A DNA stretch of 64,000 nucleotides from Opeltia flavorubescens. Lineage: Eukaryota > Ascomycota > Lecanoromycetes > Teloschistales > Teloschistaceae. This document shows, one piece after another, positions 1 through 64,000 of the stretch; position 1 is the stretch's first letter; each line of letters opens with the position of its first letter. The position numbers and the translations under genes are program-made. The notes beneath the pieces are model-generated. The model saw only the letters and a list, made by a program, of their open reading frames with translations, did not search any database and was not told the DNA's origin. The stretch spans positions 930,001 through 994,000 of the forward strand of contig KE546969.1 in assembly GCA_000442125.1 (NCBI GenBank), written 5' to 3'.

Positions 1-242
1 AGCTTGGATTTGGTCGGTGTTAATGTACCGATCAGGGGTTAGGGGTCAGTAGATTCCAATACCCTTGCTTGAAAACGGCCGCCGATCGCCGATGTGGCTT
101 CTTGAGCCGCATGACGAACATTGTCGCCAACCTCGAAATGTTTATGTTCGAAATACCCTTGAATTGCATATGGCTACCACAAGCTTTGATCGAGCATGTT
201 TCTGTTTCAGCTAGCTTTTCGTAGCTGATTGAAGAGCTCACA

Positions 243-1369
243 ATGTCAGAGACCGATCCAACGCCTACAAGTCCCTCCACTAGGCCGCACCCTCCCAGCT
301 CCACACATTCCTACTTTTCTTACCCCGTTTCTCATGTCATGTCTGGCCTTTATCGTCGACTTACCGAGCCAAACCGAATTCAAAACAGCAACACCGCCCC
401 TCCGCCGTCTCTCGATCTTCACAACGGCCTGTATACCCCTCCTCGTCGCACCGCTTCACCTTTCCAACCGCCGCCTCTTACCCCATTGACCCTTATTCCA
501 GCCCAAGCAGCTTCATCTTCAGTCATCCTTACTCGCTCTCTTGCCGAAGAAATCCGGCTACTGATCCCACCTCGTCTCCAACTTTGCGAGTCATGGTCCT
601 TGGCGTACAGTCTCGAGGAAGATGGTGTTAGCTTGACAACCTTGTATCAGAAGTGCGGAGGGCCCTCGATATCAAAAGACAGCTCGTTCATCCTTGTAAT
701 TAAAGATGCTGCTGGCGGCGTAAGCCAATGTCTCATATCACCCATGTCATACGTTCCAGTATCACACAGACTAATCCAGTTCTTCTTCCACAGATCTTCG
801 GCGCCTACCTTACCGATCCTCCACATCCCTCCTCCTCCTTCTACGGCACAGGCGAATGCTTTCTCTGGCGCTCCTCCATCCTTCCCGCTTCCTCACTCCT
901 GTCCTCACTTCCCCCTCCGCCATCAGCACCCGAATCCGCCTCTCTTGGGCGAAGCACCACCATCGCGAGCCCGAAATCAGCATCTTCAGCTTCCCACCGT
1001 AAATCTCCCTCACACGGTAACTTGCTAGGTCCTCACTCCTCTTCAATAACCTCCTTATCATCCACACCCGCAAACACGAATGGGCGTTTCCCCTCTCCTT
1101 CTCCCTCCGCGAGCGGTACGAGCACACCCACCGAACAGCGCATCCGTTTCAAAGCATTTCCTTACAGTGGTGTCAATGACTACCTGATTTTTTGCGAACA
1201 ATCATTCCTAAGCATCGGCGGCGGCGACGGTAGATACGGGCTTTGGCTCGATGGGGTGCTGGAACGGGGCATTAGCAGTCCGTGCATGACGTTTGGGAAT
1301 GAAACGTTGAGCGAGGAAGGGGAGAAATTTGAGGTGGTGGGCGTGGAGGTGTGGTGTGTGGGCGGCTGA
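243..1369 (+). CDS. OXR1: OXR1-like TLDc-domain protein (oxidation resistance)
   Basis: Two exons, 243-719 and 794-1369, joined in phase 0 across a GTAAGC...CACAG intron; 350 residues. The N-terminal ~90 residues are Pro/Ser/Thr-rich and probably disordered. The TLDc domain follows: it opens near RSLAEEIRLLIPPRLQLCES, runs through the GAYLTDPP and FYGTGECFLW motifs beside the splice junction, is interrupted by a Ser-rich insert, and ends with YGLWLDGVLERGISSPCMTF and VEVWC at the C-terminus. TLDc proteins of the OXR1 group protect against oxidative damage and bind the V-ATPase; that is family knowledge, not visible here. The start is the first ATG of the open frame. It converges on VID27 with about 750 bp between the two stops. 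The family call is firm; the exact ortholog name is slightly less so. Confidence 0.88.
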
Positions 1370-2118
1370 TCAAGGGGAAGTGGGATTATGTGTGGCATCT
1401 TTGTACAGGGGTCAGTTGAAGAAATCACTGCTCTTGGAATCTATCTCTAAGAGCAGCGACATGGTGGAAAGAAGCAAAGGAGTGGCATGGTCAGACAAAG
1501 GCTGACTGAAATGGACAGAGGATTTGATGCATTTCTGGAGCGTGACCTGTTCCGTGGATAAAAGCATGTATGTCTAACCCGGCAAAAGCAGAGTCGAGTG
1601 ATAAGGCTGTACGGCAAGACGAAAGCCATTGCAGGGAAACATGGTACGGCGTGGTTGAGAAAATAATGGCTGGCCAAATCAGATACCCAATCAGCTAGGA
1701 TTGGACTTTCGGGACTACCCATTATTCGCCGTTGGTGGGAAAGTTGGAGCGAGTTATGAGGAAGAGACCTCGACATTTCGTATTGAAAACCCAAATGTAA
1801 AGGTTGGGTGCTGTCCAGTCATTGTAAAACATGGGGATGAGGAAAAGGTTCGATTGTCATCTCAATCATCGAAAATAGTAGCCAGACCATCATGAATAAA
1901 TTTACTTCGAAAGGCTACAATCGAGCCCGATGAAGACAAGTCATTCTCAAAACGATTTCTCGAAGTCATGGATTCCATTTGTCCTCGTTATTAGTCTAAC
2001 GCCATTTCAGTGATTGCCGCAGGGGATATCATATCTTTGCAACCATTAGGCGCCATTATTCCCCAACACCAAGAGTGTTTAATCCCTCAACTCCAATCGG
2101 TAGTCCCATTGCCCTTAC
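1370..2118. other. convergent intergenic region
   Basis: This lies between the stops of the OXR1-like gene and VID27. Short open frames occur on both strands, but none resembles a known family or has coding-like composition. I see only 3' flanking sequence here. Confidence 0.5.
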
Positions 2119-4656
2119 CTAATACGGCGAATTAACCACCTCGCTCCTCCGCAACCTCCCACTTGCCCTCGGTGTCGCAGCAATACTCTCTCTCGTCGGT
2201 TTCTTAAAGCTCTGCTTTGCCACCATATTGACCTCATTCGGCAATGCTACAATGACGTTCTTGTCACTTCCGTACTTGAAATCGTCCGCTTTGACCTCTT
2301 CTTCGTACCGCTTAATCGTGTACGGATCCGGTTTTCCCCCTAGGACTTTCTTCATATTCCACGTCACGATAAAAGGACCCGTGGCCGTTATAATGGACGT
2401 TTCCTTGTCGTCAACGCCGGTGTTGAAGCGAGCCGGCGTGAATGAGAGCGGTACTTTTGTTTCGTATTGAAATTGAGCGACGTGGGATGGCTTTAGCGTT
2501 AGGCGCCGAGGCTGGGGTTTGCTGTCTTTGGCGAATGCTTTTTCGAAACCAAGCTTACCCTCGTTCTTACCATCCTTTTGCAAGGCATCGATAAGCAGGA
2601 TGTATGTTCGACAGGTTGCTAGCACCCAGCGTCCATCAGCAGCCACATCAAGGCCAATAATGGGATCCCCAAGAGCAGGCAGTGCGGTTTTTGCACGAAG
2701 CCCAAGCTTGTCGAATAGGCGTATATCGCCTTTTTCCGAGGCTACGGCGATATAACCTTTCTCAGTTGTGGCAGCGGTAGAAAAGGCGTTTTTGGAGGTG
2801 TATTGTTTGAGATCTGAATCGACCATCTTGTTTCCTGAAAGGCGAGGATCGATGCGGTAGAGAGCATTATGCGAGAGTCCAAGGAAAGTTTGTTCGCCGG
2901 TCATTTGTGCGTATTTCTATTGATAATCAATCAACACTTCATTCTTCAGACTGAGGATCACGGGACGTTACTCACCTTCTCAGGAGCAAAGTTCTTGACC
3001 GTGATATCATCGTGCACTTTCCACTCGTCCACCACCTTACCGTACTCCAGATCCATCCGATAAAGAGAATTGGGGTTATTTTCGTTCTGTAGTATCATAT
3101 CGGTGTCTTCGGCATGGAGCATGACCTTCTTTGGGCTGAAGAGTTTCCCACCTGGAGTTTCAACTTTGGAGATATTTGTTGAGAACTCAAGGTTATTGTT
3201 TGGAGTATGCTTGAAAACGCCAATCTTAGAGCCTCGGACCACGAATGATCTGTCATGCTTGTACCCTACGGCTAGCTGTGAGTTGATCGCACCATCGTCG
3301 GGTTTTGGTACGACATCGTCCCCAGACTCGTCCGTGTCATACTCTTCGGTGCTTTGAGTATCCTCTAATTCCTCGACCTCTTCCACTTCATCGTCTTCTT
3401 TCGCTGCTTCCTCGGCATCTTCCATGGTGAGATCCTGGAAGGCATCAAGAACATACTGGCGATCATCGTCGGTGGTTTTGGTCCATTTCACCTCGTTCAG
3501 CTGCTCCCACAGTGCTCGCATCAGACCTTCCTGAAAACGCTCTTCGGTTTCTTGATCTTTAAATCGAAGTAACCACGAATAAGCGGATCCATCGTCTGTA
3601 TAATGATTGAAAATGAAGGATAAGTATTCGAAATTGAACACCGGGTTGATATCCGCAATGACCGGTTGTCCAAGCCACTCTTTGTCGCCACCAGTGATCT
3701 GAAGCCAGTATTGCCATTTTCCAATTTCAGACACTGTAGCAGTTACGGATGGCTCTTGGAGCAGGAAAGATCCGGAAGGAAAGTCGAAAAGGTGCAGCTC
3801 CGCCCGCTCCTGACCCAATATTTCACTCGCTGTGGGGACTGAGACCGATGGTGGGGCTTGTGTAGGGACAACTTCCTTGTCCGAGGCCCTGGGTTTGGAT
3901 GATCGGGATGCCATGTCTTTTTTCGTCTGTTTTGCTATTGAGTCTTCAACAGCTCTGGGTTTTGGAGGGGGAGAGTCAATAGCTTTGGTGGCTGGGCTAG
4001 AGAAAGCACTTGCACTGGGTATACTCTGGTCTGTAAAATTGAATTGTTGCAAATCTCGCTCGGTCGCAGATTCCTGGGGTTTTCTGAATTTTCTTTCGTA
4101 CTGGCATTTGATTGCTACCATTTCAAAGGTGCCGACTTCACCTGCCTGGATCGAGTGATCACAAACAAATTCGTAAAGGTCACCCGGGTCACCGCTTAAA
4201 TCTCGCCATGCAAAAACAGCTTCACCGCCTTCTCTTATTTCTGATCGAAAGTGCAGGCCTTGATCGAGCAAGAACGTCTTCTCATCCTTATCAGCGGCCA
4301 AAGCTTCTGCAGCACCGTTTTCGCCGTCGTCATCAGCGAGCAGTTCTTCTTCACCTTCTTCGTAAGCACGTTGAATCACAAGCTGATACTGATATTCCTG
4401 CCCTGTTCTTCGAATGGTAGCAGCAGCGTCCTTGAAGATGAGTTCAGAGTATCCTTTGGGTGAGAGTGGTCTGACGAGATACAATTGGCCTTGTGGTATT
4501 TCGACGATAGATTCTTTAGAGGTATCGCCAAAAAGATACTTAGTTACTGCAGTGAAGCGCTCTTCATCAGCATGTGCAGAGAGACTGTAGGAAGTAACGA
4601 CCTGCATGCGGGGCAGTGAACATGGGAAGTAGCTTACCATTGCGTAGCATAAACAT
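2119..4656 (-). CDS. VID27: VID27 family cytoplasmic protein
   Basis: Three exons on the minus strand: 4656-4638, 4546-2976 and 2916-2119; introns 4547-4637 and 2917-2975; 795 residues. The tiny first exon encodes MFMLRN and joins to VTKYLFGDTSKESIVEIPQG, the conserved VID27 N-terminus, which is why I prefer this start to the in-frame Met at 4640. An acidic, low-complexity stretch lies at roughly residues 410-450 (runs of D/E). The C-terminal part carries the VID27 beta-propeller-like domain (MTGEQTFLGLSHNALYRIDP, ASEKGDIRLFDKLG, GLDVAADGRWVLATCRTYIL). In yeast Vid27 is linked to vacuolar import and degradation of fructose-1,6-bisphosphatase. It is transcribed divergently from the mitochondrial uS17m gene. 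Confidence 0.93.
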
Positions 4657-5084
4657 CTCGATGGACCTTAGAAGAAAAGGGGAAGTAGAAGATCAAAGGC
4701 AATTCAGCCAGACTTGAGGAAAGATTACTAGGTAGCAAAGGTCAAGGTTGAAAGTGAGGAGCTGCCAGGTACCATCGATACTGGTTTGCTATCATTCAAA
4801 AAGCTTGGCATGCAGGTGGGGCTGTGGCGCAGGCAGCCACCGTTGGCGCCTGGATCCCTGCAAATACATGCGTCTCAAATAAAAGCGAGCTCAAAGATTA
4901 GGCACACACTTTACGCACTTCATAGTTGACTTCAGCACCACCCTTGTGAGTAGCAAACGAAGCACAAGCCTCTTAAGGCTCTGGTCCGGTACTCTACTCT
5001 CGTCCAGCAATACAATGTCCTGCTGAAGACCCGGGACCGCTCCGGCGAGGCATACGGAAGACTTCTTCCTCCCTCTATTCCACC
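4657..5084. promoter_or_regulatory. bidirectional promoter region VID27 / uS17m
   Basis: 428 bp separate the two divergent start codons. The region must hold both promoters. CT-rich tracts precede the uS17m start. No specific operator can be assigned by eye. Confidence 0.5.
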
Positions 5085-5617
5085 ATGCCCCCTCTACCTC
5101 AAACCCTCTACGGCACTGTCGTCTCCGCCGGAAAAATGACGAAAGCTGTCAAAGTCCGCACCACAAAACAAGTCTACAATTCTTTCATCAAAAAGGTACA
5201 CTATTCGTATTCCAATGCGCTATTTCGCATCCACCTGAGCTGAAAGATTCGTGGATATAGCACTTTACAGCCTACGAATCTCATCTCGTCTCGGACCCGA
5301 ACTCTTCATTACGGGAAGGTGACGTTGTTCGAATAGCACCCGGTTGGCGCACGAGTAAGCACATACGGCACGTTGTGACGGAGATTGTCGCTCCTTGGGG
5401 TCCACCTGTAGAGGAAAGACCGCCGATACCGAAGCTCGAGGAATTGACTGAAGAGAAGAGAATGAAGCGGGAGGCAAAGCTAGAGCGCAAAGAGGCGAGG
5501 AAAAAGGAGGAGCCAAGCGAAAGACAAGCTGATGGAGGAGTGCCTTTGAAGGAAAGGCATACGAATGTAATCGGTGGCCCAGAAGTGGTAGGGGGTGAAG
5601 AGAGGGTGGTAGTATAG
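5085..5617 (+). CDS. MRPS17: mitochondrial small-subunit ribosomal protein uS17m
   Basis: Exons 5085-5195 and 5261-5617, phase 0; 155 residues. The N-terminus reads LYGTVVSAGKMTKAVKVRTT, the S17 OB-fold start, and exon 2 gives HFTAYESHLVSDPNSSLREG followed by GDVVRIAPGWRTSKHIRHVV, the conserved second half of the fold. A Lys/Glu-rich C-terminal extension (about residues 85-155) is typical of mitochondrial forms in fungi and absent from bacterial S17. It would bind 16S-like rRNA in the mitoribosome small subunit. There is no long N-terminal presequence; the basic N-terminus probably serves as targeting signal. Confidence 0.9.
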
Positions 5618-5747
5618 GAGATGACGGCTAGATAAAAAATGCATGGGATTGTGCAAATAAGTGTATATAATCTAGCTCAAAAAGCCGAGCCAAAATGGAC
5701 ATCGCATGATAAGTTTCTATATTACAGTTTTGTCTAGGGATGTAAGA

Positions 5748-8045
5748 TCAGTCTTCGTCCTCATCCTCTTCGCTCTCATCCTCTTCCGCTTGCTCTAGGA
5801 AAGTGACGAATTGCTGCGTCAATCCCCTGACATTGGTCATTCCACCTTCTGTGCTTCGAGCATCTGCCCACCATTGTAAGATACCGTCTTCCTCGATAAG
5901 CTCCAAGTCATACACTTCCTTAGCTACGAACAATAAATAGTTTTCTCCCTTTTCCCTCGATATGAGCTCTCTCTGAACGCAAAGTAGGAAATCAACTTGA
6001 TCAGGCTTGTCGTCACTCTCTTTATCGAAGATGATCCTTTCGATGACAGATCTATACTTGCTGAGAATCCGGTTGACCGCCTCGCGGGCTCCCACTCCAG
6101 TACTTTCAAGACTCGTGATACGCTTGATGAAGGCTGCAACGACTGCTCGCCTAACTTCATGTTGGCTCGCGTCTAGGGTCATTCGAAAGGCATTCAGCTC
6201 AAGGAAAATATTCTCTGGCAAATCCTCTTTCTGAAGCCCATCAAGAATACTCGCTGTCGCCTCGACGTGAAAATCTTTGTTCGGTGCAGACTCATCCGAA
6301 GTTTCTGACATAAAACTGGGGCGGCGTGGCCTGGCTTCGGCTTCTTCTGACTCAAGGTCTTCAGACTGGAGCGTTGATACCGATGAGGCAGACGCTGAGG
6401 CTCGAGGGTTAAGATAGAGCTGAGTGGAGAAGTCAGTGTCATCAGAATCTTCATCCGAGTCTGCTGCGTAATTGTAGCCTTCGCCTCCACTGCCAACGAT
6501 CGAGGTATCCGTTCTTTGGCTACTCCCTGAATCTCCAAGCTTTACACGAGTGACCTTCCCAGATCCTTTCACCGTGATATTATCTGCAATCCTTACATTG
6601 TAAGAAATCAATGCTCCCGCTTCGACAGTAGAGTCCTTTCCAATTACAGCTCCTTCGGCAATTACAGCCATCTTGATTTTCGACCCATCACCCACAATGA
6701 CATTATCCCAGATGTAGGAACTCTCAATCTGAACGTTTCGACCAACCTTACAACCCCTCCCAAGAGTGCTGCCGCGGACTGTTGTACCTTCTCCAATGAC
6801 AGTATCACGCCCCAATACGCACCCAGTACCGACTTTGCTAGTCCTGCTAAGACTCACGCCAGATTCTCGGTAGGTCTTGTCCCTGGTGTATTGGTAAGTC
6901 TGACCTGGAACACGGTTGCTGTCAGGGGATAATGGATAGGTCCATCGACCCATTAAGTCCTTGCTGACAGCATCGTAAGCTCGGAGGCTCTTTACTCTTG
7001 CTGCATATCGATCAGCTATAACATGCATATAGATTGTCTTGCCGTGGAGTTCATAGTCTTTCAAAACTCCAAAAAGAAAGCTGGTACGGACGGACTGATA
7101 GTCGAAATTATCACTCCAGAGACCCAACACGTCTGGTGTGCAAATGTCGATATGACAATCAATCAAGTCTTCTCGAATTTCGATTTCCGGGTGTGATGAA
7201 AGGAGGTCCGGATCAAGACTGAGATATCTGCCATTCTTGCCAGAAGCATGCGTCTCTTCATAATGAAGGCAGCGATCGATGGTAGGATCAGACACAAAGA
7301 CGGGCTTGCAATTGGTAGCTTTGGTTCTATGATAAGTACCTGCTTCGCGTAGGACCATAGTCATGATAGCATTCTTGTCTTTTTCCCGCCGTAATCTATG
7401 TCGTCCAAGGGCGGGTTCAATGGAGATGTTGGACACTAGGTCCCCATTTACCAAAAGGAAGTCCCCCGTGATAAGACCTCGGTTGTCTAGATCGCGCATA
7501 GCATCGCCGACAGAAGCTGCATCCGATTTGAGGAGGATAAGTTGTTTGAAGGGAGAAGACGAAGACTTCCATTTTGACGTACTAAACAGAACACGCGTAA
7601 TGAGCTTATGAACGAGAAGAGTAGTCGAGACACCGGTGGTGAACACAATCTAAAGGATAGGCGATTTACTTGATATATTCTTCGACCTGCTCTGTATGAG
7701 ATCCGCAGTAAATGAAAATGTCCTGAACCCCAGAATGGACCAGAAACTCAAGCGTATATTCAATCAGTGGGGTGTTAGCCAAGGGTAATAGGCACTACAG
7801 AGGTTCAGTGATTTGATTACACTCCACAGGTAACGGAATCTTCTACTCTTGGTTTTTCTAACGTGAATGGCGCAAACCGAGGTTCGTACGAATCAGCAAG
7901 GATCTAGGAGCCGTTAAGAGAAAGATTCGATATACGCATGCTAGAAGCTTTGAGAAAGATGACTAACGACGGCTTGCAAGGATTCCTCCCTCTGTTCGTC
8001 CTGTGGCTTCTGTTTACCCTTTATTTTGGGAGCCTTGGGCGGCAT
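5748..8045 (-). CDS. GCD6: translation initiation factor eIF2B subunit epsilon
   Basis: Four exons: 8045-7968, 7903-7847, 7794-7670, 7581-5748; 697 residues. Exons 1-3 supply MPPKAPKIKGKQKPQDEQRE, ILADSYEPRFAPFTLEKPR and CLLPLANTPLIEYTLEFL, the nucleotidyltransferase-like N-terminus. The middle carries left-handed beta-helix hexapeptide repeats (residues ~330-420: GTGCVLGRDTVIGEGTTVRG and onward). After an acidic/Ser-rich linker comes the C-terminal W2 (eIF5C) domain, the catalytic guanine-exchange part, ending in an acidic tail EESEEDEDED-like. It exchanges GDP for GTP on eIF2 and is the point of control by eIF2-alpha phosphorylation. The open frame at 7646 begins inside intron 3 and is not the start. 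Confidence 0.95.
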
Positions 8046-8520
8046 AATAATAGTAGCGGATACGGCAGCTGAGTGAATTCGGATTATTATAAAAGTCTAG
8101 ACTTGATAGGGCTGAGGTCGAGTTGGATGTCGCCCCCAGACGCGAGATCTAGGCTTCAACAGAACACAGCACGCGCCTTTACCAGGTAATTCTTAGGCTT
8201 GAAATTTTCTCCTTTCATAAAGAAGCCGTCACCCAGAATTTTGGGGGGTTTTTCCACTATTTCATAGAAAAATCAAGGGAGGCTAGTCATAGACCTCCGT
8301 GACTCGTCATTCCCACCTCTCTTCAACTCTGCTATTAAAATCCCCTCAAATGCCACCATCATCTCTACCACCTAAATTGAATCAAATGATGCGATTCATC
8401 ACAGCTCAAGCTAAGCAATGCGAAGATCAAATTAAACTACCAAACACCGCTCACGCTTGAAATGAGAATTGGGGTATACAAAGGAGAGAGAATGCTGATT
8501 TTATTCCCACTTTTTCCATT
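8046..8520. other. intergenic region between SKN7 and eIF2B epsilon
   Basis: Both flanking genes are on the minus strand, so this holds the eIF2B epsilon promoter and the SKN7 3' end. I see no additional gene. Confidence 0.5.
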
Positions 8521-10728
8521 TCATCCAGGTCTTGGTCTCTGCATTTGATTCATCACCATCGCGTTTTGCTGCGCAAACATTCGTTGTCGCTTTGGATCGT
8601 TGTTGAGCTCATCTCCTCCGGCCATGTCGGATATTTGTCTCCGGTGCGGTGCCTGCCTCGGAGCACCAAGCGGCGTGTGAGGTTGCTGAAATTGCATCTG
8701 ACCCTGTTCCATTGGATATCCTGCGCCGGGATGCATCGACTGCATGTACGCGTTTGCTCCGCCTGTCGTTGGCGAGATACCATGGAAATGACCAGGAGAC
8801 TGCCAATTAGAAATCGTCGACGGTGACTGGTTCGGAGAATTTTCATCCTTGAGAGACTGTGCTGCTGACGTCTGAGGCAGAGATGACGCAGAATGTGGTA
8901 TGATTGGTTCCATACCATTCGCCATCTTCTTCAGGTGGCTAAGGTGCTTCTCGAGCATACCCAAGAGGCCCTCTTTGGTGAACGGTTTCGGCAAGACATC
9001 ATTCATTCCTGCAAGTGTAAGTCTACCTCAAGAAGCATGATAGTCAATGTAGATGCATACCATGTTGGAAGTACATCGAAATATCATCGCTCCTGATGTT
9101 CGATGTCATTGCAATGATAGGTGTATTATGATACTGCCGGATCAGATGGCAGGCCGAGACACCATCGAGGTTCGGCATGATGATATCCATCAGAACCATA
9201 TCATAACTCCCACCATGGTTCACCTTGTTGACCGCCTCGAGGCCATCAAACTAGGGGCATGAGCACCATTGGGGCTTCTGGAACACTAATGGACTTACGG
9301 CACTATCAATCGCACACTGAAACGAATACAAGAATTTGCTTCCAATCCTCCGACAAGTGGGATCATCTTCAACGAGCAGGATATGAGGGGAACGGATCCA
9401 ACCAGGGTCGACCTGTGTGCTCTTCTTTCTCCCTTCGACGGCGACACCCTTGGACTCTGGTATCTCATGGTCTTTGGTGGGCATCGGGTACGGTATGTTA
9501 TTGATGTGCTCGCTGTACATAGGGTCGATTCCCTGCGTTTGACCGACGGGATACACAATTGCATCTCGATCAAGATGCGGCTTTGCGTACGACATGGTCG
9601 TGCTGGAGCCGGCCGAGGTAGGTGCTCTTTGATGGCCGCTCCGAGAGACGGAATCTGGCGGCGGTGTCGACATGATGCCATTGGCTCGATTGTGCATTTC
9701 CGTCATGTTCTCAAGGTTCTTGTAGTTCAACTGTGCATCTGCATTTAGGTCACTTAGCAGCTTGGACGCGTTTTGAAGCGGCGACGCTGGTTCATCGTCC
9801 AGCGGAGAGATCTGCTGCTGCGCTTGCTCCACATCTGTTGGAGGCACGTGGTTCACATTACCGTCTGCAAAAGACATCCCGATCTTACTGTCTCGCCTTT
9901 GCCTTGCATCCACGGAATGTAAGTAGCTCATTACATTTTGCATTACGTGTTCATGGTTCAGCACCGTTTTTTGTACCCCTATCAATTCTTGAACGAGCAT
10001 AGATTGAGCAATGCTCATTTCGTTATATCGCGCCTGCAATTGCTCGAGTTGTTGTTGTGTAGCAACGAGTTGTGAGTTTACTAGATCCATCTGCTGTGTT
10101 GGAAGTGTCTCCTCTCCTCCAGGTTGATTCGGTTTCCGAGGTGCTGGTGCTTTCCTTCGAATATTGTCCAAGGAGTCTTTGTTGTTCGCTTTGAATTCCG
10201 GATGCTTGAATTCCCACGCCTGTCATCCATCAGCACCAGTCAATATCAAAGCATATGTCGGACATTACCCCAGGCCCATAAGGCGATTGTCCTGTATCCT
10301 CATTGTTGTGTCTCACTTTATGGAAGTCGTACTTGTTTAGCTGTCTAACGAAGCTTGCGAAATTGCTGTGCTTGAAGTGTTTGGGTAGGATGGATTTGGT
10401 AAACCTCTCGTTCTGCGATCTGATGAGCGAGCGCATCAAAACTCCTCGAGCACCAGACCCGGAAGTACCTCGAGAACGACGAAACTATCGCCTTCGTCCC
10501 CCCATCGGACGACTTGTGAGTATGAGGGATCTTCTAACATTCTTCGACAGCTATCAGCAAGTCTCGAGTCGGAAGATCTTGTTCAACGACGCATCGTACT
10601 TGTACAGTTTGCGCACCTAGGGCGCATCAGTGGATGAAGGATGGATTGAGGGGAAAGGTTTTGAGGCCACGCACAAAATCACTGGAGCTGTTGGCGGCCG
10701 CGGCGCCGCCCGCTTGACTCCCATCCAT
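8521..10728 (-). CDS. SKN7: SKN7/PRR1-type response-regulator transcription factor
   Basis: Seven exons: 10728-10675, 10616-10600, 10541-10469, 10412-10269, 10219-9299, 9250-9061, 9008-8521; 628 residues. The HSF-type DNA-binding domain is split over exons 1-5 ([61 protein letters not shown]). A Gln-rich coiled coil follows at about 135-190. The receiver domain is at about 375-495: HILLVEDD acidic pocket, phospho-acceptor Asp in [19 protein letters not shown] threonine, and the PKPF lysine. Skn7 is the terminal regulator of an osmotic/cell-wall phosphorelay and works with Yap1 in oxidative stress. The C-terminus is Gln/Pro-rich. A peroxiredoxin gene lies head-to-head with it. Confidence 0.96.
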
Positions 10729-11613
10729 ATCGCCAACGGCATTCAAGAGCTCATGCCGTGGCAGGGTGCGGAGGGAGGGACGGCAAGACCGGGGTTGGTG
10801 GAGGCCGTCTTGTACGGTTCTGGGTCTGGGTCTGATGGGTAGGGTCGGAGGTTTTAAGGTGATGGCCGGTCATCCGCGACTAGCAGGCCGCTCGGTGGCT
10901 TGAGGATATTGAAAAATTTTCAGAATGAAATGTCAACAGCATGATGATTCCGGGGTAGCAATGAGTGCGCACAGCGGGCGAATCGGTGCAGGCCCGTGGA
11001 TGAACAGAGGGGCGGTGGAACGGTAAAGGCGTGTGGAAGTTCGAGAGGGTATCCTTTAGCCCTTGCTTTAGTATCCCCTAAAAGCGTCATTGTCGATCCC
11101 TGTCCGGGGGCGTCGCGGCAGCCTTGGAGCAGCCTATCGCAATTCCGACTAGACCTGAAGCATTTCTACTCTTACCTCAACCCCATCAGCCGTCGCAACT
11201 AACTACTGCATACGTACGAAGGTCGAAGGATCTTGATCTGCTACACCAAAGCTCTGATCAACTCTTATTGGCCTCAACGGGGCCTTCTTCATTGAGTCGA
11301 GTCGTACAGAAACGCCTCATTCATACTGTGATGCGCTCTGACAATTGGACCAGCCGTGTTTTGGTGCTCATCGCCATTATGATTGCCATCCCGGTCACTG
11401 CATAAGCCCAAATAAGAAGCCGATGCGCTGAACCGAGTAACTGGGTCTGACGATCTCACTCCATCAGCCAGCCACAACGCGACTCTTCCCCCTTTAGTAA
11501 GGCATCATCCATCATATCTCCAACCTGCATCATCTCCCATCACTGGAAACGGTATTCCGTTCGTCTTCCTCTCCCGTCATCCTTATCCAGACAAATCACA
11601 GATATCAACGACC
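10729..11613. promoter_or_regulatory. divergent promoter region SKN7 / peroxiredoxin
   Basis: 885 bp between the two start codons. GGCC-containing motifs occur at 10864-10869 and 10886-10889, loosely like the GC-rich sites bound by Skn7, but such short matches are weak evidence. No open frame here looks coding. Confidence 0.4.
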
Positions 11614-12637
11614 ATGTCCCATAGCCGCATATTACTTCGCGTATTGCCACGCTCCACCACGCTTAGAAGCACCCACCGATCCTTCACCACCACTCGTCCT
11701 GCATTCGTCAAGGTTGGCGATGCCATTCCGGGCATTGACCTCGTCGAAGGTTCGCCGGGGAATAAAGTGAATCTGGCCAACGAGCTTAAAGGAAAGGGTG
11801 TTGTCATTGGTGTTCCTGCAGCTTTCAGTACGTCCCTTACATATCTTCATCTACCACATGGCAACATGCATTTGCTTCTTCCAGCTCTAGACCATGGACC
11901 CGACTGCTGTAAAAATCCGTGTAGACGTGCTTTATTTACATTACCGCTAAACTTATCGTCACTACCGCAAATCGTGGCAAGCACTGCTTTTTGATCAATT
12001 GGTCCCCTGAATCAAAGTATTCTGGCTAGAAACCATGTTCAGACGTCTTATTGGATCTGTCCTCTTCCTTTGTTTCGAATTTCCAGACGTGTCGTGAAAA
12101 TGTGAATTTTGACTTACGAGCCTAAAAGGTCCGGCATGCAGTGCTTCTCATATCCCTGGTTACCTTAACAGTCCTTCCCTTAAGTCAGCTGGCAAGGTCT
12201 TCGTCGTGTCTGTCAATGACGCCTTTGTGATGAAAGCCTGGGGAGCAACCCTGGACCCAACCAATAAAAGCGGCGTATGTAGTCCCCTCGATCAACGGCA
12301 GTTTCCTTCCGTCCTTTCGCTGCATATAATCATTCCCATTGAAAGCACTAAAGCCAGAACTCCTCGCTGATATCTGCTAGATTCGCTTTCTCGGTGATCC
12401 CGACGCCAAGTTCACCGAAGCTTTAGATCTGTCTTTCGAAAGCGCTTCGATCTTTGGCAACAATAGAAGCAAGAGGTATGCGCTCGTGGTGGAAGATGGA
12501 AAGGTGAAGGAAGCGCATGTGGAACCTGATAACACAGGTGTTGACGGTAGAGACCCCCTCCTCACCTTTTAGCAGTTAGCACCTGCCTGACGCTGATACC
12601 TTCTGTAGTCTCGGCCGCTGATAAGGTACTCAAGTAA
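11614..12637 (+). CDS. Prx5-type peroxiredoxin, probably mitochondrial
   Basis: Exons 11614-11827, 12129-12274, 12381-12546, 12609-12637; 184 residues. Residues 1-30 (MSHSRILLRVLPRSTTLRST) are basic, hydroxylated and free of acids, as in a mitochondrial presequence. The redoxin fold starts at VKVGDAIPGIDL; the peroxidatic Cys sits in FSPACSASHIPGY, corresponding to the PGAFTPxCS motif of the Prx5/AHP1 group. Conserved blocks follow: VFVVSVNDAFVMKAWG, IRFLGDPDAKFTEALDLSF, RYALVVEDGKV. It reduces peroxides using thiol donors. Intron 1 is 301 bp, long for this locus; I saw no extra exon that the family needs. Confidence 0.9.
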
Positions 12638-12872
12638 GGCGAATCTCTCGGGATCGCTTGAACAAGCCCAAAGTACGACTCTCGATTTTTGGGTCACAAG
12701 ATTTGCACACAAAAGTATCAATACCAAAAAGTTTAGAATCGACAACTTCTTCAATGGATTAGACAAAATCAATCAGTCCTCGCCATTATACTAAGCATTA
12801 CTATATGTGTTTCAATCGTCCTCCGACACCACAATAAAGGCAAATATCGCAAGATTATATTAATTCTTGTCA

Positions 12873-14435
12873 TCATCTCATAGGCTTCCCCTCCTGCTTG
12901 CTAGACTCCAAAATTACCACACCAAAAGGATCTCGGTCCTGCTGCGAACATTCCACCAACACATCATCGTCCTTGACAGCATCTTCCCACTCCGCCGTCA
13001 ACTCTTCCGCTTCTGCTACTTCCTTCCTCACCTTCTCCCATTCCCCTTTCAAGACTTTCGTTAGTTTATCTCTCAAGACACTGCTCAAGTAGCCTCTTTC
13101 ACTATTGCTGTGGAACAATGTTATGACGCACTGCCCCTTTTCTGTTGCCGCGAGTGCTTCGTGGTGTGAAAGCTCGCCCGTGAATAGCAGGTCCGCCTCT
13201 ACACCCTTGAGGATGCTGTGTCCACTTCCGGCACTGACGCCGACGGTGCGGATCTGGATGTCTTCGACCTGCTTGCCTTGCTGATTGTTTGGTCAGAAGT
13301 CGTATCCGGGCTTAACTAGTAAGGAGAGGATGGACCTACGGGAATTGCGAGGGGAAATCCTTTCGGGCTGCCAACGCCATGCGCAATACGCTCCACCAAA
13401 TGTGTTAGGGGTTGTTGCTCTTTGAAGGTTATTAGACGACCCATTCCTGCGCCTTCGAAGCCTTCAACGCCGGTGACGGGGCTTATAACCGATCGCGTGT
13501 GCTGGACAGAGGAGCTACAGCCCCAAATTAGCGGTAAACACATGCGGGCGGACTATCATACCTACGGATTGAGATCAGTCTGGCTCGCGTCGACTGGGTG
13601 ATGACTGGGATAGGTAGGCTTGGAATATGTTCTCTGCATTCCCATCCTCGGCCGCTGTGGTTTCTTCTTTTCTTCTGGGGCCTGCTCTGTAGGAGTAGCA
13701 GTTCCTGATTTCTCATTCACCTCTTCGTTCTCGGGGATGGTATCCTCCGCCTTGCCTTGTTGCGCTGTATGGGTCGCCGGTTCTGGACTTGGTAGATGGC
13801 CTGTCACAATATCTGCGAGCCAGTCTGCCAGGCCCCCTGGTGCAGCATCGACAGCGGTGTGAGGGCTATAGACCTGAGTCCTTGCGGTTAGCTGATGACG
13901 CTAACGATTGAGAAGTGAGGAAATTGGGGTCACCATACGCTTATGCCCTCAAGGGCGAGTCGTAGGAGTGATTGTTGTTGGGAATCGGCCAAGGTTAAGC
14001 TCTTGAGACCTCGAAATATTATGGGATCTGGAACAGTGTGAGATAGTGACGCTTTCTATGAGTTCGAGATGTTTGCCCACGGTATGCGACCACAACGCAG
14101 TCCTTGCGCTCAATGGCTTCGTCCGCGACTGCTTTTGTGAGATCGATGGTGAGCAATACTGAGTTCATCTGGCGTCGTATAGGATCAAAGGGAGCTTCGA
14201 GGAGCACTGATGGCCGTCAGAGCTGCGAATCTCTAACTCATGGGGAGGTAGGGATGCGCTGACAGCCTGTATTGTCGAAACTTTTATCCGCCAGGGCCTC
14301 TGGATATCTGTAATGCACTAATGCGTAAGAATGGTTTAGATTGGCCCAAGAAGGATTGCCAACTTACAGCTTCCGCATGGAGCTTATGACAGCCCTGGTG
14401 AAAGGGCTAGCCCTGTCAGTCGTGTAGGTGCTCAT
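12873..14435 (-). CDS. NIF3 family protein (NGG1-interacting factor 3-like)
   Basis: Seven exons: 14435-14368, 14307-14264, 14206-14081, 14027-13939, 13873-13566, 13514-13340, 13280-12873; 405 residues. Conserved NIF3 blocks: YPEALADKSFDNTGLLLEAP, VLLTIDLTKAVADEAIE, VVVAYHPIIFRGLKSL (the metal-binding His region), VYSPHTAVDAAPGGLADWLA, VGVSAGSGHSILKGV, and DLLFTGELSHHEAL (second metal-site region). A charged, low-complexity insert of about 80 residues (PSPEPATHTAQQGKAED onward) sits between the halves, as in other fungi. The family is conserved in all domains and binds two metals; its biochemical role is unsettled. Each exon junction was fixed by reading phase. Confidence 0.88.
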
Positions 14436-14699
14436 TCTGGCGGCTCGACCGATAGCTGTCCGAAGCATGAAAAGCTGGAAACCAGGGTACCGGCCAAGCA
14501 GGGAATAAAAGTCTAGACAACGGCGGAACGGTTCCCGGTTGTCGGTTCCTATGATCTACGATAAGCGAGGCGGCAGAGCGCATGGACCACCTTAGCTACC
14601 CTGGCTACGTCAGCGTTCGGTAACTCTCAATGCACCTCATGCCCTACCGAGCGTGACGGCTTACCAAGCGTGTCACTACAAAGATTCCGAACAACTTTA
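14436..14699. promoter_or_regulatory. short divergent promoter NIF3 / BolA
   Basis: 264 bp between divergent starts. The two genes almost certainly share regulatory sequence. No specific site was recognised. Confidence 0.45.
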
Positions 14700-15161
14700 A
14701 TGCAGCATTTTTATCGTCCTTGGAAACAGAGTCTTGTTCGAGGACATCGACCGTTGATTGTACCACTACCCAGAGCTAGATCATTCGCAATGAGCACGGG
14801 GGCCGCGGAGACAGACACTCAAGCCGAAAATGTTGCCAGCACTTCTGGTATCACCGCATCTTCACTCCAGCAGACGCTCAAGGAGAGACTCGACGCGGAA
14901 CATGTGGATATCGAAGACATGTCAGGTAGCTCAGTCTTACCACTTTTCCCAGTGCCAGGCTTACACACAACCTCAGGTGGCTGTGGCCAGGCATTCAACG
15001 CCATAATTGTTTCCTCACAATTCGAGAACAAGAACACATTGGCGCGACATCGACTCGTTAACTCCGCTTTGAAAACAGAGATCGCTGCAATACATGCCTG
15101 GACGCCGAAATGCATCACACCGGCAGAATGGCAGAAGAAGCAGGGTGCTGGGGAATACTAG
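14700..15161 (+). CDS. BolA-domain protein, probably mitochondrial
   Basis: Exons 14700-14925 and 14977-15161; 136 residues. The 51-bp intron has no in-frame stop, so the genomic frame reads straight through; splicing is inferred because it restores the conserved block DMSGGCGQAFNAIIVS, where the unspliced frame puts 17 foreign residues. The N-terminus (MQHFYRPWKQSLVRGHRPLI) is basic and looks like a mitochondrial presequence; a second Met starts MSTGAAETD. The BolA core continues with NTLARHRLVNSALKTEIAAI and ends HAWTPKCITPAEW. BolA proteins act with monothiol glutaredoxins in Fe-S cluster delivery. The upstream GTG at 14670 is in frame but not a likely start. Confidence 0.88.
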   Translation: MQHFYRPWKQSLVRGHRPLIVPLPRARSFAMSTGAAETDTQAENVASTSGITASSLQQTLKERLDAEHVDIEDMSGSSVLPLFPVPGLHTTSGGCGQAFNAIIVSSQFENKNTLARHRLVNSALKTEIAAIHAWTPKCITPAEWQKKQGAGEY

Positions 15162-15680
15162 AAAGGATAGGCGATCGATAGATCATGGCATGGTGTTCTC
15201 GGAGCTTATCGTTGTCTCAGATGATGTTAAGAGGCAACATTTTGGCCTCTTTCATATAGAGTATAGAGAGTAGGTGGGCTTATTTTTTCAAAATTCAGAT
15301 ATTCTTCCACCCCGGTCCTCTTGCGTCACATCGAATGGTTGGCATGAATTCTTCGACATTTCGCTATTTTGCTTGGTGCTCGGGCGTTTCCTCTATCATT
15401 GGAAATCATTGTGAAGTTCATGAGCATGTAAGTTTACGAAAGTATTCATATATGGGAAAATCTGATAATATATTCATCCCTCAATAAAACAGACTGAGTC
15501 GACGATCTTTATAGAACACTTATAGCTGTCCAGAATCTATTGTAAAGCTGACACAACCCACATCTAGGCATGCCGAGATTCGTCCCCTTCATGCCTGTGC
15601 TATGATTAGCGCATAGATTCCACGGTTGTCCATTGAATTTCCGTCGTTAGAGTGGCTCGGATTGAGAGATACCACGATGG
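15162..15680. other. intergenic region downstream of BolA
   Basis: No gene is apparent. AT content rises locally (TATA-type and ATTTT runs), consistent with 3' flanking sequence. The MITE starts at its right edge, with the 8-bp target duplication at 15673-15680. Confidence 0.45.
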
Positions 15681-16060
15681 GGTATCGTCTATAGTACAGA
15701 GGAACTAATGCATGCTTTAATTTAGCGCTTTCTAGTACGCTGAGCTCCATCTCTATCTTAACATGTTTCTCTCTGTACGCAGAGAACGCGTTTTTACCTC
15801 GCTAGCGCCGGTAATATCTCTATCTCAAGCTCTCCATAGGATGAATTTTCAAGGCTAGGTTGTATTTTTAGCCCTCTATAGACTCGCCTAACCTAAGAGC
15901 ATTTACCACTATAATTGTCCTACTTAAAAGCCTTCTTTATATCCTGTCTTGCATATTATTTGACGGAATATAAAGAGATAGGGAGGGTAAATAAAACTTA
16001 GCGTACTAGAAAGCGCTAAAGTGTGGCTTGCATTAGTTCCTCTGTACTATAGACGATACC
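15681..16060. mobile_element. MITE, probable hAT-type, with 8-bp target duplication
   Basis: The element is 380 bp and starts GGTATCGTCTATAGTACAGA; its right end is the inverted copy. The first 32 bases of each end are identical, and similarity continues for about 62 bases through TTTAGCGCTTTCTAGTACGCT. It is flanked by a perfect direct repeat CACGATGG (15673-15680 and 16061-16068). It has no coding capacity. An 8-bp duplication is the hAT signature, although the end bases are not the usual CAG type, so the superfamily is inference. It sits just beyond the stop of the permease gene and shows no RIP-like decay, which points to a fairly recent insertion or to a size below the RIP threshold. Confidence 0.85.
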
Positions 16061-16122
16061 CACGATGGAGGGCATCAGCCCTGTTTTGCCATGCTTGGCA
16101 AACTCATTGCATCCATTGTTTG

Positions 16123-18174
16123 TTATTCCTTCACGAGCAAGGTGACATTCGGTCCTTGATAGTGCTTTCTTGCGTAGAACACCCAATTCAATAGTGAAAC
16201 GAAGACCTCGAGGGCGACGACAGCGGATGTGTAATCTATTACCGGCGCCTTAGCTCATTCAACGGCCTCAAGGAGCTTGACAAGGTAAGAGTTTTTAAGT
16301 CGACCTACTCATTGATCCCGGTGTCACAGGCAGTCCAACTGGTAGGCTAAAAAGCACCAATGCGAAAACAGTCCAAGCGACGACAAGGCCATTGACAAGC
16401 CAACCAAATTTGCCTAAATTGAAGGGGCTCTTGGTTGGCAGATACTTTTGGTTCCGGCCCTGCCACATCAACAATGCTGCTGGGAAACTGAAGGAAATGA
16501 GTTCAGTAAGCATGGCTGAGCCAATGAATACATTGAACGCTGTTCCACTATAAGCATTCTTGTTTTAGAGCATTAGGAGGGTTCGAATTCGAGGACTCAC
16601 CAGAAGAAGATACGAGATGAATACATCCTAGGATTGATAGCCAAATGCCATTAAAAAGTAATGACCAACCTGGCACACCAAACCGGTCATTCGTTAGCTT
16701 GACGTACTGGGATAGGATTATCGCATCGTCTCTGGCAAAGGACCAAGTCAGGCGTGAACCGCTTTGGACGCTTCCGATCGACGTAACAAAAAGTGCCAAT
16801 AACATCATGGCCATGAAGACTGTGGCTGCCGCGCCGGACCCCGTGGCTTGATACCAGACCTCATATATTGGGACCCTACTCAGCTCGTCAATTGACGCTG
16901 AACAACCGACCTGGCAATGGATTTACCCTGTCTTGCTGTTGACTGCAGCATCGATGTCTTTCACACAGTAAAGCATTGAGACGACGAAGAAAAAAGTCGT
17001 GATAAATCCCACGACTAGACTGTTGACTATAGCTCGGGGAACCGTTTTCGCCGGCTCATAGCAATCTTCTCCTAAATGAACAGCTTTCCGGGGTCAGCAT
17101 CTCCTGCTGGAGTAAACGCAAAGAGCGAGTGCACGTTTCGGAACTCTGAAGACAGTTTACTTTGGGGGATCATTGCTCGGAAAACTACTCACCGCCATCC
17201 AGGCCTCCAAAGCCATACATCGGATTGATAAGGCCGAGCATGAAAACAAGCCCGTCAGAATCCCAGCCGGTTTTATTAACGCTGTTGAGCCATACATGAT
17301 GGCTCGACTGCTTGGGGTATGCGACAGCCAGACACACAATACTTATGATGAACACCGATCCTAACGATACCACGACTTGTGTTTGTCAGCATTCTGCAGC
17401 GGCACGTCGTCAATGCACTGTTGAGCCTGAACTTACACCCAATGTTGTGCGTCCATGGCGCTCGACGCAAGAAGAAGAAATTGTATACGATAGTAACGAT
17501 GTTGTTCGCCTGATACAACATGAACGTGTGCCAGCGTTCAATCTTGTAAGAGTCGATATGAAACGCGACTATGGCAAGAAGAAGTTGAGCTACGATGATG
17601 TGCGCAGTGGAAATCATAGCAACACGGCCGACGGCATTGATGGATCCACAGCAGTAAGACTGTCGCGAGGGTCAGTAGGCGCCGGTTTATGGAGAACCTG
17701 AGCAACGCACGAGTCCCCGTTTTGTACGCTCCGGCGCAAGGAGTGATGTCCAGTGGTATTGGCCTCCAGCAGTGGTGTAGCGAGCCGCCAGTTCCGCTAA
17801 AGAGAGTGCCACGGCTCCATATACAACAAGAACAACCAAGAGACCATACAATACCGTTACGGATCCGCCATGGCTTAGTCCAAGGATAAGCGTGGATGCA
17901 ACCGTCAACCAGCTGCTTAGGAGATTGAAGGCTACCGATATGATTTCGAAGAAGCCAGTCGTTCGGGGAACTCTTTCAACGTCACCTATGATCACGGCGC
18001 CTAGAAAAAGGGGTCAGTTTGCACTGGAGGCTGTTGGGAGAGCAACCTATGATCTCTTCCTCCACTTGATCTGCTGAGCTTTTCGATCAGTCTTATTTCT
18101 ATGGTTTGGCTGTTTGCAAAGATGGACTTACGGCCAGAAGAATGTCGAACTCGTTCGGTCTCATTCTGAGCCAT
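16123..18174 (-). CDS. APC-superfamily amine/amino-acid (choline/GABA-type) permease
   Basis: Nine exons: 18174-18132, 18073-18047, 18000-17711, 17659-17437, 17375-17193, 17071-16927, 16875-16601, 16539-16309, 16235-16123; 509 residues, a usual length. Conserved ACT-family blocks: GDVERVPRTTGFFEIISVAF (start of TM1), ARYTTAGGQYHWTSLLAPE, LSYCCGSINAVGRVAMISTA, GWDSDGLVFMLGLINPMYGF, CYEPAKTVPRAIVNSLVVGF, VWYQATGSGAAATVFMAMML, GSRLTWSFARDDA, and a C-terminal pair of helices ending in YARKHYQGPNVTLL. It should sit in the plasma membrane with 12 helices and import a small nitrogenous substrate; the substrate is not predictable. Exons 1-2 are the least certain. All the apparent frame breaks resolve as introns, so I regard it as intact. 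Confidence 0.85.
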
Positions 18175-18936
18175 TCTTCAGTATCAATACTCCAAAGGCT
18201 GTGGAGATCGATTCTTTTTTCTTGCTGTTTTTTGGGCGTGCCCAGAATTCACCACAGTCTGGCTTTCTACCACAGCTGTAGGCTACATAGGAACCATAGC
18301 CGGGTCCTATAGCAATTCAATCGGAGTCGGATGATCCTGTTGGGGTGATAGTCTCTTTCACTGTTTCGGCCTCTTTTCCCGAATAAGAGCTGTCCGGTCT
18401 TACTTGCGGCACAAGGCTGGAAGTTTACGGTAGTATGCGTCTGAAATTTCCTTTGTGGTCTTGGAAGTCCTGTCAATGGAGTACAGTCATGGATATATCA
18501 ATTCTAGTCCAATCCTTGGTGGGTCTGTTGGGAGCGCACAGATTCCGGCATCAAAGATCAGGAATTGTGAGATCCACATAATTTCATAAGGCTGAATAAT
18601 TCGAGTCGGTGCATGAGTGTTCCGTGGAGCCTGTGGTGGACTTTGTGAAGACTCGGGTATATATGTCATATTATCACCGTTACGCACGGGTTCAGGCCTT
18701 GCACATGAAGTGCATAGGCAAGACAATCGGATAGGCATCTCAATATGCACTATCTGACACTTCAATGCAATCTAATCATTCGTACTGCAGACGCGCCATT
18801 TATTAAGGTTCGTTGCTTTCCAATCGCGATTCTCCGACACCGAAATTATGAGAGATTATAACCTGAGCCAATGTCCTAGCCTTCGAGGGCAACAAAATCC
18901 TTGAAAAGTCGGAGCTACCTAATGGTTCAAGCTTTA
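18175..18936. other. intergenic region, possible 3' tail exon of the PTH11-like gene
   Basis: Holds the permease promoter. On the minus strand, 18765-18487 is open (RPEPVRNGDNMTYIPESSQ and onward), resembling a polar cytoplasmic tail. A GTGAGT donor near 18952 and an in-phase CAG acceptor near 18750 could splice it onto the PTH11-like gene. I cannot decide this from sequence. Confidence 0.35.
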
Positions 18937-20224
18937 CTATTGGGGACTCACTCCATTAGTCGACTTGGCTTTTGCTACAACGGCAGTGAGTGGGATGGCC
19001 GAATCTATGAGACTAAATTGGAACATATCAATGAGGGGCTTCATCAGCGGTACGCAAGCAGTGATGATGCTTAGAGTCATCGAAGCTCTTCGTGATGCTC
19101 AGCTCCAGATTCGATGACTTGCGAGGTGTAAACCTACTGTCCCCATATCGTTGCATCAACAACAAACCCTACGTAGTTTGATCTTCAGCCGGGGCAATAT
19201 CAATAGTAGAGTGAACGTTCGACATACAAGGTTTGTCCGACTTGTGCAGATACTCGTGCAAGCTGGCAAGCTCGAGCGAGGTGGCGATGCACACCCTAAG
19301 AGTGTCGTGAATAGAAATTCCTCTCGAAGGATACACGGTCTTACAATATTCGCACAGAGAAGATCGCATAGATAATCTGTTTCCGACTCTGTTTTATCTG
19401 AACCCGCCAGAGGAGCGCAAAGGGGAAAACAATGATGACGATATCCGAAATGATTATGATAGCTCCGTTGATCATATATAGGGTTTCCTTGATCTTGCTA
19501 TTAGCACTACACCCAACGATCTCCTGAAGAGGAATACCTGATTGGAGCACCCGGAGGCGGCGAGATTCCATGGTGTTGGCAGCGGACACTGAAGAGCGTG
19601 GGCAATCATGGCTGCCCCGGCCCAAAGGGTTAATACAAGTGCAAAAAGCCATAAAGTTCGCCGCATCAGTCGCACTGGCGTCAGTCGGAGGAAAACCAAG
19701 ATAAGGGATAGCTTTGCTAGGTAATGTACCAATATCACTAGAAGCTGGCTTGTATAGATGGCCTAAAGTCATTAGCGAAAGCTTGAAAAAGACTTGAGCC
19801 GGAATCTAATATGAGAGAGCACTGCCAGACCTTGTTGTAGTAAGTATAATCGTGAATGTTCAAGCTGGACCTATGTCTTCCGAGGCCATGATTGACAGCT
19901 AGGTGAATTACCACAGCCTGTATGATTGCTAGGATCTGGACGGACAAATTGATCAGTACTCTTGCTTCTGTGCTTTCGCAAAATACTCGGTAGAAAAGGC
20001 GACATTGGACATACGCCTGCAATATAGATCGCCGCGCTATCTCTGTCGAGCTCTGGTCTTGTTCCAGTTCGTGCTATGACGGCAAGTCCCATCAGGCAGA
20101 CCATGATCCAAGTTGCCACAACTACAGCAGGCCCATGGTCGCTGGCTGTTATGAGACCATGCGGTGGATAGGTACCGCCGTTGCCATGAAAAACTAAGTG
20201 ATCCGGCAAGCTGGAGTCAGACAT
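18937..20224 (-). CDS. PTH11-like / rhodopsin-domain seven-helix membrane protein
   Basis: Seven exons reconstructed: 20224-20015, 19935-19831, 19762-19538, 19487-19345, 19295-19228, 19168-19138, 19087-18937; 310 residues if it ends at the stop at 18937. Family blocks: DSAAIYIAGILAIIQAVVIH, LAVNHGLGRHRSSL, YTSQLLVILVHYLAKLSLIL, FLRLTPVRLMRRTLWLFAL, a Cys before TM6 (CSNQETLYMINGAIIIISDI), SVRILVCIATSLELASLHEY, ATIWGQASMTLSIITACVP. This fungal class of G-protein-coupled-receptor-like proteins includes Magnaporthe PTH11, used in surface sensing, though this one lacks a CFEM domain. Many paralogs are usual. An extra C-terminal exon near 18.5-18.75 kb would add a cytoplasmic tail. It starts about 410 bp from the AT-rich island. 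Confidence 0.75.
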
Positions 20225-20638
20225 GAATACTGGGTATTCGTGCGATTCAAACAGAAAAGCTTGTACCCTGTTTTAAGACTTCGGCTACTATGCCTTCCAC
20301 AGAAATGTAAGGAGATGAATTCGATTCTAGATGCTATTTAGTTGAATAGCCCATGATCGCGGTTCACGAGTGAACCCCGGTCTTCCGACTCGCTGGCTCA
20401 AAAACGTTTCGAAGTCACACAAACAACGTGCATAGCCATAGTAGCTGGCTGTATGGTGCATGTGTACATATGCATTGGGGAGCCATCTCCAGGTTTATTT
20501 ATGCATCATTACACGCTTGGCTGAAAACAAAGCCATTGGCTTGGAAACATCCGGTCTATGAAAGGTACGGTAGGAGATGCAGTCGATCGTTCCTACTTAC
20601 AGTGTATCGCAACGGATGACACACATATCCGTTGGTGC
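20225..20638. other. flank between PTH11-like gene and the AT-rich island
   Basis: Ordinary base composition with normal CpA/TpG content right up to the inverted-repeat tip. Holds the promoter of the PTH11-like gene. No gene seen. Confidence 0.45.
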
Positions 20639-20783
20639 ATTTAGCGTTTACAAAACCCTAGAGACTGCTTGACATCGAGAACAACAATACTAATACACCT
20701 ATTTTAGTAGCAAAATAATTCTTTTCTCTAGCTACTATAGCTATTTTATTTACTAAATCGCCTATTATAGTAATTTTAAAGCC
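20639..20783 (+). repeat. left terminal inverted repeat of the island
   Basis: Begins ATTTAGCGTTTACAAAACCC. The outermost 82 bases closely match the right end in inverted orientation; similarity then becomes patchy to a shared TAAAGCC. The outer part keeps several CpA dinucleotides (ACAAAACC, GACATCG, AACAACAATAC) that are almost absent further in. Confidence 0.85.
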
Positions 20784-20859
20784 GTATATATATACTATAT
20801 ATAGGATTTCTAGTATAACTTTTTTTAAACTTTATCGTATTATTTAAATATATACTAGT

Positions 20860-22050
20860 ATTAATTTATAACTTTATTAACCTTTATTATAATCTATTTT
20901 TTATATCTATTTTTTATTTAAACTTATACCTATAAAATTTTATTTAAACTTTATCTATAAATCCGTTTTATATATATAAAAAAAATTTAACCGGTAAAAA
21001 AATATTTAGAGGGATTAAACCTCTATTTATTCTTCGGTCTAATCGTTAATTTAAAGGCTAAAAGGAGGTAGAAATATAAATAAAATAATCGTCTATCTAT
21101 TTTTTAAAAATAATACTCTATTTTTTTTTTAAAAGAAGAAAGAAAGCTTTATATATTAAATAATATTTAAAAAATTAGATTATAAGGCTATTATTAAAGA
21201 TAGGTTAGCTATAATATAATAAATAAAAGTATTTAATTTATTTTATAGGCTTTTTTTTAAATTAAATAATAATAATTTTATTATTAATACTCTATTATAG
21301 TTTTAAATTAAATTATAATATTCGAAGTTACTATATAAATTTATATTTATAAAATTTTTTTTAAATTTTATTTATATATTTATACTATATATAAAAAAAA
21401 AACCTAATTAGTAAAAAAATATCGAGAGGGTCGAACCCTCGTTTATATACTTTTTTTTTAGCTAGAACGCCGGTTTAAAGTTTAATTAAAAAAAAAAAAA
21501 AAAATTTAATAATTATCTATTTATTTTTTAATAATAGCGCTTTATTTTTTTTTAAAAAAACTTTATATATTAAATAATACTCGAAAAATTAAACTATATA
21601 ATTATTAATAAAGATATATTAGCTATAATATAATATATAAAAATAATTTTAATTTATACCGCGCTAGATTCGAGCTAAATTATAATAGTATTATTATTAA
21701 TATTTTACTATAGCTTTAAATTAAATTGTAATACTTATATTTATAAAATTATTCTATACCTATAATAGAAATCCGACCGGCTAAAAAGAAATATTTAAAA
21801 GGCTCGAACCTCTATTTATATATACTATAATATATCTAACCTCTATTTTACTAGGGTAGGTTTATTATATAAATTTAAAATATATAGCGGAAGTAGATAT
21901 ATTTAAAGAAATATACTCGCTTTTATATTAAATACTATTTAAAAAGCTAAATTATTAAATTATATAGCTATATTAATAATATAATATTAGCTAGAATATA
22001 ATATATAGATATAAATCTATATTATACCTATTATTTTTATTTATATTACT
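20860..22050. repeat. degraded tandem repeat, about three units of 365-415 bp
   Basis: Three copies of a block share a marker (GGTAAAAAAATAT-like, then a GAGGG...CCTC hairpin, then TTTAT) near 20990, 21405 and 21770. A second marker, TTTATATATTAAATAATAC-like followed by TAGCTATAATATAAT, follows each at similar spacing. Copies have diverged by C-to-T/G-to-A type change. On the minus strand the hairpin of unit 2 reads GAGGGTTCGACCCTC, like a tRNA T-arm. Confidence 0.6.
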
Positions 22051-22240
22051 ATTATTAATTATATTTTATAATAGTTTTAAACTAAATTATACTTTTAATA
22101 ATAACTATATCGCGAAATATATAAATCTATTTTAAGCAATTAATATATAATAATAACGATTAGAATAATATAATAGCCTTTATAATTAAATAATAAAAGA
22201 TATATATATTAATATATAAAGCCCGGGTTTAATTTCTAGT

Positions 22241-22310
22241 AGATATTATTATATTAAATATTACTCGAAATAATTCGAGTAATATTTAATACTAGCGATA
22301 ATAATATTAT
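22241..22310. repeat. palindrome inside the island
   Basis: ATTAAATATTACTCGAA (22253-22269) is followed after four bases by its exact inverse TTCGAGTAATATTTAAT, and weaker symmetry extends outward on both sides. It may be the junction of two nested inverted elements; no more can be said. Confidence 0.5.
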
Positions 22311-25300
22311 CCTTTTTTTTTTATTCCGCTCCTTTTTTTAAAATATTATAATAGAAAACAACTATAATAGTTTAAAGAATAATAATTTAAAACTAGTATA
22401 CGCGATTATAATAATTTAAAAAATAGTAATTTAAAGCTAGTATATATATAAATATAAATACTGAATAGTAGTAATATTTTTATAAAATAGTTAATATACT
22501 TTACTAATATATAAATAAAAGGCTAAATATTACCGTATAAAATATTATATAAAGTCGAGTAAATAAAAAAAATATATCTAAATATTATAAAATTTTATAT
22601 AATAGAGCTAAAAATAAATAATAGGTAGTAAAAGGTAGAGTAGTAAATAATAATAGATAGATTATTAAATAAAATCTAAAGGCCCTATAAAAAAGCAGGA
22701 GAACTCCGGATATTAGATTTAAATAAAAAGAAATTTACTTTAAATAAATAATCTAATTAGTTTAAACTTTATTTTAATTACTAGTTTTAAAAAATTTCTA
22801 TTTATATATAAATAAGAAATAGTATAATAGTAAAAAAAGATATTAAAAAAAAAATTTAGTACTAAATAATACTAAAATTTTTACTTATTTTTATATAGGG
22901 TATAGTTCGGCTAATATTTAATTAAAATATATAATTTAAAATATATTTAAATATTTAAATTTAATATTATAAAATTTATAAATAATATTATTTATTTAAA
23001 ATATGGTTTATAAGTTAAAATAATTATATATTATAAAACTTTTAAAAAAATCTAAAAATTTCTACTATTTATTTAACTCGAGTACTTCTATAAAACCTTA
23101 TATATATTAAATTAAAGCGCGTTTTTATAATAGAATTCTATATTATATATAAATAATTATAGTTTATAATTTATAAAACTTATAAAATTAATTAAATATT
23201 AAAAAATAAATTAAAAATTATCTAATTTAATTTAATATTAATATATTAGTAATTTTTAAAATAAAAATTTAAAAATATAACTATAAAGTTTTATAGTTTT
23301 TAGTACTATTTTTTTTTTTTACTATATTTTTTCTCCTTTTATTTTTTTTATTTCTATATTTATAACTATTAATAAACTATTTTTAAATTAATTTTAAAGC
23401 GTTTTTTTATTTAATTATAAAATTATTTAATCTCTTTTATTATAATTTATTAAATTTAAAACTTTATAAATATTATAAACTCTACCTCCGCGGTCTCTAG
23501 TATTACCTCTAGTTTATCTACTAAAAGTACTCGTTTATAAACGCCTATTAAAAAAACTCGATTTTTAAAATCGGTTAATAAATTTAATAATATAATTATT
23601 AAAATTAATAATACTAATATTAATATTAGAATAAAAAGGAAAAAAAGTTTTAAAAATATATATTATTTAATCTTTTTTACTTTAATTAAATAGTAATAAA
23701 GGTTTAATTATATAATACCTTATATTATAAAAGCTAAAGTTTAAATTTATAAAAAAGAGGTTAATTATTAGTTAAAGATATAAATATTATACGCTATTTA
23801 AATATAAATAAAGAAATAATAAAAAGTTAAATAAAATATATCGATAAAAGTAAAAGGTAAATAATAAACTACTACTATAAATAATAGTAGGTAAATAATA
23901 ATAAATAAAATAGTAGAAAAAACTCGAGTTACTATAAAACGGAATACAAAACTTATCGCTTTTTAGAATTAAAAAATCGCTATTTACTATAAAAGAGAAA
24001 AAAAAAAACGCCGCTATAAATAAAAAAAAAAAGAACGCCGTTATAAATAAAAAGAAGAAAAATATCGCTATCGCGAAAATAAAAAAGAAAAAAAAGCTTA
24101 TATAATAGTAAAGTAGAATAAAAAGGAAAAAAATTTAAAAATAAAAAAAGAATATTATAAAAAAATTCGCCGGCTTTTTAAATTAAAGCGTTTTTTTATT
24201 AATTAATCTATTTTAAATAAAAGTAATATTTTAAATAAAAGTAAAATTTTAGCTAATTATAAAAGAATAATTAAAGTCGAAAACCGCGAAGATAAAATAT
24301 TAAATTAGTAGTAGAACGGATTTTATTTATTTAATATTAAGCTAGTTTTTAAAATTAAATCTAGACTAGGCTATAAATTATAGTAGATAAATAAAATTAA
24401 TAAAAAAAAATAAAACTATAATTAATTCGACGTTAATATATTTAAAAAAGAATTTATTAAAATATTAAAAAATAAAAGGTTTAATAATAAATATAAGTTT
24501 ATAATTTAAATTAAATTATAATACTTTAAATTTATACGCTAACGCGTTAATTTAGGCCCTATATTTAATTAAAGTAACTAGTATCGAAAAGTTAATATAA
24601 TATTAAATAAATAATAATTAAAATATATTAAATATACTATAAATATTATCGTTAAATACTTTAGTAAAAAAATTAAAATAGTTATTTCCTAGAATTCTAT
24701 TATAATACCTATTAATATAAATAAAATTCTATTTATACTAATTTAATAAAAGATTTATACTATTTAATTAAAAAAATAATAGGCCGAATAATATAATTAA
24801 AACGAAGTTATAAGTATTTATATATAAAAATTATTTAATTAATAAAGTTATATTAATAATTATTATAAAAACTATTTAAAAGGCTTTTATTTTATTATAT
24901 ATAATAATTAATACTATAGCCTCGATATTATTTAGAGGGATTAATAGGTTAAAACTATTACGCGGAAAAAAGCTAGTATTTTAATTAAATTACTTTTATA
25001 TCCCTTTTATAAATATTTTTATATAAAATAAAACTTTATAGATATTATATATAAAATACCTTTTATTAAAGCTTTAAAGGATATAAAAATAAAAAAATAT
25101 AAAATAAAAAAATAAGAATAAAAAAAATAAATAAAATATATAATAAATTATTAAATATAATAAACTAAACTTTAACTAGTATAAAGCTTTAGTAATTAAT
25201 TAAAACTTTTTTATTAATAGTAGTAGTAAATATTCTAAGTTATATATTCTATACTATCGTTATATATATCGAACCTACCTTTATTTATATATTTATCTCT

Positions 25301-26262
25301 CCCGATAGCGATAGAATTAGTATTTTTTATAATTTATTCTTTATCTTTATCTTTAGCTCCGTCGGCGGAGTAATCTAAAAAATTAAACCTGATTATACTA
25401 AAGAATAAATAAGTATTAAATAATTTTTAAATATAAAAAAAAAAAAATATAATAAATAAAAGTATTAAACTATATTTTAATAAAATAAAAAATATTATTA
25501 ATAATTAAATATAGATTATAAAAGATTTAAAATAAATATTAAATATATTATATAAATTTTATAGTATAGTAATAAAAATAGACTTATTTAATAAATTAAT
25601 ATAAAGTTTTAAAATAGATATTTATTATTTTAAAAATATATAGTAAATAAAATTTAGGCCAGCGTATTAAATATATAAAATACGCTATAATAGTAGATTT
25701 TTTATATTTAAAAAATAGATAGAGAATCTTTATATTAATTAGGCTATTATTTTATATTTTTTTAGCTATATTCTATTATTATAATTTATAATTCCGTTTA
25801 AAATACTTTAAAATCGCTTTTAAATTTATACCCGCTAGTATTATAATAAAAATATATTATTATATATTTATTATACTCGTTTTATTTAATTATATATTTT
25901 AAAAATTTATTAAAGTTATTTTAAAAACAAGGTTATATATATTTAAAGTATTTTTTTATTTAGACCTTTAATATATTAAAAATAAATTTAATAAAATTAT
26001 AATCCAGTAAATAAAAAAATAAAAATTAAATTAAATAATTTTTTACTTTAATAGTTTTATAAACGCGATAATTATAATAAAAACTAAAATTATTAAAATA
26101 AACGATATTATATTTTTTTAATTAGGCGTTATAATAAAATAATAATTAATCTTAAATTTAAACTATAAATTCGTTAGTATTATAGAAACTTTTTTTAATA
26201 TCGATATACGGTAGATATTTATTAATAATATAAATAGGTAAAATATTTTATATATTACCCTA

Positions 26263-26475
26263 ATTTATATTTAGACTAGTTAATCGGTCGAGTTTTCTAA
26301 ATAAAATCTAAACCCGAAACCGACCCGAATCGAGTTAAAAATTTATAAAACCCGACCCGAATCGGGTTAAGTTCTAATCAGATCAGGTTTTTAGCGGGTT
26401 AGATTCTAGTTAGGTTAAATTTTTAACGAATTAATTTTAAATCGAGTTAAACTCGATTAACTCGCTAAAAATTTA
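26263..26475. repeat. CCCGA-rich stretch, hAT-like subterminal motif cluster (left)
   Basis: Several copies of ACCCGA/TCGGGTT-type words (AAACCCGAAACCGACCCGAA, AAAACCCGACCCGAATCGGG) stand out from the AT background. They survive because CpC and CpG are poor RIP targets. Similar arrays of CCCGA words lie just inside the ends of many hAT transposons. Its edge CTAGTTA...GTCGAGTT resembles the inverted edge of the cluster at 40.2-40.4 kb. Confidence 0.4.
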
Positions 26476-29400
26476 TTTAAATTTAATAATATAACCTATA
26501 ATATAAGTCCTATAATACTAGTTTTTTTTACTATAATTAAAATTATATTAATAACTATAATTATTACCTTTATATTATTTTATTATATTATTTTATTATA
26601 TTACTACTATATTAAAATAGAATTATATCTAATAATAGTACTATTAATCTATTATTATAGAATTAACCAGGTTTTTTTTATAAAAGGAACGATACGAATA
26701 AATCTAATAAAAAATTAATACTAAATTCGCTAATTAATAATATTTATTTAAACTAATCTATAAATTAGTTTTTAAATTAAAATACTAATATATTTATAAT
26801 ATTAATATATTTATTTTAGGAGAAATAAGAGTAAATTTAAATAAAAATAAAAAAAATTTAACTTTAATATCTAACTTTAATTTTTTAAATTAAAAGCGAA
26901 TATATTTAATAAAGTAGTAATACTTATAAAATTTTTAAAATTTAATAGTTAATTACTTTTATAATAGTTTAAATCGAAAATACTTTTAATAAATTAATAT
27001 ATCTCTTATAAATATAAAAAGGAGATAGTTTAAGTAAAAATCGTTCGAAATTCTAATCCGAATTTAAGTAGGCTACTTCGATTTTTAATAATAAACCTAT
27101 AATTATCTATAAAAATTATTTTAAAAATTTTAATTATTTTACTATTTTTAATTTATTAACTACTTTAATTATAAATAAATATTTAATTTCTATTTTTTAT
27201 TAGAGATATAAACGACCGTATTTCTAATTAAATATTAAAATAAATCTTAAATATATAAATATACTAAATAATATTTAAAAATAATATATTATTAATATAT
27301 TATTTTAAAAGAAAAATTATATAAATAATAACGGGAATTTTAATTAAAAGATTTAGAATCGCTAATTATATAAAATCTTTATATAACTCGATCTCCTTCT
27401 ATAAATTATTAATAATCCTATTTTTTAAAATTTTTTTTAAATACTCTATTTTAATATATAACTCGCTAGTTAAATAATTTTAACTAATTAGATTAAAAAA
27501 GATTATATTAATATCTATAAAAAAATTTATAATAAACTATATAATATAAATCGAATTTTTTTTATAATAAATACTTAGTCTAGCCTTTAAAGGATTTTAT
27601 ATTTAGAAATACTAATATATTAAATTAATAACTAATATTAGTTTTAAAAACGGTTATTTAAATTTATATTATTAAATACTAATTATTCTAATAAAGTATA
27701 ATATAATAAAATATTAATTCTTTTTAATTACTATAATATTAAACAAAAACTTTTTAGTATTATTATTAATAATATAAATTCTAATAATACTTTAAAAATA
27801 GAATTAAAAGGTAAACTCTCCCGATTTAATTAAAAATAGGAAAAAACTAAAAATTTTTTACTATATTTAGCCTATATTATTAATCTTATAATCTAGAATT
27901 TTATTATAATAATCGAATTTTAAATAATAAATAATATTTTAAACTAGAATTTAAAGGATAAATATTTTAGTAATTTTAATATAAAATTATTAAATATAGT
28001 TAAAAAGATAATATAATAAAATGATATATTAAAAAAAATTAAATTATTAATAATAGTTTAGGTTTACGCGCTTACTATTTATATAAATATATTTTTTTAG
28101 CGTAAATTATATTTTAAAGAACTTTAATTAAAAAAAAATTAAAATTATAAATTAAAAGGTTTATTTTAAAATATTTATATCTAATAAAATTTAATATATT
28201 TAATAATCTATTAAATATATTAATTATATAAAGTTTTTACTATTTATATTAATAAATAAAAGAGTTCAGATAATAAATTTAATAAAATCCGTTTTAATAT
28301 TAATAATTAGTAATCTTTTTTATTTTTTAATACTATATTTTATTTTTTCTATAATTTTATATTTATTATTTTATAGACTACTAATACAAGTATTTATTTA
28401 GCGTTCTATATTTTTATTAAAATATATAATTATTTTAAAATAATTAAAGAAGCTTTTAAAATATTATATTATTTTATAAAAGCTACTATAATAAAAGCCT
28501 ATTAAATAGCAATCTAAAAATTTAAAAAGTATTATTTATATATAAAAAGAAAAGGCGGATTAATATATAATCTAGTAAATATTTTAAATTCGATAATAAA
28601 ATTAAATTTATATTATAATTAAAATATTAAAAAAGTACTTAAATTTAATCGATAAAATTTTATAGATTATTATTAAAAGGAGTTTCTAAAGTATTTTAAT
28701 AAAAATTATAATAATTCTTCTAATACTTTAATATAAAATAATTAATCTATAAAGGTTTAATAGGTAATATATATAGGTAATATATCTATACTTTACTAAT
28801 TCTATATAGCTATTTATACTAGCTTTAATTAGTATTCTTTAACCACTTGTACGTATCTAAAGAAACCGTATAAAAACGGAGTAATACTTTAATATAAATA
28901 TTACTAAATATATACTAAACTAGTAATTTTAAAGAAATAATACTTTTAATTTTTTTAAATTAATTTAAATAATTTAAAATATTTTTTTTTATTTAATATC
29001 TTCTATTAAAATCGAGCGGGTATTTAATTTTATAAAAAAAATCTATTAATAGAACCGAATTTAATTAAATCTATTATACGTAGAATAAATTATAATAATT
29101 AAATATAATAATTATACTATAAATCTAGAATTAAAAAAAGCGATTAACGAATTATAGAATTTACTTTATTAATAAAAAAAAATAAATAAGTTATATAAAA
29201 ATCCTTTTTATAATATTAAACTAGGAGATATTATTATTAAAGTACGCTAGTTAATAAACTATAGTAATTAATTTTTCTATATCCCTTTAAAAAATTTTAT
29301 AAAGAAGTAATATAATATTATTCTTTAAATTTCGAAATATAAATTTTATATCTTCTTTCCTTTTATTCTATTTTTTTTTTTTAATTAAAATAGCTATTTA

Positions 29401-31289
29401 ATTCGTTTTATTAAATATAAAATAAATACTATATTCTTCTATTATATTATAACCTACTTAATATAAATAACTATTAAATTAATAACTATTTATTTTTAAT
29501 TCTATATTATTAGTAATATATATAAATAATATATTTATATTTAAATACTAATACTATATAAATTCCGGTACTTTTTTAAAGCGCTAGTAAAGCCGAGATT
29601 TAAATTTTAATCACCGTTTTTTTTTTAAAAAGTTATATTTCTAGTATAAACTCCCGGATAAAATAATTAAATAGTATTTTAAATATTAAATTCTTTATAG
29701 ATTTTTAATATTAATAAATTTCTTTTAAAACTATACGTTCTAGTTTAATTTAATATTTTATCTAATAAAATATTAATACTTTATACTTTAATATATTACT
29801 TTTCTATATTATCTTTTTTATATTTAACGGTTTAAAGCCTTTAAAAAGAAAATTTAAAAATTAGGTTACTAAAGTATTATTAATATACTAAATTTATAGG
29901 GTATTTAAATTTTATATATTATTTTTTATAGTAGATATTATTATTAGCTACTATAGATAATAGTTATAGAAATAACTAAATTAAAAAAAAATAATAAATT
30001 ATAAATTTTATATACGGTTCTATAAGTAGTTTAAACTATTTTAAAATTTAATTTTAATAATATCGATTTAAATTCTACTAATAATTCGTTTAATATATAT
30101 AGCCTTTTATAATATTATTATTCTATTATCCTTTTATTTTAAAAAATATAGGTTTAAAGTTTAAAAGTCTATATATAATTTTATAATTAATACGCTTCTA
30201 TTCACGGAGTAACTAGTAATATAATAATTATATAGACTTTTATATATAAATTATAGCCGATTACTAAACCGAGTTTTATATTATCGCTAATCTTAAAATT
30301 ATAAATTAATAGAAAAACTCTATAAAACCGCGTTTATTAGAAAAATTAGCTCGGTTTTAAATTAAAAAAAAATAAAATTATTTAAAGAATATATAATAAT
30401 ATATTTAAATAATATAATTATTTATTATATTAAATAGATTTTTAATATCTATTTATAAAAATTTACTATAGTAAAAAGCAGTTATAGAAAATTATAATAT
30501 AGACGCTGCCTTTATATTATAACTAGTAGTAATATAAACTATTAATTTCTTTTAAATATTATTTACTAATTCTTCTATTAATTATATAAAAAAAGTAATT
30601 AGAACTCTAAATAACTTTATTAAACGGGTATTAAAACCTTTCTATTATTAATAGATAAACCGAGTAAATAATATAAAATTACTAGATTAAACGGCTCTAA
30701 TTTTTTATAAATTTAAATAACTAGGATTATAATTTTAATTATAAAGCGTATTATATATTACGCGAATATCTATAAAGCTATTTTAAAAAATATAAAGTTA
30801 GATTTTATTTAATAGAAGGATAAAATAAATATATTAAATATTTTAAATAAATTAGGCTAGATTAAACTCCTAGTTTATTTATTTATTAATAATTATTTAG
30901 ATATTAAAAAGCGAGATAATATTAATAACCGAGTTCTAATAATCTATATATTATACTATCCCGCCGAAGCTAACGTACCCGGAATATAAATATAAAAATA
31001 ATATAATAAAAATTTTAGTAATTATATCCTTTTAACTAGTATATTTAATATATATTACTATAATATATTATTTAAAAAGAATATAAAAGTTATAAATATA
31101 CTATTAATATATATTATTTAATTATTTAAAATTATAGTTCTAATAAAAATTAATCTATTTTTTTTATATATTATAATTTTAATATTAAATTTCTTTTAAA
31201 TAATTTTAATTAAAATTAAAATATTTTAAAAAATTATATTTTATTTTCGCCGTCGGATTTTAAAGATAAATACACTAGATTCCTACTAA

Positions 31290-31368
31290 AATTCGAATCT
31301 AGGACCTCTAGAATATAATAGAAATACCTGAGAATTATAACTACTAAATTATAAAAAATATTAATAAA
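31290..31368 (-). other. tRNA-like relic, probably from a tRNA-derived SINE
   Basis: On the minus strand, a D-arm-like segment (TTTAGTAGTTATAATTCTC) is followed about 30 bases later by a T-arm-like hairpin CTAGATTCGAATTTTAG with a TTCGAAT loop. The order and spacing match the two internal Pol III boxes of a tRNA, with changes of RIP type. No intact anticodon stem or acceptor stem is evident, so it is not a functional tRNA gene. Confidence 0.35.
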
Positions 31369-34300
31369 ATTTATTAAATTAATATAATATAATAGTTTTT
31401 TATATAAAAATAAAATTTAAATTTTATAATTTACGAGTTATATATTATATTATTTATACTAATTTTAATAATAGTTAATAGAATTTATTTAGAATATCTA
31501 ATAATAAAATTATTTATTAAATATTTAGGAACTAATCGCGTATTTAATATACCCTCGGCTCTAATTATTAAAGTAAGCGCTTTAGCGCTAAAAGCCCTTA
31601 GCTCTATAAAGCTAGCTAAATTAATATTCTATAAATAAACCTATCTTATTAATTAAATTTACTATTTCAATTAAATTTTTACTATTATATAAAAGATTTT
31701 ACTTAATCTTTTTTATTATAATAACTTTTTTTATAAAACTAAAACTATATTCTACTAACTTAAAAACTATAATTAGTAGAAGATAAAAGTTAAAATAGAA
31801 TAAAAATAAAGTTAAACTTTATATATAATAAAAAGTCGACTATATAATAATATCTAAAAAGTTTAAAAAATTAAAAAAGATAAATAAATAGAAATAATCT
31901 ATAGATAAAAAAGTATTAAAAGTATTAATTCGAATAAAAATAAAAGATAAAAGGATAGCGAATAGTAAATATAGTAATATATCCGGGTAATATAACTACT
32001 AACTTTATTAATTATTACCTAGCGTTAGTATTTAAATAAAAGTTAAGGGCTAAAATATTAGTAAAAAAAAATAAAAAGATAGATATTATTATAATTACTT
32101 TTAAAAAAACCTTTAAGAAGATAATATATATAAGAAATATAATATATAATAATTATTTTTTTTAAATCTAATATTTATCTAATTTATATCTAGATAATTA
32201 GATTTACCTAAAATTTTAAAATATATAACCTCTATTATTAATATTATTATTTAATAGATTATCTACTATATTAATACCGCGAAATTTTAAAAAATAAGCT
32301 TAAAAAACTTTATAAATAAATTAAAAATATTTAAAAATATAATTAAAAGTTTTATAAATGCTATTAATAAAAAAATAAATCGCTTTATTATAAATAAAAT
32401 CTAAAAAAATTACTAAAAAAAATTAATAAAAAAATAAATAAAGTTCTAAAAATTTATATAAAAAAAAATAATATAATATTTATTAAAAAAGATAATTCCT
32501 ATAAGAAGGATAAAAACTAAAAAAAAACGAGTAATAAAGAGATTAGTAAAGAAAAAAAGACTAGTAAAAAAAAAAAAATTAGTAAAAAAAAAGATAATAA
32601 AAAAAAGGAAAATAATATAAAAAAAGAATAGTTTTATAAATATAATAGATATAAATAATATATTACTTTTATATATTATTTATTAAAAGGTCGATTTAAA
32701 TATTAATATTTATTATTTTAATAAGTATAATTTTTAATTAATTTAATCGATAATTTTAAACTATATAATTAAATAGTATAATCTAATATTAATATTTCTA
32801 GTTATTATAAATATATTTTAATACCTATTATTACCTATCGCTTTTTTAAAATTTTTAATTCTAGAATACTACTAGTATAATATTTAAATTATTTATAGCT
32901 ATTTATAAATATAGTTTTTTTATTAAACTATTTTTAATAATAATTAAAAATTCTTTATTAATTATTAAAAAACTAAATACTTTTATTTTTATAGTTTTTC
33001 TAGTATATATTATCCTTTTTATCTCTATTTTCCAATTATCGAATATATTATCCACCTTTTTATTATTTACGCCCGTATAGAAAAAGATCCGTTATATAAT
33101 TAAAAATATAATAGGTATAGTATTTTTATTAATTTTCTTCTTCGTCGATTAAATCGAATCCTATATTAGTATTAGAATAAAATTATACTATAAATTTGAA
33201 ATATATTATCTATTTATATTACTATTAGGTTAGCTTCGGCTAGCTAATATTTCTAAATATTATTAGTCAGGCTTTTATAGCTATTATTAAATAATTAATA
33301 TAAATTTAAAAAATCCTAATATATAAAAAAAATAATAGTCGAAAAAGTAATAAAAAATTTATCTATTAATCCTTAATTTTTATAGTCTACTTTCTCGCGT
33401 AACTAATTTTTAAAAAGATATACTAATTAGAAGTTAGTATAATTTATACTTATATTATCTAATTATATTATTATACTCGCTATTTATTATTTTATTATTA
33501 TTATAATTAATTTATATTAATTCGATTAATAGGTCCGGATTCTTTATAAATTTATAATTTTTAGTTTCTTTAATTTTAAATATCGCTTTATATCGGGCTA
33601 TTATATTTATAATATAGCGATTAAAGAAAATTTAATACTAAAAATATTAAATATTATATAGTTTATAATTTATAATAAATATTAATATTAAATCTAGTAT
33701 AATTAAATAATAGCTTAATTCGATAATTTTATTAGAATTAAATAAAAAATACTATCGAAATTATTATCTCTAATAAAAATTATATAACCTTATTTAAAAT
33801 TCTATAGATATATTAATCTATAAAAAATTAAAGTAAAATTAAATATTATTAATTTTCTATAATAAACTTATTTTATCTTTATTAAATTTTATTTTTTAAA
33901 ATTTTAAACTAATATAGTTTTTAAAAGGATTAGAGGCTATTAATAATAATAGTTAAAAAAATAAATTAATATATTTTACCGTCTATTTACTATTTTAAAT
34001 AATAATTTTATTATATAATTAAAAGCGAATAATAAATTAAAAAAGACCGCGGCTTTTAAAATTACTAAAAAAGGAAAATTTAATAATATAATAAATATAA
34101 TCTAAACTTTTAATATTATTATAAATAAAAATAGAATTAAATATATAATTTATAATAATATACTCTAATAATATAAATTTTAACTTTATTAATTATTTAC
34201 CAGTCTCGAACTTCGAGAATATCCTATAAGCTAAAGCTAAAAAAGAAAATTATAATTTTATAATAGGGATTTAGGTATTAAACCTATAAGGTAATTATAA

Positions 34301-37300
34301 TAAATATAAAAATATAAATAATACGTTCGATATCTAAATAAATATTTCTTTCTAATTTTAATTTTATATTTTTTTTAAAACCTAATTATTAAAGTTATTA
34401 TTAATAAAATTATTTTTTAATCCAATATTTAAAATCTAATATTTAAAAAAATAATTAATTATTATAAAAATTAGATTAAGCTTTTATATAATTTTATTAA
34501 TAATAAAATAAATAATAATAGTTTAATTATATATAAAGAATTATTTATTTTATTTTTTTATTAAAAATATATAATTAAATAACTAAATAATTAAATAACT
34601 AGAAACGAGCTTAAAAAAAGGAGTTAATAGTAAAAATAGAAATAATTTAATCGATAATATTTTTAAAATATTTTAAATCTAAATATATACTATTAAATAA
34701 AAAAAATATCCCTAAATTATATTTTTAAAAGATATTATATTAGGAATAATTAATTAAACAATTTTTTAATACTATACTTATTTATATAATATATAACTAT
34801 TATATACTATATAAAAAGGTAATATAAAAAGGTAATATATTATTATTTATCTAGCTATAAAAACCGTATTTTTAATTTTATCCACTTTTATTAAATTCCT
34901 AATTAACCTTATAATAATTAATACCCGAATAATTATTTATTAAAACAACCTAGATTATATATAAATAAAGAGATAAACTCTATATTTTTCTTCTAAATAG
35001 TAATACGCTTAGTATAAATAGCTGTAAACCTAATATCTATTAATAATTAGTAACTCCGCTTTAATAATATAAAGCAGTAATATATTTACTATTAAAAAAA
35101 GCGATAATATAGGCCTCCGTTACTTTTTAAAGTATATATAAAGCCTATAATTAAATATAAAGCCCTATATTAGAATAATAATCTAGGATAATCTCTTTAA
35201 TAAATTATATAAAGATTATTTTAAGGATAAAAAACTTTATTATATATTATAATTTATAAATTTTTTAAAAAGTAACTATACCTAGTTTAAAATAAAAGCG
35301 ATATTTAAATTAATAAAATATTAGTCTAATATAATAAATTTAATCGATTATTATATTTATTTTAATAATACTATTTTAATTAAGCTTTATACTAGGAAAA
35401 GATTTCCTTTTATAACTAGAATATTTTTAAAATACTAGAATCTATAAATACTTTATTTATTAAAATATATAACTTTAATATATTACCTTTAATTAGCGCT
35501 ATAATTCAAATAATAGTATACTATATACTATATAGTATACTTCTAGATAATAAATACTCTATATAGAAATAATATAGTAGAAAATTAGTAGTAATAGTAT
35601 TAAAGTTAAAAAATAATAAATAATTATAATATTTTAATCTTATATATTAAAGCTATAATTATTTAAAATTTTATTTATATAATAAATTTTATATATAATA
35701 ACTCTATAAATATTAAATTTATTATCTAAAATTTTTTAACTATATATTATAATTCTACTATTAATAAAGCTTTTATAAATTAAAAGCTATAAATATATAA
35801 TAAAAAGGTAAAAATTAAAATCCCTCTAATAAATATAAATATTTTCTATAAATAATATAAAAAGATAATATAACTATAGTAATACTATTTAATAGTATAT
35901 TCTACTTATTACTATTTTTAAAGCTTTTAGTATAGAGAACCTTTATAATAAATTATATATTTAAATAATTATCTTTTATATAAAAGTATATTTTACCTAT
36001 TTTATTATTAATTACAACTAACCTTTTATTATAAATAATAGTAAAATAATCTAGAATAATTACTTTAATACTATTCCTACTATAATATAATTCTTTTATT
36101 TTATCCTTTTATTAATAATAAGCTTCATCCGAACCGGATATCGAATCGTTATTTTTTATATAATATAGGATTTACTAGATAATTAGATCTATAATTAGCT
36201 ATTCGATCTATATAAAAATAATTAGTATATATAATATTCGCTATAATATAGCTATAGAATTTATATTTATAGAGTCGAATATCTATTATCGATTTTTATA
36301 TTCTATATTTACTTTTATCCGTAAAATTAATTTAAGTATATAATTAAAAAATTATTAGTATATAAAAAATCTATATTATTTAAATATATTACTATAGAAT
36401 CCTCGGTATTTATAATCTTTATTTACTTTCTATTATTTATTCTTTTTTAACGCCTCCGGGTTTACTAATAATTTCTACTAGTTAATACTATATAATTACG
36501 CTATAATATTATATTATACTTAAACGTCGAGTAAAAACTTTTTATAAATATTATATCTAATTTTATACTATTCTTTTATATATTTAATTAACTTTTTTAA
36601 TTATAACTCGCTTTCTAATTATAACTCGCTCGTTCTCGATATAATAATTAATAATTATAATAGAATTATACCAGCGTTTAAATAATAAATATCTAAAATA
36701 GATCGATATTATCTATAAAATAAAAAATAACTCCGCTATAAATTAATTTTATATAAATTAAACTACCTATAAAATTTTAAATAAATTATTATCTATAAAA
36801 CTATTCTATTTTTAATAATTATTTTAATATTTATTATTCTTATAATTTAATATATATAAAATATAGTATTAATTATTAAAGGTAATATACTTTATTAATA
36901 TATTATTAACGATTTTAATATTAATCTATCAAAATAATTATTAAAAAAGCTATATATAAAGAAAATAATATATTAAATAATTATAATATAAATAAAATTA
37001 TTAAAATAATATATTTAAGTAATATATTCGAATATAATATATTTAATAATATTTAAATAAAGCGTCTAATTAAACTAGAAAAAATAATATTTTATAAAAT
37101 CATTTACTACTAGAAATTAACTGATTTTATTATTTTTAAAACTCCGTTCGCGCGATTAATATAAAAACTAATAGCGGATTACTCGAATAAAAATAAATAA
37201 ATTTAATTTATAGCGTTAACTATATTATAAAAAGCCGCTGAAATATATATATATAATTTATTCTATAGTAAATATATTATAGCTATATATTATTAAAGTT

Positions 37301-40189
37301 AAAATATTAAAGTTCTTTTAAATATTTAACTAGTAGCGATTTATAAAAAGCGAATAACTATTTAAAGAAAAAATATAAAATTTATTTTTAAAATTATAAT
37401 AAATTTTAATATATTATTTAAATAAATAGGCTTTAACTTTAATAAAATATTAAATAAATAATATTAAACGGGTTTTTAATTTAAATAAAAAAAAAAGTTT
37501 AAATCGCGTATTTTTTATAATTAAAGGAATTTAATCGTTTTATTTTATTTCTATATTTTATTATTAAAAAAGAACTAAAAGTTATTTAAAGCCTTTAAAC
37601 TTATAATAAACTAGATTTTTTTTTTAGACTCTACTAATCTCTCCTTATAAAAAAAAACTATAATATTTATAAAATTTATTCAAACTTTAAAAGCTTTTAA
37701 ATTATTTAATAGTAGTAATTTATAAAATTAAAAATCGAATAATAAAAATACTAAAATAATATTTAAAAGTAATATATTCTAAATTTTTAAACTATTTTAC
37801 TTATTATTATTTTTATTATATAAATCGCTTTTTAAAAATTCCGTATTTCCTTGTATAATATACCTTTTAATAACTTTTTTTATTTTTTTATTAATTTTTT
37901 TAATTATTTTATTATTATCGCTAGCGTATAATAAAAAGATTTNCTTATTTTTTATATTTATAACGGTCCTAAACTCTTTTATAAACTTATTCTACTTTTT
38001 TTCTAAATTCTAGACGCCGGTAAATTTTAATTTATTAAGCCCCGTTTTATAAATAACACGCTATATAATATATTAAACTATTAGTATTATATATTTTAAT
38101 ATTATTACTAACGCGCCTTCTATTATTTTAAATATTTTATATTATTTAAAATTAGCGGCCGTATTTATTATATTACTAAATTATATTATTAATAAAATTA
38201 GTATTATTATAATAGACTTTTCTTTAATTAATAATACTATTTTTTCCGCTTGAGTTATAAACGAGCTTAATCCTTTTAATTTTATAATTTATACTATTTT
38301 ATTTTATAATATAACGCTTAAAAATAATTAATAGAAATATAAATTATATTATTTTAATATATTATTATATAAATTATTTATAATTCGAAAATTATTTTTT
38401 TAAATCCAGCAATTCTATTTAAATACTTTTTTTTCTTTTTTATCGGCTATTTAATAGGTAATAGTTTTTTTAAATTTTTATACCGCTTTAAATTAGGTTT
38501 AGAAGTTTATATTCGTTTATATATATAATTTCTTTTTCTCTAATATTATATTATTAAATTATTATATATTATATATTAATAATAAATTAATAAAGCGAGA
38601 TATAGTAATATATAATAAAATATAGTTAAATATAATAAAGTAGAATTTTATATATAATAATATATATAATTTAATATTAAAGTAAAAACTTTAAATATAA
38701 TTTAGAATTATTTATTAAAGGTTAAAATTTAATTATAAAATTCTATTTTAACTAATTAACTAATTCTAGTATTTTTTTTATTTTATATATTATAGAATTA
38801 TACTATTTAATAGCTTTAACGTACTTTTATTTAATTAAAGTATTTATATACTCTATATCTATTATATTTATCTTTACTAGTTATTCCTTTACCTTATTTA
38901 TTAATTAGATTACCGTATATTTTTATTAATAATAATAAAAAATATATTTATATAATTATTAAATATTAAAATATAAAAAAAATATACCGGTAATATATTA
39001 TAATAATATATTTAAAATATTATTATCTACTAATTTTAAATAGATTCGAATAATAAAATATATATAATTAAAAATAATAATTTACTAGTTTATTTAAATC
39101 TATAAAAAAGTAATTACCTATTAAATAATAAAAAGCTATTTTTTTTATATTCGCGTAAAAGTAATTATATCTCTAAAAATACCCTAAACTATATATTATA
39201 TAATAATAGTCGGGTTTTAAACTATAAAAATTTATTGAATATAAATTTATTTAATAATAAAAATACTTTTAATCAGCGAAGTTAATATATTAAAAAAAAA
39301 AAACCGCTTTAAACTATTTTAAATTATAAATATTTAAAGTAAAAAGGATATATAAAATAAAAAACGTAATAAAAAAATAATTACTCGCGGTATAAAAATC
39401 GATTATAGAAAAAGAGTTTATTATAATAAAAAAGTCGGTTAAAAAAAAGTTAATAAAATAATATAAAATAATAATACTTTATTTATATAATAAAATAAAC
39501 TAATATTTATAATAGCGTTATTTTAAACTAAGTACTATTATTTTATAAAAAATTTATCGGTATTAAAAAACTATTAAATTATTACTTCTAAAAATATTAT
39601 TTAGCCGTTTAGTACGGGAATTACTTTTTAATATATAAAATTATAGAATTAATAATTATAAAAATTCTATAATTAATCGTATTTAATTAAATATATTAAA
39701 TATATTATATAAAATTATAAAAGCTTATATAATAGTATTTTTTAAAAATAAATATATTATTTCTATATATTACTAGTACTATAATTTTAATATATAATAG
39801 ATATCTAATTTACTATAATATACGCGAAATATATAATTATTAAAAATAAAAATATATAATTTATTTTTAATTTTATAAATTAATTCGGTATTATTATTAA
39901 TTAAATGTAATATATATTTAAATTAAATAGAGAGCCTAAATATTTAAAGTTTATTATTATTTAATAATATTATATATTTATTATAATTATAAAAAAAAAA
40001 TAAATATATTTCTTTTTAATATTAATAATAAAATTTATCTAAAGCCTAGACTATTTAATTTTTTTTATAAAAACTTTATCTATTAATAAATATAATTAAA
40101 CTAAAACTAGAAATAATATAATTTAAAAATAATAATAGAGTAAAAGATTTATTTAAATCCTAAAGCTTAAACTTTTACTAGTATAATTT

Positions 40190-40425
40190 ATAAAAAAGTC
40201 GGGTTAAATTAGATTATCAGATCAGGTTATTAATCTAAATTTTATTATCCGACCTAATTTTTAATTTAAGAATTAGGACCTAAAATCAATCTAACTCGCT
40301 AGTAACTCGATCTGAATTCAACCCGACTTACTAGTAACCCGACCCGAAACCGACTACTAAACTAAAAACTTAAATTCGATTCGACCCGATTTAACCCGAC
40401 CTAACCAGTTTATTTATATTATTTT
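40190..40425. repeat. CCCGA-rich stretch, hAT-like subterminal motif cluster (right)
   Basis: Contains ACCCGACTTACTAG, TAACCCGACCCGAAACCGAC and GACCCGATTTAACCCGACC. Read inverted, its outer edge (CTGGTTAGGTCGGGTT) resembles the edge at 26.27 kb (CTAGTTAATCGGTCGAGTT). The two could be the ends of one nested element or two separate copies. Confidence 0.4.
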
Positions 40426-41041
40426 ACTATTAAAGTTTATATTTAATAGATTTATAAACTATATAATACTAACCGTTTTATTATTTAAAAATTAATTTAT
40501 TAATAAAAACTAGCTAATTAATAGTAATATTAAATATAAATTCCTATTATTCTATATATAATAGTAGACTAAAAGAATTAATACGCTAGTTTTTATATTT
40601 ATTTATTTTTTTAGCTTTTAAAATATAGTAAATTATAGATATACTATAGCTAATATTCTATTTTTATTTAATAAAGGTAATTATTTTATTTAGATATACC
40701 TATAAATAACGCTAGTAAAATTTAACTAGGCTTTTTTTCGCCGTAACGTATAGTTTTTTAAACCGGTTATTCTTTTTAGATTATAATAGTAGAAGGGTTC
40801 TATATATTTATAAACGGTACTTATATTTATATATAATAAATCTATCTAGTTTTAATTAGATAGCGGCGGTATTAAATCGCTAGTAAGTATATAAAAGACC
40901 TTTAGTTTTAGAGCGCCGGAGGGTATTAATAATATAATAAAATATTAAAGGCGGTATTAAAAAAAAAAAGTAGGATAATATAGATAGTAAGTACTATAAA
41001 AAAACTTAATTACTAGGATTAATTAAAATATCTATTTATAA

Positions 41042-41193
41042 GGCTTTATAGTTATTATAATAGATAATAAACGATTTAATAAAGTAATTAGCTATAATAG
41101 CCGGAGAAATAAATTATTTTACTACCAAAATAGGTGTATTAGTATTGTTGTTCTCGATACTAAGCAGTCTCTAGGGTTTTGTAAACGCTAAAT
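41042..41193 (-). repeat. right terminal inverted repeat of the island
   Basis: Inverted counterpart of the left repeat; reads ATTTAGCGTTTACAAAACCC on the minus strand from 41193. Its few differences from the left copy are mostly C/T or G/A within CpA/TpG steps, as expected of light RIP. Confidence 0.85.
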
Positions 41194-42077
41194 CCGAATT
41201 AGTGGCATGGTATGTTATATGCGCAAGAATTCATCCTGGTGTAATATTGAAGCTCTCTTGGTACCGATTGGGACGGTAAATGATTCTTCAGGTATCTCTT
41301 GCAATGATCATTGGGGTGATCTGCAAGTACATCGTTTTACTCGCATGAAAAGGACCTGCAGCAGCCTATGTACCACAGTACCTCCTGCTGTATTGGTGTT
41401 GTCTCCTCCAATGAGCTTATTTTCATACCGCGTCTGCTTTATCTGCCCCACTCAACCGAGCTTTAGCCGCGCATTCGTTAAAAGCTAACCGGAGGCACTT
41501 ATATATTAATCTTGCATCACTTGCAGATACTCGTCTATGCTGACCGCATTCAGGGCATTGCAGATGGGGGCCGTTCCTGGCGGCATGGATAGATGATCTG
41601 ATGTTCACTGCCTTTGTATATTGGAAGATATGCTTTTCGGTAGTTTATAGTTCATCCTCAGATCGAATCGCCGCCCGCTGCTCATTGCTTTTCGTGCCGG
41701 TAGGACAGTAGGCAGGCTGCCTGGCCCTCCAAGACAAGAACGGTTGGTGTCAGAGCTATCTGATCGTGAAGTCACTGTCCTTATCAGAGGTCCTACGAGC
41801 ATGGGCCGGATGAAGCAGTCGTTGTCGTGGCTATCTACAAGCCTTCGGTATAATTGCAAACGGGGAAACCCCCCACAGGTACAAGGCCTCCTATCCCGAA
41901 TGTAAATATGCCGATTTGCGGCCCCCATCCCAAGCATGCGGTGAACCAATTCTTTGTAATTTGTACTGTTAAAACCTCTCCCTGTTTCTTTTTAAATGCC
42001 GCATACAAAGTATGGCATATGAGGAAGTGCTACGTTCCATCAAGAAGCATTTGCGAATCTAGTGATTGTGTCCCTTC
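41194..42077. other. gene-free flank right of the island
   Basis: Base composition is normal again. Minus-strand 41950-41860 encodes a short hydrophobic Gly-rich run (ACLGWGPQIGIFTFGIGGLV) but runs quickly into a stop and has no identifiable continuation. It may be a relic of a membrane-protein gene or chance. The region also contains the promoter of the permease at 42 kb. Confidence 0.4.
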
Positions 42078-44074
42078 ATGGAATTCAAAGAGGATCTTCC
42101 AGTGCCTCAAGGCCAGAGATTACTACGACGTCTCAATGCAGAGATCTCTGACGAAGCTGGCCAAATGGAAGATCAAAGCCTTGATTTGGACGCAAGAGCA
42201 ATGGCAATATTGGGGAAGAGACAGCAGTTTAGCGTCAGCTCGAAAATCGAAGGCGTACGCGAAGGTCGTGTGCTGATCTAGATGAGTGGCAGAGAAACTT
42301 TGGCATGGTTTCGCTCGTGGCTTTTTCAACTACATTGATCGCATCTTGGGAGTCAATTGCATGGTAAGTCCCTCACTACTGCCAAAACCCAATCTAGAAC
42401 TGAAAGACTTGCTAGCACGTTCCAGAATGGACTCATCAATGGTGGTCCAGCTACTCTGATATACGGACTTCTTGTGTTATGGCTGGGTTCTCTTGCCGTT
42501 TGCGCATCTCTTGCGGAGATGGCTTCCATGCGAGTCAGACGGCTCCTATTTCGATTATATATACTAATTTACTCAGGTCCCCTACTTCTGGGGGTCAGTA
42601 CCATTGGGTCTCTGAGCTTGCACCTGCACGCTTCGCCGTGGGTTTTAGTTGGGCGGCTGGTAAGCCTTCTGTCAAGCGGCTCTGAAATTGTTCCTGCTCA
42701 TACATCCAGGATGGGTCTCGATTTTCGCCAGACTATCAGTCTGCGCTAGTGGTGCCTTTGTGGTGGGCCAATTGATTCAGGGGCTATTGGTATTCAACAT
42801 CGCTAGCTATGAGCCACTGCATTGGCATTCGACTATGCTGTACTGGCTGGNGCTCTTGGTTGCAATGCTAGTCAACATCCTCGGTATCCGGATTTTTCCA
42901 CATATCGAAAGCGCTGCGTTCGTCTGCCACATCTGCTTCTTTTTCGTATTGCTAGTACCGTTGGTCTATCTCACGCCTCAGAGTACCGCTAAATTTGTCT
43001 TTACGGGATTCGAGAACGCTGGTGGGTGGGAAAGTAATGGGATCTCGTGGTGCATTGGTTTATTGACATCTGGTTGGTGTTTTGTTGGTGAGCACCCCCA
43101 GTTCTGCATATCCGGTTCTGCGCCAACATCAAGCAGGCATCGATGGTACAACCCATATGAGTGAGTGAACCTACACAATTTCATCCGCATCATGTTTGGA
43201 TTGCTGATTAATTCCGCTCAGGCGAAGAGGTGCAAGATTCTGCAACAGTTGTCCCAAAAAGCATGGTGATAGCATTGATGATCAGTGGTGCGCTCACCAT
43301 GGCCTTTTCGATTGCTATACTATTCGGGATTGGAGATATACAACTCGCTCTTCAGAGTGCAACACATTACCCCATCATCCAGATATACCACACAGCGACT
43401 GGATCTAAGGGAGCGACAACAGCTATCATCTGCACATTGATATCTACTCTGACCTTCACTACATTTGGGTTACTAGCATGTGCGTCGCGATTATCTTGGG
43501 CTTTCTCGCGAGACAAGGGTTTCCCTTTCCCCGTCTACTTCGCACACGTCAGTACCCGTCTTGGGAGATGGAGACAAAATAACTGCTCGTGAAGATGCGG
43601 TTGCTGATATTCTCACAGGTCAGCAAATACTATAGGATCCCTGTGCGATCAATCATGCTAATCACTTTTACGGCTTGTTTACTCGGTCTCGTCAATATAG
43701 GTTCTTCAACTGCCTTCAACGCATTTACTTCGCTTGCCCTCATCGGCCATTACACTTCATACCTCCTTCCTATCAGCCTCTTGGTTATCCGTCGCTTTGG
43801 GAAAAAGGAAATCCCCTGGGGTCCATGGACATTAGGTCGATGGGGTTTATGGATCAATCTCATTTCAATTGTCTACTCGATTGTATTAATAGTGTTCGCC
43901 GTCTTTCCTCCCTTCCAGCCAGTCACTGCGGAGAACATGAACTATGCCAGTGTCATTTTCGGCGCGGCGATCTTCGTCAGCGCTATCATGTGGGTGAGTT
44001 ATGGAAGGAAGGCGTACCGAGGTCCGGTAAGGGAGGCTATAGACGAAGGACAGGTGAAACATCGAGTGCAATGA
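42078..44074 (+). CDS. APC-superfamily amine/amino-acid (choline/GABA-type) permease
   Basis: Eight exons: 42078-42233, 42293-42363, 42416-42529, 42577-42659, 42710-43087, 43134-43160, 43222-43547, 43619-44074; 536 residues. Blocks: ILGKRQQFSRNFGMVSLVAF, GLINGGPATLIYGLLVLWLG, ASLAEMASMSPTSGGQYHWV, ASGAFVVGQLIQGLLVFN, GGWESNGISWCIGLL, GIDGTTHMSEEVQDSATVVP, ASRLSWAFSRDKGFPFPVYF, IRRFGKKEIPWGPWTLGRWG. Intron 3 (42530-42576) uses a GC donor (GCGAGT); only this choice restores EMASMSPTSGGQ. An undetermined base at 42851 makes one residue unknown. This is a different paralog from the permease at 16-18 kb: it keeps the canonical acidic helix and EEV motif more closely. Substrate unknown. Confidence 0.87.
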
Positions 44075-44488
44075 TGCCTGCAAGCATCCGTAATATAGCG
44101 GTTGTATTAATGGATGATCTCAATTTATTAATTGTGCGTGTTGGATTCCAGCTTCACATGCTGAATGATGATTCCATTGGCGAACGAACGTCGGTGATCA
44201 GAATATGACTATACTCAATCCCAGCCAGTCCCCAAAAGCATGATCTCAAAGTTCACAGGAGCTTATCTAAGATCAAGGCAAACCCTTGTCATTTTATACT
44301 ACATACCAATTATGGAGTAATTAGCGGTCTTTTACTCAGCACGAGAAATTCACGCTGTCGCGTCTGCCGGCGCGTCCAGAAGTAGCCGAGGTGCCGATAT
44401 GTAGGATGTCAAGCCTCACAGAAAACTTTATGTTTTGGGAGGTACAAGGTCTTGGAGTAGCCAATTCATATATCGAGTATTACTTAAG
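44075..44488. other. intergenic region upstream of MSH2
   Basis: Permease 3' end and MSH2 promoter. No additional gene seen. Confidence 0.45.
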
Positions 44489-47343
44489 ATGTCGTCTCGA
44501 CCAGAATTGAAAGTAAAGACACCCTTTTCCTAAAACCAATTATTCACTACTCAAAACCTACTAGGTCGATGACGAAGTCGGTTTCATCCGATTCTTTCGA
44601 GGTCTTCCAGCCAAAGATGACGAGACTGTCCGGATATTTGATCGTGGCGATTGGTATACTGCTCACGGAGATGATGCTGCCTTCATCGCGCGGACGGTCA
44701 GCAGTCGTCTGCGATTTCGGAGCGATTGCACTAATCCCACTATAGGTGTACAAGACAACATCTGTTCTGCGGCAGCTTGGGAAGGCAGAGACTGGTCTGC
44801 CATCTGTTACCATGACTATCACTGTCTTTCGCAACTTTCTTCGTGAGGTTCTGTTCAGACTCGGCAAAAGAGTGGAAATATGGGAGAGCTCTGGCAGGAT
44901 GCAATGGAAAGTCACAAAGCAAGCGTCACCTGGCAACCTCCAAGACGTCGAGGAAGAACTTGGTGGCCAGATGGATTCGGCACCTATCATCTTGGCAGTA
45001 AAGGTCTCTGCAAAAGCATCTGAAGCGCGGAACGTGGGCGTATGTTTCGCCGATGCAAGTGTACGAGAGCTTGGAGTCAGCGAGTTCCTGGATAATGACC
45101 TATATTCGAATTTCGAATCGCTTTTGATACAGTTAGGTGTTAAGGAGTGTTTGCTCCAAGCAGACACGCAAAAGAAAGACGTCGAACTGGGCAAGCTCAG
45201 AAGTATAGCAGACAGCTGCGGTGTAGCCATATCTGAGCGCACAGCAGGAGATTTTGGGACGAAAGATATCGAACAAGATCTGACTCGCCTTCTACGAGAC
45301 GAACGCTCGGCAGGAACCCTACCACAGACAGACCTGAAACTCGCCATGGGCTCTGCTGCTGCTTTGATCAAATACTTAGGCGTCATGTCTGATTCGTCAA
45401 ACTTTGGTCAGTATCAACTCTACCAACACGACTTATCTCAATATATGAAGCTCGATGCATCTGCGTTGAAGGCACTAAACCTCATGCCTGGACCGCGTGA
45501 TGGATCGAAGAACATGAGTCTCTATGGTCTACTCAACCATTGCAAGACGCCAGTGGGAAGCCGACTCCTTGCTCAATGGTTGAAGCAGCCATTGATGAGC
45601 GTCGAAGAAATTGAACGGCGGCAACAGCTTGTTGAAGCCTTTGTCGAAGATACAGAGTTGCGGCAGACTTTGCAAGAAGAGCACCTTCGTTCTATTCCGG
45701 ATCTTTACAGGCTAGCCAAGAGGTTCCAGCGAAAATTGGCCAATCTCGAGGATGTAGTCCGCGCCTACCAAGTAGCTATTCGATTACCTGGCTTCATCGG
45801 CACCCTTGAGGGTGTCATGGACGAGAAATACAAGGATCCACTGGATGCGGAATACACGACAAAGCTAATCGAATACTCCAACAGCCTTGCTAGACTACAA
45901 GAAATGGTAGAAACCACGGTAGACCTTGACGCTTTAGATCACCATGAATTCGTAATCAAGCCCGAATTCGATGAAAGCTTGCGTACTATCCGCAAGAGGC
46001 TTGACAAGCTCAAATACGACATGGAAGTCGAACACCGGAGAGTAGGCAAGGACTTGAACCAAGACACGGAAAAGAAACTCTTCCTCGAGAACCATCGAGT
46101 TCACGGCTGGTGCTTCCGTCTGACCAGGACCGAAGCTGGCTGCATCCGCAACAAGAAGCAATATCAAGAATGCTCGACGCAGAAAAATGGCGTCTACTTC
46201 ACCACCACTACGATGCAATCGCTCCGCCGCGAACACGACCAACTCTCTTCAAACTACAACCGCACCCAATCAGGCCTCGTTGCGGAGGTAGTAGGAGTCG
46301 CAGCTTCCTACTGCCCGGTCCTGGAAAAACTGGCCGCGGTCCTCTCCCACCTCGATGTCATCGTCTCCTTCGCCCACGTCTCCGTCCACGCCCCACAGTC
46401 CTACGTCCGGCCCCTGATCCACCCACGCGGCACCGGTTCAACCATCCTCAAGGAAGCCCGCCATCCATGCATGGAAATGCAAGACGACATCCAATTCATC
46501 ACCAACGACGTCCACCTTGAGCGGTCCACCTCCTCCTTCCTCATCATCACTGGCCCGAATATGGGTGGTAAATCGACCTACATCCGGCAAATCGGAGTCA
46601 TCGCCCTACTCGCGCAAATCGGCTGCTTCGTCCCCTGCTCCGAAGCCCAGCTCACCATTTTCGACAGCATCCTCGCACGCGTCGGCGCGAGTGACTCTCA
46701 ACTCAAAGGAGTCTCGACCTTCATGGCCGAGATGCTAGAGACGGCCAATATCCTCAAATCCGCGACGTCGGAATCCCTCATCATCATCGACGAGCTGGGC
46801 CGCGGGACGAGCACCTACGATGGTTTCGGCCTCGCGTGGGCCATCAGTGAGCACATCGTCAAGGAAATCGGCTGCTTCGCCATGTTCGCGACGCATTTCC
46901 ATGAACTCACCGCGCTGGTGGACGAGTACCCTGCTGTGCGGAATCTGCACGTCGTGGCTCATATCGGCAACCTCAACAAGGAGAAAGACAGGAGGGAAGT
47001 CACTCTCCTGTATAAAGTGGAGCCGGGGGTATGTGACCAGAGTTTCGGGATCCATGTGGCGGAGCTCGTCCGTTTCCCGCAGAAGGTGGTCAATATGGCG
47101 AAGCGGAAGGCGGACGAGTTGGAGGATTTCTCAACAAAGCACGAGACGGCGGCTATCAAGCATACAGACGAGGAAGTGGAGGAAGGGAGTGCCCTGCTCA
47201 AAGAGATGCTGAAGCGATGGAAGGAGGAGACGGAGGGAAAGGGGATGAGTACGCAGGAGCAGGTGGGAAAGATGAGGGAGCTAGTGATGGGGAATCAAAA
47301 GTTGCTGGATAACCCCTTTTTCCAATCTGTGAAAGCTTTGTAA
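44489..47343 (+). CDS. MSH2: DNA mismatch repair protein MSH2
   Basis: Exons 44489-44512, 44565-44696, 44746-47343; 917 residues, typical for fungal MSH2. The small exons give MSSRPELK and [19 protein letters not shown], the MutS domain I start. Clamp and lever domains occupy the middle. The ATPase domain has Walker [10 protein letters not shown] at about 655-663, the STFMAEM signature, Walker [17 protein letters not shown] at about 730-745, and ATHFHEL. MSH2 pairs with MSH6 or MSH3 to recognise mismatches and loops. A 279-codon open frame antisense to the 5' half (44547-45386) is a shadow. GC content is raised in the 3' half of the gene relative to the 5' half. Confidence 0.98.
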
Positions 47344-47827
47344 ATAGATACCCCCTTCATCTACTGATGATAGATATCAGATTGATATATCAAATTCACT
47401 ATCTTTTAAACATCAGCTTGTTGATTGATTAGTTCCATCACTTACAGTTGTCACAACAATTGACATCCGCGTCCTTTCCCTTTTTATGTGATGACCGTGA
47501 CCTCCCAATCCCTTCACATCTGTCTACACATATACTTTGTTCATTCATCGGTACCACAGGTTTTAATCTTTCATGCTTTTGTTGCAGAATTGAAATGACA
47601 AGGCAGTCAAAATAATGAGCCCCTGCACAGTCAACCCACCCATCATGGCAGATCCTCCGGGCAATCCTATTCTCTCCCTCTCCTTTTCTCCTCAAGATAT
47701 GGTGATCTGGCTGTAGCAATAATTTGGCGCCGACACTGACAATCAACAGGACTGGCAATACCTCACTTCCTTTCCTTTCTACCCCCAGCAAGCAAAAGCA
47801 ACAACAATAGCAACGGCGCTACTAACG
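47344..47827. other. intergenic region between MSH2 and the Cys-rich orphan
   Basis: Pyrimidine-rich sequence before 47828 fits a fungal promoter. No gene recognised. Confidence 0.45.
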
Positions 47828-48904
47828 ATGAATGATGGCTTCGATGAGGAGCTAAAGAGATCACTCGCTGCATTCGACAATGCAGCAACAGCACGAGCAT
47901 CCGCCCTCGACTTCACCTTCACTCCTCCTTCACTTCGTCCTGGCTCAGCTTCAACTGAGCTTTTCAGGACCCGTCCCCTGCCGATGGTGCCCAAATCTCC
48001 TTACGAAGACACAACGGGGCCTTCAACAGCCACAGAAGAGAACCAGAAAAAGCGTTCTCATTCTTCATTTCTCTCTCCACCACAGGAAGCAGACGAGACC
48101 GGCGGTGTCGATGACAGTAAAGATACCACCTACGATCCCAACTGTCGTCAGGGTCGCGCAAGCAATCCTGGCCGCGGCCAGCCCCGTGCTCGCACCCGTC
48201 ATCATAATTATCCCGGTTCGGCAGGAATCTCGAGCAGCCAGCGACGCAAATCAACACAAGTCAACACGCCAATCGTTCATCATTCGGCTTTGCGAACATC
48301 GGATCCAGACGCCATAGCCACTTCGCATCCAGCAAACCTACCTCCAAATGTGCCGTCGTGTAACGAACGCCCAGACGACTGGCCAGTTTCAAGTATCGAA
48401 GATTACCAACAAGGAGCCTTGGGAGTGATCAAACATTCACCGCCATTGTTTTCATGCGCCAACATGGAAAAGCACCCGGATGGACCATACTATGTCTGCG
48501 CATCATGCAAAGTTCGAGGCACCAATCATCGGGATAAGTACTTCACTGAACTCGCTAGACATGACAAGTGGTTCCCTATATGCGATCATTGTGCGACACA
48601 TGGAGCGAAGGTGATTACCAAGCCAGAAAACATTGGTGAAGATGGATTCTTGAAGAAATTTGGTTGCGAATGTGGAACCGAATGGAGGTGCAATGATTGC
48701 GCTTTGGGCGAATTGGAAGACATCAAGGTGTCTTACGAAGCAGAACAATGCGTTAGACGAGGGCCTGTTGGGGTTTCAGTTCTTGATGATAGGAAATTTG
48801 CTTGGATCGGTGACTTGTGCATCTGCGGTTCTCCTCTGCAAGGCAACGAACCAGCTTGGAGGTGCGCACATTGCAAAGGAATCGGTTACAGGTTAGACAT
48901 GTGA
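47828..48904 (+). CDS. orphan protein with Cys-rich, probably zinc-binding C-terminus
   Basis: Single exon, 358 residues; I do not recognise it. Residues 1-190 are polar, Ser/Pro/Arg-rich and likely disordered, with basic patches (GRGQPRARTRHH). The C-terminal ~150 residues hold paired cysteines spaced like zinc ligands: CASC, CDHC, CECGTEWRCNDC, CICG and CAHC. A short Trp/Asp motif WPVSSIEDYQQ precedes them. The layout, a disordered tail plus a compact metal-binding module, suggests a nuclear or nucleic-acid/protein-binding role, but that is inference. The start is the first ATG, with codon use and base composition like its neighbours. It converges on GPI1 with 231 bp between stops. Confidence 0.75.
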   Translation: MNDGFDEELKRSLAAFDNAATARASALDFTFTPPSLRPGSASTELFRTRPLPMVPKSPYEDTTGPSTATEENQKKRSHSSFLSPPQEADETGGVDDSKDTTYDPNCRQGRASNPGRGQPRARTRHHNYPGSAGISSSQRRKSTQVNTPIVHHSALRTSDPDAIATSHPANLPPNVPSCNERPDDWPVSSIEDYQQGALGVIKHSPPLFSCANMEKHPDGPYYVCASCKVRGTNHRDKYFTELARHDKWFPICDHCATHGAKVITKPENIGEDGFLKKFGCECGTEWRCNDCALGELEDIKVSYEAEQCVRRGPVGVSVLDDRKFAWIGDLCICGSPLQGNEPAWRCAHCKGIGYRLDM

Positions 48905-49135
48905 AGACGGGTCAACCAGTCATCAGAAAGGTTTCATAAATCAAAACACAGCATGAGACGGATATGTCGATTAACGTTCGGAGTTTTGACATAGTAGAAA
49001 TCAAGCATCGTGCGGATAAGGGGTAATGGAAGATTTGACTGCACAACATGTCAGCAATGCAAGAACGCAAATGTAGGATAACACGTCGTCAATGGAAACT
49101 CTCAATGGAGTCCACAGTTTAATTGAGAAGTGCTG

Positions 49136-51456
49136 TCATTGAGATTTCGGACGATACCTCCTGTGCAACATTGTGCCGTTCGGGACCTTGATTGGCGGAC
49201 TAGGAACAGCCGGAGAGGTCTCCGTTAAACGCTGCCAGACCTCTCGTATACCAGCTCGCTGCGCAGGGAGCATGCTATACTGTAGACTGTAAAGGCTCTT
49301 GCGGTGAAGAGGAGGAAGAAATTGACCAGTCGCTAGGCAAAACACAACGCTAGGTGAGAGATAATGCTTCCGAAGACGCTGCCCGAGCTGGAAGTATTGA
49401 TCAAACATCGCCCGCAATGACAGAGGAACTGACTGTGATTGTGATTTAGCAGCGGGTCTGAGAGTATCCGTGGAAAAATGTACCTTGAGTAGAATGTATG
49501 AGCTTGGCGGGATATCGTTTGACTGAACAGAACAAGGAACAACTGATGGGGTATCTTGAAGCTCAAAACAAATACCGCCTGCGGACGAACTATCAGCTCG
49601 TGCTTTGTCCATTTTACATTGAAGACTTGCCTGGTAGACGCCGGGAATCTTTGATTCGTAACATTACCGCAAAAAGAGGAAAGTGGTTCAAACAAGCCAG
49701 CAAAGTATCCAAGGTGGCCTTCAAAAAGATGATCCCCATTCTCGCCGATGTAAATGTAAGGTAAAAGACGAGGACTGTCGGGAGGAGGAAGGACAAGAGC
49801 GTGAAGAGGATGGTGCCCACCAGCAGCTGGTCCAGGTCGTAATCGCAGGAGTCGATCCGATCCCGCAGGACATTGTGTTTTTTCCCTCGGAATAGGTGAA
49901 AAAGAGAACCAATTATGGTGAGCTGCCAGTGGAATATCCTAGCTGATGCTGTGTAAAAGCAGTAAATGTGCACGGTCAATGCTGAAATCAGATCGGAGAA
50001 GAGAGATATCGGCATCGTCGCTCCTGCAAAACTCGAAAACCCAATGAAATAGATGACATGCGGCAGGTACGCTCGGAGACTGCCAACGCAGTCTAAGAAA
50101 AGTCAGCAGCCTGCCGGGATGGGGTATGGAAGAATCGACCTTTCCAATAGTCAATGACCCATATGAATAAAGCACCTAGGAAGACCGCAAGCTCGTTATT
50201 GAGCTTAAGGCCGGCGGGTCCGTCAGTCAGCCATACAATCATGTTTCGCAGCCCTTCGACGGTCCAGACGTTCAAGATGGTGTTGATCTGGAAAGCGACC
50301 CATTCAGCGTTTTCAATGATGTAGGAGCCAACTGCAATCCCAATGATTACATCGTTGACCACGAGCCAGAGGCTGTTGTAGAAGCGAATGTACTCTGGAT
50401 GCCTATCGGTAATGCTCTCCCACTCGTCCTTTCTTTTCCTAAGAGTCATATATTGAATGGGCCAATAGCAGAATTGCTGGAGTCTGATATCAACCTGTTG
50501 AGCTGTGGCCGATACATCCTTCAGAGCCATTGAATCTGGCCGAAGCCTCCATTCCAATGTTCGAAGTATGGCCTCGGCAACGACGCGGTGGCAGATGAGG
50601 CCGAGAATAAAACTCCTGGTAATGATAGGGTAAAGCCAGATGGTCAAGAAGTGCCATACAACGGCAAAGAGATAATCCCATAATGTTGTGGCTGACTCTA
50701 CCACCCTTTCTCCCACACTTAAGCTACGCTTCTCCCGGGTACCGAGCAGGGGTGCGTTCTTTGCTATGAGATGCGCTATCTCAGCCGAGCAATTGATCTG
50801 ACTTAATATGATTGGCAGAAGTAATTCCTTGTGGGTTGGTGAGTGTCGGATAACCGTATGTAATCCAATTTTGTTGATTAATTTGGCTCGGCGGAGTCTC
50901 TCCTTTTGCGCTTGATCGTCGACTATAGGATCGGAGAAAGCGTCATCACTGCCAAATACTTTGTCACCCAAGGCTAGAGTCATTGGAGCTAGAGACATGT
51001 ATTGCATCTGCGTTGGAGACGGTCTGTCGAAGTTAATAACCTGGATGGCCACAGCTGAGTGTCGGCGACTATAGAAGGATGGGCTCGAAGAAGCCGGGTC
51101 AGTGAAAGCAAAAACCCAATTGCTCTCGTTGGAATCATCCGAAGGAAGAAGATTGGTAAATCCGAGGATCTGAATGGTTGAGTGTCCACAGAGCTGAAAT
51201 AGCTGGCCTAGAGGGAAGGGAGTATTCCTAAACAAAGTGCCCACTCGTAATGCATTTTCGACACGCTTCGGCTATACATATTTAGCTTCTTTGAACTTGA
51301 CGTATGGGGAACCGCTCATACCTCGACGTCATTCAGGATGGAAACTACGAAGATGTCCAGATCGGAATTCCTCCATCCAAGTATAGTACCCTTCTCTCTG
51401 GTTCTCGGGGCATCTGAAGGCCAGAAAATCCTGAGCAATTTATTGGGTGTGACCAT
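49136..51456 (-). CDS. GPI1: GPI-GlcNAc transferase subunit GPI1 (PIG-Q)
   Basis: Five exons: 51456-51322, 51271-50140, 50092-49631, 49578-49484, 49432-49136; 706 residues. The protein starts MVTPNKLLRIFWPSDAPRT. Blocks of the family: WDYLFAVVWHFLTIWLYPII, LRTLEWRLRPDSMALKDV, FYNSLWLVVNDVIIGIAVGS, IFHWQLTIIGSLFHLFRGKK, NVLRDRIDSCDYDLDQLLVG, AMFDQYFQLGQRLRKHYLSP, PPLHRKSLYSLQYSMLP. Multiple transmembrane helices. It belongs to the ER complex that adds GlcNAc to phosphatidylinositol, the first step of GPI-anchor synthesis. Intron 3 uses a GC donor (GCAAGT). Intron 4 is 51 bp with no in-frame stop; removing it restores LLKSVPLSLRAMF. Confidence 0.93.
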
Positions 51457-51551
51457 AGTACCATTTTGCACGACGTTAAAAGGAACCTCGGCGCCGCAGC
51501 TGCTCTCGTGCCGAGATACCGTCGGTAGTGGACCGGGGATGCTGCTTCCGT

Positions 51552-51865
51552 TTAGTACTCCCAATACTCAATCTCTGTAGGCGTCGGATCAAGGCTGACT
51601 AAGGTGCTTTCGCGTGCAGCAACACGCTGGAGCGGCAAAATGAACACGAAGAAGAAAATTGACAGGGTAAGAAAGCCTTTCAGAGTGCGTGTCTATGTAT
51701 CTCTTTATTAGCAGGTATTTCTTCAATTTCGACAGAGAAGCTTACGAGGACACCGTGATCTATTGCAAAGATTGCAAGCTCGTAAAGGCGGGTAACAAGG
51801 TCCCAGCGGGCAGTAATGTATCCGGCGACGAAGATTGCAAGAGTAAGGATTGAGAACGGGTGCAT
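51552..51865 (-). CDS. small two-helix membrane protein, uncharacterised
   Basis: Exons 51865-51746 and 51692-51552 with a 53-bp GTAAGC...CATAG intron; 86 residues. Two hydrophobic segments, SILTLAIFVAGYITA and KGFLTLSIFFFVFILPLQRV, flank a connecting stretch DLVTRLYELAIFAIDHGVL; the tail ends SLDPTPTEIEYWEY. The sequence resembles small fungal proteins I recall only as uncharacterised. It lies on the same strand as GPI1, its stop only 95 bp before the GPI1 start. Because the GPI-GlcNAc transferase complex includes a small two-helix subunit (PIG-Y/Eri1), a shared role is conceivable, but there is no motif proof. Confidence 0.7.
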
Positions 51866-52288
51866 CAACCCTTATAGGCAATTACCAGGTAAATGGGATG
51901 AACAAGAATGAGCATGGAATCGGAGCTTGAGCTGGATTAAACTTGAGGTGGAAACTAAGCGGCGCCAAGTACTCAAATCCGGGGACTAGCGCCGATCTCG
52001 CCTATCTTTGTGTGCCTTGAGATAGCCTTGATACCTTCGGACCATCACTCGAATGCGCACGCAGGATGCCTCTAGGATTGCTTCTCAGCAGTGCAATGTC
52101 ACACCCCCTGGAACAGGAAACGGAATGCGGAGACGTAATTGTCAGTGTCTATGTAGTATTGATGCTTGTCCGAGCTCCAATACCAAGCCCTTATGAAATG
52201 AAATACTCCCTTCACGCCTCGCTCCAGACAAATGCCCAAAGATGAAACTAAGTGCTTCCTCAAACCAACCTTCCCACGCCTGAAGAAT
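51866..52288. other. intergenic region
   Basis: Promoter of the small membrane protein and 3' flank of the RBR ligase. Nothing else seen. Confidence 0.4.
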
Positions 52289-54010
52289 TCATAGAGCAGT
52301 TACCTCTACGATAAATTTCCATTCGCCTGTTCAGATTGTCAGCTTTTGCATCTGCTTCGTATGATTTCGTCTGTTCACTTACCTGTCTTAAGATTCACTG
52401 CTGTGTCCTCCAATAAAATAACCCTACGATTGTTGCAGTATGTTATCTTGTCCATTATGTCGACCTTCAAGCCTGATAATTCTGCCGTTGGCCTTTCAAA
52501 CATCTCGCTCAAGCTTTCAACCGCCATTTCAAGATCCTTCTGATTGTCCTCGAATATCTCCGTCAAGTTGTTGCGTGCAAGATAGTATGCAAATGCGTAC
52601 GTCCACTTCAGCGTTTGCCGGCATTGCTGCAGCGCTTGTGATGCCGTCTGCAAGAACTCAACCTCAATCCACGACAGACCCGACGAGGACTGGAGGCTGA
52701 TCATCTTCTTTTCCGTCTTGATGGAGAGGTCTTTATCAAGCTTGGCCGATTGCTCGTGGTTTGCATACCGATTATAGTAATGGAGGTATCGCTCGAGTGA
52801 CTGTCGTGACTTGGCTTGGTGATCTCTGCTATCCAGACCCGATTTTTCTTCGAATCGATTGCAGTTGTACCAGCTCGTCCCATGTTCTGACCAAAGCCCC
52901 ATGCATATCCAGCAAAATTCGTGCTTGCATTTCCGACAAGTCATGTGGTTGCAGCCGCCATTTTTCTCGATTGTTGACGCGCATTTCGGACACTCCTTCG
53001 TATTTGCGGAGATCCAGTTTGCCGTCTCTGAGTCATCTTCGCACTTCTTCAGCCACAGCTTGACTAGCGAGCACGGCGTTGGCTGATGGTCGTTGATGGT
53101 GCAACCGAAGCAGAATTGATGCTTGCATTGACAAGTCACGGTGGGTACGATTTTATTCAGTTCTTGTCTCTTAACTCCACATTCAACCGCATACTCGCAA
53201 TTTGGGGCTGGACACCACTTGAGATTGTCTAAATCGTCAACGTATGTTCGCGTCAGAAGCACCTGGTATCTAGACAATGGTCAAAGATTGCAAAGGGAAT
53301 GACTTGATGCGCCTCTTACCTGTTCTTCAGATCCTCGGTAACCAGCAGATTCATTGACTTTGAGTCCACGATCCGGGTGCAACCATCCGTGGGACACTGT
53401 ATTCGTGCAGCTTCGCCTTCTGCTTTGACCTTCTGAGCCAGGTATTGCCGATAGCAGTCAACGCAGTATCTATGGCCACACTTCATCGCATAAGTTTCCA
53501 TGCCGGGCTCGTCGTCGAAGCAGATGGTACAAGTAAAGTCTCGGATAGGTTCGATCTTCGGCATTTTGCCGCCGTCTGGCCCTAGACCAGCTCTCTCTAG
53601 CACCAACTCTGGCCTATCCATATATGTCTCGATCAACCGTTCCTTGTTCCATCGAAGAGATCGTAAAAGGATTGCGGAGGACTCAGACGGCTGGCCAAGA
53701 ATAGCCGAGACTTCCTCAATTTGCTTGTCTTGCTGCGAGATGATTTCTCCGGGACCAAGAATTCTGAAGTCAACCTCGTAAGCTTTTTTCCTAGGCCTCA
53801 TGATATCTTTGTCTTGTGAGAATCCCATGTCCGGTTCGTCATCTTCAAAGTCTGTTAAGGATTACCCCCAGTCAGCATGACGTCGACATCATATTTGAGA
53901 TTGGGGGACGTACCCTCTTCTAGACTATCTTCATCACTGTCTTGTAAGGCATCGTCAAATCCCTCCCCCTGGCTTGACAGACCGCTGTTGTAATCATCAT
54001 CGGAATCCAT
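52289..54010 (-). CDS. Ariadne-type RBR E3 ubiquitin ligase
   Basis: Four exons: 54010-53914, 53851-53320, 53269-52383, 52326-52289; 517 residues, normal for the family. The acidic N-terminus (MDSDDDYNSGLSSQGEGFDD) and GFSQDKD precede a UBA-like region. RING1 begins CTICFDDEPGMETYAMKCGH, the IBR includes CQCKHQFCFGC, and RING2 reads CPKCASTIEKNGGCNHMTC with the catalytic Cys in the GGCNHMTC motif, then CKHEFCWICMGLW. The helical Ariadne domain follows (RYLHYYNRYANHEQSAKLD, AYYLARNN), ending CNNRRVILLEDTAVNLKTGE. RBR ligases pass ubiquitin through a RING2 thioester and work with UbcH7-class E2s and cullin ligases. The last short exon adds WKFIVEVTAL. Confidence 0.95.
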
Positions 54011-54878
54011 GGTGGTGAGCGGTGGGGTGTTGAGGGCCGTTTCCTGCTCGGTTTCGGTTTGCTTTGTAGCGTTATCAGACTTGCGACGTTTGCTAGTCGT
54101 ACTACTGATGGCTGGAGCGCTCCTCTTTCGTGTTCGAGGAGGCGTGATGGAATTGGGAGTGAAGCAGCGTGCCTGACCTCGTGAGAACGAGATCAAGGCA
54201 CGAGCTTCGGGGATGAGGAAAGTCTAAACGATATGGATTCGTAAGCAGCTTTCAGTGTTCCAAGCCAGTGGCTACAGAGAGACGGATGCCTGCTTTTGCC
54301 GGATGGGAAGGCAACAGTGGAGCCCAGCCTTTGATGTATGAGGAATGACTGGCGTGCCTGCATAACATGACACTGGTGATCCAGCACTGATTTTCCGAAG
54401 AATACCCGAGGCTAGTCTGTGCTTGTTTAGTGTGCCACCCACCGATGCCTCTGTCTGTCTTAAAACAAGTCCATTATGACACCATCCATTGAATTGAAAT
54501 GACAGATAAATCATGTAGAAGACTTGTATGTTTGGCGGACATTCATTATACACGTAATATGCCAAGCCATTCATCTATTGTAAATGCCGATTCATTTCTG
54601 TTTCTTGCGTGTCGCATTGACAATGGAGCATAATGAGGATCAATGTGAACTAATATCAAAAGGTAGGCAAGGATTCGGTCCTCCACTACCGAGGGCAGTA
54701 TATTGCCCGAGCTCGAGGTTCGTTTCACAGGAGCACCGCAAACCATCACAGCTCAGATTTAACCCTTATGCAGCCAGTCAACGCGAGCATTATGGAATTC
54801 ACCGGTCAACACGTTTTTAATGGATATGATATCCATAAGGTTGTCATCAACCTCAGGCAAGACGCGTTGACAAAGTCT
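54011..54878. other. intergenic region between RBR ligase and AAA ATPase
   Basis: 868 bp. Minus-strand sequence is open for about 60 codons upstream of the RBR ligase start but lacks an ATG, so I do not extend the gene. No other coding signal. Confidence 0.45.
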
Positions 54879-57520
54879 TCATCCTCCTCGTTCTCCATAC
54901 TCCTTCGCCCAGTCATCGAACTCTTGTAAACCCTCTTTACCAACACTAGGCCTGATGTTGACTAGGCTGGCTTCGAAGTCCGCAAACTGAATAGGTCTGA
55001 TTTCATCCATAGACATGTAGAGTAGAGCCTCCCCTAGACTCCGCAAGGGACCCATGGCCGCGTCCTTAGCCAAAGCTGTTATATCAGAACCAGAGTACCC
55101 TGAGTAACTTTCTTAGCGCAGCAAAGCTTAGGTGCATGAATTACGTACCGTCCGTCAATTCAACCAGTACTTGTATATCGACCTGATTCAGGCTATGCTT
55201 CTGGTGGCTCAGCAACGTCCGAAGTTGACTTTCTCTAACGTGACTCTCGGGTAAGGGGATATACTGTCGCCTGACAAAGCGTCGTCGTGCTGCTTCATCA
55301 ATGGCCCATGGCATGTTCGTTGCAGCAAGCACCAAGACCCTGCTCGCGTCGCCCTCCTGTTTGTCCTTGTCCGACTGCTGCTTGCCCGCTGCTGCCCTTT
55401 GCAGATCGGACCACTGGATGAGGAATTCGGTCTTGATCCGCCGCGTTGATTCGTGCTCACTTGATCCTCCTCGTGCTGACAGGAGTGAGTCTATCTCATC
55501 CACAAATATGATTGATGGAGCAAGGGCCTTCGCCAGGGAAAAGAGGGCTCGGACCAACTTCTCCGATTCACCGAGCCATTTCGAAGTAAGACTGCTGGCC
55601 GAGATTGCGAAGAACGTAGACCGAGACTCTGTAGCTACAGCACGCGCAAGCATGGTCTTGCCTGTCCCGGGTGGCCCGAATAGAAGCATACCCCTTGCTG
55701 GCTCACGAAGGCCCATGAAAAGATCCGGTCGCAGGAACGGGTAAACCACTGCTTCCTTTAGTGCTTTCTTAGCTGCATCCAAACCAGCAACATCGTCCCA
55801 ATGGACCTCATCGCCAGATACCACGATCTCGTTGAAGATCTGTTTGGCCGCGTTTTCATCGACCCCTTTCGGTAGGTGCTTCCTGATGCGTTGCACGCGT
55901 GCTTCCCATTCATTCGCAGGTTCTTTCTCGGGCGATTCATCCCGCTTGCTGGACTTTTTAGAGGGCACCCCATCCGGTATTGGGCTGGTGCGTTCTTTAC
56001 GAGCAATCTTGCGTGTCACTTTTCCAACCTTTGCTTTACCATTTCTGCTTTCGTCGGTACTATCAGATGAACCCAGTTTGCCTGATTCGTCTGAACTCTG
56101 TGGATGAGTCCTCGGAGTGGAGCTATTGGCTACTGGGCGGCGGCTGGTCAGATCCGGTACTGAAGACCGTATTCTTTGTTGAGGTGACCGCTGCCTTGTA
56201 GGCAGACGATTACTAATTCCCGAGTTCGTAGCCCTAGCAGAATACTCCGCTATCATCCTCGAAGTTGGAGTGCTAGGTGGATACTCGCTCCGATATGATA
56301 TAGGCTCAACTGGAAGTTTTGGCTGTGGCGGTGAACTCGAAATGGCGTGCTTTTCTAGTTTGTCATGTAGAGGGGCTCTGTTTTCCGCCGGCAAAGAGGG
56401 CTCAAGAGAAGAGATAGCGTGAAAATCCTGGTCATCTTTAGGTGGCCTAAGAGGCCGATCGTTGCGAGTCCTGTAGCTGTTTGAACTGGACGTGTCCTTT
56501 GGTATATTCGAATCAGGTGTCCGAGGCCTCACCCCACGGCTATCGTACTTTCCATTCGATGAAATTACGGAATCTTTGCGCCCGGCAGAATCTCCGCTCA
56601 GGCTATCTCTTTTGTACGAGTCTAAAGTGGTCGTGCTTCCATTTTGAGACTCTAGGCTTTGTCCCAGCATCTGGGAAGGCAATCGCGAGTTGGAGTCCCA
56701 GGCTAAACCGGCTGCCTTCGAGGCTGCAGGTGGTCTTACATTACGCCCACCAGATGCTCTCGGAGATCTTGATGGTTTCTTTCCATCTTTGGTCCGTAAA
56801 GTAGTCAACATGCGGCCTTTTTTTTCCGGGCTTGGGGTTCTCGAGGTCTGCTTCGCAGGCACCGGTAGGGTAGGCGGAGGTGGAGGTGGCGAGTATGGAA
56901 GAGGAGTTTCTGTAGATTGGATGACCGAGTTGCTTTCGGGGCGTTCCGTCGGTATCGTCGAAGGCCTGCCACTAACCGGCGGTGGTCGGGGAGGAAGCGT
57001 TGGTGGGACGGGCTTTGAAAGATCGGGATAGTTTACTGTCGGTATTGTCCCCTGACCTATGAATCCTGGCCGGCTTTCCAGAGGAGAGCTTATATCTGAT
57101 TTCTTCGGAGGAGCTGGAGGCCTGCCACGCCTAATGACATTGCTAGCTGTATGCTCCGTTTGGTCTTTAGCATCCGTTCGGCTCCGCCGTAATGCCTCTA
57201 GGATGTCTACTCTTTCTTTGCATTGCATTTCCATATCTCGCAATGAGTCCTGAAGAGCTTTCTCCGTCTCGCTCTTCGGTCGATAATTCGGTGGAACTCT
57301 GTAGGCATTATGGTAGTATATCTGGTCCAAAGCGGACCGCCATGAGCGGAGAGCCTCAGCTTCGTTATTCTATAATTTGAAAGATTAGTAGCTCAATTAT
57401 TACTGTGGAAGTACGATTATGGCTTCATACCTGTCCCTCGAAATAAATGGCTGTAGAACAAATAAGATAGCATTCGTCATATGTTTTCTGCATCGACGAC
57501 GACGGCTTGTTACGTAGCAT
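54879..57520 (-). CDS. SAP1/YTA6-type AAA ATPase with N-terminal MIT domain
   Basis: Exons 57520-57431, 57369-55149, 55099-54879; 843 residues. Exon 1 with the start of exon 2 forms a MIT-like three-helix unit (TYDECYLICSTAIYFEGQ, NNEAEALRSWRSALDQIYYH). Residues ~90-490 are Pro/Ser-rich and disordered, with polyproline runs. The AAA core has WDDVAGLDAAKKALKEAVV, Walker A GPPGTGKT near 594, Walker B IIFVDEID, the sensor AATNMP, and RRRF Arg fingers, and closes with GYSGSDITALAKDAAMGP and the Vps4-like C-terminal helix. It belongs to the meiotic clade with spastin, katanin and Vps4; the fungal members Sap1/Yta6 have roles in transcriptional and bud-neck cortical functions. Whether it severs microtubules is unknown. 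Confidence 0.92.
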
Positions 57521-58403
57521 TGTTCCTCAATTGCGCCTAGAGCGTCTACTACACAATATTGGGGCAGGTTTTTCTCTCCCAGTTGACGGGTGGGTCAGTA
57601 TATAGGGTATTTAGCTCAATGATTGCGGAAGCTCTGCCCAGCCTTGAAATGACGTCCTGTGGTTCTCGATGCGTGAGCCGCCGCTTGAGGCGCCGCACTG
57701 GCACCAGCTAGCTCGACTCCTTAGGTAGATCAATACATCTATTCCGTAATATTTATGCATACCCCTAGGTGTCCTGGCCAAAAAGCCGATGTATCGGTTC
57801 ATTTGTACACAAATCGACTTTTCAGAGCCTGACGCCCTACACTGCTGCTGACATGGTCTTGTTAGAGTGTCACTAGACCGCAACACATGACTGCGAGTAC
57901 ACACTTCATAAGGGCATAATATCTACAAGCAGTCAGTGCCAATGACTGCCACTCAGCATCGCTTGGCCAAAACTGCCACTATATGGCAGGATATCCTTAT
58001 ATGTACAGCAAGTGAAAGGCGTCCTCAGCACAAGCCCAGTGGGCTAATCATGAACTCCCAAACGACCTGGAAATGCCGCTTCATGCCTGCAAAAACAAAT
58101 GTCGCTTCATGTATGATGATACAAGTCTGCTCCCACCGCGCAGACGTCATGGGGTCATTTCCGGCAGACAGGTCTCCTACGTTCCTTCAGGTTGACTGAA
58201 TCATCCCATCCGAAGGGATCGTTGCTGAACGAATTCGTGAAAAATCCTAACGTGAGATGGGTTAGACGTAGGATTTGCAGCCTGTGCAGACCTGGTGCAG
58301 AAGTTGGTCGGCATCTTTGCTACGTTCTCCTGGTAGCAACAACACCAATGTTGCATGGTTGCCGGTGGGTACGGAGTAAGATAGAGTACTTCCAGCTATG
58401 TGA
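57521..58403. other. intergenic region
   Basis: 883 bp between the AAA ATPase promoter and the mitoferrin stop. No open frame here looks like a gene. Confidence 0.45.
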
Positions 58404-59675
58404 TCAATCGTTCTGGTGCCGGATGAAGTACGCCTTAGCCATCTCATACGACGACCTAAGCATACTTTCAGCATTCTGGAGCTCACAATTAAATTCAAAT
58501 ACGTTCTGCTCACCAACAGATTGCCGTACTGGGCATGGTGGTTATTATCCTTGGTCGAAGGCCGCGAAAGAACCCTGCGTAGCCATGCTGCCTCTTGATG
58601 ATCGAAGCTGCCCGGACAATTCCTTTCGCGGAACGAATTTCTGCATCGCGTGCTGTACCACGTGTCTGAAGTAACGTTTTGATCACATCTAATGGCGTTG
58701 TTAAGCCAGCAGCAAAGGCCCCGGCCAATGCGCCGGATGCGCAGTGAGTGATTGGATCGTAACCTTTATTTGGATTGATGATCTTCGATAACGACTCGTA
58801 TGCAGTAAATTGGATCGCGGTGAATGGTACTGTCATGCAGAGTGTGGTCGGATAGGAGACGTAGAAAGCAGTNAATCCCTCATTCTTGTAGACTGTCCGT
58901 GTACACTGGACAATGGATCGGTAGACGGAACCGTGTACCTGCATTCGTTGCTTGATGACTTTGTTCAAGTCAGCCCACTTGCTGAGCAGGCCGGGAAACT
59001 TTTCCTACCATCGAAAGGGTTCATTAGAGCATCGCTCGCAATCGTAGCACATGCTCCGCTTGTAGCTATAGCCAGATCAGTTCATTCCTGACACTCTTTG
59101 GACCATCGTCCAAGGCCTTTGGAGGCACTCTCACCTGCAGCCAGTGGGTGATGCTGGTTGCCAATGTTGCCTCCCATTGCATGTTTAACGGCCTCGTAGG
59201 TAGCAAAATAGACAGCATGCGCCGGACCTGCGTTCGCCATTAAACCTGCTGTCAGATGTCTAGATTCGACTGCCAAATCGTACCAGCTCCTACAACCACG
59301 CTAGTTATCCCCCTCCACAGAGATCCAACGCCTTCGGCCTTGGAAATGGTGGACAGAGCATGGGATAAGCCTGTGTAAAGACCACCGNGCGAAGGGTTGA
59401 TGACTTGTAATCGGGTCTGGATAGAATCAGCACCCTTTATCTGGATGAAACCCGGCAGTCGCTCACTTTGAGAAGATCGAATGGGTACATAAGGGTATGC
59501 TCCTGCCGCCACGTCAATGTCTATTTCCGTTGAAATTACTCGGGTGCCCATTCACAGCAATTCCAGCGAAAGCTCCTGCGACCATGTTCTCTGCAAGGGT
59601 GAAATTGGGCGGCAGTCCTTCATATTCGTATTCTTCAACGTGGATAGGAGCGTGATCTCCCATCATCTGCTGCAT
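58404..59675 (-). CDS. MRS4: mitochondrial iron carrier, mitoferrin (MRS3/MRS4 type)
   Basis: Seven exons: 59675-59556, 59502-59467, 59416-59284, 59227-59135, 59065-59009, 58958-58514, 58455-58404; 311 residues. Three mitochondrial-carrier repeats, each with the Px[DE]xx[KR] signature: YPFDLLKTRLQ, NPFDVIKQRMQ, TPLDVIKTLLQ. Mitoferrin-specific context includes NMVAGAFAGIA, GAGPAHAVYFATYEAVK and AFYVSYPTTLCMTVPFTAIQ. It should import ferrous iron across the inner membrane for heme and Fe-S synthesis. Two undetermined bases (58873 and 59388) leave two unknown residues; neither breaks the frame. The spliced model is free of stops. Confidence 0.92.
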
Positions 59676-60222
59676 GGAGGCTTGCAGAGAGCGCTCTGGT
59701 CAGGATAGACCACGTTGATGGTGGAGTGGCGGACTAGAGGAGCTTTTGTTGTTTGCGCTACATGAGGAAACTTGAATATGAAATAGAGGTGGGGCGCATC
59801 TTATGACCGCAGACAAACAAATGCTTTGAATTAGACAAAAAAGTTGATGATGTCGGCGGCCAATTTTGGGCCGATGACCAGTGCCCCGAGGTACATAGAT
59901 CCCCGATACCTTTCTTGCCCTAAATTGAAGCTTTCGGCCTATTTCCAACCATGTGAGGCAAAAGAAAAATACTATTCTCACTCCTAGATGCACCTAAAGA
60001 GAGAGAATCAATATGAGTATGAAACTTGACATATGAGACGAAAGCACTAGTCCTCAAGGGTATAGAGATAGCTTATGGCATACTAATTGATTCATACAGC
60101 CATCCAACCCCGATGGTTTGACACAGACCACAGACTTCGGGCTTCTTACAGTAGTCCTTGCAACACCAAATTTCTAAAAACGCCGTCCGGGTATCATTTA
60201 TTGAAATTACAAAATCTCATCG
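59676..60222. other. intergenic region between mitoferrin and ATG9
   Basis: 547 bp, mitoferrin promoter plus ATG9 3' end. Nothing further seen. Confidence 0.45.
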
Positions 60223-63049
60223 CTAGATGTTCACTCCTGTCCCTCGCGACCCTGCATGTGCCTTGGAAAATTGGTAGACAAGGCCCAGAACTCCTGGTCG
60301 CCTCTCTGGGGTTGTGTCCCTATCTACTTCCTCATCATTGTTATCGACAGCAGCTGCTTGGGTTGTCTTCCACGAATCGCCAAGTCTGCTGTCGTCTGCC
60401 GTCTCATGCATGAGCTCCCTAGCGCTCACTGGATTTTCATGCAAGACATCTTCCTCGTCTTCTACCGTGTGCACGAGTGGTTTACGTGAAGCTCGGAGAC
60501 GAGATTGGGTTCCCGGCCTATGCGATGATCTCAAGCCGGACGGCATTGGCTGATGCTGGGGGTCTAGTAAAATTGATGCCATTGGGGACGATTGGCCAGC
60601 TGATGGCCCAAACCTCGGTGTTCGATGCGTTGAACGACTGGCAGTACCGCCGGGGGGAATATGCTGGCGACCAGGATCTTTGCGAAATCTTTCGAACGTT
60701 CCGCTTGCGTGCTCGACTCCTTCAGCAGCTAAAGCTGGCGACGCTAACCCCGGAAACGAAGGCGGCGGATGAAAATATCTTCGGTTTGGTTGGTGTAAGA
60801 ATGGTGCCCCGGATTTTCGATTCGTAGCATAGTTGTCCATGAAGCCATAGTACGAGGCAAGCATTTTGCCGTCCTTAGTAGCGTAGTAATCGTCCCGAGG
60901 ATCTGAAGTTGCTCCCATTTCATGCCGGCCTGTACTGTTCGGGCCCTTCTTGAAATCAAAGACTGCAAAAGAGCAGACATAACCCAGTCCATCCACGTGG
61001 ACTGTGAATTCCCGGAAGAAGTCGACGAGCCGGTCGCTGCATTTGGGAAGGCTGAACCACAAGATGAATGGTGTGAAGATGATGCCAAGAATTTCTTCGA
61101 GGAAGACCATGACCTTCATCCGGTAGAGTAGGGCAAACTCTGATCTGACCTCGTCACTGTGCAAACGACCATGCCACTGATTGGGTAGATAATGTGTATA
61201 ATCAATCACGTTTGTCAGGGCGAACTCCGGATCGAAGACCAGGTTTTCCTCTGGGACAGCGCCTCGTGCAACCGCCCATACTGTTGTGAAAACCCCCAGA
61301 TAAAACAAAACCGTACGATCATGGGTAATCTCGAAGCCAAGGAACAACTCTGGGTCGATGACCGAGGCTAGAAACAGTATAGAGGCGAGCGCTCCAGAGA
61401 CAAACGCCACAAACCGCGAAAACTGAATGGTCTTATCTTTAGGGAATTGATCAATATATCTCGATGCAAAAGGGTAGGACATATTTATCCTCCGCTGGAA
61501 GAGATGTTGGAGTTCGTTGAATTCACGAAACTTCCACTCCGCAAAGGGCGTATACTGGCGTGTGCCAATTTGAGACGGGTTCTTCTGATATTCATTGAAG
61601 TAACGGAAAAAGTACAACATGACGAAGTAGATGATGATGAATGGAGCGCAAACGGTATTCATGAAACCAGCAAAGAGAAAGCGCGACCGTATACCCTCAC
61701 TCAACCCTCGGCGATGGGTGTCTTTGAGAAAGAGCGGCCGAACTTGGCCTTGTTCGTTAAAGACAAAGTCAAGTATGCAAAAGCTCAGATTCCATTCGAG
61801 CGTTTTTGAAAAAAATTGGCGATTTCCCAAAAAGGGAAGCGGGAGCGTGAGATCAAGGATGTCCTTGTTAAACAGGGCAATGAGATAATTATCTCGTCGC
61901 ATCAAGCGGTTTGCAATATCGTGAGCATCCATGCGTTGCTTTGATTGGCTGCCTGTAAATTGGCGATGTCGTTCGCTCACCCCAGCAGCAGTCGCTGGAT
62001 TCAAGTCTCTGAGAGCCATAAGGCGTTTGACGATCTCCTGCCACGACACCGTTTGTATGTCGGTATCAGGTATCTCGAGGAGGTAGCGGTAGAAGTTGTG
62101 CATGAGATGGAGGCGACGGATGTCTAAGAAGTATTGGAACAGTTTGCCAACCCAAAAGAATGCGAACAGCCAGATGAGAAGATTCGCAGTGCTGGACATA
62201 TTATTTGTGCACTTGGGTATCAGTATTTCTGACATTGTATGACTTGTGCGAACCTTTGAGAAGTTGATGCACGAAGTGAGAAAGGTGCTGAAACCTACCA
62301 CAAAGGCTAGAGTGCTACGTACGAGAACGGTCAGTGAGTCCTCGAAATTCGAACTAGAAGCTGACATACAGGAGATTGAGAAACCTGCTAAGAAGTATAG
62401 ACCATATCCCGTTCCCAAGGAAGTAATCGTAAACATCCCCAAGAAAGTTGTCCAAATCCTCGACGTTAGCCCATCTCCACATTGCACGGTCCCGAGGACT
62501 TGCGATAGTAAGACCTGCAAACGGGGCGCCCGAGTGCTCATTTTTGTCGCGTCGGCGTGGTGTTTCGGTATGCAGACGCTGTCGTTCTTGCGTCGCTTGC
62601 CATCTCGCCCTCGTAGCTTGGGTAGCAGGACCAGGCATTGGGGATGCCAGTGGTTTCGGTTGTTGTTCCCTGAGTGGCGAGACGGGGCTTTCGTGATCCT
62701 CGATAAGTAAAGACTGGGGAACTTCGTCGTCATCCTCTATCGCATCGGGTATATTGGAAGATGGTTGGGGTCTCTGGTGTTGCGAGGACCGCGGACTCGG
62801 CAACTTTTGCAACGCTCTATGTTCCACTTTGGTCAAGAGGTTGCTTTGACTTGCCGTGGCATCTGCGATAGCATCATCGAGCTCATAGTCATGAAAATCT
62901 TGTCTCAGGTTCTCCTCATCCACGGCCATGGCTGCTCTTTGCTCGACGTCGGATTGATCGGAATCCTCGTCCTGTTGGCGCAAGGTTTCGTAGATGGACG
63001 GACTACCGGTTTCTGGGGGCAAGAAGCGTGAGAGAATGTTTGATGCCAT
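60223..63049 (-). CDS. ATG9: autophagy-related lipid scramblase ATG9
   Basis: Exons 63049-62370 and 62314-60223; 923 residues. The start [20 protein letters not shown] is the conserved fungal N-terminus. Residues ~20-200 are acidic and polar. The membrane core runs from [20 protein letters not shown] through [11 protein letters not shown]-like and [77 protein letters not shown] and [19 protein letters not shown]. The C-terminal ~200 residues are disordered. ATG9 vesicles seed the phagophore, and the trimer scrambles phospholipids. It is divergent from COG6 with 384 bp between starts. Confidence 0.97.
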
Positions 63050-63433
63050 ACTGAGTTGAAGAGGAGCGAGCTTTCTGTGAGCCTGAGTTGCCTGGATTCA
63101 GTCACTTAGCCCATCCCCAAGGGGTAGGCGTATGACCAGGACGTGCTCATCGGCTGATGAGCCAGTGATTCTATGATTAATGCATTCTCCACTGAGTCAC
63201 TTTATTCGTAACAAGAATCAAGCTAAAGTGTTGTACCACCCGATGATATGGTTCAAAGCTGTGGGATCCTCAACCTCGAGCTACTCCATCAACATTCCAC
63301 TTCCGAGGTCTTCTGCGTGAACCCGTGAAAACACCCACCGTACCGCAACCAGGTCTGTGCTCTCCACCCCCCTCTCCCATACCCTCCATATATCATATGC
63401 ACGGAGGTGAAAGGTTGATCAGTAGCCCGCAGC
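63050..63433. promoter_or_regulatory. divergent promoter ATG9 / COG6
   Basis: 384 bp between divergent start codons; holds both promoters. CT-rich tract just before the COG6 start. No named site recognised. Confidence 0.45.
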
Positions 63434-64000
63434 ATGTCGCAGAAGCTTCCCGAAAGCTACGATGAAAGATCAGGTGTCTCTACAGCCCAGCGGTCTAATG
63501 CGCTCTCTACCAAACTCACAGGCGTTCTCTCCGTTTCCTACACCGACACCGAGATTCGAGATGCCTTACACCTGCTGGACTTGAAGAAAGTCCAGAATAC
63601 CCCGGATGTCCGGCGGAGGCTACGTCTAGATCTACAGAAAGAAGTCATAGATTGCAATGGTAGTATTGTTCGAGATTTCGGCCTGGTTGCGGAGGTTGGT
63701 TCGCCAACCATGTATTCTTGACTGGTTTTGCTGAGTTTCTCAGCAACTCAGACAAGTTGGATCTATAATCTCAAGTCTGAACAGATGTTGTGATGGAATG
63801 CGGCGCCAGGTAGCCGCAGCAAAGTTAGAGAACGCTCCTGTCCTTGATGAGGCTTCGCAACTGCTGGTTCAGAGGCAAGAGTTGGAGAAGAAGAAGCAAC
63901 TGCTAGATGCATTCAACAAGCACTTTATCCTCTCTGATGAGGAACTCACGTCGCTGACTGCCGCTGCCGAGCCTGTTGATGAACGTTTCTTTGTCCTCCT
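63434..64000 (+). CDS. COG6: conserved oligomeric Golgi complex subunit 6, 5' part
   Basis: Exons 63434-63694 and 63744 onward; the gene continues past the window edge, so only about 172 residues are visible. Blocks: [96 protein letters not shown]. The first intron is 49 bp. COG6 is in lobe B of the COG tether, which captures retrograde vesicles at the Golgi and, in yeast, also supports autophagosome formation. Confidence 0.94.

What the first reader, a model, noticed from the sequence alone, without database searches (positions are those of the whole stretch)
20639..41193. A whole AT-rich isochore is framed by terminal inverted repeats
The compositional edges coincide with matching inverted ends (77 of 82 positions alike), so the 20.55-kb AT island looks like one large inserted element rather than an accumulation of small repeats. 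Large TIR-bearing elements of this size are rarely described in Pezizomycotina, and TIRs of this length are not a feature of Starship elements. The family is unreadable after RIP.
Basis: partly seen in the sequence, partly recalled or inferred. Interest (0 to 1): 0.82.

Follow-up and report, generated by a model that had tools for sequence, protein, structure and literature searches.

The report
Mutated giant transposon carrying histone genes
A 20.5-kb stretch of ruined, AT-rich fungal DNA looks like a large jumping gene that carried its own transposase and four histone H3-like genes, and those histone genes had been kept under selection as proteins before the fungus mutated the element to death.

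Summary
The inverted ends are real: 77 of 82 letters, arms extending to 130 nt, all five outer differences transitions. The 14% GC interior has nearly lost CpA/TpG: saturated RIP (repeat-induced point mutation). It holds one hAT transposase (Pfam PF05699, E=0.005, below its gathering score; RIP-tolerant score 116.8, best of 20 shuffled proteins 59.7), four histone H3-like genes (profile against PDB H3, E=8.1e-10) with a 53-54-nt intron at the same codon, and a six-copy family of unknown function. Transversions among the four H3-like genes fall 87/49/183 on codon positions 1/2/3, so they diverged under purifying selection that RIP cannot imitate. H3-carrying hAT elements are known (Pyrenophora, Pseudocercospora: 5.6 and 9.5-9.9 kb, 1-2 H3 copies). 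This is a larger variant: 20.5 kb, ~130-bp TIRs, four intron-bearing paralogues. The 8-bp target duplication expected of hAT is absent, so a simple intact insertion is not shown. No host or sister genome was available, so copy number and empty site are untested.

The parts
20639..20768 (+). left terminal inverted repeat (tip ATTTAGCG; hAT-like YARNG would start at 20642, TAGCG)
   Evidence: YARNG consensus recalled
41064..41193 (-). right terminal inverted repeat
20712..41125 (.). RIP-saturated interior: CpA 45 and TpG 18 occurrences in 19.5 kb (21000-40500)
20911..21765 (+). tandem pair of ~415-bp subterminal repeats (20911-21352 / 21328-21765), 91-95% alike in purine/pyrimidine in the two stretches shown
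27402..29178 (+). RIP-killed hAT transposase: DUF659-type region ending near 27924, middle region near 28287-28590, C-terminal dimerisation domain 28939-29120
   Evidence: recalled reference strings; Pfam PF05699 E=0.005 and 0.0092 in two overlapping pieces, four other pieces without hit
29385..29767 (-). H3-like gene A, intron 29486-29538 (53 nt)
34936..35306 (-). H3-like gene B, intron 35037-35089 (53 nt, GTAAAT...TTACTAAT...AATAG)
37042..37422 (+). H3-like gene C, intron 37268-37321 (54 nt, 3' site reads AA)
39516..39901 (+). H3-like gene D, intron 39748-39800 (53 nt), longest loop 1
30272..30511 (+). family-2 copy a (core)
31850..32089 (+). family-2 copy b (core)
33356..33595 (-). family-2 copy c (core)
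34031..34270 (+). family-2 copy d (core)
36277..36516 (-). family-2 copy e (core)
38250..38489 (-). family-2 copy f (core)
26316..26456 (.). CpG-rich patch ((ACCCG)n-like), inverted relative of 40249-40384
40249..40384 (.). CpG-rich patch, inverted relative of 26316-26456

Best explanation
The island is one dead hAT-type DNA transposon of about 20.5 kb. Shown: matching ~130-bp inverted ends at the compositional edges; one transposase with DUF659-type and C-terminal dimerisation regions on the + strand; four H3-like genes (two per strand), each with a 53-54-nt intron at the same codon; a six-copy second family; RIP over essentially the whole unit; purifying selection among the H3-like genes recorded in transversions. 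Inferred: the transposase moved the element by cut and paste through the long ends; the element became repeated in the genome and was therefore hit by RIP, followed or joined by further C-to-T decay (GC 14%, where CpA-only saturation of the flanks would leave 35%). Most likely role of the cargo (inferred, not shown): the H3-like proteins entered nucleosomes with host histones, on the element or genome-wide, and affected silencing of the element.
For: TIRs and edges. RIP-tolerant scores: DUF659 string 116.8 (20 shuffled proteins at most 59.7, 10 Markov islands at most 48.4); C-terminal string 82.1 (46.3 and 45.3); H3 120.5 (61.2 and 46.6). hAT pieces are colinear on one strand: 27924, 28590, 29113. 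Pfam PF05699 E=0.005. H3: exon-1 profile against PDB E=8.1e-10, the 60 shown of 175 sequences are H3 or H3/CENP-A chimeras; exon-2 profile, the 60 shown of 121 are H3 at the expected place, best E 0.15; PF00125 in 3 of 4 members; four loci at 105-124, the next separate peak 53. Splicing by the shared intron joins L-F-x-D/N to the TNLCAIH region in phase 1 in 4 of 4. Codon-position transversions 87/49/183 in 492 codon pairs; 0 of 20,000 within-codon permutations reached the third-position excess.
Against: No 8-bp target duplication: GGTGCATT against AATCCGAA for a TAGCG tip, none for an ATTTAGCG tip either (by eye). Both Pfam hits for hAT lie below the gathering score (16.2 and 17.0 against 21.4 bits); the DUF659 and middle pieces gave no Pfam hit, and the 18 whole-frame pieces gave no hAT hit. 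One of two DUF659 sub-strings (part B) was at noise: 40.9, shuffled at most 40.5, reversed 42.3. The hAT strings are recalled from memory. Two H3-like genes on each strand and 20.5 kb being about twice the 9.5-9.9 kb of the Pseudocercospora element fit a composite. Copy number in the genome is untested.
Confidence: 0.75

Rival explanations
1. Composite: two or more hAT-related elements (nested, or joined by recombination in inverted orientation), so the outer TIRs come from different insertions.
For: No target duplication. H3-like genes A and B are on - and C and D on +. Length is about twice the 9.5-9.9 kb, 1-2-H3 element of P. fijiensis (PMC6710886).
Against: Only one transposase above noise. 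No internal tip copy. The two halves are not copies of each other: all six H3 pairs are about equally far apart (28-32 third-position transversions per 82 codons), whereas the TIRs agree at 126 of 130 in purine/pyrimidine.
Confidence: 0.17
2. The H3-like genes are passively captured fragments without function in the element, as PMC6710886 argues for Pseudocercospora.
For: All four copies are RIP-killed; the N-terminal tail is not recognisable (12 frame tests: 11 below and 1, an out-of-frame one, above the best of 30 shuffled tails). Published copies are truncated in most cases.
Against: Transversions avoid codon positions 1 and 2 in each of the six pairs: constraint on the protein lasted while third positions neared saturation (0.37 of a 0.5 maximum). 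Four paralogues keep one common intron, so they are not independent intronless retrocopies.
Confidence: 0.25
3. An ordinary AT isochore built from many nested retroelements, with the inverted tips by coincidence.
For: Such islands are common in RIP-active fungi (established knowledge). A recalled Tad-type LINE string scored 59.0 at 27586, above its five shuffles (at most 51.6), inside the hAT region.
Against: Gypsy RT, gypsy integrase and copia RT strings did not exceed their four shuffles; no LTR-like pair at near-identity in purine/pyrimidine; TIRs far above controls.
Confidence: 0.03
4. A Starship or a Polinton-like element.
For: Size alone.
Against: Captain string 45.4 (shuffled at most 48.4) and PolB string 43.2 (50.9) at noise; a hAT transposase is present instead.
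Confidence: 0.01

Closest known systems
H3L-carrying hAT element of Pyrenophora tritici-repentis (PMC3538342; passages and section 20 part 1 read)
   Same: hAT transposase, extra ORFs between TIRs, a histone H3-like protein that is neither canonical H3 nor CenH3, and a second ('central') ORF of unknown function.
   Different: 5.6 kb (and a 2.3-kb form), one H3L per element, near-identical copies, little RIP. Here 20.5 kb, four diverged H3-like genes, saturated RIP, ~130-bp TIRs. Whether family 2 is related to the central ORF could not be tested.
H3-carrying hAT family of Pseudocercospora fijiensis, Cercospora, Sphaerulina (PMC6710886; abstract, Results, Discussion part 1 and passages read)
   Same: RIP-killed hAT elements in AT-rich blocks with H3-like sequences, mostly without a recognisable N-terminal part.
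   Different: 9.5-9.9 kb, 18-20-bp TIRs, 8-bp duplication, 1-2 H3-like copies described as intronless retrocopies (a 16-aa insertion in the second copy). Here four copies share a 53-54-nt intron, TIRs ~130 bp, no duplication, GC 14%.
ToxhAT (14 kb; PMC6737239 and PMC12506042, search listings only)
   Same: Large cargo-carrying hAT-type element in a Pezizomycotina fungus.
   Different: Different cargo; details not read.

Membership tests
hAT superfamily | hAT transposase with C-terminal dimerisation region (PF05699) | tested here: met
   E=0.005 and 0.0092 (below gathering score) in 2 of 6 pieces; RIP-tolerant 82.1 against at most 46.3
hAT superfamily | DUF659/RNase-H-type upstream region in colinear order | tested here: met
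   with recalled strings; sub-string part B at noise; no Pfam hit for these pieces
hAT superfamily | TIRs with YARNG tip (recalled) | tested here: inconclusive
   TAGCG fits, but lies 3 bases inside the matched end ATTTAGCG; arms ~130 bp
hAT superfamily | 8-bp target site duplication | tested here: not met
   GGTGCATT against AATCCGAA (flanks); so filed as 'carries a hAT transposase, works like a hAT', not as a proven intact hAT insertion
H3-carrying hAT elements (Ptr / Mycosphaerellaceae) | hAT transposase plus H3-like gene between TIRs | tested here: met
H3-carrying hAT elements (Ptr / Mycosphaerellaceae) | sequence relatedness to the published elements | not testable with these tools
   those genomes and supplements were not available
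histone H3 (not H4, H2A, H2B, CENP-A) | H3 alphaN helix and histone fold | tested here: met
   H4/H2A/H2B at noise; spliced copies score higher for H3 than human CENP-A in 4 of 4 and than Cse4 in 3 of 4 (C: Cse4 147.9, H3 142.7)
histone H3 | canonical N-terminal tail | tested here: inconclusive
   not recognisable; no positive control; an upstream exon is possible
Starship | captain tyrosine recombinase (DUF3435) | tested here: not met
   recalled string 45.4, shuffled up to 48.4
Swi3/Csm3 (for family 2) | Swi3 domain | tested here: inconclusive
   profile E=0.086, but RIP-tolerant scores not above controls and Pfam gave only unrelated weak hits

The most novel reading that the evidence does not exclude
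A lineage of large hAT transposons that permanently encodes several histone H3 variants of its own, kept as functional genes by purifying selection and duplicated within the element, possibly tail-poor variants that shield element chromatin from silencing: selfish DNA that brings its own nucleosome parts rather than a passive capture of a host gene.
Probability: 0.35. Interest if true: 0.85.

Novelty: new variant of a known kind. Interest (0 to 1): 0.62.

Why it matters
The published view of H3 in fungal hAT elements is of transduplicated host gene copies that drift or are RIP-inactivated. Codon-position transversions, which RIP cannot make, show that four H3-like genes in this element diverged under protein-level selection. 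That makes 'does a transposon use its own histone?' a testable question. The purine/pyrimidine and RIP-tolerant reading also recovered genes from a 14% GC island that Pfam read almost nothing from, so it could be applied to other 'unreadable' RIP islands.

Tried and rejected
LTR pair: the four-copy repeat first looked like LTRs of nested retroelements; rejected because the copies differ at about 20% by transversions concentrated on one codon position and match H3. Gapped purine/pyrimidine alignment of the copies was too permissive and was not used. H4/H2A/H2B: at noise. Other transposon classes: gypsy RT and integrase, copia RT, pogo, MULE, captain and PolB at or below the best of four shuffles; helicase string equal (52.0); Tc1 51.1 above shuffles (at most 49.3) but below reversed (56.9); Ulp1 45.4 slightly above shuffles (41.7) and reversed (40.9), not pursued. 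LINE string 59.0 above five shuffles (at most 51.6), piggyBac, PIF and YR not above. Family 2: a first alignment in the wrong frame gave nothing; in the better frame a weak Csm3 hit (E=0.086) that did not hold against controls, Pfam only Citrate_ly_lig (1 of 6, E=0.031) and DCD_N (1 of 6, E=0.12). Family-2 transversions 121/95/156 by codon position in 495 codon pairs, no permutation test. RNY periodicity: 17.8% of island windows above the 95% control level, 5.2% above the 99% level (flanks 14.6%): suggestive only. Rfam and tRNA scans of the window: nothing. Tip in viral contigs and genome contigs: 0 matches. Paper searches: (no paper held all terms); in their listings I saw no fungal hAT of this size with four H3-like genes, which is not proof of absence.
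Full report
Observation. The inverted ends are present at the stated coordinates (77 of 82 letters) and extend to 130 nt. In the purine/pyrimidine alphabet the arms agree at 82 of 82 and 126 of 130, so all five outer differences are transitions. Four shuffled islands gave best segments of 55.2-73.2, the arm 119.6. The interior (21000-40500) has GC about 0.14, CpA observed/expected 0.07 and TpG 0.03. CpA-only saturation of the flanks would leave 35% GC, not 14%; CpC, CpG and CpT are also reduced, to 0.19, 0.33 and 0.62 of the flank density, so either further deamination followed RIP or the element began AT-rich. Ordinary CpA/TpG survives in the outer 73 and 68 bp of the two arms.

Reading a RIP-saturated island. 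RIP makes only transitions, so purine/pyrimidine identity is preserved. A self-comparison in that alphabet found, besides the TIRs, a tandem 415-bp pair, two related CpG-rich patches, and a family of four copies near 29.3-29.8, 34.8-35.3, 37.0-37.4 and 39.5-39.9 kb. The differences between these copies concentrate on one codon position. Pfam gave PF00125 Histone for one of them (E 0.076 and 0.014 in long pieces; 2.4e-4 when cropped, 3 of 4 members).

Four H3-like genes. A profile of the four first exons matches PDB histone H3 at E=8.1e-10; the best 60 of 175 sequences were shown and are H3 or H3/CENP-A chimeras. Copy D alone gives E=9.4e-4. The second exons give H3 at residues ~110-126 in the 60 shown of 121, best E 0.15. 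A RIP-tolerant six-frame score (each A may have been A or G, each T may have been T or C) finds the same four loci at 105-124; the next peaks are 63.8, which lies within copy D, and 52.9; the two Markov islands of that call reach 45.8 and 50.9, and H4, H2A and H2B stay at control level. The H3 reference reaches 120.5 against at most 61.2 for 20 shuffled proteins and 46.6 for ten Markov islands. Between the second helix and the CAIHAKR segment each copy has an insert of 53, 53, 54 and 53 nt (A, B, C, D), phase 1, starting GTAAAT (B, C) or ATAAAT (A, D), with TTACTAAT or TTACTAGT inside A, B and D, and ending in TAG in A, B, D and AA in C. Removing it restores the H3 frame in all four (the borders were set by eye). 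I take it for an intron. Loop 1 is longer than in canonical H3 and varies between copies. The N-terminal tail was not recognisable.

Selection. Over 82 aligned codons (loop 1 excluded; blocks chosen on the protein alignment) the six pairs show transversions 87, 49 and 183 at codon positions 1, 2 and 3 of 492 codon pairs; 27, 15 and 52 of 82 columns vary; 0 of 20,000 within-codon permutations reached the third-position excess. RIP cannot cause this, and decay after inactivation would dilute it. The four genes therefore diverged as proteins under constraint, with third positions near saturation.

Transposase. Recalled hAT strings find one gene on the + strand: DUF659-type region 116.8 (ending 27924), middle region 67.1 and 87.3 (28287, 28590), C-terminus 82.1 (29113); controls were at most 59.7 (DUF659) and 46.3 (C-terminus) for 20 shuffled proteins. 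One sub-string (part B, 40.9) was at noise. Pfam independently names PF05699 Dimer_Tnp_hAT at E=0.005 and 0.0092 in two overlapping pieces, below the gathering score, and nothing for the other four pieces. No second transposase was seen. Other transposon strings were at or near noise; a LINE string, an Ulp1 string and a Tc1 string slightly exceeded their shuffles and I do not build on them.

Second family. Six copies (three per strand) share Y-[NS]-N-I-x-x-[stop]-Y-x4-Y-[stop] in one frame, the stops being RIP products of Q or W most probably (inference). Two H3/family-2 pairs stand head to head at similar spacing, 625-646 bp between H3 start and the family-2 tyrosine (A with a, C with e), and a third at about 1.15 kb (D with f), computed from the coordinates. 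The identity is open: a Csm3/Swi3 hit at E=0.086 did not survive controls. [quoted passage not shown]

Target site. If the hAT tip is TAGCG (20642), the flanking octamers are GGTGCATT and AATCCGAA; if it is ATTTAGCG they are GTTGGTGC and CCGAATTA. Neither is a duplication (flanks printed, compared by eye). Recombination between copies, or a composite origin, would explain this; I cannot decide without a genome. The flanks carry a fungal-rhodopsin-type fragment on the left and an amino-acid permease on the right; MutS-type, BolA and ATG9 genes lie further out.

Comparison. H3-carrying hAT elements are known in P. tritici-repentis and in Mycosphaerellaceae. The present element fits that kind by content and differs by size, TIR length, four H3 paralogues, a shared intron, extreme decay and evidence of selection. 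Hence 'new variant of a known kind'. The host species was not identified. Mechanism: transposition by the hAT transposase and inactivation by RIP are well supported by anatomy; the chromatin role of the H3-like proteins is inference.

Noticed in passing
15681-16060: 380-bp MITE-like element outside the island: 65-nt inverted arms at 91% and a perfect 8-bp direct repeat CACGATGG at both edges; tip GGTATCG; GC-normal and so apparently untouched by RIP.
   Followed up: partly
26316-26456 and 40249-40384: CpG-rich patches ((ACCCG)n-like) of about 30-42% GC inside the 14% GC island, inverted relatives of each other.
   Followed up: partly
20911-21765: Tandem pair of ~415-bp repeats just inside the left TIR, 91-95% alike in purine/pyrimidine in the two stretches shown, much closer than the H3 paralogues are to each other.
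   Followed up: partly
20639-20711 and 41126-41193: The outer ~70 bp of both TIRs keep normal CpA/TpG while the inner part of the same repeat is RIP-depleted: a RIP edge falling at nearly the same distance on both sides.
   Followed up: no
30272-38489 (six cores): Second multi-copy protein family without convincing identity (Csm3/Swi3-like lead at E=0.086), partly head to head with the H3-like genes.
   Followed up: partly
PMC6710886: The 16-aa insertion reported in the second P. fijiensis H3-like copy (48 nt) is close in length to the 53-54-nt intron seen here and may be the same feature; its position is not given in the text I read.
   Followed up: no
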